From Chitinophaga pinensis (GTDB lineage: Bacteria; Bacteroidota; Bacteroidia; Flavobacteriales_D; Crocinitomicaceae): a stretch of DNA of 64,000 nucleotides. The stretch lies in contig CAMDNE010000012.1 of the NCBI GenBank assembly GCA_945902745.1, positions 33,622 to 97,621 of the forward strand, in the 5' to 3' direction. Below are positions 1 to 64,000 of this stretch, piece after piece. The position numbers and the translations under genes were made by a program. The first letter of the stretch is position 1. Every line of letters starts with the position of its first letter. The notes under the pieces are model-generated. The model ran no database searches. It had not been told where the DNA came from and saw only the letters and a program-made list of their open reading frames with translations.

Positions 1-906
1 TAAACGGAAGGGATCCTCTTTGTCTTTTGCTTTTAATACCCATTTATCTACATCTCCTCCATCGTTGTGAATTTGCTCAAGCATTTCAATAACGGCTTGG
101 TTTGCACCTCCATGAAGTGGACCCCAAAGTGCGGAAATTCCAGCTGAAATACATGCATACAAATTAGCTTGTGATGAACCAACAATTCTAACAGTTGATG
201 TTGAACAGTTTTGTTCATGATCAGCATGTAAAATCAATAATTTATTCAATGCTTTAACAACAACTGGATTTACTTTGTATTCCTCAGTTGGCATTGCAAA
301 CATCATGTGTAAAAAATTAGAACAATAATCGTACTTATTTTTAGGATACATGAATGGATGACGCATTGCATTTTTGTATGACCAAGCAGCCAATGTTGGT
401 AATTTAGCCAACAAGCGTAGCATTGTTAAATCTTTTGCTTCAGGACTTCTATTTGGATCCAAAGATTCTGGATAAAAAGTAGACAATGAACATGTCATAG
501 AAGCTAAAACACCCATTGGATGAGCCTTCGCAGGATAAGCTTCGAAGAATTGTTTCATGTCTTCATGAACCAATGTGTGTTTTGTAATATTATTTGTGAA
601 CGTATCTAATTGCAATTGAGTCGGTAAAGAACCATAAATTAACAAATAAGCTACTTCAATAAACGTCGCGTTTTCAGCTAATTGTTCAATAGAATAACCT
701 CTATAATGTAAAATTCCTTTTTCACCGTCTAAAAATGTGATTGCACTTTTTGTGGCTCCAGTATTTTTATATCCTGTATCTAAGGTAACATATCCAGTAG
801 TGTCTCTTAGTTTGCTAATATCAATAGCTTTTTCGTTTTCAGTTCCCTCGATTATTGGAAATTCGTAGATGGTTCCTTCAAGTTCTAGTTTTGCAATTTC
901 ACTCAT
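1..906 (-). CDS. gltA: citrate synthase, 3' end outside window
   Basis: Condenses acetyl-CoA and oxaloacetate to citrate, the entry step of the TCA cycle, in the cytoplasm. The first 302 residues are present; the frame is open to base 1 and roughly 125 residues are missing by comparison with the usual length near 428. Family motifs seen are HADHEQNCSTSTVR (about 228-241), with the histidine that binds oxaloacetate, and GPLHGGANQAVIEML (about 260-274), with the second active-site histidine. The visible end reads KDKEDPFRL, which in this family precedes the GFGHRVYK motif. The ATG at 906 is the natural start (MSEIAKLELEG). It is divergent in sequence from nothing unusual; the neighbour at 1016 is read in the same direction but 109 bases upstream and is functionally unrelated. 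Confidence 0.95.
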   Translation of the reverse strand, partial: MSEIAKLELEGTIYEFPIIEGTENEKAIDISKLRDTTGYVTLDTGYKNTGATKSAITFLDGEKGILHYRGYSIEQLAENATFIEVAYLLIYGSLPTQLQLDTFTNNITKHTLVHEDMKQFFEAYPAKAHPMGVLASMTCSLSTFYPESLDPNRSPEAKDLTMLRLLAKLPTLAAWSYKNAMRHPFMYPKNKYDYCSNFLHMMFAMPTEEYKVNPVVVKALNKLLILHADHEQNCSTSTVRIVGSSQANLYACISAGISALWGPLHGGANQAVIEMLEQIHNDGGDVDKWVLKAKDKEDPFRL

Positions 907-1015
907 TTTGTTTGCGCCAATTATGGTATTAAAAATATTCTCGACTAAATTAATAAACAATTTGTTTAAAAAAAACAAGAATCATAGAATAAATATTTTT
1001 TTTTGAAAGTAGAGC

Positions 1016-3193
1016 TTATAAATTCTCCAAAGTAAAGTTTAACATCATATTGAAAAGATGATTTCGCGTATTTCCACCATAAATTCCATGATTTTTATTT
1101 GGATAAATAAATAAGTCAAATTGTTTGTCTGCTTTAACCAAAGCATTCACCATTTCCATCGTGTTTTGATAATGCACATTGTCATCACCAGAACCGTGAA
1201 TCAGTAAATATTTCCCTTTTAATAGATTCACAAAATTAATAGGTGAATTTTCATCATATCCTTTTTCATTTTCTTTTGGAGTGCGCATGAATCGTTCAGT
1301 ATAAATATTATCGTAATATCTCCAATTCGTTACTGGAGCAACGGCAATTCCCATCTTAAATTGATCCGCACCTTTTGTAATTGCTAAAGAAGTCATAAAA
1401 CCACCGTAACTCCAACCTTGTATTCCGATTCTTGTTGGATCTATAAAAGTCATATTCTGTAACTCTTTTGCAACATTGATGAAATCTTCAGTTTCCAATT
1501 TTCCAAGTTGCAAATAAGTCGACTTTTTAAAAGCCGCTCCTCTATACATTGTTCCTCTTGGGTCAACAGATACTACAATATATCCTTTTTGCGCAAGAAG
1601 TTGATGGTAAATAAAGTCGGCACCACCCCATGCATCTTTAACGGTGTTGGATCCTGGTCCGCCATATACCGTCATGAAAACAGGATATTTTTTCGTCGGA
1701 TCAAAATCTGTGGGTTTAATCATCCATCCATTTAATTCAGTTTCTCCTGAATGAAATTTGACAAATTCTTTTTGTGCTAGCTTATAATTGGCCAATACTC
1801 CGTTCAATTTAGCGTTACTCTCTAACACACTTATTTCTTTTCCATCATTTGAACAAAGTGTAAAAACAGGAGGTGTATTTGCGTTCGAGTATGTTTTAAC
1901 GAAATATTTCATACCTGATGTAAATTCCGCCTCATTGGTTCCTGTTTCCAAACTAATTGCACTTTTTGCTGAAGCATCGATGTTAATTTTGTAAATTCCT
2001 TTATAAATCGGTGATTTCTCAGCAGCGGAATAATAAATTGTATTTGTTGTTTCATCAATCCCGTAAAATTCAATAACATCCCAATTTCCTTTTGTTATTT
2101 GAGAATTGACACCATCAAATGTTAGTTTATAGATATGATTAAATCCATCTTTCTCACTCGTTCTTAGGATAGTGTTTCCATCTTTCAAGATGAGTAGGTT
2201 ATTATCAATTTCAACATAAGTATCAGATTTTTCTTCAAAGAATACTTTTGAAGACATTTTCTTAGCACTCAAATCAATCAGGTGATATTTCAATTCATTT
2301 TGATGACGATTTAATGTTTGAATAACTAATTTGTTTGAATTACCTGACCATTGCAGTCGCGGGATATATTCATATTCACCTAAGTCAAGATTAACAATTT
2401 TACTGTTTTTAACGGTAATAATATGAGCTGTAACTTTACTATTTTCTTCTCCTGCCTTTGGATATTTAAACGTGTATAAATCAGGATACAATTCAGTGTA
2501 ATACGTCAGATTAAATTCCTTGACATTTTTTTCGTCAAATTTCAGAAAACCAATGTACTTGCTATCTGGTGACCAACCATAACCTTTTGTGATTGCAAAC
2601 TCTTCTTCATACACCCAATCAGTTGTTCCATTGATTATTTTATTCCGTTTCCCGTCAGTTGTCAGTTTGGTTACTTTACCTGTTTTAATATCTTTTACAA
2701 ATAAATTATTTTTATAGATATACGAAACTTTTAATCCGTCAGGAGAATATTCAGCCAATGTTTGCGGCTGGTGCTCTTCATCCAAAGGTTGAATGGCACT
2801 TGTTTTTAAATCATACAAGTAATATATAGCCGAAAAACTATGACGGTAAATCCCTACTGTTTGAGTTGTAAGTAAAACTTTTGTTTCATCATCATTGAAA
2901 AAATAGTCGTCTACAACGATAGGAGCACTTTTAAAAACCAACTTCTCTGATGAAATTAATACTTCTAATTGATCAGCAGATTTAGTCATTTCATGTTTTG
3001 TAACCGATTGTTTTCCTTCGGACTTTGTTAGTTTTGTGTAATGTAAACCATCCTTCATTGATTTAAAACCGGAAACTCCTGCTCCGGAGAATTCATATTT
3101 TTTCCATATTTTTTCAACCGTTATTTCTTGTGATTGACTGTAGTGAATTGTTAGAAAAACAAAAAGGGAAAGTGTTAGTATTTTATATGTCAT
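1016..3193 (-). CDS. secreted dipeptidyl peptidase IV (S9B family)
   Basis: A serine exopeptidase that removes X-Pro or X-Ala dipeptides from peptide N-termini, expected in the periplasm or at the surface. The 725 residues match the family length. A signal peptide ends near residue 21 (SQSQ). A beta-propeller domain follows to about 470 and carries WVYEEEF (193-199), the glutamate pair that grips the substrate N-terminus. The alpha/beta hydrolase domain has nucleophile Ser595 in GWSYGG, Asp670 in HGSGDDNVH and His702 in NKNHGIYGG, so the triad is complete. There is no T9SS tail. It appears to be a single-gene unit. S9B members can also be prolyl tripeptidyl peptidases, so the exact cleavage product is not certain. 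Confidence 0.93.
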   Translation of the reverse strand: MTYKILTLSLFVFLTIHYSQSQEITVEKIWKKYEFSGAGVSGFKSMKDGLHYTKLTKSEGKQSVTKHEMTKSADQLEVLISSEKLVFKSAPIVVDDYFFNDDETKVLLTTQTVGIYRHSFSAIYYLYDLKTSAIQPLDEEHQPQTLAEYSPDGLKVSYIYKNNLFVKDIKTGKVTKLTTDGKRNKIINGTTDWVYEEEFAITKGYGWSPDSKYIGFLKFDEKNVKEFNLTYYTELYPDLYTFKYPKAGEENSKVTAHIITVKNSKIVNLDLGEYEYIPRLQWSGNSNKLVIQTLNRHQNELKYHLIDLSAKKMSSKVFFEEKSDTYVEIDNNLLILKDGNTILRTSEKDGFNHIYKLTFDGVNSQITKGNWDVIEFYGIDETTNTIYYSAAEKSPIYKGIYKINIDASAKSAISLETGTNEAEFTSGMKYFVKTYSNANTPPVFTLCSNDGKEISVLESNAKLNGVLANYKLAQKEFVKFHSGETELNGWMIKPTDFDPTKKYPVFMTVYGGPGSNTVKDAWGGADFIYHQLLAQKGYIVVSVDPRGTMYRGAAFKKSTYLQLGKLETEDFINVAKELQNMTFIDPTRIGIQGWSYGGFMTSLAITKGADQFKMGIAVAPVTNWRYYDNIYTERFMRTPKENEKGYDENSPINFVNLLKGKYLLIHGSGDDNVHYQNTMEMVNALVKADKQFDLFIYPNKNHGIYGGNTRNHLFNMMLNFTLENL

Positions 3194-3306
3194 AGCTATA
3201 ATTTAAAAGCCCTAAGTTATAAAATGTTTAAATTTTTTAGTCGATATGGTTAAAAACCTTTTCAGAATGTTAACAATTATATAATATAGCTCGTTTTAAA
3301 ATGTAT

Positions 3307-3529
3307 TACTTTTGGCATCAGTTATTTCATGTCAACCTTGACGCCTAAGTATTTTAGTCTGAAACCATGAAAAAATGTAACACAGCGAAATGAAAAAATA
3401 ATGTTTTCAAGTATAACAAGTTGTAATTGGGTAGTGACTTCAATTCAAAAGGAAAAGCATCTTTCCCCAACGCTTGTTATTATTATTTCGTTCTCAATTA
3501 GCAATTTTATTTAATCTAAACTATATCGT
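3307..3529 (+). promoter_or_regulatory. promoter and long structured leader of the nucleic acid operon
   Basis: TACTTTTG at 3307-3314 fits the Bacteroidetes -7 element TAnnTTTG, but no TTG sits at the right distance upstream. A transcript from here would carry a leader of about 210 nt. Within it are a short palindrome GTCAA-CC-TTGAC (3331-3342), an inverted repeat ATAACAAGTTG (3413-3423) with CAAC-G-CTTGTTAT (3468-3480), and a nested hairpin GGAAA/TTTCC (3451-3455, 3462-3466). There is no T-run after the structure, so it does not look like an attenuator. I do not recognise a known riboswitch. No gene is seen between 3194 and 3529. Confidence 0.4.
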
Positions 3530-4447
3530 ATGAAAAAAACGTTACTATTTGTTAGTGCATTAACTTTTGGAGCAACTTTAGCTCAAGCACAAAATTGTTC
3601 TGAAATCTTTATTTCTGAATATGTTGAAGGATCAGGAAATGATAAAGCAATTGAATTGTATAATCCTACCGCTACCGCTATTAACTTGTCGGGATATAGA
3701 GTTGAACGTTTTTCAAACGGTCAAGCAACTTCTGCGACTGGTGGAGTTTTGAACTTATCAGGTACAATTGCACCTTATTCTGCTTTTGTAATAGCGAATG
3801 GTCAAACAACTTCAACTCCTTCTTCTCCTGCATGTTCATTAGTATTACAAGGAATGGCAGATTTGTTAGATGGTGTTTATCCTGCTCCAACTTATATGAA
3901 TGGAAATGATGCAATTGCCTTATTTAATGGTGCTAATATGATTGATTTAATGGGAAAAACAGGTGATGCATCTATGACATCTGCTCAATCTTGGAGTGAT
4001 GCTTTTCCTTATGATGGATCAGCTGGTGCTTGGTGGACGAAAGATCATACTTTGACTAGAAAAGCATCAGTTAAAACGGGTGTTACTACCAATCCTGCTA
4101 CTTTTATCGTAACTACTGAGTGGGATTCTTTACCTCAAGATACTTGGACTGGATTAGGAACTCATACATGTGATTGCTTATTAGGTCTTACAGAAATGAA
4201 TAATACTGTTTCTTTTTCAATTTATCCAAACCCTGTTGTTGATGGTCAATTAGCAATAAACGCATCAGAAGCTATTGAGTCAGTTCAAATCATCAATTTA
4301 TTAGGTCAAGTTGTAATAACTGAAAACTTTAATGATTTCACAAAATCTAAAATGATTGATGCAGCCATTCTTAATAAAGGAATGTACACCGTGAAATTAA
4401 AATTCAGCAACAATTCAGTTTCTCAAACAAACTTAGTTGTTCAATAA
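3530..4447 (+). CDS. T9SS-secreted lamin-tail-domain protein
   Basis: A 305-residue exported protein. A signal peptide covers residues 1-20 (cut after LAQAQ). An intermediate-filament/lamin-tail domain follows at about 23-135, shown by ISEYVEGSGNDKAIELYNP and INLSGYRVERFSNG. The C-terminal 80 residues form a T9SS sorting domain (SIYPNPVVDGQL, then LNKGMYTVKLKF and a final LVVQ). Lamin-tail domains occur in bacterial extracellular nucleases and DNA-associated surface proteins, so binding of nucleic acid or a surface partner is an inference here; no catalytic motif is visible. It is the first gene of the operon, 38 bases before the TonB receptor, and the third gene is a T9SS-secreted nuclease. 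Residues 130-215 have no recognisable domain. Confidence 0.85.
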   Translation: MKKTLLFVSALTFGATLAQAQNCSEIFISEYVEGSGNDKAIELYNPTATAINLSGYRVERFSNGQATSATGGVLNLSGTIAPYSAFVIANGQTTSTPSSPACSLVLQGMADLLDGVYPAPTYMNGNDAIALFNGANMIDLMGKTGDASMTSAQSWSDAFPYDGSAGAWWTKDHTLTRKASVKTGVTTNPATFIVTTEWDSLPQDTWTGLGTHTCDCLLGLTEMNNTVSFSIYPNPVVDGQLAINASEAIESVQIINLLGQVVITENFNDFTKSKMIDAAILNKGMYTVKLKFSNNSVSQTNLVVQ

Positions 4448-4485
4448 ATTAGTTTAATTTCCTTTTAAAAGAAGTCCTCATTTAT

Positions 4486-7224
4486 ATGAAAAAAATATTT
4501 TTAGCACTACTTTCTACTTTTATCCTGACTGTTTCTTTCAGTCAGGAAAAGGTAGCGTTAAGTGGGACGGTTTACGATAAGGAAACAAATGAGACACTTA
4601 TTGGTGTTCGAATTGTATGCGACAATGTATTAATTGCAAAAACAGATGAGAACGGAAAATATTCCATATCAATTGAAGCCAATAAAGATCATGAGTTAAA
4701 AGTTACATATACAGGTTATGACACACTAATTGTTACCGTCAAAGTTGGAGATGTTTCATTAACGACAGACATCAATCTTCCGAAGTATGAAAAGATGATT
4801 GATGAAATCGTTGTTAAAGCTGAAACAGCAAAATCTCGCGAAACTCCAATTGCTTTTTCTACGTTAACGGCAAAACAAATTTCTGAAGATTTAGGAACAA
4901 GAGATTTACCAATGGTTCTTAATTCTACCCCAGGAGCATATGCTACTGAACAAGGAGGAGGAGCCGGAGATGCGCGTGTATCAATTCGTGGATTTGATCA
5001 ACGTAATATTGCCGTTTTAGTCGATGGTGTTCCTGTAAACGACATGGAAAATGGTCAAGTTTATTGGAGTAACTGGGATGGAATTGGCGATATTACGCGG
5101 TATATGCAAGTTCAAAGAGGTTTAGGAGCATCTAAATTATCCATTGTTTCAGTTGGGGGTACGATGAACATCGTTACCAAAGGAATCGATTCAAAAATGG
5201 GTGCTTCAGTTAAACAAGAAGTAAACGATTATGGTCTTTTTAAAACTTCATTTGGTTATAATACAGGTTTATTAAAAGGGAATTGGGGCGTTACAATTGC
5301 AGGAGCAAGAAAATGGGGTTCAAGTTATGCAGATGCTACTTTTGATGACGCGTGGTCTTATTTTGTTAAAGTTCAAAAGAAGTTTGATAAACATTTGTTT
5401 AGTCTTGGCGTAAATGGTGCTCCTCAGTCACATGGTCAGCGAACAACACGTTTGCCAATTGCAGTAATTGACAAAGGATTAGCTGAAAGAGCAGGAATAA
5501 ATTATCAAGAGTCTTTGGATTCAATTTCATTGGTAAGTAGTTCTCAATTTACAACGCCAAATCAAGGTGCGAGGGGAATAAGATATAATCCTAATTATGG
5601 AATGTTGAATGGAGAAGAGTTCAATGAAAAAATCAATTATTTTCATAAACCTCAATTTAACCTTACGCATTCCTATAACCCCAATGAAAAAATTAATCTG
5701 ACAACGGTTGCTTATGCTTCTATTGGCAAAGGGGGTGGGACATCAATGAAAACAACACCTTCGAGAGATACTACAAATGGGTTGTATGATATGCAAGGTG
5801 TTTATGATTTTAATTTAACAAATATTTCTGCTGTATATAGTACTTCAGAGCATGTTTCTAGTAATTATTTACGCGCAGCAAATAATGATCATAAGTGGTT
5901 TGGTATTTTGTCAACTTTCAATTACAAAATCAATAAAAATATTTCCGCCATGTTTGGAATTGATGCGAGATATTATAAAGGTTCTCATTATCAATCTATT
6001 TACAACTTGATGGGCGGTGATTATGCAATTGATAACTCAGACCAAAATCAAGTAATTCCAACTCCAGGAAATACATCTAATTCAATGAAACGTTTAGGGG
6101 ATAAAATTTCTTATTATAACGATGCTACAGTTAAATGGGGAGGTGCTTTTGGACAAGTTGAATATAAAAAAGATAAATGGAGCACATTTATTACCTCATC
6201 AGTTAATGAAACTGGATACCAACGAACAGATTATTATAAGAACAAAGATATTGTCCTAGCGGATACAACTTTGGTTCAAGCTGTGGGATATGGAGATACT
6301 ATTACGTACAATGGTGTTGATTACACGAACAATTCATCTGAAGCCCGTTTTGCTACAACAGATCAAAAATGGTTTTTAGGATCCACAATTAAAGGTGGTG
6401 TAAATTACAATATCAATGCCCATCACAATGTTTTTTATAACATGGGATATTTGAATATTGCGCCTAAAATGAATTCTGTTTATGATAATAACAACCGTGA
6501 ATTCTTAGATATTAAAAATCAAAAAGTATCTTCGTTTGAATTGGGTTACGGATATAAGAGTAAGAAATTTTCGTCCAATTTGAATGTGTATTATACATTG
6601 TGGAAAAATAAACCGCCACAGTCGACACCAACAGTTGTTACGGCTGATGGGACTTTTTCTTATAATATCAATGGCTTAGATGCTTTACACAAAGGAATAG
6701 AGTTGGACTTTATCTATAAAATTTTACCAAATCTTGATTTTGAAGGTTTAGCTTCTTTGGGAGATTGGAAGACAATTTCTGGAAGTGTAGTAAATATAGT
6801 TGATAATGATAATAATATTGTTGCAACTGTTGATTTTAGTGCTAAAGATGTTCACGTTGGTGATGCTGCGCAACTTCAATTAGGAAGCAGCTTGCGTTAT
6901 GAAATTATCAAGAATTTATATGTCAAATTAAGATATACATACTTCGATAAAAATTACGCAAATTTCGATCCTCTTGGATTGACAGGAGTAAATAAGGACA
7001 GAGAATCATGGAAAATGCCAAGTTATGGTCTAATGGACTTTAATTTTGGATACGATTTTAAATATAAAAAATTAAAAATGACCTTAAATGGTGGAATAAT
7101 GAATGTTTTGAATGCAGTGTATATTACAGATGCGCAAAATGGAGCAAGTTTCGACGCTACTACAACCACCGTTTTTGTTGGAATGGGTAGAAGATTCAGT
7201 ATGGGACTTAAAGTTGGATTTTAA
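4486..7224 (+). CDS. TonB-dependent outer membrane receptor
   Basis: A 912-residue outer-membrane active transporter. The signal peptide is about residues 1-20. A carboxypeptidase-regulatory-like domain follows at about 22-95 (VALSGTVYDKETNETLIGV). The plug is at about 105-235, with DARVSIRGFDQRNIAVLVDG and VSVGGTMNIVTKG. The rest is the 22-strand barrel, ending in a terminal phenylalanine (GMGRRFSMGLKVGF). It lacks the FGSRGANGVI-type signature of SusC/RagA proteins and no SusD partner is next to it, so it is a plain TonB-dependent receptor. It lies between a lamin-tail protein and a secreted nuclease (20 bases to the latter), which suggests uptake of oligonucleotides or a nucleic acid breakdown product. 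The substrate is inferred from context only. Confidence 0.92.
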   Translation: MKKIFLALLSTFILTVSFSQEKVALSGTVYDKETNETLIGVRIVCDNVLIAKTDENGKYSISIEANKDHELKVTYTGYDTLIVTVKVGDVSLTTDINLPKYEKMIDEIVVKAETAKSRETPIAFSTLTAKQISEDLGTRDLPMVLNSTPGAYATEQGGGAGDARVSIRGFDQRNIAVLVDGVPVNDMENGQVYWSNWDGIGDITRYMQVQRGLGASKLSIVSVGGTMNIVTKGIDSKMGASVKQEVNDYGLFKTSFGYNTGLLKGNWGVTIAGARKWGSSYADATFDDAWSYFVKVQKKFDKHLFSLGVNGAPQSHGQRTTRLPIAVIDKGLAERAGINYQESLDSISLVSSSQFTTPNQGARGIRYNPNYGMLNGEEFNEKINYFHKPQFNLTHSYNPNEKINLTTVAYASIGKGGGTSMKTTPSRDTTNGLYDMQGVYDFNLTNISAVYSTSEHVSSNYLRAANNDHKWFGILSTFNYKINKNISAMFGIDARYYKGSHYQSIYNLMGGDYAIDNSDQNQVIPTPGNTSNSMKRLGDKISYYNDATVKWGGAFGQVEYKKDKWSTFITSSVNETGYQRTDYYKNKDIVLADTTLVQAVGYGDTITYNGVDYTNNSSEARFATTDQKWFLGSTIKGGVNYNINAHHNVFYNMGYLNIAPKMNSVYDNNNREFLDIKNQKVSSFELGYGYKSKKFSSNLNVYYTLWKNKPPQSTPTVVTADGTFSYNINGLDALHKGIELDFIYKILPNLDFEGLASLGDWKTISGSVVNIVDNDNNIVATVDFSAKDVHVGDAAQLQLGSSLRYEIIKNLYVKLRYTYFDKNYANFDPLGLTGVNKDRESWKMPSYGLMDFNFGYDFKYKKLKMTLNGGIMNVLNAVYITDAQNGASFDATTTTVFVGMGRRFSMGLKVGF

Positions 7225-7244
7225 CAATTAATAAAAAAGTAAAA

Positions 7245-9410
7245 ATGAAAAGAATTATTAGTTTATCACTACTAGCGTTGCTAGTAAATTTAACGGTAAA
7301 TGCTCAAGCAGTATTGCCAACAAGTTGGAGTTTTGCGACTGTAACTTTACCTACAGGTTGGACAGAATCAGGAACAATGTTTTATTCTGCCTCAGGTAAC
7401 ACACCGCCAGCAATGAAATTTGACAATACTGGAGATTACATGACGATTAATTTTAATAGTAATCCAGGAAATTTGACATATTACCTAGCAGGAAATGGTT
7501 TCTCTGGTGGAACATTTACTGTTGAGGAATCTGATTTAGGAACAGCTTGGACAACGTTGCAAGTTCATACTACTCCACCTGATGCTGTTTATGAATTGTT
7601 CACTGAATTTCCTCAAATTACAACACGTTTTATTCGTTTTAAATACACAAATAAAGTTGTTGGAAATATTGGTTTAGATGATGTGAATATTGCTCTTGGA
7701 GCTGCAGGTCCTGCACAAGAGATAAATGTCAAACAAGGAGCAACAACAATCGTTTCTGGTGGAACTTATTTAGTGAGTTCACCTGTTGCAACAATGACTC
7801 CTACAACATTTACAGTTGAGAATTTGGGATTGGTTAATACCTTGAATGTTGCTTCTGCAACTTTATCAGGTACTAACGCTGCTGATTTCTCTGTTGCGTC
7901 TTTTCCAGCAACTGTAGCTTCTACATCTACAGGAAATTTAGTATTGAACTTTACTCCAGCTGCTTCAGGAACAAGAAATGCTGTTCTTACAATTGCAAGC
8001 AATGATGCTGACGAAGCGTCGTATGTTATTAATTTATATGGTGTAGGTGGAGCTTTAGCAACAGAACCAGCTGCTCAAGCAACCAATTTAGCTTTTACAA
8101 ATGTTAAAACATATCGTGTATCAGCTTCGTTTAATCCTGCTGCTTCAGTTGAGGGTTATATCGTTTTAAGAAAGAAAGCTTCTGCAATTACAGGAGTTCC
8201 TGCTGATGGTGTAGTTTACCAAAGAGGTGACATCGTTGGAGATGCACAAGTTGTTTACAGTGGAACGGCAACAAATTTTTCACCAAATAACATTGTTGCA
8301 TCTACTGGTTACTATTTTGCCGTTTATACGTTCAATGGACCTAGTACTTTTAGAAATTATAATACAACTGCACCGTTAACTGGAAATGTTACAACTCCAG
8401 CTACGATGATGCCTCCGACAATGTATAATGGTATCAATTCTTCAAATGCTTCATTTGTTGCTGATTTACATGCGCTAGTTAACCCGCATCAATCACAATT
8501 TTATAGTAGTTATGGAAATTTGATGATTTATTTGTTTGAAGCACGTGACACGACTTTGGATAGAAGAGTAATTACATGTGTTTACAGCGGGGAAAATAAA
8601 ATTTATACTGAGCCGTTTGATTTTACTACAAATAATTTCAGCCGTGAGCATACATATTGTCACAGTTGGATGCCAACAAATCCGGCACAAGCATTACCAG
8701 AATACAATGATTATCACCATTTGTTTCCAACTAATATGAATGATGCAAATGGCGTTAGAAGTAATTATCCTCTTGGTGTTGTTGTAAATGTATCGTCAAC
8801 CTATTTAGGTGCCAAATTTGGAACAGATGCAAATGGTTTAACTGTATACGAACCAAGAAATGAGCACAAAGGTGATGCTGCAAGAGCAATAATGTACGAA
8901 GCGATTTGCTACACAACTGTTAGTGGAAATAGCTGGGCATTGCCAAGTAATATTAGTGCTTCTATTCCTTATGGTCAAGATCAAGCAATTTTGAAGCAAT
9001 GGCATTTCCAAGATACACCAGATAATTGGGAGATTTCAAGAAATGATTTTATTGATTCATTACAAAATAATAGAAATCCTTTTGTAGACAGTGTTGATTT
9101 TGTTTGTTTTGTAAACTTTAGCAATATGACTTATGAGTCTTTAGGATGTACCGCTGCAATTGAAGAGATTTTAAATGCTGGATTTATTGTTTATCCAAAT
9201 CCTGCGAAAAATGAATTGACTTTACATGTAGACGCAACGTCGATTACTTCTTATCAAATTATTGATATTCAAGGTCGTGTAGTGTTATCTGCTGAAAATT
9301 TGAACCTAATTGGTGTTAAAGTCAATACGTCAAATTTAAAATCAGGAGCATATATCGTAAAAGCAATAACTCCTTATGGTGTAGCTCAAAAATCGTTGAT
9401 TATCGAGTAA
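7245..9410 (+). CDS. T9SS-secreted endonuclease I family nuclease
   Basis: An extracellular nuclease of 721 residues that should degrade DNA, and perhaps RNA, outside the cell. Order of parts: signal peptide 1-21; an Ig-like or carbohydrate-binding-like region to about 155; a choice-of-anchor-type beta domain at about 160-265 (TFTVENLGLVNTLNV); a fibronectin-like segment at about 270-380; the endonuclease I domain at about 390-630; and a T9SS sorting domain at about 640-721 (FIVYPNPAKNELTL, LKSGAYIVKA). The nuclease signature is SREHTYCHSWMP (about 466-477) followed by YNDYHHLFPTNMNDANGVRSN (about 486-506), the histidine-rich metal site of the EndA/NucM family. It ends one base before the 5'-nucleotidase C-domain gene, so the genes are tightly coupled. 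Confidence 0.93.
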   Translation: MKRIISLSLLALLVNLTVNAQAVLPTSWSFATVTLPTGWTESGTMFYSASGNTPPAMKFDNTGDYMTINFNSNPGNLTYYLAGNGFSGGTFTVEESDLGTAWTTLQVHTTPPDAVYELFTEFPQITTRFIRFKYTNKVVGNIGLDDVNIALGAAGPAQEINVKQGATTIVSGGTYLVSSPVATMTPTTFTVENLGLVNTLNVASATLSGTNAADFSVASFPATVASTSTGNLVLNFTPAASGTRNAVLTIASNDADEASYVINLYGVGGALATEPAAQATNLAFTNVKTYRVSASFNPAASVEGYIVLRKKASAITGVPADGVVYQRGDIVGDAQVVYSGTATNFSPNNIVASTGYYFAVYTFNGPSTFRNYNTTAPLTGNVTTPATMMPPTMYNGINSSNASFVADLHALVNPHQSQFYSSYGNLMIYLFEARDTTLDRRVITCVYSGENKIYTEPFDFTTNNFSREHTYCHSWMPTNPAQALPEYNDYHHLFPTNMNDANGVRSNYPLGVVVNVSSTYLGAKFGTDANGLTVYEPRNEHKGDAARAIMYEAICYTTVSGNSWALPSNISASIPYGQDQAILKQWHFQDTPDNWEISRNDFIDSLQNNRNPFVDSVDFVCFVNFSNMTYESLGCTAAIEEILNAGFIVYPNPAKNELTLHVDATSITSYQIIDIQGRVVLSAENLNLIGVKVNTSNLKSGAYIVKAITPYGVAQKSLIIE

Positions 9411-9411
9411 A

Positions 9412-10119
9412 ATGACTTTTAAATTAGTTAGTATATTTTTAATAGGAGCAGGTCTTTGGGCCTGCTCTTCTGTTAATACAGTAGTTGTTCATTCAAGTGC
9501 TGTTAAAATGGATCAGGAAGATGTGTCGAATGAACACATTGATAGTATGATCATGCCATACAAAGATTCATTGAGCCTTGAAATGAATGAAGTAATAGCA
9601 AATGCCACAACGAATTTTTCTGTAAAACGACCGAATTCAAATCTCGGAAATTGGGTGGCTGATGCATTGTTTATTAATCAAACAAAAACGGTACGTTTAA
9701 CAAAACCAATTATTTGTTTATTGAATACAGGTGGAATACGATCAACAATCAATAAAGGGTCAGTTACAATTGGTGACATGTTTAAATTAATGCCATTCGA
9801 TAATGAAATAGTTTGGGTTGAATTACCTGTTTCTGTTATTCCTGAGATTGAAGCATATCTTAAAAAGTCAGGTGGAGAACCAATTTCAAACTGTATATTG
9901 AAAAACGGAAAACTTGTCTTCAATAATTGGAATGAAAATTCAAGTTCATTTTGGGTAATTACATCCGATTATTTAATGAATGGTGGCGATAAAATGAATT
10001 TCTTCACGAAGAAACTAAGTGTAAATAAAACAGGAACGCTTATGAGAGATGCCTTAATAACCGAAGCAAGATTTCAGTCTGTTCTTGAAGAAGATACAAC
10101 CATTCGAATTTCCTTTTAA
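9412..10119 (+). CDS. 5'-nucleotidase C-terminal domain lipoprotein
   Basis: This 235-residue protein is only the substrate-binding C-terminal domain of a 5'-nucleotidase, made as a separate lipoprotein. The lipobox is GLWAC with Cys18. Family motifs are SNLGNWVADALF, CLLNTGGIRSTINKGSVTIGD and the later DYLMNGGDKM. In UshA-type enzymes this domain binds the nucleotide base and closes over the metal site of the N-terminal domain. Here that partner is the next gene, one base downstream, in reversed order relative to the fused enzyme. Both genes have their own export signals, so this is not a frameshift. A heterodimeric periplasmic or surface 5'-nucleotidase is the likely product. Similar split pairs are, from memory, frequent in Flavobacteria. 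Confidence 0.88.
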   Translation: MTFKLVSIFLIGAGLWACSSVNTVVVHSSAVKMDQEDVSNEHIDSMIMPYKDSLSLEMNEVIANATTNFSVKRPNSNLGNWVADALFINQTKTVRLTKPIICLLNTGGIRSTINKGSVTIGDMFKLMPFDNEIVWVELPVSVIPEIEAYLKKSGGEPISNCILKNGKLVFNNWNENSSSFWVITSDYLMNGGDKMNFFTKKLSVNKTGTLMRDALITEARFQSVLEEDTTIRISF

Positions 10120-10120
10120 T

Positions 10121-11023
10121 ATGAAAAGAAGAGCGTTTGTCCAAAATACTTTTTTAGTCACTGGTGGTATTTTAATTGCTGGTAATACGTTGGCATTTGA
10201 CGGTAAAAAGAAAGTTCCTAAACTGACTATTTTACATACCAACGATACGCATTCTAATATTGATCCTTTTCCATCAAATCACGCTAAGTTCCCAAATATG
10301 GGAGGAGTTTCAAAGCGTTTTGAATTAATTGAGAAAATCCGAGAAGAAGAAGAACATGTAATAGTGCTTGATGCTGGAGATATTTTTCAAGGGACACCTT
10401 ATTTTAACAAATTTGGAGGTGTACTTGAAATCAAATTAATGACTGCCATTGGATATGATGCTGCTACCATGGGGAATCATGATTTTGACGGTGGAATGGA
10501 AGGGTTTTTGAAAGCGCAGAAATTTGCCGATTTTCCATTTTTGTGTGCAAATTATGATTTTTCTGAAACGATCTTAAAAGATGTGACTCGCCCTAATGTT
10601 GTCATTAAAAAAGGAAAAATTAAAGTCGGTATTTTTGGAATTGGAGTTGAACTGCAGGGGTTAGTTCCTGAAGACAAATTTGGTAAAACAAGCTATTTAG
10701 ATCCAATAAAAACGGCAAATGAACAAGCGAACATCCTAAAGAAAAAAGGATGTGATTTAATTATTTGTCTTTCCCATTTGGGATTTGAATATGATACAGA
10801 TAAAGTATCCGATCGTTTATTGGCTCAAAAAACAAAAAATATCCATTTAATATTAGGTGGGCACACGCATACATTTTTAGAAAAACCTGTTGAAGAAAAG
10901 AATTTAGACAATCAAATTGTTCTGATTAACCAAGTTGGGTGGGGCGGAGTGCAGCTTGGAAGATTGGATTTTGAAATCGATAAAGTGATCTTTGCAAAAA
11001 AAGATTTGATAATTGTGAAATAA
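10121..11023 (+). CDS. 5'-nucleotidase metallophosphatase domain protein
   Basis: The catalytic partner of the preceding gene: a calcineurin-like two-metal phosphoesterase of 300 residues that hydrolyses nucleoside monophosphates to nucleosides and phosphate. Metal ligands are visible in LTILHTNDTHSN (DxH), LDAGDIFQGTPYFN, MGNHDFDGG, LSHLGFEYD and LGGHTHTF. The ATG at 10121 was chosen over an in-frame one at 10085 because it follows the previous stop by one base and puts a signal at the N-terminus. That signal starts MKRRAFVQ and continues into a hydrophobic stretch, resembling a twin-arginine (Tat) export signal. Tat export would suit an enzyme that loads its metals in the cytoplasm. The C-terminal nucleotide-binding domain is absent, supplied by the 9412 gene. 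Confidence 0.9.
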   Translation: MKRRAFVQNTFLVTGGILIAGNTLAFDGKKKVPKLTILHTNDTHSNIDPFPSNHAKFPNMGGVSKRFELIEKIREEEEHVIVLDAGDIFQGTPYFNKFGGVLEIKLMTAIGYDAATMGNHDFDGGMEGFLKAQKFADFPFLCANYDFSETILKDVTRPNVVIKKGKIKVGIFGIGVELQGLVPEDKFGKTSYLDPIKTANEQANILKKKGCDLIICLSHLGFEYDTDKVSDRLLAQKTKNIHLILGGHTHTFLEKPVEEKNLDNQIVLINQVGWGGVQLGRLDFEIDKVIFAKKDLIIVK

Positions 11024-11072
11024 AATACCAACTTTTAAATTATAGTAAACGTTGATTATCTTAAAAGAAATT

Positions 11073-11792
11073 ATGAAAAACATATTCGTAGCAATTTATT
11101 TTTTAACGTTTTTTCAAACTGTTTTTGGGCAAGAAGAAAAAATAATTGTCATAGATCGAGGGTCAGGCAAAACGTACAAAGAGAAAAAAGAAAGAATCCT
11201 TGTAGATAGTAAATCAGTAATGAAGTACAGTCCATTGCAAATGGTTGTTGGTGAAATTAATTTTGGATACGAAAGGAAAATTGACGAGATGTCAAGTATT
11301 GAATTTGAATTCGGACCAACTTTATCGAACGTTGGATTGACAGTTACAGACAACCATTATAATGATCCATTCGGTGGAGGTTTGACTGTTGAGGAAACAA
11401 CTGGTTTAGGTTTATTTGGTTCGGTAGGCTATAGATTTTACCCAATGGATAATGGTAAGGTCTTGAATGGGTTTTATATTTCTCCAGTTGTCAAATATCG
11501 TTTAAAGAATTTTGGTGTTAATGATTATTCAGGAATATTGGCTGATACGAAAGGAAGTGAAAATCACATGTATTTTACATTCAACTTTGGTGTTCAACGT
11601 TGGTTGTCTCAAAATTTTTCGTTGGATATGTTTGGAGGTATTGGTCTAGGTTACGAGTCTCATATGCGCTTTAATACTGCAGCAACATATGATGGGAATA
11701 CTGGAATCTATTCCTATTACTGGGATAAAAAATCATTTGATGGCGTACGATTTGTCTTAACTGGAGGCGTTAAAATTGGAATTGGACGTTAA
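11073..11792 (+). CDS. outer membrane beta-barrel protein, function unknown
   Basis: A 239-residue exported protein. The signal peptide MKNIFVAIYFLTFFQTVFG is followed by QEEK. After a charged segment to about residue 40 the chain alternates polar and aromatic residues in the way of a small beta-barrel (VVGEINFGYERKID, GLFGSVGYRFYPM, GVQRWLSQNFSLDMFGGIGLGYES) and ends in GVKIGIGR. I do not recognise a specific family; porin-like OMP_b-brl is the nearest type. The ATG at 11073 is preferred to a TTG at 11052 because it gives a clean signal peptide. It is 49 bases after the metallophosphatase and before a strong terminator, so it is the last gene of the operon or a closely linked single gene. 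A role in passing nucleosides or phosphate is possible but unproven. Confidence 0.6.
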   Translation: MKNIFVAIYFLTFFQTVFGQEEKIIVIDRGSGKTYKEKKERILVDSKSVMKYSPLQMVVGEINFGYERKIDEMSSIEFEFGPTLSNVGLTVTDNHYNDPFGGGLTVEETTGLGLFGSVGYRFYPMDNGKVLNGFYISPVVKYRLKNFGVNDYSGILADTKGSENHMYFTFNFGVQRWLSQNFSLDMFGGIGLGYESHMRFNTAATYDGNTGIYSYYWDKKSFDGVRFVLTGGVKIGIGR

Positions 11793-11926
11793 TTAGTTGC
11801 TAGTTAAAAGAAGTTGCAAATTACAAGTTATTAGTTGCAAACAAAAAATCCTCGGTCTAATGAACGAGGATTTTTTAGTAATTAGTATTTGCAACTAGTA
11901 ATTTGCAACTAGTAATTTGCAACTAT
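11793..11926. repeat. 14-nt tandem repeat and its inverted copies around the terminator
   Basis: TTTGCAACTAGTAA is repeated 2.7 times at 11888-11925, the last copy running into the stop codon of the lipoamide dehydrogenase gene. Diverged inverted copies (GTTGCAAATTAC, ATTAGTTGCAAA) lie at about 11812-11841 on the other side of the terminator, so the whole gap is a loose palindrome. Confidence 0.7.
11843..11876. terminator. bidirectional intrinsic terminator
   Basis: A 12-bp stem AAAAAATCCTCG (11843-11854) and CGAGGATTTTTT (11865-11876) with a 10-nt loop. The A-run and T-run let it act in both directions, between the convergent genes ending at 11792 and 11923. Confidence 0.85.
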
Positions 11927-13314
11927 AAGTGGATTACTTCACCATACGCAGCTGCTGCTGCTTCCATAATAGCTTCCGACATAGTTGGATGTGGGTGAAC
12001 AGTTTTAATGATATCGTGTCCTGTTGTTTCCAATTTGCGAATAGAAACAATTTCAGCAATCATTTCAGTGACATTAGCTCCTATCATGTGAGCTCCTAAT
12101 AACTCTCCGTATTTTGCTCCAAAGATCAGTTTCACAAATCCATCTTTTACACCTGCAGCGCTTGCTTTTCCAGATGCTGAGAATGGGAATTTACCAACTT
12201 TAATTTCTAAACCTGCTTCTTTTGCAGCTTTTTCTGTCATCCCAACTGATGCAATTTCTGGAGAACAATATGTACAACCTGGGATATTTCCATAATCTAA
12301 TGGCTCTGGAGAATGCCCTGCAATTTTTTCAACACAAATAATTCCTTCAGCAGAAGCTACGTGAGCCAAAGCTGGTGTAGGAATAACATCACCAATTGCA
12401 TAAACTCCTGGGATATTCGTTTGGTAAAAATCATTTACTAAAATTCGGCCTTTGTCAACAACAATTCCAACTTCTTCTAATCCTAAATTTTCAATATTTG
12501 CTTGAATTCCAACTGCAGAAAGAACAACATCACATTCGATTTTCTCTTCTCCTTTTGCCGTTTTAACAGTTACAACGCAACCTTTACCTTTTGTGTCAAC
12601 TGATTCAACTGAAGCATTTGTCATTACAGTGATTCCCATTTTCTTAAAAGATTTTTCTAATTGCTTAGAAACCTCTTCATCTTCAATAGGAACAATGTTT
12701 GGTAAATATTCAACAACTGTAACTTCCGTTCCAATTGCTTTGTAGAAGTAAGCAAACTCAACACCAATAGCACCAGAACCTACAACCACAATTTTCTTTG
12801 GTTGAGATTTCAATGTCATTGCTTGACGGTATCCAATAATTTTTTCTCCATCTTGTGGAAGATTTGGCAATTCACGTGAACGCGCACCAGTTGAAATGAT
12901 AACTCCTTTGTCAGCAGAATATTCTGTAACAGCTCCATCTTCACCAGTAACAAAAACTTTTTTCCCAGCTTTTACAACTGCAGTTCCTTTGATTACATCG
13001 ATTTTATTCTTTTTCATCAAGAATTGAATTCCTGCACTCATACCATTAGCAACACCACGACTACGATCTACCATTGCAGTAAAATCAACATTCGCTTCTT
13101 TTACTGTGATTCCATAATCACTTGCATGTGTTAAATACTCAAATACATTTGCACTTTTCAATAATGCTTTCGTTGGAATACATCCCCAATTCAAGCAAAT
13201 TCCGCCAAGAGATTCTCGCTCAATAATAGCTGTTTTTAAACCTAATTGAGATGCACGAATGGCAGCAACGTATCCTCCAGGACCACTACCGATAACTATA
13301 ATGTCGTAATTCAT
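11923..13314 (-). CDS. lpdA: dihydrolipoyl dehydrogenase
   Basis: The E3 flavoprotein that reoxidises lipoamide in pyruvate and 2-oxoglutarate dehydrogenase complexes, passing electrons to NAD+. The 463 residues begin with MNYDIIVIGSGPGGYVAA, an FAD-binding Rossmann motif. The redox-active disulphide is in GGICLNWGCIPTKAL. A second nucleotide-binding motif VVVGSGAIGVEFA lies near 180, and YAIGDV near 310 contacts FAD. The C-terminal interface domain has the active-site histidine in TVHPHPTMSEA. The longest frame starts at 13371, but the extra 19 residues are not part of the family, so the ATG at 13314 is used. No other dehydrogenase subunit is adjacent. Confidence 0.95.
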   Translation of the reverse strand: MNYDIIVIGSGPGGYVAAIRASQLGLKTAIIERESLGGICLNWGCIPTKALLKSANVFEYLTHASDYGITVKEANVDFTAMVDRSRGVANGMSAGIQFLMKKNKIDVIKGTAVVKAGKKVFVTGEDGAVTEYSADKGVIISTGARSRELPNLPQDGEKIIGYRQAMTLKSQPKKIVVVGSGAIGVEFAYFYKAIGTEVTVVEYLPNIVPIEDEEVSKQLEKSFKKMGITVMTNASVESVDTKGKGCVVTVKTAKGEEKIECDVVLSAVGIQANIENLGLEEVGIVVDKGRILVNDFYQTNIPGVYAIGDVIPTPALAHVASAEGIICVEKIAGHSPEPLDYGNIPGCTYCSPEIASVGMTEKAAKEAGLEIKVGKFPFSASGKASAAGVKDGFVKLIFGAKYGELLGAHMIGANVTEMIAEIVSIRKLETTGHDIIKTVHPHPTMSEAIMEAAAAAYGEVIHL

Positions 13315-13566
13315 AATTCGAATGATAAAAAAGTTGTGTGCGAATTTAAGGAAATTTATTTTGTTAAACACTTGACGTACTAGATTTGAATTGTGTTAAA
13401 TGGAATTCATGATAAAATAATAAAGTAAAAAAGACTTTTGGAACAAATTAATCTCGTTTTTTTTGATTGTGATTTTTCCATTTGATATTTATAATAAAAT
13501 ATCGAGCTTATTATCAGAAGTAAATGCCGAATCTTAAATGATTCAATAAATCATTGTTAATGAGTA

Positions 13567-13596
13567 TTGTATGAGCCGTATTATTGACTAGATTTG
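13567..13596 (+). promoter_or_regulatory. Bacteroidetes-type promoter of the 13620 lipoprotein gene
   Basis: TTG at 13567-13569, a 19-nt spacer and TAGATTTG at 13589-13596 match the consensus fully. Transcription should start near 13601, about 20 bases before the ATG at 13620. The rest of the gap from 13315 holds no gene that I can see. Confidence 0.75.
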
Positions 13597-13619
13597 GTAC
13601 TTAAAATATATAATTATTT

Positions 13620-15224
13620 ATGAAAAGATCTAATCTACTATCTGTAATATTTTTGGTTGTCGTTTCTACAGTTTTAATTCAATGTAAAAAAAAACAAATT
13701 GATCCCCCTATTGATGCAACACCTGCCCCAAACACGGAGTTAGTTTTAGGTGCTTCAGATTTTAAACAATTGCAAATTGTTGTTTTTGAAAAAATAGGGA
13801 TTAATGCCCAATTAGAACAATATCAAGGGACTATCGCCTCATTGTCTGTTCCAGTCCCAGTCGTGGTGCAAGGTGATCTAATTTCATTTGTTATTCCAGA
13901 TAACATTGGTGCAAATTTCCAACTTCAAGTCAATATTGATGGTGTTGATTATACATCTACAGTTTTCTCGATTTCGGCAGTTTCGGCAATTTCAGATCCT
14001 GATTTGGTTTTTAATAGTTATGTGACTGCTACCAATTTGTTTAACTCATCCAGTACAATTATTGATTCCTTAGATATTCATACTGAATTTAATACAGCAA
14101 CTTTGCATTCTGATCAAGTAGTATTTGAAAACTATATGAGTAATGTTGTTTCAAATTATAATTCACTTGCTGCAGCCGATAAAATGAAAATAGCCGTATT
14201 TATCCGCGCAAATGAAGCAATGTTTAATGATTTTCGACAAATAGTTGATGATGTGCCAAGTGAAATCCCTTCTTATATGTTAAAATCAATTCTTACTGAT
14301 TGGGAGAATAAAGTTAATACCGCAATGCAAGCTTTTAAATTAGCTGTTATAAAAACTGTTGCTATGAGTGGTTGTACAGCCGCTGTAATTCTTGGAGCAT
14401 CAATCTTCATTCCTGGTTTACAAGTTGTCGCTGTAGGAATAGTCGTTGGAACTTTTAGTGCAACTTTTTTAGAACTTTTGAAAAAACAACAAATTCTTTT
14501 AAATACTGTTATCGAACCTGATTTAAATTCACAAACAGTCAATAAGTCAGGAATAATTTTCTTAATTGGTCAAGCATATGAATTAAATGTAAAAATGGAC
14601 TACACTTCAATACATGCTGGAACTAACTTTGGACAATCAGTTGTTTCATCGTTTAAAAATTCGATAAATAAGTTCGTAGACTCTTGGAATTCTCTTATTC
14701 AAAACATTCCATTTACAACCACTTTAAATCATGTTGAAGATATTTCTACATTTAAAACAAAATTCTTGGATGTACATGGAAGTTATTTAAGTGTTAGCAA
14801 TATATCCAACCCAAATGTTAACCTTGTTTCTCAAAATGTTGTTGGAGGTAGACTTGCACTTACATTCAATACCGCCACACCTGATGTCTTGCAAGAGTTT
14901 ACCTATACTCTTAAATATGATAGTCCATTTAAAACATTTACAAAAGTTCAAAATGGATCAATAGGGGCTGAGCCACTTCATTGGGTAGAGGCTCCAACAA
15001 CTGATCCTGAGAATCCGGCAGGGGCAGGAAACGCTGTTCTTTATTATAATTATGCAGGAGGTGTTGGAGTGAAAACGATGAATTTAAGTGGTGTTGGAGA
15101 TATAAGTTCAATGGCACCTAATTGCTGTTTTTGGCAATTTTTAAGTGCTTCAGGTCAGCATACTGTAACGGTAACTGATTCAGATGTTCCTCCAAATGTT
15201 ATTACAGCGATTGTGAATTTTTAA
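13620..15224 (+). CDS. unknown lipoprotein
   Basis: A 534-residue protein I do not recognise. The N-terminus MKRSNLLSVIFLVVVSTVLIQC is a lipoprotein signal with the cysteine at residue 22, followed by a lysine run. Residues about 30-125 look like an Ig-like beta domain. The middle, about 130-330, is helical and contains a strongly hydrophobic stretch near 240-285 (MSGCTAAVILGASIFIPGL, then VVAVGIVVGTFSATFLELL) that could be one or two membrane-inserting helices, unusual for a lipoprotein. The last 130 residues look beta-rich, with a CC pair near 500. It has its own consensus promoter and a terminator, so it is a single-gene unit. A membrane-inserting or toxin-like role is conceivable but not supported by any motif. 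Confidence 0.6.
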   Translation: MKRSNLLSVIFLVVVSTVLIQCKKKQIDPPIDATPAPNTELVLGASDFKQLQIVVFEKIGINAQLEQYQGTIASLSVPVPVVVQGDLISFVIPDNIGANFQLQVNIDGVDYTSTVFSISAVSAISDPDLVFNSYVTATNLFNSSSTIIDSLDIHTEFNTATLHSDQVVFENYMSNVVSNYNSLAAADKMKIAVFIRANEAMFNDFRQIVDDVPSEIPSYMLKSILTDWENKVNTAMQAFKLAVIKTVAMSGCTAAVILGASIFIPGLQVVAVGIVVGTFSATFLELLKKQQILLNTVIEPDLNSQTVNKSGIIFLIGQAYELNVKMDYTSIHAGTNFGQSVVSSFKNSINKFVDSWNSLIQNIPFTTTLNHVEDISTFKTKFLDVHGSYLSVSNISNPNVNLVSQNVVGGRLALTFNTATPDVLQEFTYTLKYDSPFKTFTKVQNGSIGAEPLHWVEAPTTDPENPAGAGNAVLYYNYAGGVGVKTMNLSGVGDISSMAPNCCFWQFLSASGQHTVTVTDSDVPPNVITAIVNF

Positions 15225-15238
15225 GCACTAAAGATTAT

Positions 15239-15279
15239 AATCATAAGTGAAATACACATTGTGCATTTCACTTATGATT
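15239..15279. terminator. bidirectional intrinsic terminator
   Basis: A perfect 15-bp stem: arm 15239-15253 (core ATCATAAGTGAAAT) and arm 15265-15279, with an 11-nt loop, between the convergent genes ending at 15224 and 15294. Confidence 0.8.
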
Positions 15280-15293
15280 TTCTCAAAATGTAA

Positions 15294-18200
15294 TTAAATT
15301 ACCTCTCCTTCTTCAAAATGCAATTCTTTCGCTTTCTTTCTGGAAAGTTTCGCCTGGATTCTATCGACACTATAATACATCATTGGAACAACAATAATTG
15401 TCAAGAACATGGAACTGGTTAATCCACCAATTAATACCCAAGCCAAACCGTTTTTCCATTCTGCTCCAGATCCTGTTGCAGTTGCAATTGGAATCATTCC
15501 AACAACCATCGCAATTGTTGTCATCAAGATTGGTCGCATTCTTTCACGAACCGATTCTAATAAAGCATTGTAAGTTGATTTTCCTTCTTTCTTTAAGTGA
15601 TTGGTAAAATCGACAATTAATATGGCATTCTTGGCGACAAGTCCAAGTAACATCAACATTCCTAACATCGTAAAGATTCCCATACTTGATGAGGTAAGAT
15701 TCAATGCTAATATTGCACCAACTAAAGCTACAAGAATTGAAAATAATACAACGAACGGATAAACGAAATTATCATACAATGCAACCATGATGAGGTAAAC
15801 GAGTATCAAACCAATTCCCATTGCTGTTCCAAGCGCTCCAAAAGATTCCTTTTGACGTTTTACCTCTCCACCCCAAAGCATTCTTACGTTTTTGTCAAGT
15901 GGTTTTTCCTTCAAGTATTTTTCAATCGAGGCAGAAACAGTACCTGAAGCAGTTCCAAGGACGTATGAACGAATAGTCGTTGAACTAATTCTGTTTTTTC
16001 GCTCTAAAGAACCGTTTCCATTTTCAATTGTCACATCTGCAAATTCACTTAATCTAACTTGTTTGTTATCAGACGCTGAGAAAGTCATGTTTCGAATATC
16101 ATCAATGTTTTTTCGATCGAATTTATCCATCATGATACGAATATTGTATTCTTGACCTTTGTCGTCGAATTGAGCATCATTATTACCCGTTAAACCATTT
16201 TGTAATTGCATTCCAACTACTGCAATTGGAAGTCCCAACTGTCCCATTTTTTCTCGGTCAAGTTCGATTCGCACTTCAGGTGTAACATCATCCGTAGAAA
16301 TTGTTGGATCTTTCGCTCCTTTTATTCCTTGAATCGTTGTTTTCAACCTTCTTGCTTCTTTAATCAATAATTCAGGATCATCGGATGAAAGGAAAATTTC
16401 AATCGGAGCTTCTTCAGACTCAACCATACCAATATTCAAAGCTTTTACTTCAACACCAGGATAATTATCTTCAATTTGTTTCCGTATTGCATTCATGTAT
16501 TTGATTGTTGGAAAATCTTTTTGTTTTCCTTCTTTCATTTTAACGGTTAATTCGGCTTTATTCTCTGCGCCAAATGAAGCTGCTCCCATTCCTGAACTTG
16601 GTCCTCCAACATTTGCAAATACGATATCAACAATGTCTTTTTGAGCTAAAATCAGTTGCTCAATTTTTAAAGTTGTAACATTGTTTTCTTCAAAAGTGGT
16701 ACTCTTATCATATTTCAATTTGATCATAAATTTACCTTGATCTCCTTGTGCTACGAATTCCTGACCAACAATTCCTAATCCCATAGTTGCCATACTTGCA
16801 AAGAAAATGGTGATGACACCAATCCCCATGATGAGTTTATGTCTTAAAGACCAACCAACTAATTTTACATATTGTTCTGTGAAGATTGTAATGCGCTTTT
16901 CAAACCAAATTAAAATGGCTTGAATTGGATTTTTAGGATTCAATTTTACTTCTTTTGCAAATCTCGATGCTAGCCAAGGTGTAAGAGTAAAACAAACAAA
17001 TAATGACATAAGTGTTGAGACTACAACAACAATAGAGAATTGATGCAAAATATCTGAAATGGTTCCCTCAATAAATACGACTGGAGAAAATACTACGACA
17101 TCAACCAATGTAATCGCTAAGGCAGTAAATCCAATTTCATTTCTACCGTCTAAAGCTGCTTTCCTTCTGTCCTTGCCCATTTGGAGATGGCGGTAAATAT
17201 TTTCGAGTACAACTATGGAGTCATCGACTAATATTCCGATTACCAATGACATTGCCAATAAAGTCATCAAATTCAAGGTGTAACCTAAAAGGTACATGAC
17301 AATAAAAGTTGAAATCAAAGAAGCTGGAATCGAAATCAATACAATAAAAGCATTTCTTAAACTGTGCAAAAAGATTAACATCACCGCTGCAACAAGTAAA
17401 ATTGCTAATTCCAAATCGTGAATTACAGCATTAACAGATTCAACAGTCGGCTTTGATGTATCCGTAGCAACTGTAAATTTAACACCTTCCTTTTTGTATT
17501 TTTCTTCAATCAGTTTAAATTTCTCCTTAGTTGCGGTTGACATATCCACAGCATTCGCATCACTTTGTTTTTTGATACGCATACCAATTCCATTCACCCC
17601 ATTAAAGCGACTAACTGTAATTTGGTCTTCTTCACCATCCTCAACTTCTGCGATTTCACCCAAACGAACAACGGATGTTCCATTTGCAGAAACAATTAAA
17701 TTTCGAAGGTCTTCAACGGTTTTAAATTTTCCTGAAAATCGAACGGTCATTTGTTCTGAAACGTCTTTTAGTTTTCCAGTCGGAAATTCAACATTTGATG
17801 AAGCAACTGCTTGGTTTATCCCTGCTAATGATAAACCATACATTTTCATTTTGTCTTTATCCACATTCACGCGGAATTCACGTTTTTCTCCTCCAATTAC
17901 TTGAACTTCAGCAACACCTTTTGTTTGTTTGATTTGAGGTAAAATTTGATCATCCATCAACTCCATGAAATCTCGTTCATCCATGTTTTCAGCAACTGCA
18001 CTGACTTGTAATACAGGAGAGGCATTTGGTTCTATTTTAGAAACCACGGGCGTTTGAGCACCATCTGGAAGTTTGTTGAGAATGTTATTTATTTTTCGCT
18101 GGGCATTTTCTAACGATAAGTCAATGTCAGCCGAAGCTTTAAATTCTAAGAGCATCACAGAGGCATTGTCTAGCGAGAAAGCGGTAACTTCAGAAATATT

Positions 18201-18425
18201 TTCTAATCCACTTAATGCGTCTTCCATGGGTTTTGAAACCTGATTTTCAACGGTAAGAGGCGATGCTCCTGGGTAAATTGTTGTTACAGTTAATATGGGA
18301 GGAGAAAAATCGGGTAACAATTCATAGCTCAATTGATTGTAGCTAATTAATCCTCCACCAATCAAAATTGTGAAAATCACAATAATGAAAGAAGGTCTTT
18401 TTATTGATAATTCTGTTAAAGTCAT
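15294..18425 (-). CDS. RND efflux pump inner-membrane transporter
   Basis: The proton-driven inner-membrane subunit of a tripartite RND exporter, 1,043 residues, the usual length of AcrB/MexB-type pumps. The N-terminus SIKRPSFIIVIFTILIGGGLI is the first membrane helix. The periplasmic porter loops follow, each with the family YPGASP-type start (TIYPGASPLTVENQV). The fourth helix contains the proton-relay aspartate pair in GILVDDSIVVLEN, near residue 405. The second half repeats the fold, with GMLMLLGLVAKNAILIVDF near 930. It ends 10 bases before the adaptor gene's end, in one operon with adaptor, outer-membrane factor and TetR regulator. The drug or metal exported cannot be read from the sequence; it looks more like the hydrophobic-drug (HAE1) type than the heavy-metal type. 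Confidence 0.93.
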   Translation of the reverse strand: MTLTELSIKRPSFIIVIFTILIGGGLISYNQLSYELLPDFSPPILTVTTIYPGASPLTVENQVSKPMEDALSGLENISEVTAFSLDNASVMLLEFKASADIDLSLENAQRKINNILNKLPDGAQTPVVSKIEPNASPVLQVSAVAENMDERDFMELMDDQILPQIKQTKGVAEVQVIGGEKREFRVNVDKDKMKMYGLSLAGINQAVASSNVEFPTGKLKDVSEQMTVRFSGKFKTVEDLRNLIVSANGTSVVRLGEIAEVEDGEEDQITVSRFNGVNGIGMRIKKQSDANAVDMSTATKEKFKLIEEKYKKEGVKFTVATDTSKPTVESVNAVIHDLELAILLVAAVMLIFLHSLRNAFIVLISIPASLISTFIVMYLLGYTLNLMTLLAMSLVIGILVDDSIVVLENIYRHLQMGKDRRKAALDGRNEIGFTALAITLVDVVVFSPVVFIEGTISDILHQFSIVVVVSTLMSLFVCFTLTPWLASRFAKEVKLNPKNPIQAILIWFEKRITIFTEQYVKLVGWSLRHKLIMGIGVITIFFASMATMGLGIVGQEFVAQGDQGKFMIKLKYDKSTTFEENNVTTLKIEQLILAQKDIVDIVFANVGGPSSGMGAASFGAENKAELTVKMKEGKQKDFPTIKYMNAIRKQIEDNYPGVEVKALNIGMVESEEAPIEIFLSSDDPELLIKEARRLKTTIQGIKGAKDPTISTDDVTPEVRIELDREKMGQLGLPIAVVGMQLQNGLTGNNDAQFDDKGQEYNIRIMMDKFDRKNIDDIRNMTFSASDNKQVRLSEFADVTIENGNGSLERKNRISSTTIRSYVLGTASGTVSASIEKYLKEKPLDKNVRMLWGGEVKRQKESFGALGTAMGIGLILVYLIMVALYDNFVYPFVVLFSILVALVGAILALNLTSSSMGIFTMLGMLMLLGLVAKNAILIVDFTNHLKKEGKSTYNALLESVRERMRPILMTTIAMVVGMIPIATATGSGAEWKNGLAWVLIGGLTSSMFLTIIVVPMMYYSVDRIQAKLSRKKAKELHFEEGEVI

Positions 18426-18435
18426 GATAATTAGC

Positions 18436-19488
18436 TTATTTCTTTTTTACGTTTGATTTGTCTTGCAAATTGACTTGACCTTTCACAACTATACGATCTG
18501 TTTTTGTTAGACCATTTACTACTTCAATGAACTCTCCATCTGATGTTCCTGCATTAAAAGAAGTAAGTATTGCTTTTCCATTTTGAATAACATAAACTTG
18601 TGGGTTTTTTAAGGAACCCACCAATGCTTTTCTTGGTATTGCTAATGCAGTAACGCTTTGATTATTCAATAAAGAAACTGAAGCATACATGCCAGCTAGT
18701 AATTCTTGCTGCGAATTTTTAACGGTTATTTGCACCTTGAAATTGTGAGATTTGTCTGCTACAACACTTATATTCGTGACTTTTCCTTCAAAAACGCGGT
18801 TGTTGTAAATGTCCACTTTAGCTTGAACAACTTGATTTAATTTGAATTTTAAAATGTCACGCTCTGGAACATTTACTGTTAATTTCAAAGAAGAGATATC
18901 CGTTATTTCAACTAAGGGAGAACCAGCTCCAATCACAGATCCTAAGTCAACTAGTTTCTTTGTAATTACACCAGAAAAAGGAGCGGTAATATTTGTGCTT
19001 CTCAATTGCTTTTGAATTTGCTTTTTTTGAATTTCAGCTGAGCGGACTCCTAATTTTGTTTTTTCAATCTGCATTCCAGAAACAGCATTGTCTTTCGCTA
19101 AGTTAGAATATCGGTTGTCGTCGTTTTTTTGACCTTCCAATGAAACTTCTGCATTTTCTAATTGAAGTTGGAGCATCTCATCATCGATTTTTGCTATTAC
19201 TTGACCTTGCGTTACACGGTCTCCTTCTTCAATAGATAATCGGATGATTTTTCCTTGAGCATCAGAACCAATTGTATTCTGACGAACCGGTTCAAATGTT
19301 CCTAGAAAAGAAAAAGCGCTTTCGAAGGTGTGCATTTGTGGGCTGACATCTTCTACTAATACAGCAGCTTCCATGTCATGGATATATATTTTCTTTTCAA
19401 CAGCTGATTTATTTGAAAGCAATTTCATTACTGTCAGGCCAACTAATAATAGTGCGATGATTGCGATGGTAAGTGTTCGTTTATTCAT
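18436..19488 (-). CDS. RND efflux periplasmic adaptor subunit
   Basis: The membrane-fusion protein that links the RND transporter to the outer-membrane channel. 350 residues with one N-terminal membrane anchor or uncleaved signal (LTIAIIALLLVGLTVMKLL). The split lipoyl domain is visible as GKIIRLSIEEGDRVTQGQVIAKIDDEML before a short coiled-coil hairpin (about 115-165), and as ITAPFSGVITKKLVDLGSVI after it. A beta-barrel and membrane-proximal domain follow. The ATG at 19488 is used; the outer-membrane channel gene ends 30 bases upstream. Its hairpin is short, as is common for adaptors of Bacteroidetes pumps. Confidence 0.9.
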   Translation of the reverse strand: MNKRTLTIAIIALLLVGLTVMKLLSNKSAVEKKIYIHDMEAAVLVEDVSPQMHTFESAFSFLGTFEPVRQNTIGSDAQGKIIRLSIEEGDRVTQGQVIAKIDDEMLQLQLENAEVSLEGQKNDDNRYSNLAKDNAVSGMQIEKTKLGVRSAEIQKKQIQKQLRSTNITAPFSGVITKKLVDLGSVIGAGSPLVEITDISSLKLTVNVPERDILKFKLNQVVQAKVDIYNNRVFEGKVTNISVVADKSHNFKVQITVKNSQQELLAGMYASVSLLNNQSVTALAIPRKALVGSLKNPQVYVIQNGKAILTSFNAGTSDGEFIEVVNGLTKTDRIVVKGQVNLQDKSNVKKK

Positions 19489-19518
19489 TGTTATTTTATT
19501 GATAATGTTTTCTAAAAA

Positions 19519-20817
19519 TTACTTAATGTTTCCTATTGATTTTAAATATTCTAATTCAGCTTGTCTTAATTGAATGTATGCTGATACTACATTTGTTTGA
19601 GCTTGTTGACGGTTGTTTTCGGCTGTAATAAGATCGTTTGATGATACAGTTCCTTGTTCAAATTTTGATTCTGTTTGCTTGTAAACTCGATCTGAAAGAA
19701 TCAATTGCTCTTGAGAAATTGCTAATGAACTTTTTTGAACCTCAATTTGCCTTTTTGTTGCTGCAGCTTTCATCTCTAATTGTTGCAATATCAAATCATG
19801 TTGATTCGTTAATTTCTCAGCATTCAATGCATTAACTTTTTGTTTATGAAATTTTTCTAAACCATCAAACAAAGTCCAGTCTAATTTTAAACCTAAAAAC
19901 GCACCTTCGATTCCTGTGCGATAATTATCTGCTGGTTTCATGTTGTAATTGTAATTATAAGCAGCATAAAAAGATAAACTTGGTAAATAAGCCATGTTCG
20001 TTCCTTTTCGTTCTTCAACATTCATTTTTTGCTGAGCAGCTAACATTTCTAACTCAGGATAGTTGATTGTTCCGCTATCAACTAAAATTGATTGTTCAAC
20101 TAAATTATCAACCGGAACAGTAATTGAAGCTTTCGGATCCATGCCGATAAGTATTTTCAGCATTGTTTCCAGTTGATCTTTTGTCGCTTGCAATGATTCT
20201 TTTGAATTAACCAAGGATAACCTATTAATTTGAAGTTTATCCGCTTCCGTTTGAATAACTAATTCTTGCTGAACCATTGCATTCATGTTGCTAATCAGCT
20301 TGTCCATATTCGCAATATTGCCAACTATGAAATTTAATTGTTTCGTTATTGCTTGAAGGTTAAAATAGGTGCTTGCGACTTGATGTTTAACATCTTGAGC
20401 AGTCATCCTTTGTTGAATTTCTACAATTTCCGCATTGATTTTAAGTGCTGATAACCCATAGTTGACTTGCGGATTATATAATATTTGCGTTAATTGTAGC
20501 GTGTTGCTCAACACAAAAGGCACACCAAATTGCACTGTAGAAAAAGTTCCTGCTGGACCACCGAAAAATGCTGCTGGAACAACTTGACCCGGTATTATAG
20601 CATTGTATTTATAATCTCCACTATACGCTAATTGAGGTAAACGAGCAGACATATAAGCGCTTCGTTGTTTGTCATTTATTTCAATATCTAACAAGGAATT
20701 TCTTATTGATAAATTAGCTGTATCAGCCATTTTTAGACAAGTTTCAAGATTAAATTCTTGCCCTTGTACAGAAATACTACTGATAATTCCAATCAGAAAA
20801 AAAAGTTGTTTTTTCAT
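19519..20817 (-). CDS. TolC-family outer membrane efflux channel
   Basis: The outer-membrane factor of the tripartite pump, 432 residues. The signal peptide ends near residue 19 (SVQGQ). Two outer-membrane-factor repeats follow, each rich in long amphipathic helices; NLETCLKMADTANLSIRNS opens the first. The second contains LGLKLDWTLFDGLEKFHKQK and, near the end, YKQTESKFEQGTVSSNDLITAENN, typical of the family. The start overlaps the stop of the TetR gene by 4 bases (ATGA), so the two are translationally coupled and the regulator controls its own operon. Confidence 0.92.
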   Translation of the reverse strand: MKKQLFFLIGIISSISVQGQEFNLETCLKMADTANLSIRNSLLDIEINDKQRSAYMSARLPQLAYSGDYKYNAIIPGQVVPAAFFGGPAGTFSTVQFGVPFVLSNTLQLTQILYNPQVNYGLSALKINAEIVEIQQRMTAQDVKHQVASTYFNLQAITKQLNFIVGNIANMDKLISNMNAMVQQELVIQTEADKLQINRLSLVNSKESLQATKDQLETMLKILIGMDPKASITVPVDNLVEQSILVDSGTINYPELEMLAAQQKMNVEERKGTNMAYLPSLSFYAAYNYNYNMKPADNYRTGIEGAFLGLKLDWTLFDGLEKFHKQKVNALNAEKLTNQHDLILQQLEMKAAATKRQIEVQKSSLAISQEQLILSDRVYKQTESKFEQGTVSSNDLITAENNRQQAQTNVVSAYIQLRQAELEYLKSIGNIK

Positions 20818-21449
20818 TTGAGTTTATTTGTGGTTTTTGAATTAATAGGAAATAAATAGTTTACAAGCATTTCAGTTACATTTTGCTTGTGTAATAATAA
20901 GTTTGATGTATAGTCTTCATGTGAAATTCCATGAATTCCTTGCATTAAATTTTTAGCCATAATTGGATATTGACAATTTGACATTATTAACAAGGTCAAA
21001 CTTAGAATGTTTATTTTCCTCATTTTTCCTTCTAATTGAGCTTGTGCACATTCATTGAAAATGCCAGATGCAGCAATTTTTTCAAAAAAGCATGCATGAT
21101 CGATTGAACAACCTTCTTCTCGGTTCATTTCAGTAATAATAAATACAGGTAATTCAGGGTGTTTAGAAAGGAATTCAAATTCTCGATCTATGAAAATTCG
21201 CATTTTATTTTCTATAGATTGATCAGAACTGAAGACAGTCATCATGGAAGTAACAAAGTCCTCCATAGCAGTCTCAAAAATGATTTTAAAAAGCTGACTC
21301 TTCGACCTGAAATAGTAATTAACAAGAGCAACATTCATTCCTGCGGCCTTTGAAATTTCTCGAGAAGAACAACCCGCAAAACCTTTTGCCATAAAAACGT
21401 GTCTGGCAGCTTCCTTGATTTTTTCTTCTGTTGTAACGTCTTTTTTCAT
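20814..21449 (-). CDS. TetR-family transcriptional regulator of the efflux operon
   Basis: A 211-residue repressor expected to bind the operon promoter and release it when a pump substrate binds. The helix-turn-helix is at about 25-50 (CSSREISKAAGMNVALVNYYFRSK is the recognition region). The C-terminal ligand domain is not conserved enough to name a ligand. The ATG at 21449 is preferred to a TTG two codons upstream. It is the first gene of the four-gene pump operon and its stop overlaps the channel gene. A perfect palindrome just upstream (21486-21505) is the likely operator. Confidence 0.92.
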   Translation of the reverse strand: MKKDVTTEEKIKEAARHVFMAKGFAGCSSREISKAAGMNVALVNYYFRSKSQLFKIIFETAMEDFVTSMMTVFSSDQSIENKMRIFIDREFEFLSKHPELPVFIITEMNREEGCSIDHACFFEKIAASGIFNECAQAQLEGKMRKINILSLTLLIMSNCQYPIMAKNLMQGIHGISHEDYTSNLLLHKQNVTEMLVNYLFPINSKTTNKLK

Positions 21450-21469
21450 TATCAAATGAATTTAGACGA

Positions 21470-21505
21470 CAAATTTAAACAACTATTTTAAACACTTGTT
21501 TAAAA
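21470..21505 (-). promoter_or_regulatory. promoter and palindromic operator of the efflux operon
   Basis: On the minus strand TAAATTTG (21477-21470) matches the -7 element. Eight bases upstream lies a perfect palindrome, TTTTAAACA-CT-TGTTTAAAA (21486-21505), with 9-bp arms. Its place over the spacer and -33 region, 37 bases before the TetR start codon, is what a TetR operator should look like. A partial half-site, TTTAAACA, lies beside it at 21474-21481. Confidence 0.75.
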
Positions 21506-21539
21506 CACATGATTAATTTGTTAATTTAATTTAAAATCT

Positions 21540-21895
21540 AGACTTAGAAGTTAGACCTAGAAATTAGACCTAGAAGTTAGAGCTAGAAGTTAGACTTGGA
21601 ATAAATAATCGTTTTGAAAAGAATTTTGAATCCCAAATCCCAAATCCTGAATCCCAAATCCTGAATTCCAAATTCCAAATTCCAAATCCTTTTACTCTAT
21701 GTGTCCTATGTGCCACTTCGATAAACTCAGTGCACCGCTATGTGTTTCAAAAAAGAATTACGAATTCTTTCACTTTATGTGTCTATGTGTCTATGTGTTT
21801 CAAAAAAGAATTATGAATCCCAAATCCTGAATTCCAAATCCTTTTGCTCTATGTGTCCTATGTTTCTATGTGTTTCAAAAAAAAACAAATCCTCC
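21540..21895. repeat. cluster of short tandem repeats between tetR and dapD
   Basis: Three kinds of array fill the gap. A 13-nt unit, AGACCTAGAAGTT, is repeated 4.7 times (21540-21600). A 7-nt unit, AATCCCA with variants AATCCTG and AATTCCA, is repeated 8.7 times (21629-21689) and again 3.7 times (21816-21841). TATGTGTC-like units with TTTCAAAAAAGAATTA blocks fill 21697-21895. No gene is supported; the open frame across 21740-22105 is made of these repeats and antisense dapD. Confidence 0.85.
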
Positions 21896-21899
21896 ATTC

Positions 21900-22709
21900 T
21901 TAAACCGCCACATTATGTTCCCTCAACGCATCATTCAAAGAAGTCTTCAAATCTGTTGATTCTTTTCGTTTCCCAATTATCAATGCACATGGAACTTGAA
22001 AATCACCTGCTGGAAATGATTTTGTATACGACCCAGGTATTACAACAGAACGCTCAGGTACATAACCTTTATATTCGACTGGTTCAGTGCCAGAAACATC
22101 AATAATTTTTGTGGATTTTGTCAATACGACATTTGCACCTAATACTGCTTGTTTTCCAACCCGCACACCTTCAACAACTATGCAGCGCGACCCAATAAAA
22201 GCATCATCTTCAATGATTACAGGCGCTGCTTGTAACGGTTCTAAAACTCCTCCAATTCCTACACCACCGCTTAAGTGAACATTTTTTCCGATTTGAGCAC
22301 AAGACCCAACAGTTGCCCATGTGTCGACCATTGTTCCCGAATCAACATAAGCTCCAATATTTACATAGGATGGCATTAAGATTACGCCAGAGGCAATAAA
22401 AGCCCCATATCGAGCGACAGCTGGCGGAACAACACGTATTCCCAATTCCTTGTAATTGGTTTTCAATGCCATTTTATCATGAAATTCAAACGGACCAACT
22501 TCAATTGTTTCCATTTTGCGAATTGGGAAATACATTATTACTGCTTTTTTTACCCATTCGTTTACGATCCATTCGCCATTATCACTTGGTTCAGCAACGC
22601 GCAACAAACCTTTGTCAATGTCTTCAATTATAGTGTTGATAGCATTAATTGTTTCTGGTTGACTCAACAATTCACGATTGTCCCAAGCTGCTTCGATAAT
22701 AGATCTCAT
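21900..22709 (-). CDS. dapD: 2,3,4,5-tetrahydropyridine-2,6-dicarboxylate N-succinyltransferase
   Basis: Transfers succinyl from succinyl-CoA to tetrahydrodipicolinate in the succinylase branch of lysine and diaminopimelate synthesis, feeding peptidoglycan. 269 residues, near the usual 270. The N-terminal helical domain runs to about 90. It is followed by a left-handed beta-helix of hexapeptide repeats, seen in GAYVDSGTMVDTWATVGSCAQIG, then KNVHLSGGVGIGGVLEPLQ and IEDDAFIGSRCIVVEGVRVG. The ATG at 22709 is used rather than a TTG two codons earlier. A possible promoter, TATCTTTG at 22733-22726 with TTG 22 bases further up, lies just upstream on the minus strand. Other lysine genes are not nearby. 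Confidence 0.95.
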   Translation of the reverse strand: MRSIIEAAWDNRELLSQPETINAINTIIEDIDKGLLRVAEPSDNGEWIVNEWVKKAVIMYFPIRKMETIEVGPFEFHDKMALKTNYKELGIRVVPPAVARYGAFIASGVILMPSYVNIGAYVDSGTMVDTWATVGSCAQIGKNVHLSGGVGIGGVLEPLQAAPVIIEDDAFIGSRCIVVEGVRVGKQAVLGANVVLTKSTKIIDVSGTEPVEYKGYVPERSVVIPGSYTKSFPAGDFQVPCALIIGKRKESTDLKTSLNDALREHNVAV

Positions 22710-22788
22710 GTTCAATAATTTTTGCCAAAGATACTACCTTTAAATATATATTCCCCAATTCTTAAATAAGCTATTTTCCTTAGTATAT

Positions 22789-22841
22789 AGATCGGTATTA
22801 TGCCGATCTGGATTTGTTTTTACTGGATTTTTATTCCAGTA
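22789..22841. promoter_or_regulatory. two adjacent hairpins between divergent dapD and ruvX
   Basis: AGATCGG/CCGATCT (22789-22795, 22803-22809; 7-nt loop) is followed by TACTGGA/TCCAGTA (22821-22827, 22835-22841; 7-nt loop). Neither has a T-run, and the genes on each side point away, so they are not terminators. They could be operators or part of the ruvX leader. Confidence 0.35.
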
Positions 22842-22878
22842 TTATCAAATACTAATCGGTATAATTATCTTTACATCC

Positions 22879-23283
22879 ATGGGAAGAATTGTAGCAATAG
22901 ATTTTGGATTAAAAAGAACGGGTTTGGCGATAACAGATGAAATGAACATCATCGCTTCGCCATTAACAACAGTTGAGTCCAAAGATTTAATGACTTTTCT
23001 CAAAGAATTGACACGCAAAAATTCAATTGACACCTTTGTTCTTGGTGAACCAAAACGCTTGAACAACGAAGATACCCACATCACGGAAAATGTTCGCATG
23101 TTGAAAGCGGCATTAGAAAAAGAATTCCCAACAATGAAAGTTGTGATGATTGATGAACGATTTACCTCAAAAATGGCTTTTCAATCAATGATTGATAGTG
23201 GAATGAAAAAAAAACAACGACAAGAAAAAGGAACGGTCGATATGATTAGCGCTGCGATAATATTGCAAAGTTATTTGGGGTGA
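22879..23283 (+). CDS. ruvX: RuvX/YqgF family putative pre-16S rRNA nuclease
   Basis: A small RNase H-fold nuclease, 134 residues, thought to mature the 5' end of 16S rRNA and earlier described as a Holliday junction resolvase. The family start is clear: GRIVAIDFGLKRTGLAITDE, with the first catalytic aspartate at residue 8. DERFTSKMAF (about 96-105) holds the second acidic residue and DMISAAIILQSYL (about 120-132) the third. It is followed 91 bases later by the deformylase gene in the same direction, a frequent order in Bacteroidetes. Confidence 0.92.
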   Translation: MGRIVAIDFGLKRTGLAITDEMNIIASPLTTVESKDLMTFLKELTRKNSIDTFVLGEPKRLNNEDTHITENVRMLKAALEKEFPTMKVVMIDERFTSKMAFQSMIDSGMKKKQRQEKGTVDMISAAIILQSYLG

Positions 23284-23374
23284 GTTTGTATTTGTATTAG
23301 AAATTCCATAAAATATCATACACAATTCTTTACTTTTCACTGATTCCCTTATTTTTGTATAAAAAATTAGCAGA

Positions 23375-24007
23375 ATGATTTTACCTATTGTGGCATACGG
23401 CGACCCGGTATTGAAAAAAGTGTGTGAAGAAATCACGGAACAACAACCGGATTTAGATATGTTGATTGCCAACATGTACGAAACAATGTATCATGCTTCT
23501 GGTGTTGGATTAGCAGCTCCTCAAATTGGAAAAGCAATTCGCTTGTTTATTGTTGACGGAAGTCCTTTTGCTGAAAGTTCAGACGATCACGACGACGATG
23601 ATGAATATGAAGAAGAGGAAGAATCTGAACCAGATCCAAAGGCAGTTGGAATAGAAAATTTCAAGAAAGTGTTTATCAATCCAATCATTGAAGAAGAAGC
23701 AGGTGAAGAATGGGGTTTTCATGAAGGTTGTTTGTCAATTCCAAAAATTAGAGAAGAAGTTTTTCGAAAGGAAAGAATCCTAGTTTCCTATTATGATGCT
23801 CAATGGAATTTCCATGAAGAATGGTTTGATGGTTATGCTGCCAGAATTATTCAACACGAATATGATCACATAGATGGCATTCTTTTCACTGATCATTTAT
23901 CTCCTTTAAAAAGAAGGCTTTTATCAAAAAGATTGCAAAATATCTCGAAAGGAGAGATAAAAGTAGATTATAAAATGAAATTTCCAGTTGTAAAAAAAGG
24001 AAGATAA
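23375..24007 (+). CDS. def: peptide deformylase with acidic insertion
   Basis: Removes the formyl group from the starting methionine of new proteins. All three motifs are present: GVGLAAPQ (43-50), EGCLSIP (117-123; Cys119 is a metal ligand) and HEYDH (161-165; two histidine ligands and the catalytic Glu162). Between motifs I and II lies a strongly acidic insertion at about 70-88, with 15 or more Asp/Glu in a row of short gaps, which most deformylases lack. Bacteroidetes deformylases often have an insertion here, but this one is notably long and acidic. A -7 element TATTTTTG at 23350-23357 fits a promoter, with a weak -33. The next gene starts 18 bases after the stop. Confidence 0.94.
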   Translation: MILPIVAYGDPVLKKVCEEITEQQPDLDMLIANMYETMYHASGVGLAAPQIGKAIRLFIVDGSPFAESSDDHDDDDEYEEEEESEPDPKAVGIENFKKVFINPIIEEEAGEEWGFHEGCLSIPKIREEVFRKERILVSYYDAQWNFHEEWFDGYAARIIQHEYDHIDGILFTDHLSPLKRRLLSKRLQNISKGEIKVDYKMKFPVVKKGR

Positions 24008-24025
24008 AAAGCTTAATATAGAAAA

Positions 24026-24592
24026 ATGAAAAGAGGATTTGGGATTGTATTGATAGTATTTGTTGGTTTGATTTATTCTTGTGGGAATGATTCTAAAAAT
24101 CAAAAAACAAAAGAGGAAATTGAATCAAGTATCAAAGAAATGGAAGATTCTTTGAGCCAAATGCAAGTTAATATAAATCAAAACGCACCCATGCCAAATA
24201 TCGCTCATCAGGAACTAATCAATAGACTTTTAACCTACTATCACAATTTCCCAGATGACCAAAAATCTGCGGAATACTTAGATAAGGTTCATATGAAATA
24301 TTCTGGATTAAACATGCATGAAAAAGCAGTTCAATATGCTGATACGCTTCTTGAAAAGTATCCAAAATACATCAATCGAGCGATGGTTTTGGAAAGTCAA
24401 GGGTTCAGTTATGATGCGTTTATTACGCCAAGAGATCCTAAAAAGGTTCGCTATTATTATGAGCTGTTATTGAAAGAAAATCCTAAGATGAACAAAGAAA
24501 AATTTGATGGTTTACAAGAACGAATGAAACATTTAGATATGACATTTGATGAATATTGTGAATACCAAATGAATGCTATTTCTGACAAATAA
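24026..24592 (+). CDS. small lipoprotein with helical repeats, function unknown
   Basis: 188 residues. The N-terminus MKRGFGIVLIVFVGLIYSC is a lipoprotein signal with Cys19. A charged helix, about 25-55, may be a coiled coil. Residues about 60-180 look like tetratricopeptide-type helical repeats (LTYYHNFPDDQKSAEYLDKV, then MHEKAVQYADTLLEKYPKY and RYYYELLLKENPKMNKEKF). It follows def by 18 bases and is probably cotranscribed with it. I know of no function; the repeats suggest protein binding at a membrane surface. Confidence 0.65.
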   Translation: MKRGFGIVLIVFVGLIYSCGNDSKNQKTKEEIESSIKEMEDSLSQMQVNINQNAPMPNIAHQELINRLLTYYHNFPDDQKSAEYLDKVHMKYSGLNMHEKAVQYADTLLEKYPKYINRAMVLESQGFSYDAFITPRDPKKVRYYYELLLKENPKMNKEKFDGLQERMKHLDMTFDEYCEYQMNAISDK

Positions 24593-24623
24593 TTATTGCT
24601 GTTAACGATGTGTTAAATAAAAT

Positions 24624-24651
24624 TTGTGGCAGGTTTCTTGCTTTACATTTG
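24624..24651 (+). promoter_or_regulatory. promoter of the first DUF1573 gene
   Basis: TTG at 24624-24626, a 17-nt spacer and TACATTTG at 24644-24651, 28 bases before the start codon at 24680. The sequence around it, from GTGTTAAA to AAACTATG, resembles that in front of the third DUF1573 gene. Confidence 0.7.
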
Positions 24652-24679
24652 AGATAATTGTTAACTTAAAAAATAAACT

Positions 24680-25156
24680 ATGAAAAAGATATTCTTACCA
24701 TTATTGTTTGCACTTGTTGCAGTTTTATCAATGAATAAAGCCGTTGCTCAAATTGTTCCAATTGAATCAGGAGCAAAAATGGAATTTGCAAAAGAAACGC
24801 ATGATTACGGAACGATTAAATATGGCGCGGATGGTGCTTGTACTTTTGAATTCAAAAACACTGGAGATGCTCCTTTAATTATTTCAAATGCTAAAGGTTC
24901 TTGTGGTTGCACGGTTCCAGAATGGCCGAAAGAACCAATCGCTCCAGGTGCTTCAGGTACAATCATCGTAAAATATGATACTAAACGTCCTGGACCAATT
25001 AATAAAAGTGTTACTATTACTTCAAACGCAATCAATGACGGGTATGATGAAGTAACAAAGGTGAGTACAAAAGTTATCCGTATTAAAGGAAATATTTTAC
25101 CGGCTCCAGAAGGAGAAGCACCAGTAAATACATCTGGAGCACCAACAAATAACTAA
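24680..25156 (+). CDS. DUF1573 exported protein, copy 1
   Basis: 158 residues. The signal peptide ends near residue 23 (NKAVAQ). A DUF1573 Ig-like domain follows, with ETHDYGTIKYGADGACTFEF, GDAPLIISNAKGSCGCTVPEWP and APGASGTIIVKYDT. The CGC pair in GSCGCT is characteristic. The function of DUF1573 is not established; the fold resembles ASPM/SPD-2/hydin-type domains that pack against partners. The tail is rich in Pro, Ala and Asn. It lies one base before the second copy, so these two are cotranscribed. Copy 3 (25656) is clearly its closest relative. Confidence 0.85.
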   Translation: MKKIFLPLLFALVAVLSMNKAVAQIVPIESGAKMEFAKETHDYGTIKYGADGACTFEFKNTGDAPLIISNAKGSCGCTVPEWPKEPIAPGASGTIIVKYDTKRPGPINKSVTITSNAINDGYDEVTKVSTKVIRIKGNILPAPEGEAPVNTSGAPTNN

Positions 25157-25157
25157 A

Positions 25158-25532
25158 ATGAGAATTTTACTTCTCGGTTTTATACTCTTAAATTCCGCCA
25201 TTGGTTTTACCCAATCGGCGGAATTTTTTGTTAAAAAACCTGTCTTTAAATTTCCGAAAACAAATGAAGGAGTTGTTTTAGAGCATGTTTTTACCATTGT
25301 CAACAAAGGAAAAGCACCATTAATTATATCAGATTTTGAAGTTGAATGCTCTTGTACAAATGCCTTTTTTTCAAAAGAACCAATTCTTCCAGGTGAAACA
25401 ACCACAATAAAAATCACATTTGATACTGAAGGAAAGTATAATCTACAAGACAGAATAATATATTTGAAGACCAATACGAAGAAAAAAACAGAGAAATTAC
25501 GTTTTATTGTCAATGTTAAACCGAAACGCTAA
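25158..25532 (+). CDS. DUF1573 exported protein, copy 2 (diverged)
   Basis: 124 residues. The signal peptide is about 1-18 (ILLNSAIGFTQS). The DUF1573 domain shows FKFPKTNEGVVLEHVFTI, KGKAPLIISDFEVECSCTNA and LPGETTTIKITFDTEG. The cysteine motif is CSC rather than CGC, and the chain ends in lysine-rich residues with no Pro/Ala/Asn tail. It is much less similar to copies 1 and 3 than they are to each other, so it is an older duplicate. It follows copy 1 by one base. Confidence 0.82.
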   Translation: MRILLLGFILLNSAIGFTQSAEFFVKKPVFKFPKTNEGVVLEHVFTIVNKGKAPLIISDFEVECSCTNAFFSKEPILPGETTTIKITFDTEGKYNLQDRIIYLKTNTKKKTEKLRFIVNVKPKR

Positions 25533-25618
25533 TTCTATTTGTTATAAGTGCCTATTTTTGAATAATACGAAACGTGTTAACATTGTGTTAAACAAATTTC
25601 TTCAATATATAGTTTCTT

Positions 25619-25626
25619 TAAATTTG
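25619..25626 (+). promoter_or_regulatory. -7 element before the third DUF1573 gene
   Basis: TAAATTTG matches TAnnTTTG, 29 bases before the ATG at 25656. No TTG sits at the usual distance upstream, where TTTC is found instead. It lies at nearly the same place as the element before copy 1. Confidence 0.5.
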
Positions 25627-25655
25627 AATCATAAGTAATTTTAAAAAACTAAACT

Positions 25656-26099
25656 ATGAAAAAAGTAATCTTATCATTAATCGTTATGTTCGTTGCTGTT
25701 TTGGCAATTAATAAAGCAGTAGCTCAAGCAGATGCAGGAGCTAAAATTGAATTCACAAAAGAAACACATGATTACGGAACTATCAAAAATGGTGCTGATG
25801 GAACATGTTCTTTTGAATTTAAAAACACAGGAACAGAGCCTTTAATTATTTCAATGGCTAAAGGATCATGTGGTTGTACAGTGCCAGAATGGCCAAAAGA
25901 GCCTATCGCTCCAGGAGCAAAAGCTTCTATCAAAGTAAAATATGATACGAGCAGAGCAGGTGCAATTAACAAAAATGTTACTATCACTTCAAATGCTGTG
26001 AATGAGCCAACTAAAATCATTTATATTAAAGGAACCGTTTTACCTTTACCTGAAGGTGCTGCACCAGTAAACAATGCTGGAGCTCCAACGAATCACTAA
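25656..26099 (+). CDS. DUF1573 exported protein, copy 3
   Basis: 147 residues and a close paralogue of copy 1: the same signal peptide end (NKAVAQ), ETHDYGTIKNGADGTCSFEF, MAKGSCGCTVPEWPKEPIAPG and the same final PVNNAGAPTNH tail. It lacks the 10-residue insertion of copy 1 after SNAIND. It has its own -7 element and its own strong terminator at 26119, so it can be expressed apart from the other two. Function is unknown, as for all DUF1573 proteins. Confidence 0.85.
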   Translation: MKKVILSLIVMFVAVLAINKAVAQADAGAKIEFTKETHDYGTIKNGADGTCSFEFKNTGTEPLIISMAKGSCGCTVPEWPKEPIAPGAKASIKVKYDTSRAGAINKNVTITSNAVNEPTKIIYIKGTVLPLPEGAAPVNNAGAPTNH

Positions 26100-26118
26100 A
26101 TAAAGATATATTTTATTG

Positions 26119-26153
26119 AAACCCTTACTTGATTTTTCAAGTGAGGGTTTTTT
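26119..26153 (+). terminator. intrinsic terminator after the DUF1573 cluster
   Basis: A 14-bp stem, AAACCCTTACTTGA (26119-26132) with TCAAGTGAGGGTTT (26137-26150), one G-T pair, loop TTTT, then a T-run. Confidence 0.88.
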
Positions 26154-26273
26154 GTTGCTATTAACTTTTTATAATGCGAAATTATTAATGAAAAGTGTTA
26201 TCAAAATGTTCATAATTTCCAAAAATATCATTCAATTTCTTTGTAATTTTAGACTTCCCAATTTCAACGATTC

Positions 26274-29200
26274 ATGTATATTATATTCGACACCGAAACC
26301 ACTGGTTTACCTCGTAATTGGAATGCTCCGATAACGGATACTTCCAATTGGCCTCGTGTGATTCAGATCGCATGGCAATTACATGATGAGATGGGAACAA
26401 TCATTGAACACAAGGATTTTTTAATTCGTCCCGAAGGTTTTGATATCCCATTTGACGCTGAAAAAATTCACGGTATTTCAACTGAATTGGCAACAGAACA
26501 TGGTGAAACACTTGAAGATGTTTTATATCTCTTCAATGAGGCACTTTCAAAAGCTAAATTTGTTGTAGGTCAGAATGTTGGTTTTGATGTAAATGTGTTA
26601 GGTTGTGAATTTGTTCGTATGAACACTGAATCAATTATGGCATCAATGCCAGTTTTGGATACATGTACAGAAGTTACTGCAGAATTGTGCAAATTGCCAG
26701 GAGGTCGTGGAGGAAGATTTAAATTACCAACACTTACCGAATTGCATCAATTTCTTTTTCAAGAAAAATTTGCAGATGCACATAATGCAACAGTCGATGT
26801 TGAAGTAACAACAAGATGTTTCTTTGAATTGATTCGATTAGGTCATTTCTCGCTAGATAAATTACAAAGAGAAGAACGATATATAGAAGATTTCAAAGCG
26901 TTTAATCCCCGACCAATTGGATTGATTGGTTTAAAACATTTAAATCTCAAAGAGGAAAGTTCAAAATTAGCGACCAATAAATCAAGTGAATCACAAAACC
27001 TAACAGGTGATTTAAATGAAGCTAGGCAGAGATTACAAAATGTTCCATTTGCACATTTACATAATCATACCCAGTTTTCAATTCTTCAATCATCTATTAA
27101 TGTAAAAGGATTAGTTGCTACCGCTGGGAAATTAAATATGCCTGCAGTTGCGCTTACGGATACAGGTAATATGATGGCTGCATTCCATTTTGAAAAAGCA
27201 GTTGCAGAATATAACAAAGGACTAAAAGCAGAACGAGAATTAGCATTAGAAGAAGGGATCGAGTTTACAAAAAAGGAATTATTATCCATCATTGGTTGTG
27301 AATTCAATGTGTGTAAAAATCTTGAAGACAAAACACAAAAAGATAATGGATTTCAAGTTGTGTTTTTAGCAAAAAATAAAAAAGGATACCATAATTTAAT
27401 CAAGTTAGCATCTTTGGCTTACACGAAAGGAATGTATTACGTTCCTCGGATTGATAAGGCAGTAATTGAACAATACAAAGAAGATTTAATTGTGTTAACA
27501 GGGAATCTTTACGGCGAAGTTCCAAGTTTAATTTTAAATGTAGGTGAAGCACAAGCTGAAGAATCACTTGTTTGGTGGAAGGAACAATTTGGTGACGACT
27601 TATATATTGAAGTTATGCGTCATGGTCAAGAAAATGAAAATCGAGTTAACGCAACTTTGATAAAATTTGCAGAAAAACATGCTGTAAAATTAGTTGCGAC
27701 GAATAATACCTTTTACATCAATAAAGAAGATGCTGAAGCGCATGATGTTTTATTATGTGTCAGAGATAATGAACTTGTTTCTACTCCAAAAGGAAGAGGA
27801 AGAGGCTTTCGACATGGATTAGAAAACGAGGAATACTATTTCAAGAGTTCAGATGAAATGAAGGAGTTATTTCTTGATCTTCCTGAAGCAATTGAAAGTA
27901 TTGAAGAAATTATAGGGAAATGTGAGCATTATGGTTTGGCACGAGAAGTTCTTTTGCCTGCTTTCGATATTCCTGCAGAATTTCAGGATTTAACGGATGC
28001 ACAAGATGGTGGAAAACGTGGAGAAAACAATTTCCTAAGACATTTAACATATATTGGAGCCGAAAAAAGATACGGTGAAATAACCGATGAGGTGCGAGAA
28101 AGATTAGATTTTGAATTAGCAACAATTGCAAAAACTGGTTATCCTGGTTATTTTTTAATTGTTCAAGATTTTTGTCAAGCAGCGCGTGATATGGGTGTTT
28201 CTGTTGGTCCAGGCCGTGGTTCAGCAGCTGGATCTGCAGTTGCATATTGTACCGGAATAACCAATGTTGATCCGATTAAATACGATTTGCTTTTCGAGCG
28301 TTTCTTGAATCCAGATCGTGTTTCTATGCCAGATATTGATATTGACTTTGATGATGAAGGTCGTGGTAAAGTAATTGATTGGGTAATTGAAAAATATGGA
28401 GCGAATCAAGTAGCACAAATTATCACATATGGAACGATGGCTGCTAAATCGTCCATTCGCGATACTGCTAGAGTATTGGATCTTCCATTACCTGAGGCTG
28501 ATCGAATTGCAAAATTAGTTCCTGATATTTCTTTGAATAAATTGTTCAAATTTACTGATGCAGAATTAGCAGATAAATTAAAAAATAATCAAGATGAAAT
28601 TGTAAAAGCGAAGGAATTGAAGTCCATTGCTCAAGGAATTGATTTAGCGTCTCAAGTTTTAAATAGAGCCCGCGAATTAGAAGGTTCGGTTCGAAATACT
28701 GGAATCCATGCATGTGGTGTCATAATTACTCCGTCAGATATTACCGATTTTGTGCCAGTTGCATTGGCAAAAGATTCGCAGATGTATTGTACGCAATACG
28801 ACAATTCTGTTGCTGAATATGCAGGTCTTTTAAAAATGGACTTTCTTGGATTAAAAACACTTACTTTAATTAAGTATGCTGTAAAAAATATCTTAGAAAT
28901 AAAAGGAATTCAGCTTGATCCAGATAATTTCCCTGTTGACGATGAAAAAACATACGAACTTTTTCAACGTGGAGATACAGTTGGTATTTTTCAGTATGAA
29001 TCGGCTGGAATGCAAAAATATTTGCGTGAATTAAAACCAACAGTGTTTGCGGATTTAACAGCAATGAATGCGTTGTATCGTCCGGGACCATTAGAATATA
29101 TTCCTTCTTTTATCAAGCGTAAACACGGCGATGAAGAAATTGTCTACGATTTGGATGACTGCGAAGAATTTTTGAAAGAAACATACGGAATTACAGTTTA

Positions 29201-30641
29201 TCAAGAACAAGTAATGTTACTTTCCCAAAAATTAGCTGGTTTTACGAAAGGTGAAGCGGATACGTTGAGAAAGGCGATGGGGAAAAAGGACCGACCAACG
29301 CTAGATAAAATGAAGCCCGCTTTTTTAGAAGGAGGTGGAGGAAAAGGACACGATACCGTTAAATTGGAAAAGATTTGGAAAGATTGGGAGGCTTTTGCAT
29401 CCTACGCTTTTAATAAATCGCACTCTACGTGTTATGCATGGATTGCTTATCAAACGGCCTATTTGAAAGCGAATTATCCTGCAGAATACATGGCTTCGGT
29501 ACTTTCTAATAACATGAATGACATTAAACAAGTTTCATTTTTCATGGAAGAATGTAAACGAATGGGCGTGCCAGTTTTAGGACCAGATGTAAATGAATCA
29601 AATTATCAGTTTACCGTAAATAAAGAAGGTGCAATCCGTTTTGGTTTAGGAGCAATAAAAGGATTAGGTAGTGCGCCGGTTGAAGCAATTATAGCTGAAC
29701 GAACAGAAAATGGACCAATAACTACCATTTTCGAAATGGCGAAACGGGTAAATCTTCGATTATGTAATAAGAAAGCATTTGAAAGTCTAGCATATGCTGG
29801 AGGATTTGATTCCTTTAAAGGAGTTCACAGAGCTCAATATTTCAAAGAAGATGGTTCTGGAAAAACCTTCTTAGAAAACGCTATGAAATTTGGAGCCAGT
29901 TTTCAAGAAAGTGAGAATTCTTCTCAAGTATCCATGTTTGGAGAAGGAACGGGAACAAAAATGCCTGAACCAGAAATACCAAAAACAGAAGAGTGGGGGA
30001 GTATTTACAAGTTGAACAGAGAAAAAGAAGTTGTTGGGATTTTTATCTCTGGTCATCCATTGGATGATTTTAGGATTGAAATTGAATCGTTTTGCAATGG
30101 TCGAATTGGAATGTTGAATGATATGCCTTCTCATAAAGGGAAAGATCTATTAATTGCAGCAACGATTTCCGAAGCAGAACATCGTTTTACTAAAAATGGT
30201 GACCCTTTTGGTACTTTAATTATCGAAGATTATACGGATTCTTACAAATTGTTTTTATGGCGTGAAAACTACTTAAAATTCAAGCATTTTCTTCAGCCGG
30301 GTACTTTTATTGCGATGAAAGGAAAAATTGACGTTCCACCGAGAAGAAGTGAATTAGAATTTATGGTTCATTCGATGGAACTGCTTCAAAACATAAAAGA
30401 AACAAAAGCAAATAGCGTTCATATCAAACTTTCTTCTACTGCTTTAGATCATATTTTAATCATGGATTTGAATAAATTATTTCTAGAAAATGAGGGTAAA
30501 TGCAGCGTACATTTTAAAATAATTGATCCTTTTGATGGGACAGAAGTTAGAATGCCATCAAAAAGCATGAAGGTGGACCCAAATAATAATTTGTTTCGAG
30601 AATTGAAAAGAATGAATTTGGAATTTGAAATTAAGTCGTAA
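26274..30641 (+). CDS. dnaE: DNA polymerase III alpha subunit with N-terminal exonuclease domain
   Basis: The replicative polymerase, 1,455 residues, about 300 longer than the E. coli enzyme. The extra part is a DnaQ-like DEDDh exonuclease at about 1-190: FDTETTG with Asp6 and Glu8, FVVGQNVGFDVNVLG near 95-110 and HNATVD with His170 and Asp175. All catalytic residues are there, so proofreading is built in. The PHP domain starts at LHNHTQFS (262-269); its LTDTGNM (294-300) has Thr where active PHP domains have His. Polymerase motifs are GPGRGSAAGSAV (about 645) and PDIDIDF (686-692), with the catalytic aspartates. A helix-hairpin-helix region, then an OB fold near 1290 (LLIAATISEAEHRF), complete it. 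Its 3' end overlaps the opposite gene by 11 bases. The fusion is, from memory, usual in Bacteroidetes. Confidence 0.95.
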   Translation: MYIIFDTETTGLPRNWNAPITDTSNWPRVIQIAWQLHDEMGTIIEHKDFLIRPEGFDIPFDAEKIHGISTELATEHGETLEDVLYLFNEALSKAKFVVGQNVGFDVNVLGCEFVRMNTESIMASMPVLDTCTEVTAELCKLPGGRGGRFKLPTLTELHQFLFQEKFADAHNATVDVEVTTRCFFELIRLGHFSLDKLQREERYIEDFKAFNPRPIGLIGLKHLNLKEESSKLATNKSSESQNLTGDLNEARQRLQNVPFAHLHNHTQFSILQSSINVKGLVATAGKLNMPAVALTDTGNMMAAFHFEKAVAEYNKGLKAERELALEEGIEFTKKELLSIIGCEFNVCKNLEDKTQKDNGFQVVFLAKNKKGYHNLIKLASLAYTKGMYYVPRIDKAVIEQYKEDLIVLTGNLYGEVPSLILNVGEAQAEESLVWWKEQFGDDLYIEVMRHGQENENRVNATLIKFAEKHAVKLVATNNTFYINKEDAEAHDVLLCVRDNELVSTPKGRGRGFRHGLENEEYYFKSSDEMKELFLDLPEAIESIEEIIGKCEHYGLAREVLLPAFDIPAEFQDLTDAQDGGKRGENNFLRHLTYIGAEKRYGEITDEVRERLDFELATIAKTGYPGYFLIVQDFCQAARDMGVSVGPGRGSAAGSAVAYCTGITNVDPIKYDLLFERFLNPDRVSMPDIDIDFDDEGRGKVIDWVIEKYGANQVAQIITYGTMAAKSSIRDTARVLDLPLPEADRIAKLVPDISLNKLFKFTDAELADKLKNNQDEIVKAKELKSIAQGIDLASQVLNRARELEGSVRNTGIHACGVIITPSDITDFVPVALAKDSQMYCTQYDNSVAEYAGLLKMDFLGLKTLTLIKYAVKNILEIKGIQLDPDNFPVDDEKTYELFQRGDTVGIFQYESAGMQKYLRELKPTVFADLTAMNALYRPGPLEYIPSFIKRKHGDEEIVYDLDDCEEFLKETYGITVYQEQVMLLSQKLAGFTKGEADTLRKAMGKKDRPTLDKMKPAFLEGGGGKGHDTVKLEKIWKDWEAFASYAFNKSHSTCYAWIAYQTAYLKANYPAEYMASVLSNNMNDIKQVSFFMEECKRMGVPVLGPDVNESNYQFTVNKEGAIRFGLGAIKGLGSAPVEAIIAERTENGPITTIFEMAKRVNLRLCNKKAFESLAYAGGFDSFKGVHRAQYFKEDGSGKTFLENAMKFGASFQESENSSQVSMFGEGTGTKMPEPEIPKTEEWGSIYKLNREKEVVGIFISGHPLDDFRIEIESFCNGRIGMLNDMPSHKGKDLLIAATISEAEHRFTKNGDPFGTLIIEDYTDSYKLFLWRENYLKFKHFLQPGTFIAMKGKIDVPPRRSELEFMVHSMELLQNIKETKANSVHIKLSSTALDHILIMDLNKLFLENEGKCSVHFKIIDPFDGTEVRMPSKSMKVDPNNNLFRELKRMNLEFEIKS

Positions 30642-31509
30642 GGATATTTCTTAATTCCGTTAATTCAGCTACTTTTTCTGCATTTCCAACCTGCTGAAAG
30701 GAGGAGATAAGATTTGCCAACATTCTTTTTAACAGAGAACTATTTGAGCAAGGTTCAAAATACTCCCTTTCATATGGTAAATGTAAAGTGTCTAGAAATT
30801 CTTTAATCGAATTAGCATCTAATACACTTCCTTTTGAAAAGGGGTTGATATAAAATAAAACACCATATTCATTTTTTTCAGGAAGAAATAGACTAGCGCC
30901 ATTTTCATCCAAATAGGCCAAAATAAAATGATTTGGTAAGTTGACACCATAAATTGGTAAATCCAACGATTCCGCAATGACACTATAAAGTAATGATAAA
31001 CTTAATGGGTTTCCTTTTCTAGATTCAATCACCGTATTGATAAAAGAATTCATTGGTGAATGAAAGTGTTTTGAATCGCCATGAAAATGATGCGTTTCAA
31101 AAAATATCCGATTAAAGATCTTTACTTGTTCAAAAGCCGTTTGTTTATGATTTAATTCAAGCCAGATGTCTTTTCTTATTAATTGAATTGTTGAGCGTAT
31201 CATTTCTTCATCTAATCCAGGATATTGATATTTTGCAATAATTATTGCACCTCTCAATAAATCTTTATCCGAAGAATTAACCCAATCGGTTAGTTTGGTT
31301 TTTACTTCTTCAAATTGAATGTCATGAATTAACTGCTCGATTCGTCCTTGAAAAATTAATCCATAATCTTGATCTTCCCATGAATTCTCAAGGTAAGGAA
31401 TGGCATTCGGTCCATATGACAAGAGCGTGTCACGAACATGTCCAAAAACATTTTCATCTGGATCATCAATTAATTGAATCAATGCACGAATGGACTTTTC
31501 ATCTTTCAT
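30631..31509 (-). CDS. SirB1/transglutaminase-like family protein
   Basis: 292 residues without a signal peptide, so cytoplasmic. The first 90 residues are helical, HEAT-like (LIQLIDDPDENVFGHVRDTLL, SYGPNAIPYLENSW). A transglutaminase-like core of the SirB1 type follows, with FINTVIESRKGNPLSLSLLY and AESLDLPIYGVNLPNHFILAY as its best-conserved segments. The cysteine expected of a true transglutaminase is replaced by serine in PLSLSLL, as in other SirB1 proteins, so enzymatic activity is doubtful. The function of the family is not established. It converges on dnaE and overlaps its stop by 11 bases. A start at 31509 (MKDEKSIRAL) gives a full family length. Confidence 0.78.
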   Translation of the reverse strand: MKDEKSIRALIQLIDDPDENVFGHVRDTLLSYGPNAIPYLENSWEDQDYGLIFQGRIEQLIHDIQFEEVKTKLTDWVNSSDKDLLRGAIIIAKYQYPGLDEEMIRSTIQLIRKDIWLELNHKQTAFEQVKIFNRIFFETHHFHGDSKHFHSPMNSFINTVIESRKGNPLSLSLLYSVIAESLDLPIYGVNLPNHFILAYLDENGASLFLPEKNEYGVLFYINPFSKGSVLDANSIKEFLDTLHLPYEREYFEPCSNSSLLKRMLANLISSFQQVGNAEKVAELTELRNILTT

Positions 31510-31680
31510 TTACAAAACAAATGTAAGTTAGTTCATTCGCCTATTGTTCAGTAGGTGATTTAGGTTATCAATGAAGAAATGTTAATTAGCTTGTTTTTGC
31601 TCTGAAAGTGTAACCTTTAGTAGAGTTTGTCGTTTTGTTTAATACGGATTAAATATTAACATCTACAGGTTAAGAAAAGG

Positions 31681-31708
31681 GAGGCTTTAGTTAAAGCCTC
31701 TTTTTTTT
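31681..31708 (+). terminator. orphan intrinsic terminator, possibly of a small RNA
   Basis: GAGGCTTTA (31681-31689) pairs with TAAAGCCTC (31692-31700), followed by eight T (31701-31708). It works only for plus-strand transcription. No plus-strand gene ends nearby: dnaE ends 1,040 bases earlier and an opposite gene lies between. It sits 47 bases before the lipoprotein start at 31755. Confidence 0.85.
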
Positions 31709-31754
31709 GTTAAATTGGATCTATTTTTCGTCTCAATTATTTAAACTTAACAAA

Positions 31755-32075
31755 ATGAAAACAGTTATTTTATTTTCAGTATTATTCTTTTCAATTTCTT
31801 GTTCCACACAAAAAGAAATTATTGAAAATGGAACGTTCGAATCAGAAGCAGTTCAGATAGTTAAAGGAACGGTCTATATTAGTAAAGAAGGATGTCCTGT
31901 TTTTATAACGGCTAAAATTGATGGAGTATTGGTTAAAATGTATCCAGTTAATTTAGAGGAGCAATTTAAAATTGACGGTTTAAAGATTAAATTTTCCTTT
32001 AATTTGAGCAGAGCTATGCAGCCAGAAAACTGCGAAGTTGACAAAGTTGTTTCTTTAGAAAACGTAACTAAATAG
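31755..32075 (+). CDS. small lipoprotein, function unknown
   Basis: 106 residues. MKTVILFSVLFFSISC is a lipoprotein signal with Cys16. The mature part has a glycine-free beta pattern (VQIVKGTVYISKEGCPVFITAKIDG, LEEQFKIDGLKIKFSFNLS) and two cysteines, in EGCPV and ENCEV, that may form a disulphide. The ATG at 31755 is used because the longer frame from 31707 would bury the signal peptide. Its stop overlaps the end of the opposite patatin gene by 8 bases. Small cysteine-paired lipoproteins of this kind are common and uncharacterised in Flavobacteria. Confidence 0.68.
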   Translation: MKTVILFSVLFFSISCSTQKEIIENGTFESEAVQIVKGTVYISKEGCPVFITAKIDGVLVKMYPVNLEEQFKIDGLKIKFSFNLSRAMQPENCEVDKVVSLENVTK

Positions 32076-34323
32076 TTTTTTTGTGTGCGATTAACGCTTT
32101 CAAACGCTCAAAAGAAGTTTGATTGTTAACTGAATAAAATGCTTGCGCGATTTTATTTTTCTCTTGTTTTGTTAAGTGCCATGACAACGAAATATGGTCA
32201 TTCCTACTTTCTCTTAAATTGAACGATATAATATCTATAGGAAATGAAAAACTTTTAATTCCAAGTTTTAACAATTGTTCTTGATCGAAATCTTGAGTTC
32301 GTGGGAAATTGTTATACATGTTTCCAAAGGGAAGTGTGATTTTGTGTGTTAATGAAATGTGATCATAAAGCTCATTACTAAGGATGCGTTTGGTGTCACG
32401 TATTTCGAGAATTATAACTCCTGAAGTATTTTCTTTTATCCATTTCTCCAAAGAAAAAAGATAGTCCATTGTCGTTTTTGTTCCATAGTTATCTCTAATA
32501 CCTGCATCCATTAACTGCATTCCTGGTTCAGTGGGCATTGTCATCATTGGCATGATAAAAGGAAAAGTTGCACTAGCCCTTAAAACACTGCTGAATCTCA
32601 TCTCTTGCGGATTGTTTTCTGAAAAAAAAGATTGATAATCTATGTTTTCAAAAGAGGATGAAACTTGTGTTGGACAATCTTTATTTTTCGTTATAAAAGA
32701 AAGAGACTGAGAAGACATAAGTAATCTTCTGCCGTCATTCACTATTGTTGGGCTGAAAATCATTAATGGAATTTCAGCTCGTTGTTCATAGCTTTTATAA
32801 TAGCCAAGGTTATGTTGCAAAAGATTTTCTGTGTTTTCATGTAGATGTTCTTCAAAAGCATAACCTCTATCTCGGGTATATTTTTTGTTGTCATAACTAA
32901 AAGATCGGTACCGAAAAAATAAGTCATTAGTTGAAATTGAAAAGGCTAATTTATTTAGCAGATCTTTACTTAAATTATCTCCATATTTCTTAGCGTACCG
33001 ATTTGGTATTTCATTTTTATTATTTCGGAGACAAATTTCTCTGTAATATGCAGCACCGACCATTCCACCAGATGCTCCAGTAATTAAATTTAAATGTTCA
33101 GTTAATTGTTCATTCAATGCTTGGTCGCAATTCTGTAAAACAGTAAATGTCCATAATGCACTTCTTGAGCCGCCTCCAGAGGTGTTTAGTAGTATGAGTT
33201 TTGGTTTTTTTTCTCCAGTTTTCTTTTTCCAATTTTCAAGAATTGAAATAATGTTCTTTTTCGATTCAACTTCAGAATGATTCTTTTTATAATTTAATTC
33301 AATTGCGTTAATGCTGTAATCTTGTGTTTTAGAATCAGAATAATCTAAGCCATATGCGAAGTTTTTAAAAGTAAACAATTCAGTAGTAACGCTCAGATAA
33401 TTCATCAATGCAATTGAAGCGAATAGGATAGGGTAGGTCCAACGGTGAAACCAAGACATTAAGGCGCTGAACAACATGTGAATCATTGTAAGTAATAGAA
33501 TGATACTCATTCCAGCTGGGAATTCAAATAATGGGTAATCAATGAATTGACCAGAAATAATGAATGCAACAATCGTTAAGATCTCAAAAATAGAAGCATT
33601 GATTCTGTTTTTTGCAAACACATGTTCAATAATAGCTTTGTCAAGGTGTTTCGTAGATCGACTTTGATAAATTTTCAGACCTTTCCCAATGTAGTGATGG
33701 GTTTTCTCGTGTTCAGTTCTGAAATAATTATACCATTTAGTACTACTTTGTGTTACAGATTGTATTGGATTTGTTGAAGAATCCTCTTGAGCCAACTTTT
33801 CACCTCTCTCTCGTGTGGTAGGAAAGAAATAGAATAGAGACAAAATGATGAAGGCAAAAATTCCACCTAAAAATGAGAATGTGTAAATGAATAGATTCCA
33901 AAAGGAAGATAATTCTTCAATCCTTTGAAATTGGGTCATTTTGTATATGTAGTAGAAAATAAATAAAACGGGGATAAAAGAATTATTAATACAGAACTTA
34001 TAAAACGGTCGAGATACAATTGCTAAGAATGAATACCTAGGTCCAAGTTTAATATAGCTGTAAGTGTTGAAAGCCATTATAAATCCACCAATGCTAAATC
34101 CAAGAAGCGCAAATGACCAAGCGCTTACATTTCCAAGATATTCAGGTGATAAAAATAAGTAAGGAACACCGAATGCTTTTCCAAATGAACCTGAAATGAG
34201 CATAAAAAGGAATGCCCAATAAAACATAGAAATGAGGTTGTATTTTAATTGCGCAAAAATAATGTGTATTGGAAAGAATGCTCCGATTATTTTTAGAAAA
34301 CGAATTAAACGTAGGTGCCTCAT
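32068..34323 (-). CDS. multi-pass membrane protein with patatin-like phospholipase domain
   Basis: 751 residues. The N-terminal third has about five to seven hydrophobic helices (MFYWAFLFMLISGSFGKAFG, WSFALLGFSIGGFIMAF, FIPVLFIFYYIYKM, FLGGIFAFIILSLFYFF, then others near 250-310). The patatin hydrolase domain starts at about 370. Its oxyanion motif is SGGGSRSALWTF (about 380-391), the nucleophile is in GASGG (Ser about 418), and the aspartate of the dyad is in LMDAGIRDNYG (Asp about 606). The dyad and the glycine-rich loop are complete, so lipid acyl hydrolysis is likely, probably near the inner membrane. Most bacterial patatins lack such a membrane domain. The next gene in the same direction is 38 bases upstream. 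Confidence 0.83.
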   Translation of the reverse strand: MRHLRLIRFLKIIGAFFPIHIIFAQLKYNLISMFYWAFLFMLISGSFGKAFGVPYLFLSPEYLGNVSAWSFALLGFSIGGFIMAFNTYSYIKLGPRYSFLAIVSRPFYKFCINNSFIPVLFIFYYIYKMTQFQRIEELSSFWNLFIYTFSFLGGIFAFIILSLFYFFPTTRERGEKLAQEDSSTNPIQSVTQSSTKWYNYFRTEHEKTHHYIGKGLKIYQSRSTKHLDKAIIEHVFAKNRINASIFEILTIVAFIISGQFIDYPLFEFPAGMSIILLLTMIHMLFSALMSWFHRWTYPILFASIALMNYLSVTTELFTFKNFAYGLDYSDSKTQDYSINAIELNYKKNHSEVESKKNIISILENWKKKTGEKKPKLILLNTSGGGSRSALWTFTVLQNCDQALNEQLTEHLNLITGASGGMVGAAYYREICLRNNKNEIPNRYAKKYGDNLSKDLLNKLAFSISTNDLFFRYRSFSYDNKKYTRDRGYAFEEHLHENTENLLQHNLGYYKSYEQRAEIPLMIFSPTIVNDGRRLLMSSQSLSFITKNKDCPTQVSSSFENIDYQSFFSENNPQEMRFSSVLRASATFPFIMPMMTMPTEPGMQLMDAGIRDNYGTKTTMDYLFSLEKWIKENTSGVIILEIRDTKRILSNELYDHISLTHKITLPFGNMYNNFPRTQDFDQEQLLKLGIKSFSFPIDIISFNLRESRNDHISLSWHLTKQEKNKIAQAFYSVNNQTSFERLKALIAHKKTI

Positions 34324-34361
34324 GCAAATAAATGTACTGATTAAAAGAATTATTTCAAAAG

Positions 34362-34781
34362 TTATTGTGTTTTATATTTATCAAGTAATTGAATAAATGA
34401 ATCCGGTGCTTGAATCGGTCTCATATCTGCCTTATTAACAAAAACTAAAATTGTGTGGGCTGTACTTATTAATTTGTCTTTGGAATTGAAAATTTCATAA
34501 TTGAAATAAATTCTGGCTCCAGATAGTTCTGTAATTGTTGTTTTTATAGTTAATTCATCGTCGTAAAATGCAGGGGCAAGATATTTAACAGAATATTCTG
34601 AAACGGGAAGCATTATTCCGTGATCTTCAAGGTTTTTATAACTCATCCCGCAATTCCTTAATGTTTCGACTCTTCCAACTTCAAAATATTGGGCATAATT
34701 ACCATAATAACAATAACCCATTTGGTCAGTTTCTCCATAACGTACTCGAAGCTTTGTGGAAAAAGAATAGTTGATCTTCAT
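34362..34781 (-). CDS. acyl-CoA thioesterase, YbgC/FadM type
   Basis: A single hot-dog domain of 139 residues that hydrolyses short or medium acyl-CoA thioesters. The family signature is RYGETDQMGYCYYGNYAQYFE (about 14-34), with the catalytic aspartate at about residue 18, followed by GRVETLRNCG. There is no signal peptide. It lies 38 bases upstream of the patatin gene in the same direction, so a thioesterase and a lipid hydrolase may be made together. The acyl chain preferred cannot be read from the sequence. Confidence 0.88.
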   Translation of the reverse strand: MKINYSFSTKLRVRYGETDQMGYCYYGNYAQYFEVGRVETLRNCGMSYKNLEDHGIMLPVSEYSVKYLAPAFYDDELTIKTTITELSGARIYFNYEIFNSKDKLISTAHTILVFVNKADMRPIQAPDSFIQLLDKYKTQ

Positions 34782-35137
34782 TTTATGTTAAATAGTTTCT
34801 CAAATGTAAAAAATATACCTGTTTTTCGACTAGTTTATCAACACTTTTTCTTATTTTCGTTTGAACGTTGAAATTGTATAAAAAAGCTCTAAAATAGTGA
34901 TAATTCAAGTAAATAGGATTAGTGCGTTTACTTTGAGTTCATTATGTTTTTTATTCAACGATATAATTAGGATAGATGTAAAACTTTTTTAAAAATCAAC
35001 CCCTTTTTGATTTTTTTTTAAACTTTTTTATGTGAATATTTGTCCTCTGACATTGAAAGACCAAAACCACTTGAAAATATTCCAGTTTTAATTGGTTTTA
35101 ACTATAAAATTAACCAACAACTAAAAAAAAATTACTA
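34782..35137. other. AT-rich region before dnaA, possible origin not proven
   Basis: The gap has no gene. It holds two one-mismatch DnaA boxes, TTATCAACA (34835-34843) and TGTGAATAT (35031-35039, reverse), an AT-rich stretch at 34975-35030, and an inverted repeat TTGGTT/AACCAA (35092-35097, 35112-35117) 20 bases before the dnaA start. Two weak boxes are too few to call an origin. The inverted repeat may affect dnaA expression. Confidence 0.3.
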
Positions 35138-36568
35138 ATGAGTAATAGTCACGAAATCGTATGGAATGCATGTTTGAAAGTAATTAAAGATAATATTTCT
35201 TTACAAGCTTTTAAAACGTGGTTTTTACCTATTGTCCCAGTTCGTTTAGAAGATAATGTTTTAACGATTCAGGTTCCATCACATTTTTTCTATGAATGGT
35301 TGGAAGAAAACTACATTGTTTTACTTAAAAAAGTAATTAAAAAAGAATTAGGTCCAGAAGGAACTTTAGAATATAGTATTGTAATGGAAAACAATACAAC
35401 AAATTCCACTCCATATACTGTAAAATTGCCTGCATTAAATAAGCGTTCTCTTAAAAATGCGCCTGTTTCAATGCCTTTGAATATGAACGAGAATCAAATT
35501 CGCAATCCTTTTATCATTCCTGGTTTGAAGAAAGTGAATGTTGAATCTAATTTGAATCCTTCTTACGGTTTTGAGAATTTTGTTGAAGGTGATTGTAATC
35601 GTTTAGCTCGAGCTTCTGGTTATGCAGTTGCAAATAAGCCTGGAGGAACAGCGTTCAACCCTTTATTAATTTATGGTGGTGTTGGACTAGGAAAAACGCA
35701 TTTGTCTCACGCAATAGGAATTGCAATTAAAAATCAATTCCCAAGTAAGACAGTTTTGTACGTAGGGTCTGAGAAATTTGCTCACCAATTTATTGATGCA
35801 ATTAAGAATCAAACAACAAACGACTTTATCCATTTTTACCAAATGATAGATGTTTTGATCATTGATGATGTTCAATTCTTCTCAGGTAAAGAAAAAACAC
35901 AGGATGTATTCTTCCATATTTTCAATCACTTGCACCAAAATGGTAAACAGATTATCTTAACTTCTGATAAGCCACCAGTTGAAATGCAAGGAATGGAGCA
36001 ACGTTTATTATCTCGATTCAAATGGGGGTTATCAGCAGATCTTGCTTCTCCGGATTTAGAAACTCGCATTGCAATTCTTGAGAAGAAAATGTATGGTAAT
36101 GGAATTGAATTACCACGTGATGTTGTTGAGTATTTGGCTTATTCAATCAATACAAATGTAAGAGAAATGGAAGGTGCATTAAACACGTTACTTGCTCAAG
36201 CATCATTGAACAAAAAAGCAATTACATTAGAGCTTGCTAAGCAAATGGTTGACAAGTTTGTCAAAAATACTGCTCGTGAAGTTTCTATTGAATACATACA
36301 AAAAGTGGTGTGTGATTATTTTGATCTTCCAATTGAAATGTTGAAATCTAAAACACGTAAGCGTGAAGTTGTTCAAGCTCGCCAAATTTCAATGTTCTTC
36401 TCAAAGAAAATGACAAAATCTTCTTTAGCAAATATTGGAGCTCATTGTGGAGGAAAAGACCACGCGACCGTTTTACATGCTTGTCGTACGGTTACAAATC
36501 TTTCTGAAACTGATAAACAATTCAGAGTTTATTTAGAGGACTTAGAGAAAAAATTGACAATACAATAA
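35138..36568 (+). CDS. dnaA: chromosomal replication initiator DnaA
   Basis: Binds the origin, opens DNA and loads the helicase. 476 residues. Domain I (about 1-85) begins WNACLKVIKDNISLQAFKTWF. Domain II is a linker to about 140. Domain III is the AAA+ ATPase, with Walker A GGVGLGKTHLS (about 178-188), Walker B VLIIDDVQFF (about 239-248) and sensor regions beyond. Domain IV has the DnaA-box binding signature GGKDHATVLHACRTV (about 437-451). The length and order are normal. No dnaN follows, so this is the separated dnaA arrangement common in Bacteroidetes. The gene ends at a strong terminator. Confidence 0.97.
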   Translation: MSNSHEIVWNACLKVIKDNISLQAFKTWFLPIVPVRLEDNVLTIQVPSHFFYEWLEENYIVLLKKVIKKELGPEGTLEYSIVMENNTTNSTPYTVKLPALNKRSLKNAPVSMPLNMNENQIRNPFIIPGLKKVNVESNLNPSYGFENFVEGDCNRLARASGYAVANKPGGTAFNPLLIYGGVGLGKTHLSHAIGIAIKNQFPSKTVLYVGSEKFAHQFIDAIKNQTTNDFIHFYQMIDVLIIDDVQFFSGKEKTQDVFFHIFNHLHQNGKQIILTSDKPPVEMQGMEQRLLSRFKWGLSADLASPDLETRIAILEKKMYGNGIELPRDVVEYLAYSINTNVREMEGALNTLLAQASLNKKAITLELAKQMVDKFVKNTAREVSIEYIQKVVCDYFDLPIEMLKSKTRKREVVQARQISMFFSKKMTKSSLANIGAHCGGKDHATVLHACRTVTNLSETDKQFRVYLEDLEKKLTIQ

Positions 36569-36585
36569 ATAGATTCATATTATTG

Positions 36586-36618
36586 AAAAAGCCATCTGTT
36601 ACTGACAGATGGCTTTTT
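36586..36618 (+). terminator. intrinsic terminator of dnaA
   Basis: A perfect 14-bp stem, AAAAAGCCATCTGT (36586-36599) with ACAGATGGCTTTTT (36605-36618), loop TACTG. The A-run also allows action in the other direction. Confidence 0.92.
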
Positions 36619-36752
36619 TATGCTCTAAAGAATTGGTTAGTTTTGAAATTTCAACAGTAAATTGAAAGAGAGGATTTGTTTTAAAATTCAAGTGCGTCAT
36701 TATCTAAAAGCTCAGAAGGTTTGTTTGATTTATTGGATCTCTACTTTTTTAC

Positions 36753-36785
36753 AAAAAAAAATCCCAATTGTTTCCAATTGGGATT
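36753..36785 (-). terminator. intrinsic terminator of the 36805 gene
   Basis: An 11-bp stem, AATCCCAATTG/CAATTGGGATT (36760-36770, 36775-36785), loop TTTC. The A-run at 36753-36759 becomes the T-run of the minus strand. Confidence 0.88.
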
Positions 36786-36804
36786 GCTATTTTTAAAGTG
36801 TGTT

Positions 36805-39696
36805 TTATTCTTTAATCAATTTACTTGAGTAAACTTTATTCGCTGTTGTGATTGTAACAAAATAAATCCCGTGAGCATTATCTGTCAAATCTATTTCAGT
36901 AATATTACCACCTGCCTTACATTCAATTTCTTTATTTAATAAGACAAATCCTTTTGAATCAGTAACAGTCATGTAACTAATCTCATTTTGGTACGTGTTG
37001 AAAATTACTTCCGTTTTTCCATTAGTTGGATTTGGGAACAATGTTAACACATCATTTACTTCAGGTAAAACATTGATGCTTCTCAATACCGAATATTTAA
37101 ATTCACCATTAAAATCTGTTTGTTTCAAACGGTAATACGTTACTCCAAGATCAATTTCAGGATCGAAAGCAAAATATTCAGTTGGCATGTTAGTTGTTCC
37201 TGCACCATCAACACTTGCCAATTCATAGAAATTGTTGCCATCAGTAGATTTTTCTATAGTGAAATAATCGTTATCTCTTTGTGAGTCCGTTTTCCAGTAT
37301 ATATCAGCGCCTTTTTCTTCTTTGTTATACACTGTTGTAAAATCAGCTAATTCAATAGGTAAAACAACACAGTCAAGAGATGCTGTCCCTCCAAAAGATA
37401 AGGTAAATCCCAAACCAGTTGTAGTCCATTCATCAACCATTAAATAATAGGATTGACCAGCAACCACATTTAATTGATTAACAAATTTATCACCATTTAC
37501 ATCCTCTGTTAAATCACCAGGGGTTCCTACAGCCCCAGTTGTACCAGATCCTCCTGAGTCTGAACAGCGAATTGGAGCACCTAAAGCCCCGCAAGTTACA
37601 TTCGGTCCAAAAACAGCAATGTCATAATCATCGGAAGCCGTTGTAGGAGTAACGGTTATATTTAATACCCCAGTTGTTGCTGCTTGAAACCAATACCAAT
37701 TCGTATGATTTTCACCTCCAGCGGGACAAACTATTCCATTACATGCCTCAGCAACGATTCCAGGACCTGTAGAATTTGAGTTGATCGTGGCGTTTGAGCA
37801 CAGTGCTGTTGCTTTGATACAATCAGAATTAGTAAGTCCAGAAGGACCTCCTGCACAAGGGGTGCAAGACAAAGTTGCAGACCAACCACTCGCTGTATTT
37901 GCTCCGCTTGTGACAAATGCAAATGTTAAACATCCGCTTGCATGAGTTGAGGTAAAAGAAAAAGGTACAGATGCACCTAAATTCCCCCATAATCCATTTG
38001 TCCATGATGGATTTCCTCCATATGCTCCAGGTGAAGTTGGTGCATTTGTAAAGTTCGGGCTGTATTCTGTTGGGCCATTTCTTACAAAAAGAACATCCAA
38101 ATTATTGAATGTATTAAAAGAATTAAATGTCACCTGCATACAATTTCCAGCAATACTTGGACAAAAAACTCGGTAAACTGCGTTTTGCCCTAAACCACTG
38201 CCTATGTTATTCGAATAATTCCCAGCTGCGCCACCATCATCTGTAAAGGTAGATGGACCACAATCAGCAACTTCACATGCACCAACTTTTTCACCTGCGA
38301 TACCAATTCCTGCAGGGTGTAAATAAGTCGTTACACATGCTGGACATCCACCTCCACACGCAACAGTTACAGATATATCATCAGTTGATGCAGTACAAGG
38401 TGCGTTTGTAATTGACCAGCGTAAAACATAAGTGCCTATTCCGCCAGCTGGGGTGAATATTGCAGCTTGATTTGCAGTACTACTGAATTGAGCACTTGCG
38501 GTACTAGGTCCACTAACAACTGTCCAAATTCCCGTTCCCGTTCCAGGAAGGTTAGCAGCTAATGTTGCTCCACTTCCAATACAAATTGATTGGTCTGGAC
38601 CAGCAGCAGAGACTGAAGGTGCAGCAATAATATTTACTTGAACTACATTTGAAGCTAAGACTTGTGTAGCTGCAGTTTGAGCGCATGATGGCGCATATGA
38701 AACACAAAAATAATAAAGTGTACTCGCTGCAAGATTTTGAGGAGTCAACGTTGATAAAGTTTGACCCGGAAGCAACGTTGCAGTAGCAATTGTGTTGCTA
38801 TTTAGCAAACTACTGTACCATTGATATTGAACAGTTGCAGTACATCCAGCACCAGCAGTTGTTGTAGAGGCTGTTAATACTGATGTTGCAGAACCAATAC
38901 AAATATTTTGAGTAGCTATGGGTGAAATTGAAGTACTCAATGGACATGCGGCTGCAACAGTTGTTATAATAATTCTTCCGTTAGCTCCAGCACCACCAGC
39001 ACCATTTTCAGATGAACCACCACCACCACCAGCTGGTCCACCACCTGGCTGAACATTAAGTGGAAAAGTTTCTCTTGCTCCAGTACCACCGTTTCCGCCA
39101 TCACCTAAACTACTTGCTCCACATTGTGCAAATGTATTTGAACCTCCGCAATTAAAATTGCCTGAAGCATTTACTCCATTACTTGCGCTGTTCGCAGAAG
39201 ATCCTCCACCTCCACCTCTACCATCGTTACTATCCCTTCCATCCCCACCATTTCCTCCAATAAAGGTGATGGAACCAACTCCAACTATTGCACCATTGCC
39301 CCCAATGCCAGCATTACCTGCTAATGGATTACCACCTCCTTGTCCACCGTTTGCCATAACTGTCAAAACAGTATTAAAAAAGCTTTGACTACCTGGTGAG
39401 CCAGGATTATTTCCAATCCCACCAGCTCCTCCAGTTCCAACGGTAATTGTGTATAAAGTTGAAGGTAATACCGTTACTATTGATTCACTATAGCCACCAC
39501 CACCACCACCGCCAGAGCCATCAGCCGCAGTAGCATTTCCACCACCACCACCGCCAGCACCCCAAACTTGAATCCTAAGACAAGTTTCAGTTGCGCCAGT
39601 AGTATAAGTTCCAGAAGCATTATAAGTAGTTTGAGCCTGAGTTGTACTTATACAGACAACAAAAACGGCAATTAAAATATTAATTACTTTTTTCAT
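36805..39696 (-). CDS. T9SS-secreted glycine-rich surface protein
   Basis: 963 residues. The signal peptide ends near residue 21 (TTQAQ). A glycine-rich domain at about 25-245 opens with CLRIQVWGAGGGGGG and has many GGxGG loops, as in phage tail-fibre-like glycine-rich domains. About 255-450 are two Ig/PKD-like units, the second (DQSICIGSGATLAANLPGTG) resembling the repeat in the giant protein at 63579. CUB-like and PPC-like parts with paired cysteines follow to about 780 (TLSCTPCAGG, SDCIKATALCSN). The C-terminal 80 residues are a T9SS sorting domain (VLTLFPNPTNGKTEVIF, HGIYFVTITTANK). Likely a cell-surface or released adhesive protein. A small secreted protein gene lies 10 bases upstream. 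Confidence 0.85.
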   Translation of the reverse strand: MKKVINILIAVFVVCISTTQAQTTYNASGTYTTGATETCLRIQVWGAGGGGGGNATAADGSGGGGGGGYSESIVTVLPSTLYTITVGTGGAGGIGNNPGSPGSQSFFNTVLTVMANGGQGGGNPLAGNAGIGGNGAIVGVGSITFIGGNGGDGRDSNDGRGGGGGSSANSASNGVNASGNFNCGGSNTFAQCGASSLGDGGNGGTGARETFPLNVQPGGGPAGGGGGSSENGAGGAGANGRIIITTVAAACPLSTSISPIATQNICIGSATSVLTASTTTAGAGCTATVQYQWYSSLLNSNTIATATLLPGQTLSTLTPQNLAASTLYYFCVSYAPSCAQTAATQVLASNVVQVNIIAAPSVSAAGPDQSICIGSGATLAANLPGTGTGIWTVVSGPSTASAQFSSTANQAAIFTPAGGIGTYVLRWSITNAPCTASTDDISVTVACGGGCPACVTTYLHPAGIGIAGEKVGACEVADCGPSTFTDDGGAAGNYSNNIGSGLGQNAVYRVFCPSIAGNCMQVTFNSFNTFNNLDVLFVRNGPTEYSPNFTNAPTSPGAYGGNPSWTNGLWGNLGASVPFSFTSTHASGCLTFAFVTSGANTASGWSATLSCTPCAGGPSGLTNSDCIKATALCSNATINSNSTGPGIVAEACNGIVCPAGGENHTNWYWFQAATTGVLNITVTPTTASDDYDIAVFGPNVTCGALGAPIRCSDSGGSGTTGAVGTPGDLTEDVNGDKFVNQLNVVAGQSYYLMVDEWTTTGLGFTLSFGGTASLDCVVLPIELADFTTVYNKEEKGADIYWKTDSQRDNDYFTIEKSTDGNNFYELASVDGAGTTNMPTEYFAFDPEIDLGVTYYRLKQTDFNGEFKYSVLRSINVLPEVNDVLTLFPNPTNGKTEVIFNTYQNEISYMTVTDSKGFVLLNKEIECKAGGNITEIDLTDNAHGIYFVTITTANKVYSSKLIKE

Positions 39697-39706
39697 AACT
39701 CAATAA

Positions 39707-40033
39707 TTAATTTTGATTGATTGAATGGATTGTATTATTTCGATTGTGAATCAAAACCATTTTGTCATACGAATACAAAACAATGATCTGATTGATGTCA
39801 GAATTGAAAATTTCAATATCGGTAGATTGAACTCGTTGATATTCGATTGCTTCAATGTTGATAGAATTTAAAATAGTACTATCTCCATTTATAAAGACGT
39901 AATCTTTTAATTCATATTCAATTTTATACCGTTCTTGATTGTTTTTTATAGGTAGAGGAATAGCTTGTCGTTGAGTTTGTGAAAACCCAAGAAATGTAAT
40001 TAGCATCGCTGCTAAGGTTACGAATGGTTTCAT
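39707..40033 (-). CDS. small secreted protein, function unknown
   Basis: 108 residues. The signal peptide is about 1-19 (LAAMLITFLGFSQ). The mature part is polar and isoleucine-rich with no cysteine and no recognised motif (YKIEYELKDYVFINGDSTILN, IEIFNSDINQIIVLYSYDKM). It ends 10 bases before the glycine-rich protein starts, so the two are probably one operon and may work together at the surface. A -7-like element, TAATTTTG, lies upstream on the minus strand at 40082-40075. The gap from 40034 to 40300 holds no other gene that I can see. Confidence 0.62.
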   Translation of the reverse strand: MKPFVTLAAMLITFLGFSQTQRQAIPLPIKNNQERYKIEYELKDYVFINGDSTILNSINIEAIEYQRVQSTDIEIFNSDINQIIVLYSYDKMVLIHNRNNTIHSINQN

Positions 40034-40300
40034 TATTTCGTAGATTTAATATTAAAATACTGTTAATGTTATGTCAAAATTAAGGAATATAATTCACTAA
40101 TTATTAATGTAATAACACTTTTTAAGTATTTTTAGAAGAGAATAAACCTAGAAAATTAAAACAAATCCATACTAAAACGGTTAAGTAAAGTGTGTTTATA
40201 ATTTAACAATGAACAACTAGATTGTTATATTTTTGCTAAATGGAAAAAGGGCGCTCAATAAATGTCAAATTTCTTTTGTGAAAATTCAAAAAAAGTAAAT

Positions 40301-41197
40301 TTATTGTTCTATAAATTGTAGAATCTCAGCTAAATAGTTTGAATATCCCATAATAAACGGCGTATCCTCATGATCTCCACCTGGAACGCGAACTGCTGTT
40401 TTTGAAGGCCCTTGATAATTAGTGTAGACAACTTCGCCGTGAGTATGGATACTTAAAAAAGAATCTGCCTCACCATGAATCCAAAGCAAAGGAACATTGA
40501 CTTTTTTTATTTCTTCGGCATTATCAATTTTAACATTCACAAAATAACTCCCAGGCATTGCTAATAATGCGGCATCTTGAACCAAAACTTCAGCAGAAGC
40601 AAAAGGTGCTTCTAAAATAATTTTACTTGGTTGCATTTCGAAATTAGTTGCATTACCAGCTACTTCACATGTTGGTGCAGTACCTAAGGAAAATCCAAAA
40701 AGGATCAATCTGTCATTTGTGAGTCCTTGCGATTTTAGCCATTTCAAAGCACCATTGGTTGCTTCATACATATTTTGTTCAGTTGGTTTTCCTTCAGATA
40801 ATCCATAACCCGGATAGTCAATCATCAAAACACCAAAACGATGTTTGGAACCAAGACTCGCATATAATTTCTGACGTGGCCAATAAAAATCATTGTGATC
40901 CGCCGTACCATGACAATATAGAATAACAGTGTCTGATGCTATTTGACTTAATTCTCCCACGTAAATTGCAGAAATATTCAAATTTTCACCTTCACTGCTG
41001 ATTGGAAATTGAAAAACAGAAATCATAGAATCTTCAACATGGTATTCGGAACCAACGTCTAATGTTGTTCTTCCTGTATAATTATCCAATTCATATGCTG
41101 TAATAGAATTGTCGTTATTGAAAAGGAAGTCATCTAATCTTTTTCGACAAGCCGAAACTAAGGTGATTATTACTAAAAAATAAATAAAATTTTTCAT
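40301..41197 (-). CDS. alpha/beta hydrolase lipoprotein
   Basis: 298 residues, anchored through Cys17 (TLVSAC). The alpha/beta hydrolase triad is complete: Ser170 in GFSLG, Asp245 in HGEADSF and His276 in GGDHED. CHGTADHNDF (about 95-104) gives the oxyanion loop. It resembles the monoacylglycerol lipase/ABHD-type group, often called prolyl oligopeptidase-like esterases. The substrate is not evident. It is 3 bases downstream of the gene at 41201, so both are in one operon and translated together. Periplasmic or surface location is inferred from the lipobox. Confidence 0.83.
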   Translation of the reverse strand: MKNFIYFLVIITLVSACRKRLDDFLFNNDNSITAYELDNYTGRTTLDVGSEYHVEDSMISVFQFPISSEGENLNISAIYVGELSQIASDTVILYCHGTADHNDFYWPRQKLYASLGSKHRFGVLMIDYPGYGLSEGKPTEQNMYEATNGALKWLKSQGLTNDRLILFGFSLGTAPTCEVAGNATNFEMQPSKIILEAPFASAEVLVQDAALLAMPGSYFVNVKIDNAEEIKKVNVPLLWIHGEADSFLSIHTHGEVVYTNYQGPSKTAVRVPGGDHEDTPFIMGYSNYLAEILQFIEQ

Positions 41198-41200
41198 GTT

Positions 41201-41890
41201 TTATAATTTGTAAGTTATTCCAAAAAAAGTTCCCATTCCACCATATTTACCAAAAGGACTAACATAGTCCACAACAATATTTTGGTTGGATGCATAAGGT
41301 GCCATAAATTTTACTTCGAGTGTATAATTCCACTTTCCACGTTCAAATATATGTCCGATTTGTGGACTGAAAATAATATGATTCGTTTGTTTTTGCGCAT
41401 GTGCTTTTGTCCCTTGTAATTCAAACCAATTGCTTATTCCAACATAAAAGTGATTCTTGTTTAAGCGGTCTTTTTTTTCTTTTGAAAAATAATCTAAGTA
41501 ATAATTAGCATCTAATTGCGGCCATAAACGTGTGTTTTTCTCATAAACATCAACCATGAAATTGAAGGAAGGGCTAATAGAAACTCCCATTGTTTTTTTT
41601 GAATTTTGCCATAATCCTTGCGTAGCGCCAACATCTAGTTGGAAAACCCCAAAAATAGCAGCAGTTGTATACCAATTTCCGTAAATAGTTGTTTTTGGTT
41701 TTAGTCCATATCCATAACCCAGGGATGTATTTGGTATTGGAATTGTCGCAACACCTGGAACTTTTGTCAAAACTCCACCAAAAGATCCTGTAATGGCATG
41801 TTGCTTATGCTCCAATGGTTTGACAAAATGTGATGGAGCGCAGCCTGTTATTTCTAATATTAGAAGGATTATGAATAAATATTTGACCAT
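41201..41890 (-). CDS. outer membrane lipoprotein-like barrel protein, function unknown
   Basis: 229 residues. MVKYLFIILLILEITGC is a lipoprotein signal with Cys17. The rest looks like beta-strands of a small barrel (HAITGSFGGVLTKVP, TSLGYGYGLKPKTTIYGNWYT, FYVGISNWFELQGT) ending in GMGTFFGITYKL. I do not recognise a family. It is the first gene of a two-gene operon with the hydrolase lipoprotein, 3 bases apart, and divergent from the YigZ gene. A joint role with the hydrolase at the outer membrane is an inference. Confidence 0.62.
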   Translation of the reverse strand: MVKYLFIILLILEITGCAPSHFVKPLEHKQHAITGSFGGVLTKVPGVATIPIPNTSLGYGYGLKPKTTIYGNWYTTAAIFGVFQLDVGATQGLWQNSKKTMGVSISPSFNFMVDVYEKNTRLWPQLDANYYLDYFSKEKKDRLNKNHFYVGISNWFELQGTKAHAQKQTNHIIFSPQIGHIFERGKWNYTLEVKFMAPYASNQNIVVDYVSPFGKYGGMGTFFGITYKL

Positions 41891-41996
41891 AATAAATGTT
41901 TCAGTTTAACCTTAAAATTGCTAACATTGTAGCATTGAATTTTCCTTTTTGAAGAATTTAACAAAAGTACAATTAATTCCCTCGGTCAATATAAAG

Positions 41997-42611
41997 TTGA
42001 ATATTAAAAGCACATACAAAACAATGGTTTCTTTGACTGAAGGAACATATAAAGAAAAGGGATCTAAATTCATTGGTTTTGCAACTGCTTGTTATTCAGA
42101 GCAAGAAGCGAAAGAATTTCTTGAAACTTGGAGAAAAGAGCATTATCAATCACGACATTTATGTTATGCTTATCGATTTGGAGTTGATCAGAAAGTGTTC
42201 AGAGCAAATGACGATGGTGAACCAAATAATTCTGCGGGAATTCCTATTTTAGGTCAAATTCAATCATTTGATTTGTCAAATATATTGATTGGAGTAGTGC
42301 GTTATTTTGGTGGAACAAAATTAGGAGTTGGAGGTTTGGTTCAAGCATATAAAGCTGCTGCAAAAGAAGCGATTGAGAATGGCGAAATCGTTGAACTAGA
42401 AGTCTTTGAATGGGTAAAAATATTCTTTGAATATACAGAAATGCCTCATGTGATGAATTTTATCAAACAACATCAGTTACCAATAAAGGAACAGCATTTT
42501 GAGTTGGATTGCACAATCATCACGAATTTGCCATTGAATTCAAAGGAGTTTTTAAAAGAAGAATTAAAAAAAATAAATGAAACAACCATTCAAGAAATGG
42601 GAATCTATTAA
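41997..42611 (+). CDS. YigZ/IMPACT family protein
   Basis: 204 residues. The UPF0029/Impact N-terminal domain is clear: GTYKEKGSKFIGFATACYSE, ARQ-type segment HYQSRHLCYAYRFG, NDDGEPNNSAGIPILGQI and VVRYFGGTKLGVGGLVQAY. A short C-terminal domain follows. Bacterial members are linked to ribosome or translation stress but the biochemical role is not settled. The start is uncertain: TTG at 41997 (MNIKSTYKTM, the usual N-terminus of this family) is preferred, ATG at 42024 is the alternative, and the longer frame from 41949 looks too long. It ends three bases before the peptidase gene, so the two are coupled. Confidence 0.85.
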   Translation: MNIKSTYKTMVSLTEGTYKEKGSKFIGFATACYSEQEAKEFLETWRKEHYQSRHLCYAYRFGVDQKVFRANDDGEPNNSAGIPILGQIQSFDLSNILIGVVRYFGGTKLGVGGLVQAYKAAAKEAIENGEIVELEVFEWVKIFFEYTEMPHVMNFIKQHQLPIKEQHFELDCTIITNLPLNSKEFLKEELKKINETTIQEMGIY

Positions 42612-42614
42612 TAT

Positions 42615-43538
42615 ATGGAAATTTTAAAAAATCTTACAGAAATAAGAGGTGCGTCAAGCGACGAGTCGAGGGTAAAAGAATTTGTATTGGAGTATGTGAA
42701 ATCGAATTGTTCTTTATGGGCAGTACAACCTGAAATAATTGAAGGTGAAGGATTTCAAGATTGTGTAATACTAGTCTTTGGTAATCCAACAACCGCAATT
42801 TATGCGCACATGGATAGCATTGGTTTTTCTGTTGGATACGGCAAGGACTTAATAAAAATTGGCGGACCAAGAACAATTGATGGAATCCAGTTAGTTGGTT
42901 CTGATTCTCATGGAGAGATTGAAACTGAATTAATGGTCATTGAAGATGAAGATGGTTCCAAAGTTTTACAATATGTTTTGGATAGAGAAATTGACAGAGG
43001 AACCATTTTAACATTTAAACCTGATTTCAGAGAAACGGATGAATATGTTCAATCGCCATATTTGGATAATCGATTAGGAATGTGGAATGCATTAAAAGTG
43101 GCTCAGACATTAGAAAATGGTGCTATTGTTTTTTCGACTTATGAAGAACATGGTGGTAATTCTGTTGGCTTTTGCGCGAACTATTTGTTGAGAAATCATG
43201 GTGTTCAGCAAGCACTTGTTTCTGATATTACTTGGGTAACTCACGGTGTGGTCCACGGTGGTGGTGTCGCGATTTCAATGCGTGATAGTTGGTTGCCGAG
43301 AAGAGTTTATTTAAACCGAATTATTGAATTGGCTAAAAAATCAGGTATTCAATTTCAATTGGAAGTTGAATCAGCTGGAGGTAGTGATGGCACCAGTTTG
43401 CAAAAATCTGATTTACCAATTAGTTGGTGTTTTATTGGTGCTCCAGAAGACAATGTGCATACTCCAGACGAAAAAGTGTATAAATTTGACATCATGACGA
43501 TGGTTGAATTATACAGTTATTTAATGAAACATTTATAA
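42615..43538 (+). CDS. M42-type zinc aminopeptidase
   Basis: A cytoplasmic metallo-aminopeptidase or related deacylase of the M42/M20 clan, 307 residues, somewhat shorter than typical M42 enzymes. Metal and catalytic residues seen: YAHMDSIGF (His near 66), SPYLDNRLGMW (bridging Asp near 153), FSTYEEHGGNS (catalytic Glu and ligand Glu near 178), LVSDITW (Asp near 204) and DNVHTPDEK (His near 286). The pattern is complete. It follows the YigZ gene by 3 bases and precedes corA by 35. The peptide substrate is not predictable. Confidence 0.82.
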   Translation: MEILKNLTEIRGASSDESRVKEFVLEYVKSNCSLWAVQPEIIEGEGFQDCVILVFGNPTTAIYAHMDSIGFSVGYGKDLIKIGGPRTIDGIQLVGSDSHGEIETELMVIEDEDGSKVLQYVLDREIDRGTILTFKPDFRETDEYVQSPYLDNRLGMWNALKVAQTLENGAIVFSTYEEHGGNSVGFCANYLLRNHGVQQALVSDITWVTHGVVHGGGVAISMRDSWLPRRVYLNRIIELAKKSGIQFQLEVESAGGSDGTSLQKSDLPISWCFIGAPEDNVHTPDEKVYKFDIMTMVELYSYLMKHL

Positions 43539-43573
43539 TTAAAATAGTACCTTAGACCAATTCAAATTTGTTT

Positions 43574-44587
43574 ATGGAAAACACAAGTGGCTGCCAATTA
43601 TATAAGTATGATACTGATTTCTTTCTTGTAACGAAAAATAACCCAGCGTTTTTTGCAACAGATTTCAATACGAATCAAATCGATGACAATTTTGTTTCTT
43701 GGTTGAATTTTCACAATTTAAATGACCGTGAAAATATTGAAAAATTGTGTGATCGACTCAAGATTGACAAATTGACTGTTGAAGATATTTTCACAGAAAA
43801 AAGAAGACCTAAAATTGAAGAATATCCAAATTATATGTTCTTTTCGATTAGATCTGCTTTGCCTGATGAAAACAATATTTTTGTGTTGCAACAAGAACAG
43901 ATTAGCTTTCTTTTAGGTTCAGATCATTTAATCTCATTTCAAGAAAAAAGTTCAGATCACTTTTTAGATGTGCGCGATAGAATCGAGAAAAAACGGGGTA
44001 AAATTAGATTAAAAGGCCCAGATTTTTTATTGTTTCGAATGTTAGATGCCATCGTAGATAATTATTTTGAAGTTTTGGAAGACATTACGGATTCCATTGA
44101 AAAATTGGAGCTAAAATTAATTCGAGAAGCGAACAGTGACACCTTAAAAATGATTGAATTTCAGAAGCGAAAATTGATTGAATTAAGAAAAATTGTTTTG
44201 CCGTTAAAAGATATAACTTTTCAATTAGATAAAATTCAAAGTCCTTTTATCGAGCCTGATAACCATTATTATTTCGCTGATTTGAAAGAAAATTGCCAAG
44301 CAGTTTTGGAAGAAATTGATGCAAATAAACAAATTTTAGAAGGAATGGCGAATTTGTATTACGCCGTTCAAGGTCAGCGTATGAATGAAATAATGAAAGT
44401 TTTAACTGTTGTTAGTGCAATATTCATCCCTTTAACTTTTATAGCAGGCGTTTACGGTATGAATTTTAAATATATGCCAGAATTAGGCAAGCCATATGGT
44501 TATTATGTTGTTGTAGGAGCAATGTTCGTTATTGCAGGGACATTACTCTTAATTTTCTTTAAACGAGGATGGCTAACAAAAAAATAG
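43574..44587 (+). CDS. corA: CorA-type magnesium/cobalt transporter
   Basis: A pentameric inner-membrane channel for Mg2+ and Co2+, 337 residues. The large cytoplasmic funnel is at about 1-275, with long helices (RIEKKRGKIRLKGPDFLLFR, LELKLIREANSDTLKMIEF). Two membrane helices sit at the C-terminus. The first ends in the YGMNF signature (GMN at 295-297), the ion-selectivity motif. The C-terminal tail is lysine-rich (FFKRGWLTKK). The ATG at 43574 is used, not the TTG two codons upstream. No Mg2+-sensing leader is recognised in the short gap before it. Confidence 0.93.
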   Translation: MENTSGCQLYKYDTDFFLVTKNNPAFFATDFNTNQIDDNFVSWLNFHNLNDRENIEKLCDRLKIDKLTVEDIFTEKRRPKIEEYPNYMFFSIRSALPDENNIFVLQQEQISFLLGSDHLISFQEKSSDHFLDVRDRIEKKRGKIRLKGPDFLLFRMLDAIVDNYFEVLEDITDSIEKLELKLIREANSDTLKMIEFQKRKLIELRKIVLPLKDITFQLDKIQSPFIEPDNHYYFADLKENCQAVLEEIDANKQILEGMANLYYAVQGQRMNEIMKVLTVVSAIFIPLTFIAGVYGMNFKYMPELGKPYGYYVVVGAMFVIAGTLLLIFFKRGWLTKK

Positions 44588-44606
44588 ATCGGTAATTGAA
44601 ATAAAA

Positions 44607-44647
44607 AAAAACGCTTCAGTTCGTCAGTTGACGGATGAAGCGTTTTT
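44607..44647. terminator. bidirectional terminator between corA and pckA
   Basis: Outer stem AAAAACGCTTC/GAAGCGTTTTT (44607-44617, 44637-44647) enclosing an inner hairpin CGTCA/TGACG (44622-44626, 44629-44633). The A- and T-runs serve both convergent genes. Confidence 0.88.
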
Positions 44648-44670
44648 AGTTTTTATCAATAATTTAATTT

Positions 44671-46284
44671 TTATGCCATCACCTTTGGTGCAGCAGCTAA
44701 AATTTCTGGATTCGTTTCTGCTGCAAATTTCTCAAAATTCTTAACAAATTTTCCAGCTAAACTATTCGCTGTATCGTCATATGCAGTTTTGTTTTCCCAA
44801 GTAGAACGTGGATTTAAAATCTCAGTTGGAACTCCTTCACACGATGTTGGCATTGCCAAATCAAAGATTGGTAGGTTTTCAAATTCAACATCGTTCAATT
44901 TTCCTGTCAAAGCCGCCGTTATCATTGCTCTGGTATAAGATAATTTCATTCTTGTTCCTACACCATAAGAACCACCTGTCCAACCAGTATTGATTAGCCA
45001 TACATTTATGTTGGTTCCGTTTAATTTTTCACCTAAAAGCTTCGCGTATTTCGCAGGATGCAAAGGTAAAAATGCAGCACCGAAACATGCAGAGAATGTT
45101 GTTGTTGGTTCCGTGATTCCAACTTCTGTTCCAGCTACTTTTGCAGTATAACCAGACATGAAATGGTACATCGCTTGTTCTTTCGTTAATTTCGAAATAG
45201 GTGGAATAACACCAAAAGCATCAGCTGTTAAGAAGAATATGTTCTTTGGAGCATCGCCAATAGATGGAACTGCAATATTGTCAATAAAATCGATCGGATA
45301 AGAAACACGTGTGTTTTCAGTGATAGAACAATTTTCATAATCAGGAACATTTGATCCCTTTTGGAATCCAATATTCTCTAGAATCGCACCTGTTTTTATT
45401 GCATCATAAATTTGAGGTTCTTTTTCTCTTGAAAGATCAATTGTTTTTGCGTAGCAACCACCTTCAAAATTGAAAACAGTTTTATCTGCCCAACCATGCT
45501 CATCATCACCTATTAATCGGCGGTTTTCATCTGATGATAAAGTTGTTTTTCCTGTTCCTGATAATCCAAAAAATACAGCAGTATCGTTATCTTCATTCCC
45601 AATATTTGCAGAACAGTGCATAGAAAGCACGTTTCTTTCATGTGGCAATATGTAATTTAAAACAGAGAAAATTCCTTTTTTAATCTCGCCTGTATAGCCA
45701 GTTCCACCAATGATAATCATTTTCTTAGTGAAATTCAAAATTGCAAAATTTGCTTGACGCGTTCCGTCAACAGCTGGATCTGCTTTAAAACTTGGAACAC
45801 ATACAATATGCCATTCCGGCGTAAAATTCTTTAATTCTTGTTCAGTTGGACGAAGAAACATGTTGTAAGCAAACATATTTCCCCAGGAAACTTCATTTAC
45901 TACACGAATGTTCATTTTATATTCAGGATCTGCACACGCATAAGCATCTCTTACAAATACATCCTTTTGATGCAAATAGGCTTTCATTTTATTGTAAAGC
46001 GCATCAAATTCTTCAGTTGAAAATTTAATATTAATATCACCCCACCAAACAGAATTTTCAGTTTTTGCATCGCATACAACAAATCTATCTTTAGGAGATC
46101 GACCAGTAAATTCACCAGTTTCAATAGCAAGAGCACCCGTATCTGTAATAATTCCTTGACCAGTAGAAATAGTATCTTCTACTAATTCAGATGGAGATAA
46201 ATTCCAAAATTGCTTTCCTAAATTATTTAAGCCGATTGACTCATTTAGATCGGTGTTCTTACCGTATTTTCCAAATATACTCAT
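44671..46284 (-). CDS. pckA: phosphoenolpyruvate carboxykinase (ATP)
   Basis: Converts oxaloacetate and ATP to PEP, CO2 and ADP, the first step of gluconeogenesis. 537 residues, the usual length. Motifs: TGEFTGRSPKDRFVV near 55-70 (oxaloacetate-binding Arg), the kinase-1a P-loop GLSGTGKTTLS at about 240-250, the metal-binding region around DDEHGWADKTVFNFEGG, and RVSYPIDFIDN further on. The ATG at 46284 (MSIFGKYGKN) is chosen; the frame extends 29 codons further up but these are not part of the family. It converges with corA on a shared terminator. With citrate synthase in this window it supports growth on peptides or organic acids. Confidence 0.95.
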   Translation of the reverse strand: MSIFGKYGKNTDLNESIGLNNLGKQFWNLSPSELVEDTISTGQGIITDTGALAIETGEFTGRSPKDRFVVCDAKTENSVWWGDINIKFSTEEFDALYNKMKAYLHQKDVFVRDAYACADPEYKMNIRVVNEVSWGNMFAYNMFLRPTEQELKNFTPEWHIVCVPSFKADPAVDGTRQANFAILNFTKKMIIIGGTGYTGEIKKGIFSVLNYILPHERNVLSMHCSANIGNEDNDTAVFFGLSGTGKTTLSSDENRRLIGDDEHGWADKTVFNFEGGCYAKTIDLSREKEPQIYDAIKTGAILENIGFQKGSNVPDYENCSITENTRVSYPIDFIDNIAVPSIGDAPKNIFFLTADAFGVIPPISKLTKEQAMYHFMSGYTAKVAGTEVGITEPTTTFSACFGAAFLPLHPAKYAKLLGEKLNGTNINVWLINTGWTGGSYGVGTRMKLSYTRAMITAALTGKLNDVEFENLPIFDLAMPTSCEGVPTEILNPRSTWENKTAYDDTANSLAGKFVKNFEKFAAETNPEILAAAPKVMA

Positions 46285-46416
46285 ACTTTTATTTTTTAGC
46301 GGATACTCATTCGGCGCAAAATTAAGGGAACAAATTGGACTTGAAATCATTTTTTTGCTAAAATTTCCCACAATTGATGGGCTTTTGTTAACAAATAGTG
46401 AACAACCAAGGTTGTT

Positions 46417-47097
46417 TTAGAGTAATTGTTTTAAAGCTTCAAATGCATTCTTGATATTATCACGAACTTCTAAAATTGAGGCTTCCATCATGTAACAAGG
46501 CGCAGTAATTATGTTATTTTCAGTGTCAATCAGTATTTCTCGAATTGTTTTCATTTCAGAACTAATTCCAATTGATTCCATTCCTTGGGAAAAAGAATTT
46601 ATGTCATACGGAGATTTTTCTTGATCGGACCCAATGGTCATTTTCGGGTGAATAGAAGAGTTTTGGAGTGCCTTTGCCACAACGATTGGACTAACACATA
46701 AAGCCACAATAGGCTTACCAACATTCACCATATTCACAATAAGCAATTTTACCTTAGCGTTTATTTCGCCTTCAGGTCCAGAAAATGCCCACTGGGTAAA
46801 ATTCTTAGCACTTCCAAAACCACCTGGAATAACCAATGCATCAATGTCTGCAGGTGAAATAGTTGAGATTTCATGAATTTTTCCTCTTGAAATTCTCGCT
46901 GCTTCAATCATCATGTTACGAGATTCAGACATTTCATCGCCTGTTATGTGATTTACAACATGGTATTGATTTTCATCAACTGAAATACAGATCGCTTCAG
47001 CTCCAATTTCCTCAATAGCTAATAACGTTAAAACAGCTTCTTGGATTTCTACGCCATCATAAACGCCACAACCTGATAACAAAACACCTATTTTCAT
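46417..47097 (-). CDS. elbB: ElbB-type glyoxalase/DJ-1 superfamily protein
   Basis: 226 residues of the DJ-1/PfpI fold. The family start MKIGVLLSGCGVYDGVEIQEAV is characteristic of ElbB, as are SESRNMMIEAARISRG, DALVIPGGFGSAKNF and VGKPIVALCVSPIVVAKAL, which holds the nucleophile-elbow cysteine. The E. coli relative was linked to isoprenoid synthesis and is annotated as a glyoxalase, but its true role is unclear. It follows the second paralogous lipoprotein by 27 bases in the same direction, so it may be part of that transcript, though no functional link is apparent. Confidence 0.88.
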   Translation of the reverse strand: MKIGVLLSGCGVYDGVEIQEAVLTLLAIEEIGAEAICISVDENQYHVVNHITGDEMSESRNMMIEAARISRGKIHEISTISPADIDALVIPGGFGSAKNFTQWAFSGPEGEINAKVKLLIVNMVNVGKPIVALCVSPIVVAKALQNSSIHPKMTIGSDQEKSPYDINSFSQGMESIGISSEMKTIREILIDTENNIITAPCYMMEASILEVRDNIKNAFEALKQLL

Positions 47098-47124
47098 AGT
47101 AAAAACAGAAAATTATTTGATTAA

Positions 47125-47580
47125 TTATTCGACTATATAAGTAATTTGATCCTTCCAGCCATCTAAAATGAAAATTGTTTTACCTCCAATTTGCTGATTC
47201 AAAGCTATTGGTTTCAAGTCAATCTCCAAAGTAAGGGATATTAAATTTTCGCAATAATCTCTATTTGAATTGTGCGATAATTGAATCTGACGGATTGGTT
47301 GTATCGCTTGATTACTGATTGGTAAACCGACGGCTTTGAATTCATGCAACATACATCCACCTGAAAAGCTAACGTCAACCAACATGTTATTCCCTTTAAT
47401 TTGGATAGCTGAAATCGTGTAAGAATCGTTTAAAGGAATTTTATCCCCCAAAATAGGGCTTATTTGAATGTTTGATTTAGATTTTTCTTGTTCTTTTGCA
47501 AGTTGCAAATCTGTTAAAATTTTATCTGTTTTACAGGAAAAAACTAATACTGATAATAAAATAAGTTGAATAATTTTCAT
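47125..47580 (-). CDS. small lipoprotein, paralogue of the next gene
   Basis: 151 residues. MKIIQLILLSVLVFSC is a lipoprotein signal with Cys16. The mature part contains MLVDVSFSGGCMLHEFKAVG, then RQIQLSHNSNRDYCENLISL and LEIDLKPIA. The GGC-x-x-H pattern and the later cysteine are shared with the gene at 47588. I do not know a function. The ATG at 47580 is used; the frame from 47607 overlaps the neighbour and would hide the signal. It lies 7 bases after that neighbour's stop, so they are one operon. Confidence 0.68.
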   Translation of the reverse strand: MKIIQLILLSVLVFSCKTDKILTDLQLAKEQEKSKSNIQISPILGDKIPLNDSYTISAIQIKGNNMLVDVSFSGGCMLHEFKAVGLPISNQAIQPIRQIQLSHNSNRDYCENLISLTLEIDLKPIALNQQIGGKTIFILDGWKDQITYIVE

Positions 47581-47587
47581 TAAATAG

Positions 47588-48025
47588 TTATTGATAAGTA
47601 TATTCAATTCGATTTTTTAAATCGTTAACTAACAGAAAGATTGTACTTCCATGTTCTTGTTTATACGCTAATTTCGAGATGTCTACAACGAGCGTTTCTT
47701 CTACGATTTTTTTACATTGATCTCCTTTTGCTGAATGAATTAATTGTACTGAGCGAATTGGAGGTAGTGATTTTGAAATCATTTCTGAACCTACAACAGA
47801 AAATGTATGTTCTTCGCATCCACCTGTATAGCTTATGTCGATAAATAAATAATTTCCTTCAACTCGAGTATTTAAGAGTGTAATTGGGTCTGAAGGAACA
47901 TTTATTTCACCAAGTGTAGCAGTGATTTTCAATCGTGAAATTTCAGGTGTTTGATTTGCGCTTTCTTTTGCTGTTTTACAACCTAATGTAAATAATGCAA
48001 TACTTAAAAGAAATAGATATTTCAT
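47588..48025 (-). CDS. small lipoprotein, paralogue of the previous gene
   Basis: 145 residues. MKYLFLLSIALFTLGC is a lipoprotein signal with Cys16. Then come LFIDISYTGGCEEHTFSVVG, RSVQLIHSAKGDQCKKIVEE and LVVDISKLAYKQ, aligned along the whole length with the 47125 product, with modest identity but the same GGC-x-x-H and second-cysteine positions. Two neighbouring duplicates with the same fold suggest a pair that work together or bind related ligands; a metal or thiol chemistry is possible from the conserved Cys and His. The ATG at 48025 is used; the open frame reaches 48172 but overlaps the rimO start. A -7 element TATCTTTG lies at 48056-48049 on the minus strand. Confidence 0.7.
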   Translation of the reverse strand: MKYLFLLSIALFTLGCKTAKESANQTPEISRLKITATLGEINVPSDPITLLNTRVEGNYLFIDISYTGGCEEHTFSVVGSEMISKSLPPIRSVQLIHSAKGDQCKKIVEETLVVDISKLAYKQEHGSTIFLLVNDLKNRIEYTYQ

Positions 48026-48109
48026 GGATAATGTTTTCAATATGCAATCAAAGATAATACCATTCAACAAATTTCGATGTAAATTATTCAGTGAAAACGG
48101 AATGAAAAT

Positions 48110-48139
48110 TTGAAACTGCTCATTCTTTCCGTAATTTTG
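48110..48139 (+). promoter_or_regulatory. consensus promoter of rimO
   Basis: TTG at 48110-48112, a 19-nt spacer and TAATTTTG at 48132-48139, a full match. The last base is five bases before the rimO ATG at 48144, so the transcript would start at or next to the start codon. Confidence 0.78.
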
Positions 48140-48143
48140 CACC

Positions 48144-49454
48144 ATGAAAACAAAAACGCTCAAAAAAAACAAGGTTAATGTAATTACGTTAGGTTGTTCT
48201 AAAAATATATACGATTCAGAAGTGATGATGGCGCAATTGAAAGCAAATCAATTTGATGTTGAACATGAATCGATGCATGATGATGCGGAAATAGTTATCA
48301 TAAATACATGTGGTTTTATTGATAATGCCAAGCAAGAATCAATTGATACCATTCTTCGTTATGCAGAAGCAAAAAACGAAGGAATGGTTGATAAATTATA
48401 CGTTACAGGTTGTCTTTCTGAACGATACAAAGATGATTTAGAAAATGAAATTCCAGAAGTTGACGCTTATTTCGGAACACGTGATTTACCTCGTTTGTTA
48501 AAAACATTGAAAGCGGATTACAAGCATGAGTTGGTAGGGGAACGTTTGTTGACTACACCAAATCACTATGCTTATTTTAAAATTGCAGAAGGCTGTGATC
48601 GGCCGTGTTCATTCTGTGCTATTCCAATTATGCGTGGTAAAAATATTTCAACTCCAATTGAAGAGTTGATAATACAAGCCAAAGGATTGGCTGCAAAAGG
48701 TGTTAAAGAGTTGATGCTTATTGCACAAGATTTGACGTATTACGGCTTAGATTTATATAAAAAACGTGCATTAGCTGATTTAATAAATCGTTTGGCTGAT
48801 GTTGAAGGAATTGAATGGATTAGACTACATTATGCTTTTCCAGCTGGATTCCCAATGGATGTTTTAGATGTGATGCAAGAGAGAAGCAATGTTTGCAATT
48901 ACTTGGATATTCCCTTACAACACGGCTCAACAAAAATTCTTCAATCAATGCGCCGTGGAATAACACGTGAAAAAACGGAAGAATTGATTGTTCAAATCAG
49001 AGAAAAAGTTCCTGGAATTGCTATTAGAACAACGTTGATAGCTGGTTATCCTGGAGAAACAGAAGAAGATTTTCAAGAAATGTATGATTTTGTTAAAAGA
49101 AGCCGTTTTGATCGTCTAGGAATTTTTACTTATTCGCATGAAGATGATACGCATGCTTTTACTTTAGAAGATGATGTTCCAGCCAAAGTTAAGAAAGAAC
49201 GTGCTGACATGATTATGGAATTACAGTCTGGTATTAGCCATGAATTAAATCAATTGAAAATAGGCAAAACCTACAAAGTATTATTTGATAGAGTAGAAGG
49301 AGACTATTTTATTGGAAGAACTGAATTTGATTCACCTGAAGTTGATAATGAAGTTTTGGTTTTAAAATCAGATGGGTTTATTCGTTTAGGTGATTTTGCA
49401 AATGTCGAAATCACGTCAGCCGATCATTATGATTTGTATGGGAAATTGGTTTGA
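48144..49454 (+). CDS. rimO: ribosomal protein S12 methylthiotransferase
   Basis: A radical-SAM enzyme that adds a methylthio group to an aspartate of ribosomal protein S12. 436 residues. The N-terminal UPF0004 domain has VNVITLGCSKNIYDSE and INTCGFIDNAKQES, with iron-sulphur cysteines. The radical-SAM cluster motif is CDRPCSFC, with cysteines at 151, 155 and 158. The TRAM domain ends the chain (EGDYFIGRTEFDSPEVD). The N-terminus MKTKTLKKNKVNVI matches the usual Bacteroidetes form, so the start codon is secure even though the promoter leaves almost no leader. A 7-nt repeat array begins five bases after the stop. Confidence 0.96.
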   Translation: MKTKTLKKNKVNVITLGCSKNIYDSEVMMAQLKANQFDVEHESMHDDAEIVIINTCGFIDNAKQESIDTILRYAEAKNEGMVDKLYVTGCLSERYKDDLENEIPEVDAYFGTRDLPRLLKTLKADYKHELVGERLLTTPNHYAYFKIAEGCDRPCSFCAIPIMRGKNISTPIEELIIQAKGLAAKGVKELMLIAQDLTYYGLDLYKKRALADLINRLADVEGIEWIRLHYAFPAGFPMDVLDVMQERSNVCNYLDIPLQHGSTKILQSMRRGITREKTEELIVQIREKVPGIAIRTTLIAGYPGETEEDFQEMYDFVKRSRFDRLGIFTYSHEDDTHAFTLEDDVPAKVKKERADMIMELQSGISHELNQLKIGKTYKVLFDRVEGDYFIGRTEFDSPEVDNEVLVLKSDGFIRLGDFANVEITSADHYDLYGKLV

Positions 49455-49458
49455 AAAA

Positions 49459-49493
49459 TTCATAATTCATAATTCATAATTCATAATTCATAA
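49459..49493. repeat. heptanucleotide tandem repeat after rimO
   Basis: TTCATAA repeated exactly five times, 5 bases after the rimO stop. It is the same unit length as the AATCCCA array at 21629. Confidence 0.95.
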
Positions 49494-49531
49494 TTTTCAA
49501 CGAGTAGGCAACCTTTTCAATTTCACTTTTG

Positions 49532-49559
49532 TATTTAGTATGAATTTAAAAACTAAATA
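49532..49559 (+). promoter_or_regulatory. hairpin just before the repeat lipoprotein start codon
   Basis: TATTTAGT (49532-49539) and ACTAAATA (49552-49559) form a perfect 8-bp stem with a 12-nt loop, ending one base before the ATG at 49561. It could hide the ribosome-binding region. An in-frame ATG at 49540 lies in the loop. Confidence 0.4.
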
Positions 49560-49560
49560 T

Positions 49561-49863
49561 ATGAAAAGAGGAACTTTAATTGGGTACGGATTAGTTTTAG
49601 CTATCGCACTCAGCATGCAGTCTTGTCAAGATGATCCGATTAATCCGAACTCTGGATGCGGCAATGGAATTGACACAACATGGGTAAATGACTCAACTGA
49701 TTTTGGAGGTGGAAATGGAAACCCAATAGATTCGACAGATTTTGGAGGTGGAAATGGCAATCCATTAGATTCAACTTATTTTGGAGGTGGTAACGGAACG
49801 CCAACCGATTCTACCGATTTTGGAGGTGGAAATGGAAATCCAGCAGATTCAATTGGTGTTTGA
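49561..49863 (+). CDS. lipoprotein with four 13-residue repeats
   Basis: 100 residues. MKRGTLIGYGLVLAIALSMQSC is a lipoprotein signal with Cys22. After QDDPINPNSGCG the protein consists of four copies of a 13-residue unit, STDFGGGNGNPxD, and ends in SIGV. The units are glycine-rich, acidic and polar, so an extended surface linker or a calcium-binding stalk is possible, but there is no recognised domain. The ATG at 49561 is preferred over 49540. It is 72 bases upstream of an ECF sigma gene and may be in the same transcript, though a separate promoter cannot be excluded. Confidence 0.65.
   Translation: MKRGTLIGYGLVLAIALSMQSCQDDPINPNSGCGNGIDTTWVNDSTDFGGGNGNPIDSTDFGGGNGNPLDSTYFGGGNGTPTDSTDFGGGNGNPADSIGV
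49693..49848 (+). repeat. four 39-bp tandem repeats inside the lipoprotein gene
   Basis: A 39-bp unit, in frame, starting TCAACTGATTTTGGAGG, is repeated four times. Copies differ mainly at third positions and in the two residues before each final Asp. Array length can change by whole units without breaking the frame. Confidence 0.93.
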
Positions 49864-49935
49864 AGTGGAAATTGAAATTCAATGAATACTATGGAATAAA
49901 ATCAAGCGTTAAGTAAAAGAAAATCAATATAAAGG

Positions 49936-50475
49936 GTGATAGCGAAGGAGGTTCTTATTGAATTTGTAAAAGGTGGTAAAAGTGCATTTGACAAAATCTA
50001 TGCAGCTTATGCACCAGGAATGTTCGGTATTTCCCTCCGCTATACACGCTGTCAGGATGATGCGCAAGATGTACTTCAAGAATCCTTCATCAAAATTTAT
50101 AATTCCCGAGAAAGATTCGATGTTAATTTACCAATCGGTGCGTGGATAAAGACCATTACAATACGAACGGCGTTGAGTTATATCAAAGAAAATTATAAAA
50201 TGACCTTGATCGATGATGAAATGAAGTTCGACCGGATGGTTTTTGAAGAAGAATCAGAGGTTGATACAAGAGAATTAAAAGAAAGGTTACTGCTGCTACT
50301 ACAAAAGTTACCAGATGGATATCGAACAGTTTTCAATTTATACACGTTAGACAATTTAACGCATAAGGAGATTGCGGAACATTTGAATATTTCTGAAGGA
50401 ACCTCTAAATCACAATATTTTAAAGCTAAAAAAATGATTCAAGTTATGCTAGAATCAGAAAGAGTTGAAAAATGA
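49936..50475 (+). CDS. ECF-family RNA polymerase sigma factor
   Basis: An alternative sigma factor of 179 residues. Region 2 is at about 20-85 (YAPGMFGISLRYTRCQDDAQ, then VLQESFIKIYN), the core-binding and -10 recognition part. Region 4 is at about 115-170, with LLLLLQKLPDGYRTVFNLYT and the helix-turn-helix LTHKEIAEHLNISEGTSKSQ. The start is a GTG at 49936 (MIAKEVLIEFVKGG). Its stop overlaps the next gene by four bases (ATGA), so both are translated together. The partner's N-terminus is the likely anti-sigma factor. Target promoters are unknown. Confidence 0.92.
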   Translation: MIAKEVLIEFVKGGKSAFDKIYAAYAPGMFGISLRYTRCQDDAQDVLQESFIKIYNSRERFDVNLPIGAWIKTITIRTALSYIKENYKMTLIDDEMKFDRMVFEEESEVDTRELKERLLLLLQKLPDGYRTVFNLYTLDNLTHKEIAEHLNISEGTSKSQYFKAKKMIQVMLESERVEK

Positions 50476-51992
50476 AAAAACAAGACGAAATAGAAGAATT
50501 ATTCTCATCGACGTTTGCCAATTTCGAGAGCATGCCACCTTTGGATGTGAAAGCGGCGATAGATGATCAATTATTCAATGGAAAAACGCCCGTTACAGGC
50601 CGTAGGAAAGGATTTATATGGATTTCTTCGTCCATCATACTAATTGGGATTGTTAGTTTCTTTGCATTGAAAAATGGGAGGAATAACAGTCCTGTTTTAG
50701 CAAAAAATGAAATCTCGGTTCAAGAAAGTTCTCCTACTTCTCCAACATCAGAAACGATAAAAAAGGAGAGTCACAAAGAGGTTTCTCCATTAAAAATCAA
50801 CAATTCACAAAAGAAAATAATCACTCAATTTGAAGAGCAGAAATTGCCGCAAGAAATTGAATTGAAGGCAAATAATTCTGCTAAAAAGTCTTCAAAAATT
50901 GAAAATGATTCTAAGTTCGCGGGAAATAATATCACTTTAAAAAAGCAAAAAATAACACGAGATAAAACGAGCCAAACAAATAACAACAGATCAAATTCAA
51001 TCAAAAATAGCCCTAACAAATCTGAATCAAAAGAAGAAAAAAATGAATTGTCTCATTCAATAAGTCAACCTGAAAAAGGTGATAATATTACTGAGAAATT
51101 TGAGATTCCAATGAACAGTGTTTTCTCAAATGAAGTAATTGTAGCTAAAAATGAAAGTATAGAAAAGTCAAATAGTTCTGTAGAGAACACATTCAACGAA
51201 AATGAAAATTCGGTCGCTGAAAATAGTGAAGTTCAAGATACAACTACTCAAGTTCAATGGTCAGAAGCAACTGAAATTAAACCTGCTTTAATGGGTTTTG
51301 ATCCATCTATAATAAGAGGTTTATCCCCTTGGTCTATTTCAATTTACTCCGGAGGAACATTTGGCTCAAGCATTTTGAAAAATTCAACTCCCGAAAATTA
51401 TAAAATGAAAGAACAACTAGGTTTTAGCACAAGTATTGAGGCGAACTATAGATTGAATACTAGATTTGGAATTTCCGCTGGAATTGACATGTATTCTAGA
51501 AAAGATGTTTTTTATAAAGTTGTCCCTGCAGGTGATAGTATAATAGATGGAGTTACAACTCAATATATTTATTTCAATCCGGTTACTCAAGATTCGATAA
51601 TAGACACGATAATTTCTCCAAATTATTTTGTGTTGCAATCAGAATACAACCAAAATCAAAGAATTCAACATAACTCTTTTGCTATACCCATTTATCTTTC
51701 AATAAATCTTTTCTTAAAAGGTAATTGGAAAATGTATTTAAATAGTGGTTTAAGAATATCTTACGTTCAAAATAAATTAGTTTCAAATCCAATTGGAATG
51801 GTAGAACCGGATTTTAAAAGTGTTGGGTTACGGGTAAACATGCGACCAGAAATCACTTATTCTCTTAAGAAATTTGGAATTGGTTGTTATCTAAATTTGG
51901 GTTATGATGCGATTCCTGCTATCCAATGGACCGATGTAAAAAGAAATCGAGTTGATTATGGTTTTGGTTTAGTTTTGAAGTATCATTTTTGA
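50472..51992 (+). CDS. putative anti-sigma protein with outer-membrane barrel
   Basis: 506 residues with an unusual layout. Residues 1-45 are cytoplasmic and charged (MKKQDEIEELFSSTFANFES). One membrane helix lies at about 46-67 (FIWISSSIILIGIVSFFALK). A polar, low-complexity segment rich in Lys, Ser, Asn and Glu runs from 70 to about 255. The rest, about 270-506, alternates strands like an outer-membrane barrel (PWSISIYSGGTFGSSILKNS, GFSTSIEANYRLNTRFGISAG, GIGCYLNLGYDAI) and ends in LKYHF, the aromatic end of barrel proteins. There is no signal peptide. Coupling to an ECF sigma gene supports an anti-sigma role for the N-terminus. No anti-sigma family motif (zinc finger, FecR) is seen, so this is inferred from position. 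Confidence 0.75.
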   Translation: MKKQDEIEELFSSTFANFESMPPLDVKAAIDDQLFNGKTPVTGRRKGFIWISSSIILIGIVSFFALKNGRNNSPVLAKNEISVQESSPTSPTSETIKKESHKEVSPLKINNSQKKIITQFEEQKLPQEIELKANNSAKKSSKIENDSKFAGNNITLKKQKITRDKTSQTNNNRSNSIKNSPNKSESKEEKNELSHSISQPEKGDNITEKFEIPMNSVFSNEVIVAKNESIEKSNSSVENTFNENENSVAENSEVQDTTTQVQWSEATEIKPALMGFDPSIIRGLSPWSISIYSGGTFGSSILKNSTPENYKMKEQLGFSTSIEANYRLNTRFGISAGIDMYSRKDVFYKVVPAGDSIIDGVTTQYIYFNPVTQDSIIDTIISPNYFVLQSEYNQNQRIQHNSFAIPIYLSINLFLKGNWKMYLNSGLRISYVQNKLVSNPIGMVEPDFKSVGLRVNMRPEITYSLKKFGIGCYLNLGYDAIPAIQWTDVKRNRVDYGFGLVLKYHF

Positions 51993-52894
51993 CCTTCTAT
52001 GTTTCTCGGATGAAAAGTAATAATTGCATCTCTCAAGAATCGTTGATCTAAATGCGTATAAATTTCTGTTGTCGTGATTGATTCGTGTCCTAGCATTTCT
52101 TGTATGGCTCTTAAATTGGCGCCTCCTTCAATAAGATGTGTTGCAAATGAATGTCTAAATGTATGCGGAGATATTGATTTTTTCAAACCAATCGCTTCAG
52201 CTAAATCTTTGATTATTGTAAAAATCATTACACGTGTCAATTGTGCTCCACGTCGATTTAAAAAAACAATGTTTTCATTACCAGGTTTGATGTTTTGATG
52301 TCTACGAATATGATCATTGTAAATTCCTATTTCCTTTTCAACGGTCTTGCTTACTGGAACCAATCGTTCCTTGTTACCTTTTCCGATTACTCGGATAAAT
52401 CCTTCTTCAAAGTAGATTTCTGAGAACCTCAAATTCACTAATTCGCTAACCCTTAATCCACAGCTGTAAAGCGTTTCGATGATTGCTTTGTTCCTATGGC
52501 CTTCATTTTTGGACATGTCAACTGCAGCAATTAATTGATCTATTTCTTCAATCGTCAATACTTCTGGCAATTTGCGACCGATTCGCGGCATTTCAAGTAA
52601 CTCACTTGGATCATCATTTAGAATATCTTCAACTAACAAGAAGCCAAAAAATTGTTTGATTCCACTTATGATTCTAGCTTGTGAGCGCGCACTTAATCCT
52701 AAGTCGTATAATTCAGTGATAAATAGTTTTAAATGTTCGTATGTCAGTTCTGTTGGACTAAGTTTTTGACTCAATGCAAAGTCATGTAATTTGGCCACAT
52801 CATTTTGATACGCAAAAATAGAATTGGCAGCTAATCCTTTCTCTATTTTTAAAAACGAAACAAAATCCTTAATATAGCGTTCCCAAGTTGACAT
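51983..52894 (-). CDS. xerD: tyrosine recombinase XerD
   Basis: Resolves chromosome dimers at the dif site during cell division. 303 residues. The N-terminal SAM-like domain is at about 1-90 and the catalytic domain at about 110-295. All catalytic residues are seen: Arg148 in SCGLRVSEL, Lys172 in GKGNKERLVP, His244 and Arg247 in SPHTFRHSFATH, His270 in MLGHES and Tyr279 in TTTEIYTH. Length and pattern fit a housekeeping Xer protein, not a phage integrase. The ATG at 52894 is used; the longer frame adds 25 residues that the family lacks. Its 3' end overlaps the barrel protein gene by 10 bases, and its start lies 4 bases from the divergent aroQ start. Confidence 0.93.
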   Translation of the reverse strand: MSTWERYIKDFVSFLKIEKGLAANSIFAYQNDVAKLHDFALSQKLSPTELTYEHLKLFITELYDLGLSARSQARIISGIKQFFGFLLVEDILNDDPSELLEMPRIGRKLPEVLTIEEIDQLIAAVDMSKNEGHRNKAIIETLYSCGLRVSELVNLRFSEIYFEEGFIRVIGKGNKERLVPVSKTVEKEIGIYNDHIRRHQNIKPGNENIVFLNRRGAQLTRVMIFTIIKDLAEAIGLKKSISPHTFRHSFATHLIEGGANLRAIQEMLGHESITTTEIYTHLDQRFLRDAIITFHPRNIEGQK

Positions 52895-52898
52895 GAAT

Positions 52899-53315
52899 AT
52901 GAAAATTTTAATCGTTAATGGTCCCAATTTAAATTTACTTGGGACGCGTGAGCCACAAATATATGGCAATCAATCTTTCGAAGACTATTTTAATGCGTTG
53001 AAAATGGAAAGTAATGTTGATTTAACCTATTTTCAATCGAATATTGAAGGAGAATTGATCAATTGTTTGCAAGAAGCAGATCACGATGGAATTATTTTAA
53101 ATGCCGGCGGATATACGCATACAAGCGTAGCTTTGAGAGACTGTGTTGCTTCAATAAAGGTTCCTGTTGTGGAGGTGCATATTTCAAATATTACAAAGCG
53201 TGAAGAATTTCGCCATACTTCTTTAATATCTCCTGTTGCAGTAGGGTGTATTTTTGGATTTGGATTGAAAAGCTATGAATTAGCGATTCACTTTTTTGAA
53301 ATAAATAAGCGTTGA
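52899..53315 (+). CDS. aroQ: type II 3-dehydroquinate dehydratase
   Basis: Converts 3-dehydroquinate to 3-dehydroshikimate in the shikimate pathway to aromatic amino acids. 138 residues, a dodecamer subunit. Family motifs: NGPNLNLLGTREPQIYG (active-site Tyr and Arg), FQSNIEGELINCL, ILNAGGYTHTSVALRD and EVHISNITKREEFRHTSLIS, which holds the catalytic histidine. ATG at 52899 gives the usual MKILIVNGPN start; another in-frame ATG at 52893 adds two residues and overlaps the xerD start codon. The two divergent genes share almost no promoter space. The 3' end overlaps the glycosyltransferase by 28 bases. Confidence 0.94.
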   Translation: MKILIVNGPNLNLLGTREPQIYGNQSFEDYFNALKMESNVDLTYFQSNIEGELINCLQEADHDGIILNAGGYTHTSVALRDCVASIKVPVVEVHISNITKREEFRHTSLISPVAVGCIFGFGLKSYELAIHFFEINKR

Positions 53316-54319
53316 TTCAATTCTTTGAATTTCGTTACCCCTTTAAAATATCGTGCCCATAAAATACTTCCACGGTAAATACCATTTGAATTGAATATTG
53401 TGGATTGTAGTTTGATTTCTTTGCGCTGACTTAATAGAATTGGGAGGTGTTTATACATAGCAACATGCGCATTTAAAACGCTCGCTAGATGTTTCCAATC
53501 GCCTCGTAGAAAGAATCGAATTCCAGCTATGCCATCTAAATTTAAACGGTGAATAAGTTTAAAGAAAAGTATTCCTTCATGGTTTTTTACAATCATGAAT
53601 AAACTGTTTCTAAAATTCAAATACGATTTGCGCGGAGAAAGATAGGGCAGTGTTCCACCACCAACATGATAAATGGTTGATTGCGGATTCACAACAAATT
53701 TATATCCTCGTTTTTTCAATCTCCAACACAAGTCAATTTCTTCCATGTGCGCAAAAAAAGCTTCATCAAATCCTCCTGCCAAGTGAAAAAGTTCGGACCG
53801 AATTAACAAGGATGCTCCTGTGGCCCAAAAAACTTCAATTTCGTTATCGTATTGACCCTTGTCATTTTCAAATTTATCAAAAATTCGACCTCTACAAAAA
53901 GGGAAATAATTCCGGTCTAAAAAGCCTCCAGACGCACCAGCATGTTCGAAAAGGGATTTGTCATGGAACGATAATACTTTTGGTTGACAACCTGCAATAG
54001 TTGGGTCTTCCATCGTTTTTAATAGTGGCTCCAACCAATTTTCAGTCACCTCAATATCACTGTTTAAAAGCAAGTATAACTTAGCATCCACTTGTTTTAA
54101 TGCATCGTTATATCCTTTTGCAAAACCACCATTGGATTCGTTGATAATGATTGCTATTGACGGATAATTGTCTCTAATAAATTGAACAGAATCATCGGTG
54201 GAGGCATTATCGGCAACAATAATTTTCGCACCATTTGAAAACGCACAAACTGAAGGTAAGAATTGCTCTAAAAAATTTCTTCCGTTCCAGTTTAAAATTA
54301 CAATTGCTAAAGAATCCAC
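53288..54319 (-). CDS. family 2 glycosyltransferase
   Basis: 343 residues, cytoplasmic side of the inner membrane. The GT2 fold starts at the N-terminus: LAIVILNWNGRNFLEQFL and ADNASTDDSVQFI bind the sugar nucleotide; LYLLLNSDIEV holds the DxD-like metal site; GGFDEAFFAHMEEIDLCWRL is the acceptor-side signature. A C-terminal tail of about 100 residues has a hydrophobic region but no clear helix pair. It resembles rhamnosyl- or mannosyl-type transferases for surface polysaccharide. It follows the GWxTD gene by 34 bases in the same direction, and its stop overlaps the aroQ end. No other polysaccharide genes are near. Confidence 0.88.
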   Translation of the reverse strand: MDSLAIVILNWNGRNFLEQFLPSVCAFSNGAKIIVADNASTDDSVQFIRDNYPSIAIIINESNGGFAKGYNDALKQVDAKLYLLLNSDIEVTENWLEPLLKTMEDPTIAGCQPKVLSFHDKSLFEHAGASGGFLDRNYFPFCRGRIFDKFENDKGQYDNEIEVFWATGASLLIRSELFHLAGGFDEAFFAHMEEIDLCWRLKKRGYKFVVNPQSTIYHVGGGTLPYLSPRKSYLNFRNSLFMIVKNHEGILFFKLIHRLNLDGIAGIRFFLRGDWKHLASVLNAHVAMYKHLPILLSQRKEIKLQSTIFNSNGIYRGSILWARYFKGVTKFKELNQRLFISKK

Positions 54320-54353
54320 AAATAACCTATGTTTTTTTGTCCAATATTAGTTA

Positions 54354-55805
54354 TTAATATTGACGAAACAAATCATTTCCATTTGTACCATAGTGTTTTT
54401 GGACATCAGCATTTGGGTCATCAATATTGCCATTTGTGGTGTTTCTCTTCACAAGTATTTGTGGCCAAGCTGGATTTTTCAATTCACCAATCATATCTGA
54501 ATGCAACAACCTGTATCCATTATTTACTAAATCTGGGTTGTAAAAAATGAATCGTTTATTACTGAAAGAACCAATTTTATTGTACTGCCAAATTTCATAA
54601 GGATATTCATTTGATGAGGTTTCCTTTTGAACAATAGTAGTTGGTGAACCGTATTGTAAATAAACTCTACCACGATCTGTCTCGAATCCTTCTTGAAAAT
54701 TATTAGCGTATAATTCCTCAACCAATTGCACTTGTGCTTTGTATTTTAACCAGGCTTCAGTAGTGTTTGTTGGCGCTGTCATCAACCAAAAGGCTTGAAT
54801 GTGTTTGCGTTGTGCCGCCAAATCTTTAGATTTTAAAGTAGAAATAATATTTTTCACTTCTACCGCTTTAGAAATAGGGATAAAACTTTCTAAATAAAAT
54901 GCTACGCTGTCATCAGTTATTGATTCTTGAAAAATTGGATCTAATACCAATGTTGCTAAATCCCATTCCACTTCAATGTCATTACTTCGCTGAAACAAGT
55001 ATGTTTGAGTTGTAAGTTCAACCATACTTCTTGACAAAAGGGTGAAGTTAATTGCATAATTTCCAGTCGCCAATTTTGCAATGTCAATATTTCTAATAAT
55101 GGGCACTACAACTGGTGTTTCATGCTTCGTATAAAGCGTGAATTCTGGCAATTCCTTTCCTGTATCTGTATTTACTATAGTTTGTTTTAAACCGCAAACA
55201 GAATCTTCTAATATATTCATGTTGTAAAATTCAAAATAAACAGGAATGGATGATAATTGTGCAGGATAGAAAGTAGGAAGTCTTGGGATTATTTTATAAC
55301 CAGATTTATAAAAAATGGAAGTTTCATCTCCTGGAGACGCATATTCTATTATTTCTATATCTGAAATCGAAATCGTTTTAGATAAATCTTCAATAATAAT
55401 TGTTTGTGAAGCTTTTGAAGACGCATTTGTTGCACTTAAATCTTGCATTTCAAAACTCATCATGTAGCGTCCTGGAGCTAAAACGTAACGTTTTAAATCG
55501 TAAAAATCATCAATGATACTATCTCTCATTAGTGACGATTGCAAGCGATAAACATCATTTATAATTGTAGAATCGCCGTTAGATATTTGGATGGATATAG
55601 CCAATTCAGCTTGTAATCCACCTTCAACAGGCTTGTATTTTAAGGAGTGTCCAACAAATTGAAAGTATATTTCAATATAATTACCTGTTTCTGGAGCATA
55701 AAATTGTTTGTTATCTATATACGCTCGCAGATTAGAATCTTGCGAAAAACAAAGATTACTTGAAAACAAACTAAGAGAAATTACAATAAAACTGACTATT
55801 CGCAT
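54354..55805 (-). CDS. GWxTD-domain exported protein
   Basis: 483 residues. The signal peptide is about 1-22 (LSLFSSNLCFSQ). The N-terminal 300 residues form several beta domains of unknown role. The GWxTD domain lies at about 340-450, with ANNFQEGFETDRGRVYLQYG, in which the family W is replaced by F (GFETD), then PYEIWQYNKIGSFSNKRFIFY and LVNNGYRLLHSDMIGELKNP. The domain is common in Bacteroidetes and other phyla; its function is unknown. It precedes the glycosyltransferase gene by 34 bases, probably in one transcript. Confidence 0.85.
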   Translation of the reverse strand: MRIVSFIVISLSLFSSNLCFSQDSNLRAYIDNKQFYAPETGNYIEIYFQFVGHSLKYKPVEGGLQAELAISIQISNGDSTIINDVYRLQSSLMRDSIIDDFYDLKRYVLAPGRYMMSFEMQDLSATNASSKASQTIIIEDLSKTISISDIEIIEYASPGDETSIFYKSGYKIIPRLPTFYPAQLSSIPVYFEFYNMNILEDSVCGLKQTIVNTDTGKELPEFTLYTKHETPVVVPIIRNIDIAKLATGNYAINFTLLSRSMVELTTQTYLFQRSNDIEVEWDLATLVLDPIFQESITDDSVAFYLESFIPISKAVEVKNIISTLKSKDLAAQRKHIQAFWLMTAPTNTTEAWLKYKAQVQLVEELYANNFQEGFETDRGRVYLQYGSPTTIVQKETSSNEYPYEIWQYNKIGSFSNKRFIFYNPDLVNNGYRLLHSDMIGELKNPAWPQILVKRNTTNGNIDDPNADVQKHYGTNGNDLFRQY

Positions 55806-55977
55806 AAATTATTTGATTGAAAAAGTAAAAATAAGAAATTCATAGGCGCTATTTTAACAATTACTGAATTATTGTTTAATCGGTTGATTTTCTTGTGTAA
55901 AGATCTGCTTAAAACAAGTTATCAAATTGTGTACCTCTATTATTTTTAAAAAAAACATGCTTTTTTTCAAGATTCAC

Positions 55978-56007
55978 TTGTCATTATTCAAAGTATTACT
56001 ACTTTTG
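55978..56007 (+). promoter_or_regulatory. consensus promoter of tRNA-Ser
   Basis: TTG at 55978-55980, a 19-nt spacer and TACTTTTG at 56000-56007, a full match, ending five bases before the first base of the tRNA. Confidence 0.85.
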
Positions 56008-56011
56008 TCGC

Positions 56012-56096
56012 GGAGAATTGGCAGAGTGGTCGATTGCGGCAGTCTTGAAAACTGTTGTACCGCAAGGTACCGTAGGTTCGAATCCTACATTCTCCG
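56012..56096 (+). tRNA. tRNA-Ser (anticodon TGA)
   Basis: An 85-nt class II tRNA. The acceptor stem GGAGAAT (56012-56018) pairs with ATTCTCC (56089-56095), with discriminator G at 56096. The anticodon loop CTTGAAA (56044-56050) gives TGA. A long variable arm follows, then the T stem GTAGG/CCTAC with loop TTCGAAT. CCA is not encoded. Reads UCN serine codons, mainly UCA. Confidence 0.96.
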
Positions 56097-56107
56097 CAAG
56101 GAGTTCT

Positions 56108-56142
56108 AAACCCGTTTCAACGTTAGTTGAAACGGGTTTTTT
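56108..56142 (+). terminator. intrinsic terminator of tRNA-Ser
   Basis: AAACCCGTTTCAAC (56108-56121) and GTTGAAACGGGTTT (56126-56139) form a perfect 14-bp stem with loop GTTA, followed by further T. Confidence 0.88.
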
Positions 56143-56532
56143 CATGCTCAAATTTCACCAAGCTCGCTTGAGAGAAATTAGCGCATGAAAAAATCAGTTT
56201 ACCTCTATTTCAGAGGGAAACGGGTTTAGAACTCCTTAAGCCTCCCCCTCAAAGGATCTTTAATCCTACATTCATTCACCAAGCTTGCTTGAGAGAAATT
56301 AGCGCATGAAAAAATCAGTTTACCTCTATTTCAGAAGAAAACGGGTTTAGAACTCCTTAAGCCTCCCCCCAAAGGATCTTTAATGCTACATTCATTCACC
56401 AAGCTTGCTTGAGAGAAATTAGCCATGAAAAAATCAGTTTACCTCTATTTCAGAGGGAAACGGGTTTAGAACTCCTTAAGCCTCCCCCCAAAGGATCAAT
56501 TATCCTACATTTTCCGCAAGAATTATTGAATC

Positions 56533-56561
56533 CGTTTCAACTTCAGTTGGAACGTTTTTTT
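56533..56561 (+). terminator. second copy of the tRNA-Ser terminator
   Basis: CGTTTCAAC (56533-56541) and GTTGGAACG (56546-56554), loop TTCA, then seven T. It is a diverged copy of the terminator at 56108, with no gene directly before it. Confidence 0.75.
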
Positions 56562-56781
56562 CTCCAATTATCTCCCTGATTAGCAAAGACGCACTTCCAA
56601 AATATGAATATTTATCCCAAAATTGGAAATTTGACCCATTTTAATAGTTGTTAAAAACCATTATATCAAGCCTTTACTGATTATGGAATATACTTTGATA
56701 TACGCGCCCGTGCGCCTTACTTCTTATCAGTAATCTTTTAAAAAGTGTTGGGTTGATTATTTGTTTACGGTCAATTAATTT

Positions 56782-57261
56782 ATGAAACTGCTGCTAGCTA
56801 TAATAGGAAATAATTCCAAAGTGATAAAGGATATAAAGTCCTCTTTTTTGGGTTGGTCTAAAAAAGTCGCAGTTACACAAGAAATCATATCACCTTCTTT
56901 TTCGAATGGCTTTCCTTCAATTGCGCATCGAGCGCTGGGGATTGTGTTGTTGGGTGTCATGAATTTTATTGGTTGTGTTAATGCTTGGTTGCCTGCGACT
57001 CCTTCTGCGAGAAACTGGTCTTTGCGCATTGGATCCGTACATTCTATTTTCTTTCTTCACCTAAGTGTTTTCGCGTGGCAAACTATGGTTGAATTACGGA
57101 AATTTTTCGATGCGTTCTTCGTATGCATTTCCCGAATATCTGAAGGCTTTAACTTTCGCGCCGAAAAGAAAGATCAATTTATGCTACTCAAAGAATACAC
57201 GCTCTCTAACTCAAAATTTCATCAGTCCCTTGTTCAAGGCGTCCTGACCCTATCCAATTAA
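56782..57261 (+). CDS. uncertain open frame before the giant surface protein
   Basis: An open frame of 159 residues that I do not recognise. It contains two hydrophobic segments (ALGIVLLGVMNFIGCVNAWL near 52-71, SIFFLHLSVFAWQTM near 87-101) and a polar tail. Its stop codon overlaps the ATG of the next gene (TAATG), the usual sign of coupling. Against it, the composition is not typical of a membrane protein, and an 84-residue frame on the opposite strand (56775-57029) covers the same bases and looks equally protein-like. No ribosome-binding signal is obvious. It may be non-coding or a degraded gene. The 220 bases before it (56562-56781) show nothing except a short GC-rich patch near 56704. Confidence 0.25.
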   Translation: MKLLLAIIGNNSKVIKDIKSSFLGWSKKVAVTQEIISPSFSNGFPSIAHRALGIVLLGVMNFIGCVNAWLPATPSARNWSLRIGSVHSIFFLHLSVFAWQTMVELRKFFDAFFVCISRISEGFNFRAEKKDQFMLLKEYTLSNSKFHQSLVQGVLTLSN

Positions 57262-60200
57262 TGATCCGATCATCACAACATAGCAGCAATTTACACGCAT
57301 CTTCATGGCGAAAGGCCGTGAGGGGGTTGGTTGTGTGCATGTGTGTGGTGGTTGTTTTGTTGGGGAGTGGGAAGGTTTGGGGGCAGGTAAATGCTTTTTC
57401 TGAAACTTTTGAAGCAACAAATCAATTGACATTAGTCAATGGAACACAAACAAATAAATGGTATAGAGGAAGTACAACTGGTTATTGTAATGGTGTCACA
57501 GGTTTATACATTAGTAACAATAATTCGGCCTACGCATACACCAATACATCAACATCCGTTGTTCATGCTTATTTTGATTTAGTAATACCTGCAGGGGCAA
57601 CCAATATAAGACTTAAGTACAATAGCAAAGTCAATGGTGAAGCAAGTTGGGATGATGTAAAAGTTTACCAGTCGTTAAATACCTTTACCCCTTTAGCAGG
57701 TACTGCAATCTCTGGTGCGCCTGTTTTATTACAAACAATACAAAATGTAGCTTCTTGTACTCAATACTCCCATACTCTTGCTAGTGGTGCAGGTACGACA
57801 GTAAGAATTATTTTTCAATGGAGAAATGACGGTAGTACTGGAAGTGGCTCGGCCACAATAGATGATATAGCAGTATCATATAATACCAACTACTACTGGA
57901 ACGGAAGTAATACCACTGCTTTATCCCAAACCTGGAATAATACAACCCCAAATCGCTGGTCATCACCAACTGCCGCTGCAACATTAAATGCAACTTGGCC
58001 AACGGCATCAGGCAATTACATTGCAAATTTTAACAATGCTGCAGCAAGTAATGTGACTTTGCCTGGTACAATTGCGTTTGCACCAATATCCATTAATATT
58101 GGAAATAGCAATCACACATTTGTTACCTCTGCTGCATCTGCATTTTCGTGCCCCATTACAATCGGAGCAAATACATTGAAATTAGCTCCGGGGAGTGCCG
58201 CAAATTCTCTAACATTATCAGGAGTAATTAGTGGAACAGGACCTATTACAAGCGCTACAGGATTAACAATTTTGAGCGGAGCGAATACCTATACAGGTAG
58301 TACTTCTTTATCTTCTGGTATTCTGCGTGCAACAACTTCTGCTTCAGCTTTAGGTGCCGGTGCATTGACGATTTCAGGCGGTGAATTGCAATTGGCAAAT
58401 AATACCGCATTGAGTTTTAACAGGAATACTACCATATCTGGCAGTGCCACAATTACTTCTGATTTGTTGGCAAGTGGAGCCGGAGTTACTCATACATTGG
58501 GTACCTTATCCATAGGAGCACAAACATTAACCGTCCAAAACGGAACTAATGTAACGAGTGGAACAGGAGGTGTAACTTTTGGTAACACCACCTTAAGTGG
58601 CGCTGCCACCTTTCAGGCAAATGCAAACAGTCTTCTTACCTTCAGCGGCACTATCGGTGGTAACTTCCTGAAAAGCTTCGCTGGAGTGGGCGATATCACA
58701 GCCACTGGTATCGTGAGTGGTTCGGGCGGTATGAACAAAGCGGGTAGCGGTATATTGACGCTCTCTGGGGTCAACACGTTCACCGGTGTACTAACCCTGA
58801 GTAATGGTAAACTCCTTGCAAAAACTTCTGCTTCGGCATTAGGTGCCGGTACATTGACGATTTCGGGCGGTGAATTACAATTGGCAAATAATACCGCATT
58901 GATTTTTAACAGGAATACTACCATATCTGGCAGTGCCACAATTACTTCTGATCGATTAGCAAGTGGAGCAGGAGTTACTCATACATTGGGTACCTTATCA
59001 ATAGGAGCACAAACACTAACCATTGCTAGAGGTGCTAATGTAACAAGTGGAACAGCAGGTGTAACTTTTGGTAACACCACCTTGACCGGCGCTGCCACCT
59101 TTCAGGCAAATGCGAACAGTCTTCTTACCTTCAGCGGCACTATTGGTGGTAACTTCCTAAAAAGCTTCGCTGGAGATGGCAATATCACAGCCACTGGTAT
59201 CGTGAGTGGTTCGGGTGGAATGAACAAAGCGGGTAGCGGTATTTTGACGCTCTCTGGGGCCAACACTTATACTGGAGCTACAACTATTGGTGCCGGCATA
59301 CTTCAAATTTCAGCAAGTGAAAGAATTACAAATTCATCTAATTTAATTTTGTCGGGTGGTACTTTTAGAACAGGTGCAACAACCGGGTTTGCTGAAACAA
59401 TGGGTACACTTCAGCTAACAGCTAACTCGAATATAGTTTTAGGAACCAGTGTTCACAATTTAACCTTCGCTGCAAGTAACGGAGTGAGTTGGACAGCCTC
59501 AACAACACTTACAATAAATGGTTGGACTGGTACTGCTGGGAGTTCGGGAACCGCTGGTAGAATTTTTGTAGGTAACAGCGCCACTGGGTTAACAGCAGGA
59601 CAATTGGCGCAAATTACATTTACTGGATATGGCCTTGCAACGCAGCTATCAACTGGAGAAATTGTTCCGATTGGTGCTTGTATTGCTCCTACAACTCAAG
59701 CATTTAATATAACAACTGCTTCAATAACAGGAACTAGCGCATCAATAAACTGGTCAAATGGGAATGGAGCCGGAAGAGTTGTTTATGTTAACACTACAAA
59801 TTCATTTACAGCGCCAACGAATGGATTTAATCCAGCGGCAAATACAACTTATACAAGTGGTCAACAATGTATATTCAACGGAACAGGTTCTGGTCCTGTG
59901 GCGATTACTGATCTTGTCTCAGGAACAACCTATTATGTAAGGGTTTATGAATACTGTTCACCAACCAGAAACTATAATATTAACTCCTCCACCGGAAATC
60001 CAGGCAGTTTTGTTACCCTAGCATGTATTCAGCCAACGGCCTTTGTAACAGCAATAGCTCCAACTAACAATACACCCTTAATAATTGCAACGAATACTTT
60101 TGCAGGGGAATATAATACTATTAGCACTATTGTTTCGGGCAATACTTATCAATTCAGTTCAAGCGTAACAAGTGATTGGTTGGTTTTGACAGATGCTTCG

Positions 60201-63200
60201 AATAACGTTCTCACTTCAGGAACTACGCCAATTTCTTGGGCCGCCAGCTTTGCAGGAACTGTTAGACTTCACGTAAGTACCAATAATCTATGTGGTACCC
60301 AGGCCACCAATCGAACTACATCCATAACTTGTACCTCTTGCGTCCCACCCTCAATTAGTTCATTTAGCCCTGGTAGTCAATGTATTGGGCAAAATGTTGT
60401 AGTAACAGGATTGAATTTTAATAACATAACATCAGTAACCATAAGCGGAATTGTAGCTACTTATGTTGTCAACTCTTCTGCCCAAATCACCGTCACTGTT
60501 CCGGTTGGAGCTGTAACAGGTGCAATCGTTGTTAATGGATCGGCAGGATCAGCAACATCACCAACGAATCTAACTGTTATCCCTGTCCCTTCACAACCCT
60601 CAGCAATCGCGGGTGCATTGGATCCCGAAATTGGTTTGACACAAGCATACAGTGTGACAAATGTTTCTGGTGTAACTTATACCTGGTCATTTTCAGGACC
60701 AAATGGTTGGCTTGTTGCATCCGGTCAGGGCTCGAATGCGATTACAGCAACAGTTGGAACAGCAAATACAACTATCACCGTAACTCCTTCCAATGCTTGC
60801 GGCAATGGTACACCAATAACGCTAATTACAACGATTCCTGCATATCGCTCAAGGATGATCACTGCCAACTATGGTTCATCTAATTGGTGCGCAGGCGAAA
60901 CAAGAAGCTCAACCTTTACAATCAAAAATACGGGTACAGCGACCTGGTTTGCATCCGGATCCTCAACTTGCCCTGCCCCGGCAAACAATAATCAAGTTGC
61001 AGTGGCATATAAATGGAATGCCGACCCTTTTTACGATTCCTACAGTAACAATAGAAATTTACTTCCGAGTAACGTTACCCCTGGTAATACAGTTAACGTA
61101 ACGTTTAACGTTCAACCTCCCAATGGTAATCCAATAGGATTAAATAATTTATCAACTAAACTAATAGCTCAGGAATGTGAATGGTTTGCTGATGCATATA
61201 TTTCCCCTAGTATCACTATAACCCAGGGTCCTACAGCTTCTGCAATAAGCGGATCCGCCAGCCCATGTGCAGGTACCACTCAAACCTATAGTGTTACGAA
61301 TATCTCAGGAATGTCCTATGCCTGGACTGTACCATCCGGATGGACTATCAACTCCGGTGCTGGAACTTCCAGTATTAGTGTTACGGTGGGAAGTGCTGGA
61401 GGAAATATTACATTAACACCGTCCAATTCATGCGGTACAGGTATAGTTCAGTCATTGAGTGTGAGTGTCAGTGTTGGTGGGGGATGTGAGTGTTTGACTT
61501 ATTCTTCTATTTATGCGAGTTCCACATCTGATACTGAGCTAAGCAATGTGACATTTGGAACATTGAACAATTCATCCACCTGTGCAACCGTAGGTCCAGG
61601 ATCGGGTTCCATTCAGAATAGATATAGTAATTACGCAGGATCGATCTCACCACCTAACCTACAGCAAGGTCAAACATATTCTTTCAGTCTGAGCTCCATT
61701 ACTTGTGGGGGGAATTACAACAATGGTTTTCAGATCTATATTGATTACAACCAGAATGGAAATTTCCTTGACGCAAATGAGTTGGTTTATTCTTCAGCGG
61801 CTTCCACTTCGGGTCCATATACTCAAACAGGTAGTGCGTTAATTCCTGTTGCAGCATCTCTGGGTACCACTCGAATGAGGGTTGTATCCATAGAAGCCAG
61901 TTTCCCCGTTACAACAAATTATGCAGAGAATACATATAATTGGGGAGAAACCGAAGATTATTGTGTTACTATAACCGCAGCTCCGGCTTGTTCAGGAGCA
62001 CCAACAGCAGGAACGGCAACGCCAACAACGGCTTCATTCTGCGTATCTAACAGTACCACAATAAATTTAACGGGTTACAGTTCTGGTGTTTTAGGACTTA
62101 CATTTCAATGGAAACAATCTCTTGTTTCGGGTGGGCCTTATACAAATGTCACTACTGGTGCAGGAGGGACCACCACAAATTACACTACGCCAACGCTATT
62201 TGAGACAACCTATTATGTTTGTATTGTAACGTGCTCAAATAGTGGTCTGTCATCTACTTCTTCTCAAGCAGCAGTTACAGTAATTCCTTCACCTACTATT
62301 TCTCCTTCTCCCGTTGCGCTATGCAATGGCGCTAGTGCAACATTGACGGCAAGTCCATCAGGAGCATCTTATTTATGGAGCACTGGTGCCACCACTCAAA
62401 GTATTACAGTAACTACACCAGGTGCCTATTCCGTAACTGTTACTCAAGGTATCTGTTCTTTAAGTGCAAATGCTAATGTTATTTCTGCCACGGCACCTAC
62501 AGTAACTTCGAGTATAGACCAAACATTAGTTTGTCAAGGTACAAATGTTAACTTAACTTCTTCTGGTGCGGCAACTTCATCGAATTATTCTGCTATAAGT
62601 ATTTCACATTCTTTACTTACGGGGACTGTAACGAATGGTCCAACTGGAGATGATAATGTTGCTTCTGCCACGATACCTTTTACCTTTAATTTTTATGGAA
62701 ATAATTACACTGGGATAACTATTTCTACGAACGGAAATATCCAATTTTCTAGCTCATCAAATGCTTTGAGTTCGCAGTTGATTCCAACTGCTGGAGGAAA
62801 CTTAGACAACTATATCTCCTTATGTTGGGCAGATTTATTTCCAACTACTGGTCAGATTACTTATTTCTCTTCAGGGTCGGCTCCGAACAGAGTCTTTGTG
62901 ATCAATTACAACAACGTTGCATTCTACTCAGGTGGAGGATCAGTTACTGGTCAAATTCGTTTATTTGAGACAACTAATATCATTGAAGTTGCGTTAGGAA
63001 GTGTTTCTAATACATCCTATAACAAAGTACTTGGTATTGAGAATTCAACGGGTTCTGATGGTATCACACCAATAAACCGAAATTATGCAATCTGGTCAAC
63101 TTCTTCCAATGAAGGCTGGCGTTTTTTACCTCCTAGTATTATTTCCTACAGTTGGGCAGGTTCGTCTTATTCATCAAGTCTACAGAGCCCAACACTTGCT

Positions 63201-64000
63201 GCTGTGCCAGCAAACAATGGAACATTTACGGTAACAGCAACGGATCAGAATGGTTGTACAGCAAGTGCAACTACTGCTGCACTAACGGTTCGCCCGACAA
63301 TAACAGCTAGCATTTCCGGAGCAACAACTGTTTGTCAAGGTGCAACGGCTCCGACTGTTACTTTTACAAATCCTTTGTCTTTGCCGATCACAATAAGTTA
63401 TAATGTGAACGGAGGAGCAACACAAACCATCAATGTTGTCGCTAATGGCTCTGCAACATTGACGCAATCTACTGCATCATCAGGAGCTTTTACCTACAAT
63501 TTAGTAAGCGCAGTTTATCAGTCGGCACCGACATGTTCTGCAACTATCAGTGGAGCGATTACAGTTACGGTGTATGGAACTCCAACAACGGCAACAGTTG
63601 GAGCTACTCAAAATATTTGTGGTTCACTTGTAAGTGCATCGTTGGGAGGTAATACTCCAGGTGTAGGAACAGGAGCATGGAGTATAGTAAGTGGAGGAAC
63701 AGGAACGTTTAGTAACGCAGCTTCAGGTACATCAACCTTTACAGCCAATGCATATGGAACATATGTACTACGTTGGACAATCAGCAATGGAACATGTACA
63801 GCAAGTACAGCAAATGTAACGGTTAACTATTACCAAACTCCAACAACGGCAACAGTAGGAGCTACTCAAAATATTTGTGGTTCACTTGTAAGTGCATCGT
63901 TGGGAGGTAATACTCCAGGTGTAGGAACAGGAGCATGGAGTATAGTAAGTGGAGGAACAGGAACGTTTAGTAACGCAGCTTCAGGTACATCAACCTTTAC
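57261..64000 (+). CDS. giant repetitive surface adhesin-like protein, 3' end outside window
   Basis: An open frame of 2,246 codons with no stop, running off the right edge. The signal peptide has a long polar front (MIRSSQHSSNLHASSWRK) and a hydrophobic core ending at KVWGQ. Order of parts: jelly-roll-like domain to about 220; passenger-type repeats (ILSGANTYTGSTSL, then two 163-residue copies) at about 330-690; fibronectin-like at about 810-910; an IPT/TIG domain near 1035 (ISSFSPGSQCIGQNVVVTG); PKD-like parts; a GEVED domain near 1470-1570 (YIDYNQNGNFLDANELVY, WGETEDYCVTI); more Ig-like parts; then a near-perfect 86-residue repeat at the edge. A T9SS tail is expected but not visible. The role is probably adhesion or gliding. 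Confidence 0.88.
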   Translation, partial: MIRSSQHSSNLHASSWRKAVRGLVVCMCVVVVLLGSGKVWGQVNAFSETFEATNQLTLVNGTQTNKWYRGSTTGYCNGVTGLYISNNNSAYAYTNTSTSVVHAYFDLVIPAGATNIRLKYNSKVNGEASWDDVKVYQSLNTFTPLAGTAISGAPVLLQTIQNVASCTQYSHTLASGAGTTVRIIFQWRNDGSTGSGSATIDDIAVSYNTNYYWNGSNTTALSQTWNNTTPNRWSSPTAAATLNATWPTASGNYIANFNNAAASNVTLPGTIAFAPISINIGNSNHTFVTSAASAFSCPITIGANTLKLAPGSAANSLTLSGVISGTGPITSATGLTILSGANTYTGSTSLSSGILRATTSASALGAGALTISGGELQLANNTALSFNRNTTISGSATITSDLLASGAGVTHTLGTLSIGAQTLTVQNGTNVTSGTGGVTFGNTTLSGAATFQANANSLLTFSGTIGGNFLKSFAGVGDITATGIVSGSGGMNKAGSGILTLSGVNTFTGVLTLSNGKLLAKTSASALGAGTLTISGGELQLANNTALIFNRNTTISGSATITSDRLASGAGVTHTLGTLSIGAQTLTIARGANVTSGTAGVTFGNTTLTGAATFQANANSLLTFSGTIGGNFLKSFAGDGNITATGIVSGSGGMNKAGSGILTLSGANTYTGATTIGAGILQISASERITNSSNLILSGGTFRTGATTGFAETMGTLQLTANSNIVLGTSVHNLTFAASNGVSWTASTTLTINGWTGTAGSSGTAGRIFVGNSATGLTAGQLAQITFTGYGLATQLSTGEIVPIGACIAPTTQAFNITTASITGTSASINWSNGNGAGRVVYVNTTNSFTAPTNGFNPAANTTYTSGQQCIFNGTGSGPVAITDLVSGTTYYVRVYEYCSPTRNYNINSSTGNPGSFVTLACIQPTAFVTAIAPTNNTPLIIATNTFAGEYNTISTIVSGNTYQFSSSVTSDWLVLTDASNNVLTSGTTPISWAASFAGTVRLHVSTNNLCGTQATNRTTSITCTSCVPPSISSFSPGSQCIGQNVVVTGLNFNNITSVTISGIVATYVVNSSAQITVTVPVGAVTGAIVVNGSAGSATSPTNLTVIPVPSQPSAIAGALDPEIGLTQAYSVTNVSGVTYTWSFSGPNGWLVASGQGSNAITATVGTANTTITVTPSNACGNGTPITLITTIPAYRSRMITANYGSSNWCAGETRSSTFTIKNTGTATWFASGSSTCPAPANNNQVAVAYKWNADPFYDSYSNNRNLLPSNVTPGNTVNVTFNVQPPNGNPIGLNNLSTKLIAQECEWFADAYISPSITITQGPTASAISGSASPCAGTTQTYSVTNISGMSYAWTVPSGWTINSGAGTSSISVTVGSAGGNITLTPSNSCGTGIVQSLSVSVSVGGGCECLTYSSIYASSTSDTELSNVTFGTLNNSSTCATVGPGSGSIQNRYSNYAGSISPPNLQQGQTYSFSLSSITCGGNYNNGFQIYIDYNQNGNFLDANELVYSSAASTSGPYTQTGSALIPVAASLGTTRMRVVSIEASFPVTTNYAENTYNWGETEDYCVTITAAPACSGAPTAGTATPTTASFCVSNSTTINLTGYSSGVLGLTFQWKQSLVSGGPYTNVTTGAGGTTTNYTTPTLFETTYYVCIVTCSNSGLSSTSSQAAVTVIPSPTISPSPVALCNGASATLTASPSGASYLWSTGATTQSITVTTPGAYSVTVTQGICSLSANANVISATAPTVTSSIDQTLVCQGTNVNLTSSGAATSSNYSAISISHSLLTGTVTNGPTGDDNVASATIPFTFNFYGNNYTGITISTNGNIQFSSSSNALSSQLIPTAGGNLDNYISLCWADLFPTTGQITYFSSGSAPNRVFVINYNNVAFYSGGGSVTGQIRLFETTNIIEVALGSVSNTSYNKVLGIENSTGSDGITPINRNYAIWSTSSNEGWRFLPPSIISYSWAGSSYSSSLQSPTLAAVPANNGTFTVTATDQNGCTASATTAALTVRPTITASISGATTVCQGATAPTVTFTNPLSLPITISYNVNGGATQTINVVANGSATLTQSTASSGAFTYNLVSAVYQSAPTCSATISGAITVTVYGTPTTATVGATQNICGSLVSASLGGNTPGVGTGAWSIVSGGTGTFSNAASGTSTFTANAYGTYVLRWTISNGTCTASTANVTVNYYQTPTTATVGATQNICGSLVSASLGGNTPGVGTGAWSIVSGGTGTFSNAASGTSTF
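58335..59309 (+). repeat. 489-bp in-frame tandem duplication in the giant gene
   Basis: Two copies of a 163-residue unit start at 58335 and 58824, each opening TSASALGAG. The first 440 bases are very similar, with scattered changes. The second copy diverges after GANTYTGATT at about 59280. Confidence 0.88.
63579..64000 (+). repeat. 258-bp in-frame repeat reaching the window edge
   Basis: A unit of 86 residues (TPTTATVGATQNICGSLVSA is its start) begins at 63579 and again at 63837. The 164 bases of the second copy that are visible differ from the first at one base. More copies may follow beyond the window. Confidence 0.92.

Follow-up and report, generated by a model that had tools for sequence, protein, structure and literature searches.

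The window, that is the whole 64,000-nucleotide stretch of DNA analysed here, contains a gene for an ECF sigma factor followed immediately by a gene whose product is predicted to span both membranes of the cell envelope. The two open reading frames, 49936-50475 and 50472-51992, both lie on the forward strand and share four bases (ATGA). An earlier sequence-only reading had given the same coordinates and overlap, which the ORF list and the sequence bear out, and its proposal that the second gene is coupled to the sigma factor stands on the basis of gene order. A gene for a small predicted lipoprotein and a promoter-like element precede the pair, and the features of the locus are as follows.

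49507..49533, forward strand: promoter-like element GGCAACC-N16-TGTA, a putative promoter whose end is 27 nt upstream of the likely start of the lipoprotein
49561..49863, forward strand: small predicted lipoprotein with GGGNGNP repeats (the mechanically called ORF starts at 49540)
49936..50475, forward strand: ECF sigma factor of 179 aa with a GTG start (Pfam Sigma70_r2 and Sigma70_r4_2; TIGR02937)
50472..50609, forward strand: residues 1-46 of the second protein, predicted cytoplasmic head of two helices (model helices 3-14 and 24-35), putatively sigma-binding
50610..50681, forward strand: residues 47-70, predicted inner-membrane helix (hydropathy peak 48-66; model helix 47-70)
50682..51329, forward strand: residues 71-286, polar, predicted disordered periplasmic tether (low pLDDT, poor conservation)
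51330..51986, forward strand: residues 287-505, predicted OmpA-like outer-membrane barrel (PF13568, model, PDB matches)

The product of the first gene of the pair matches the Pfam families Sigma70_r2 (6e-13) and Sigma70_r4_2 (2.9e-16) and the NCBIfam model TIGR02937 (91.2 bits, cut-off 42.9). Its GTG start is supported by the GTG or TTG found at the aligned position in the related loci L004, L005, L006 and L008. Downstream, the 3' end of a convergent ORF, by eye a tyrosine recombinase of the XerC/D-like kind, overlaps the end of the putative anti-sigma gene (window positions 51983-51992).

The second protein matches an outer-membrane barrel family in Pfam, OMP_b-brl_2 (PF13568; 29.1 bits, cut-off 27, residues 286-482). 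In an AlphaFold model built on a 19-row alignment, the strands across residues 287-505 are mostly modelled at pLDDT 72-95, with a hairpin at about 351-390 reaching about 60, and by our own reading of the element list of the model the barrel would have eight strands. The best PDB matches of the model in a Foldseek search are OmpA barrels (9fzc, 1.2e-7; 9fzd, 1.9e-7). The pLDDT is below 50 at 37-48 and 70-282, and about 26-42 across 71-280. The two-membrane architecture proposed by the sequence-only reading thus persists as a prediction (PF13568, model, Foldseek), with some redrawing of its parts. The linker is polar and predicted to be disordered as proposed, and by our delimiting it measures about 216 residues rather than 185. 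The C-terminal barrel is confidently modelled and OmpA-like, and starts at 287 rather than 260; the soluble C-terminal fold that had been named beforehand as refuting the proposal is not what AlphaFold and Foldseek show, both pointing to a barrel instead.

In FecA-FecR-FecI surface signalling, a surface signal reaches the ECF sigma factor via a separate receptor and FecR, whereas no FecR model is among the Pfam and NCBIfam matches of the window proteins at E up to 1. Neither is an anti-sigma domain found in the head of the second protein among its Pfam and NCBIfam matches. The 46 residues of the head are weakly modelled, at pLDDT about 43-64, with two helices; the class II anti-sigma domain of CnrY is described as short and as consisting of two helices wrapping the sigma factor (PMC7406223).

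Related proteins were collected with a narrow profile, A1, and a broad one, A3, the latter being a 28-row alignment of sigma-adjacent partners that includes the window protein. At E 1e-3, A1 matches 31 of the 395 genomes of the class, the genome of the window among them, and at E 1e-5 A3 matches 325 of the 395, an upper bound for the gene pair, as matches to the barrel alone or to the head alone are counted. Three loci matched by A1 (L029, L034, L035) were dropped from the family, as they have no nearby sigma gene and show other architectures. Altogether 163 loci, mostly fetched by family-profile match, yielded 156 sigma ORFs and 132 non-redundant pairs: 89 with a barrel (E 1e-3), 36 with a type IX secretion system (T9SS) sorting domain (E 1e-4) and 7 others, counts that differ from frequencies in nature because the loci were selected by profile match. 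The seven include two loci that fall short of these thresholds, L099 (barrel, E 0.023) and L101 (sorting domain, E 2e-4). Since 89 non-redundant sigma and barrel pairs were recovered, the pairing is not ascribed to chance; the partner starts within 30 nt of the sigma stop in 87 of them. PF13568 matches 15 of the 28 A3 rows at E 0.01 and PF13505 matches 9, so that the barrel call in distant members rests on our own profile.

When the window protein is compared with ten distant homologs, identity is 46-72% in the head, 29-53% in the barrel and 9-17% in the linker. Across the 89 barrel pairs, the distance from the end of the helix to the start of the barrel profile is 145-270 residues (5-95% range; median 196), and polar residues make up 72% of the linker, which is almost free of cysteine; by these sequence comparisons, tethers differ about two-fold in length and do not retain their sequence. 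A strong helix precedes the linker in 88 of the 89 barrel types, which were defined by selection, and the C-terminal residue is F, Y or W in 61 of them. The N-side of the helix is more positive than the far side in 85 of the 89 barrel types and 28 of the 36 T9SS types, a flanking charge pattern that supports an N-terminus inside the cell.

The sequence-only reading mentioned similar barrel proteins beside sigma genes in Bacteroidetes and no settled mechanism for them. The latter statement is out of date, as the Dma/Reo class has been published with genetic evidence that a sigma factor is set free once its anti-sigma factor is lost (PMC13088901, PMC9308784, PMC13114119). Proteins of the Dma family are reported to comprise an N-terminal sigma-binding domain, a membrane helix, a long disordered tether and a C-terminal barrel, and to be encoded next to an ECF21 sigma gene (PMC13088901). 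In the same account, the order das2-dma2-BT_1557 corresponds to sigma, Dma and DUF4943, and Dma3 is a single polypeptide comprising both sigma factor and barrel (PMC13088901). Reo of Phocaeicola is described as reaching from the cytoplasm to the surface (PMC9308784, PMC13114119). There, the regulon is switched on when the anti-sigma factor is lost, and the sigma transcript goes up 33-fold in response to the toxin BcpT (PMC9308784); the regulon includes lipoproteins of the NigD family, and Reo has been proposed by the authors as a sensor of outer-membrane stress (PMC13114119).

Kinship with these proteins was checked by searching with A3 a genus (g41 of family f34) that we take to be Bacteroides or close to it. 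The profile matches 20 of its 21 genomes, and a sigma ORF is present at 29 of 30 loci, some of which overlap one place and two of which are fusions; the loci lie outside the 132 pairs. At L170, L181 and L184, the order is sigma, Dma-like protein and DUF4943, as published for das2-dma2-BT_1557, and the two parts match independently, at 9.9e-8 to 4.5e-10 for the head and helix profile and at 1.3e-9 to 2e-14 for the barrel profile. The sigma-barrel fusions are found at L166 and L186, as reported for Dma3. These two were considered as stand-ins for the docking of the sigma factor to the head and were dropped, as they seem by eye to be devoid of a head. In six sampled genomes of f34, the type IX sorting-domain profile gives 0-2 matches per genome.

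By profile homology of head and barrel, together with architecture, the window protein belongs with Dma, a likeness that is drawn from the published description and from the profile matches in g41. It resembles Dma1 and Dma2, which accompany Das1 and Das2 in Bacteroides thetaiotaomicron, in the head, the one membrane helix, the long disordered tether, the barrel and the adjacent ECF sigma gene (PMC13088901). The window locus differs from them in that its sigma gene is preceded by the repeat lipoprotein gene and its host belongs to Flavobacteriales, and from the Dma2 locus in that the pair is followed by the convergent gene and not by DUF4943. With EcfO-Reo of Phocaeicola vulgatus and Bacteroides fragilis it would have in common an anti-sigma factor with an outer-membrane barrel and an association with lipoproteins, those of the NigD family in the regulon there (PMC9308784, PMC13114119); stress induction and the regulon have been demonstrated for EcfO-Reo, whereas for the window they are only extrapolated. 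Dma3 is alike in that its barrel and its sigma factor are connected across the envelope (PMC13088901), but in the Dma3-like L166 and L186 the sigma factor appears by eye to run straight into the membrane helix, with no room for two head helices, in contrast to the two genes and the head of the window.

The upstream part of the locus has counterparts among relatives. The product of 49561..49863 has a signal-peptide-like start ending in SMQSC (by eye), and comparable genes lie ahead of the sigma gene in L002, L004, L005 and L233, L003 having only a fragment of one. The element GGCAACC-N16-TGTA, or a one-base variant of it, precedes the operon in L002-L006. A search pattern drawn from L001-L006 matches in 31 of 100 genomes of the family, with no genome-wide excess of the element (39 matches among those listed, against 52 for the reversed pattern). 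At five of the 30 matched loci returned, a sigma gene of this type lies within 1.5 kb downstream (the window, L221, L224, L233 and L240); the element of L221 is the same as that of L004, and L224, L233 and L240 had not been used to define the pattern. In the genome of the window, no regulon was found via the element, the stricter pattern giving a single match and the looser one three matches against two for the control. The lipoprotein gene and the element ahead of the pair in relatives suggest an autoregulated operon. Separately, L004 and L005 have the element twice: ahead of the lipoprotein gene there is also a copy in divergent orientation, on the other strand, and no ORF of 60 codons starts within 300 bases behind that copy.

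Taken together, the window contains an ECF sigma gene overlapped by a gene of the Dma/Reo type, whose product is predicted to span both membranes and would probably act as an anti-sigma factor. The sequence shows how the genes are ordered, to which family they belong and that the upstream element is conserved; the membrane architecture is predicted, and we infer the anti-sigma activity, the signal, the release step and the promoter use as follows. The two-helix head would clamp the sigma factor at the inner membrane, and the membrane helix and the disordered tether would cross to the outer membrane, where the C-terminal barrel would be anchored. Were the outer membrane or the assembly of the barrel disturbed, the chain would be disrupted, probably through proteolysis, which is a guess, and the sigma factor would be set free and in turn transcribe its own operon, the small lipoprotein included, from GGCAACC-N16-TGTA. 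Repression by the head, with release upon such a disturbance, is the best-supported reading; its genetic precedent comes from Bacteroides and Phocaeicola.

Other readings differ from this one in what the barrel does or in whether the two ends stay joined. The barrel might be a receptor for a ligand, for example a surface glycan, with release upon binding rather than upon damage. The authors of the Dma2 study propose an unknown glycan as the signal (PMC13088901), and the model of the window protein places a long hairpin (357-368, 375-386) between strands of the barrel. That hairpin, however, is modelled at pLDDT about 60, inspection by eye of the 12 ORFs of 80 aa or more at 47000-55500 shows no polysaccharide-utilisation gene, and Reo is reported to be induced by two antibacterial toxins and by long exposure to oxygen (PMC9308784, PMC13114119). 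We regard ligand sensing as rather unlikely here. It is less probable still, and in our judgement quite unlikely, that the whole chain is normally processed so that the anti-sigma factor stays in the inner membrane and the barrel becomes a protein of its own, with nothing spanning both membranes at rest. The linker, predicted to be disordered over about 213 residues and poorly conserved, would tolerate a cut, but its length range in the family and the strong helix in 88 of 89 members fit, without proving, a joined chain.

That the second protein is no anti-sigma factor at all and the pairing of the genes is incidental could be argued from the head, which matches no anti-sigma domain of Pfam or NCBIfam. 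We regard this as highly improbable: a sigma ORF is present in 152 of the 163 loci, although these were mostly fetched by profiles of the partner and not of the sigma factor, few parts of the protein are as well conserved as the head, and the published members repress their sigma factor according to the genetic evidence reported for them.

The search with A1 also returned four loci (L019, L026, L027 and L031) at which the same kind of head and helix belongs to a protein that ends in a T9SS type B sorting domain, with TIGR04131 above its cut-off in all four, only just so in L026; a fifth suspected case, L017, has no TIGR04131 match. A profile of the four, A2, was run against the 395 genomes of the class and gave full-length matches (rows starting by position 5 and ending at 351 or later) in at least 34 genomes, with a sigma match at 29 of the 30 loci returned. 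In 35 of the 36 non-redundant T9SS-ended pairs, the partner lies within 30 nt of the sigma stop. TIGR04131 matches at E 1e-4 or better all 34 partners of alignment A5, from which L046 and L053 were left out. A head and helix profile derived from A3, which contains no T9SS-ended protein, matches 35 of the 36 partners at E below 1e-3, and the heads of the barrel and T9SS types are therefore considered related. As a control, no sigma gene was found in the upstream stretch of 20 other sorting-domain proteins, which were hand-picked from the listed rows, with ORF starts reckoned from lengths, places at contig ends skipped and most proteins larger than the variant; an earlier control, also 0 of 20, was weak, as in 10 cases the ORF extended as far as the region did and in 3 more there were fewer than 160 bases upstream.

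The genome of the window encodes SprA, the T9SS translocon (2431 bits), and a T9SS-ended pair, at L102 (997-1842, reverse strand), where a sigma gene is followed by a 282-aa partner with a match to PF13585 (2.4e-15). In the model of this partner, two head helices (7-15, 24-34) and a further helix (52-67) are followed by a stretch of low confidence and then by a confidently modelled C-terminal fold; its PDB matches include the T9SS proteins PorZ (3.7e-4) and PorU (4.6e-3), below several streptococcal peptidases. Two further pairs were observed in this genome. At L101 (1498-2757, forward strand), a 420-aa partner with a head and a helix follows the sigma gene; it has one PKD match just under the cut-off and a weak sorting-domain match to our own profile only, with none in Pfam. 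At L099 (1489-2766, forward strand), a sigma gene and a possible barrel gene are paired on the strength of the weak own-profile match, with none in Pfam. Elsewhere, at L049, L051, L054 and L056, the T9SS-ended pair lies beside another sigma gene with a short partner of 236-257 aa, which has a hydrophobic helix and no match to the barrel or sorting-domain profiles.

In a quick tree of 148 sigma rows, in which 14 of the g41 loci and the two fusions were included, the sigma genes of the barrel and T9SS kinds fall largely in two branches. Frequent swapping of the two ends was tested on it and is unsupported, as the T9SS end needs 2 changes against a shuffled mean of 32.5.

The barrel may be one of two outer ends on a common sigma-clamp module, and we tentatively suggest, as a possibility somewhat short of an even chance, that in a second and widespread branch the T9SS-ended proteins, as anti-sigma factors, would report whether their C-terminus can be taken up by the type IX machine and so act as one-chain secretion gauges. 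What is sensed in this branch, in parallel to the disturbance proposed for the barrel, would be that uptake; because its inner-membrane helix would hold it back, such a chain could presumably not be let go as a normal substrate is, which would make it a natural gauge. Our searches of an open-access collection of papers gave no account of a sigma-adjacent T9SS-ended variant. Links between the T9SS and ECF sigma factors have been reported. In Flavobacterium psychrophilum, an ECF sigma/anti-sigma pair has a promoter motif in common with T9SS genes (PMC9723704), and in the PorA/PorXY-SigP system of Porphyromonas gingivalis a surface protein with a T9SS domain feeds an ECF sigma pathway (PMC7712824), which is similar to what the T9SS-ended variant might do. 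PorA, however, is described as a separate protein acting via a two-component system, whereas the T9SS-ended variant is one chain encoded beside its sigma gene.

The design of the class is known from gut Bacteroides, and the window locus is a member of it from Flavobacteriales; what is added beyond the published class is the upstream lipoprotein gene with its element, the pattern of tether lengths and the T9SS-ended variant, which we consider a more interesting lead than the window locus itself. Short heads of this kind may also help to explain, in a link of our own, why, in a survey from which domains under 50 residues had been removed, only 6% of the ECF sigma factors of Bacteroidetes had a class I anti-sigma domain next to them (PMC7406223). 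The window locus places regulators of the Dma/Reo type in Flavobacteriales with a testable operon layout. For P. gingivalis, the authors of the PorA study state that PorA at the surface should be connected with PorY of the inner membrane through further factors (PMC7712824); the T9SS-ended branch, if it works as proposed here, would be a one-protein answer to the problem of reporting the surface end of type IX secretion to transcription.
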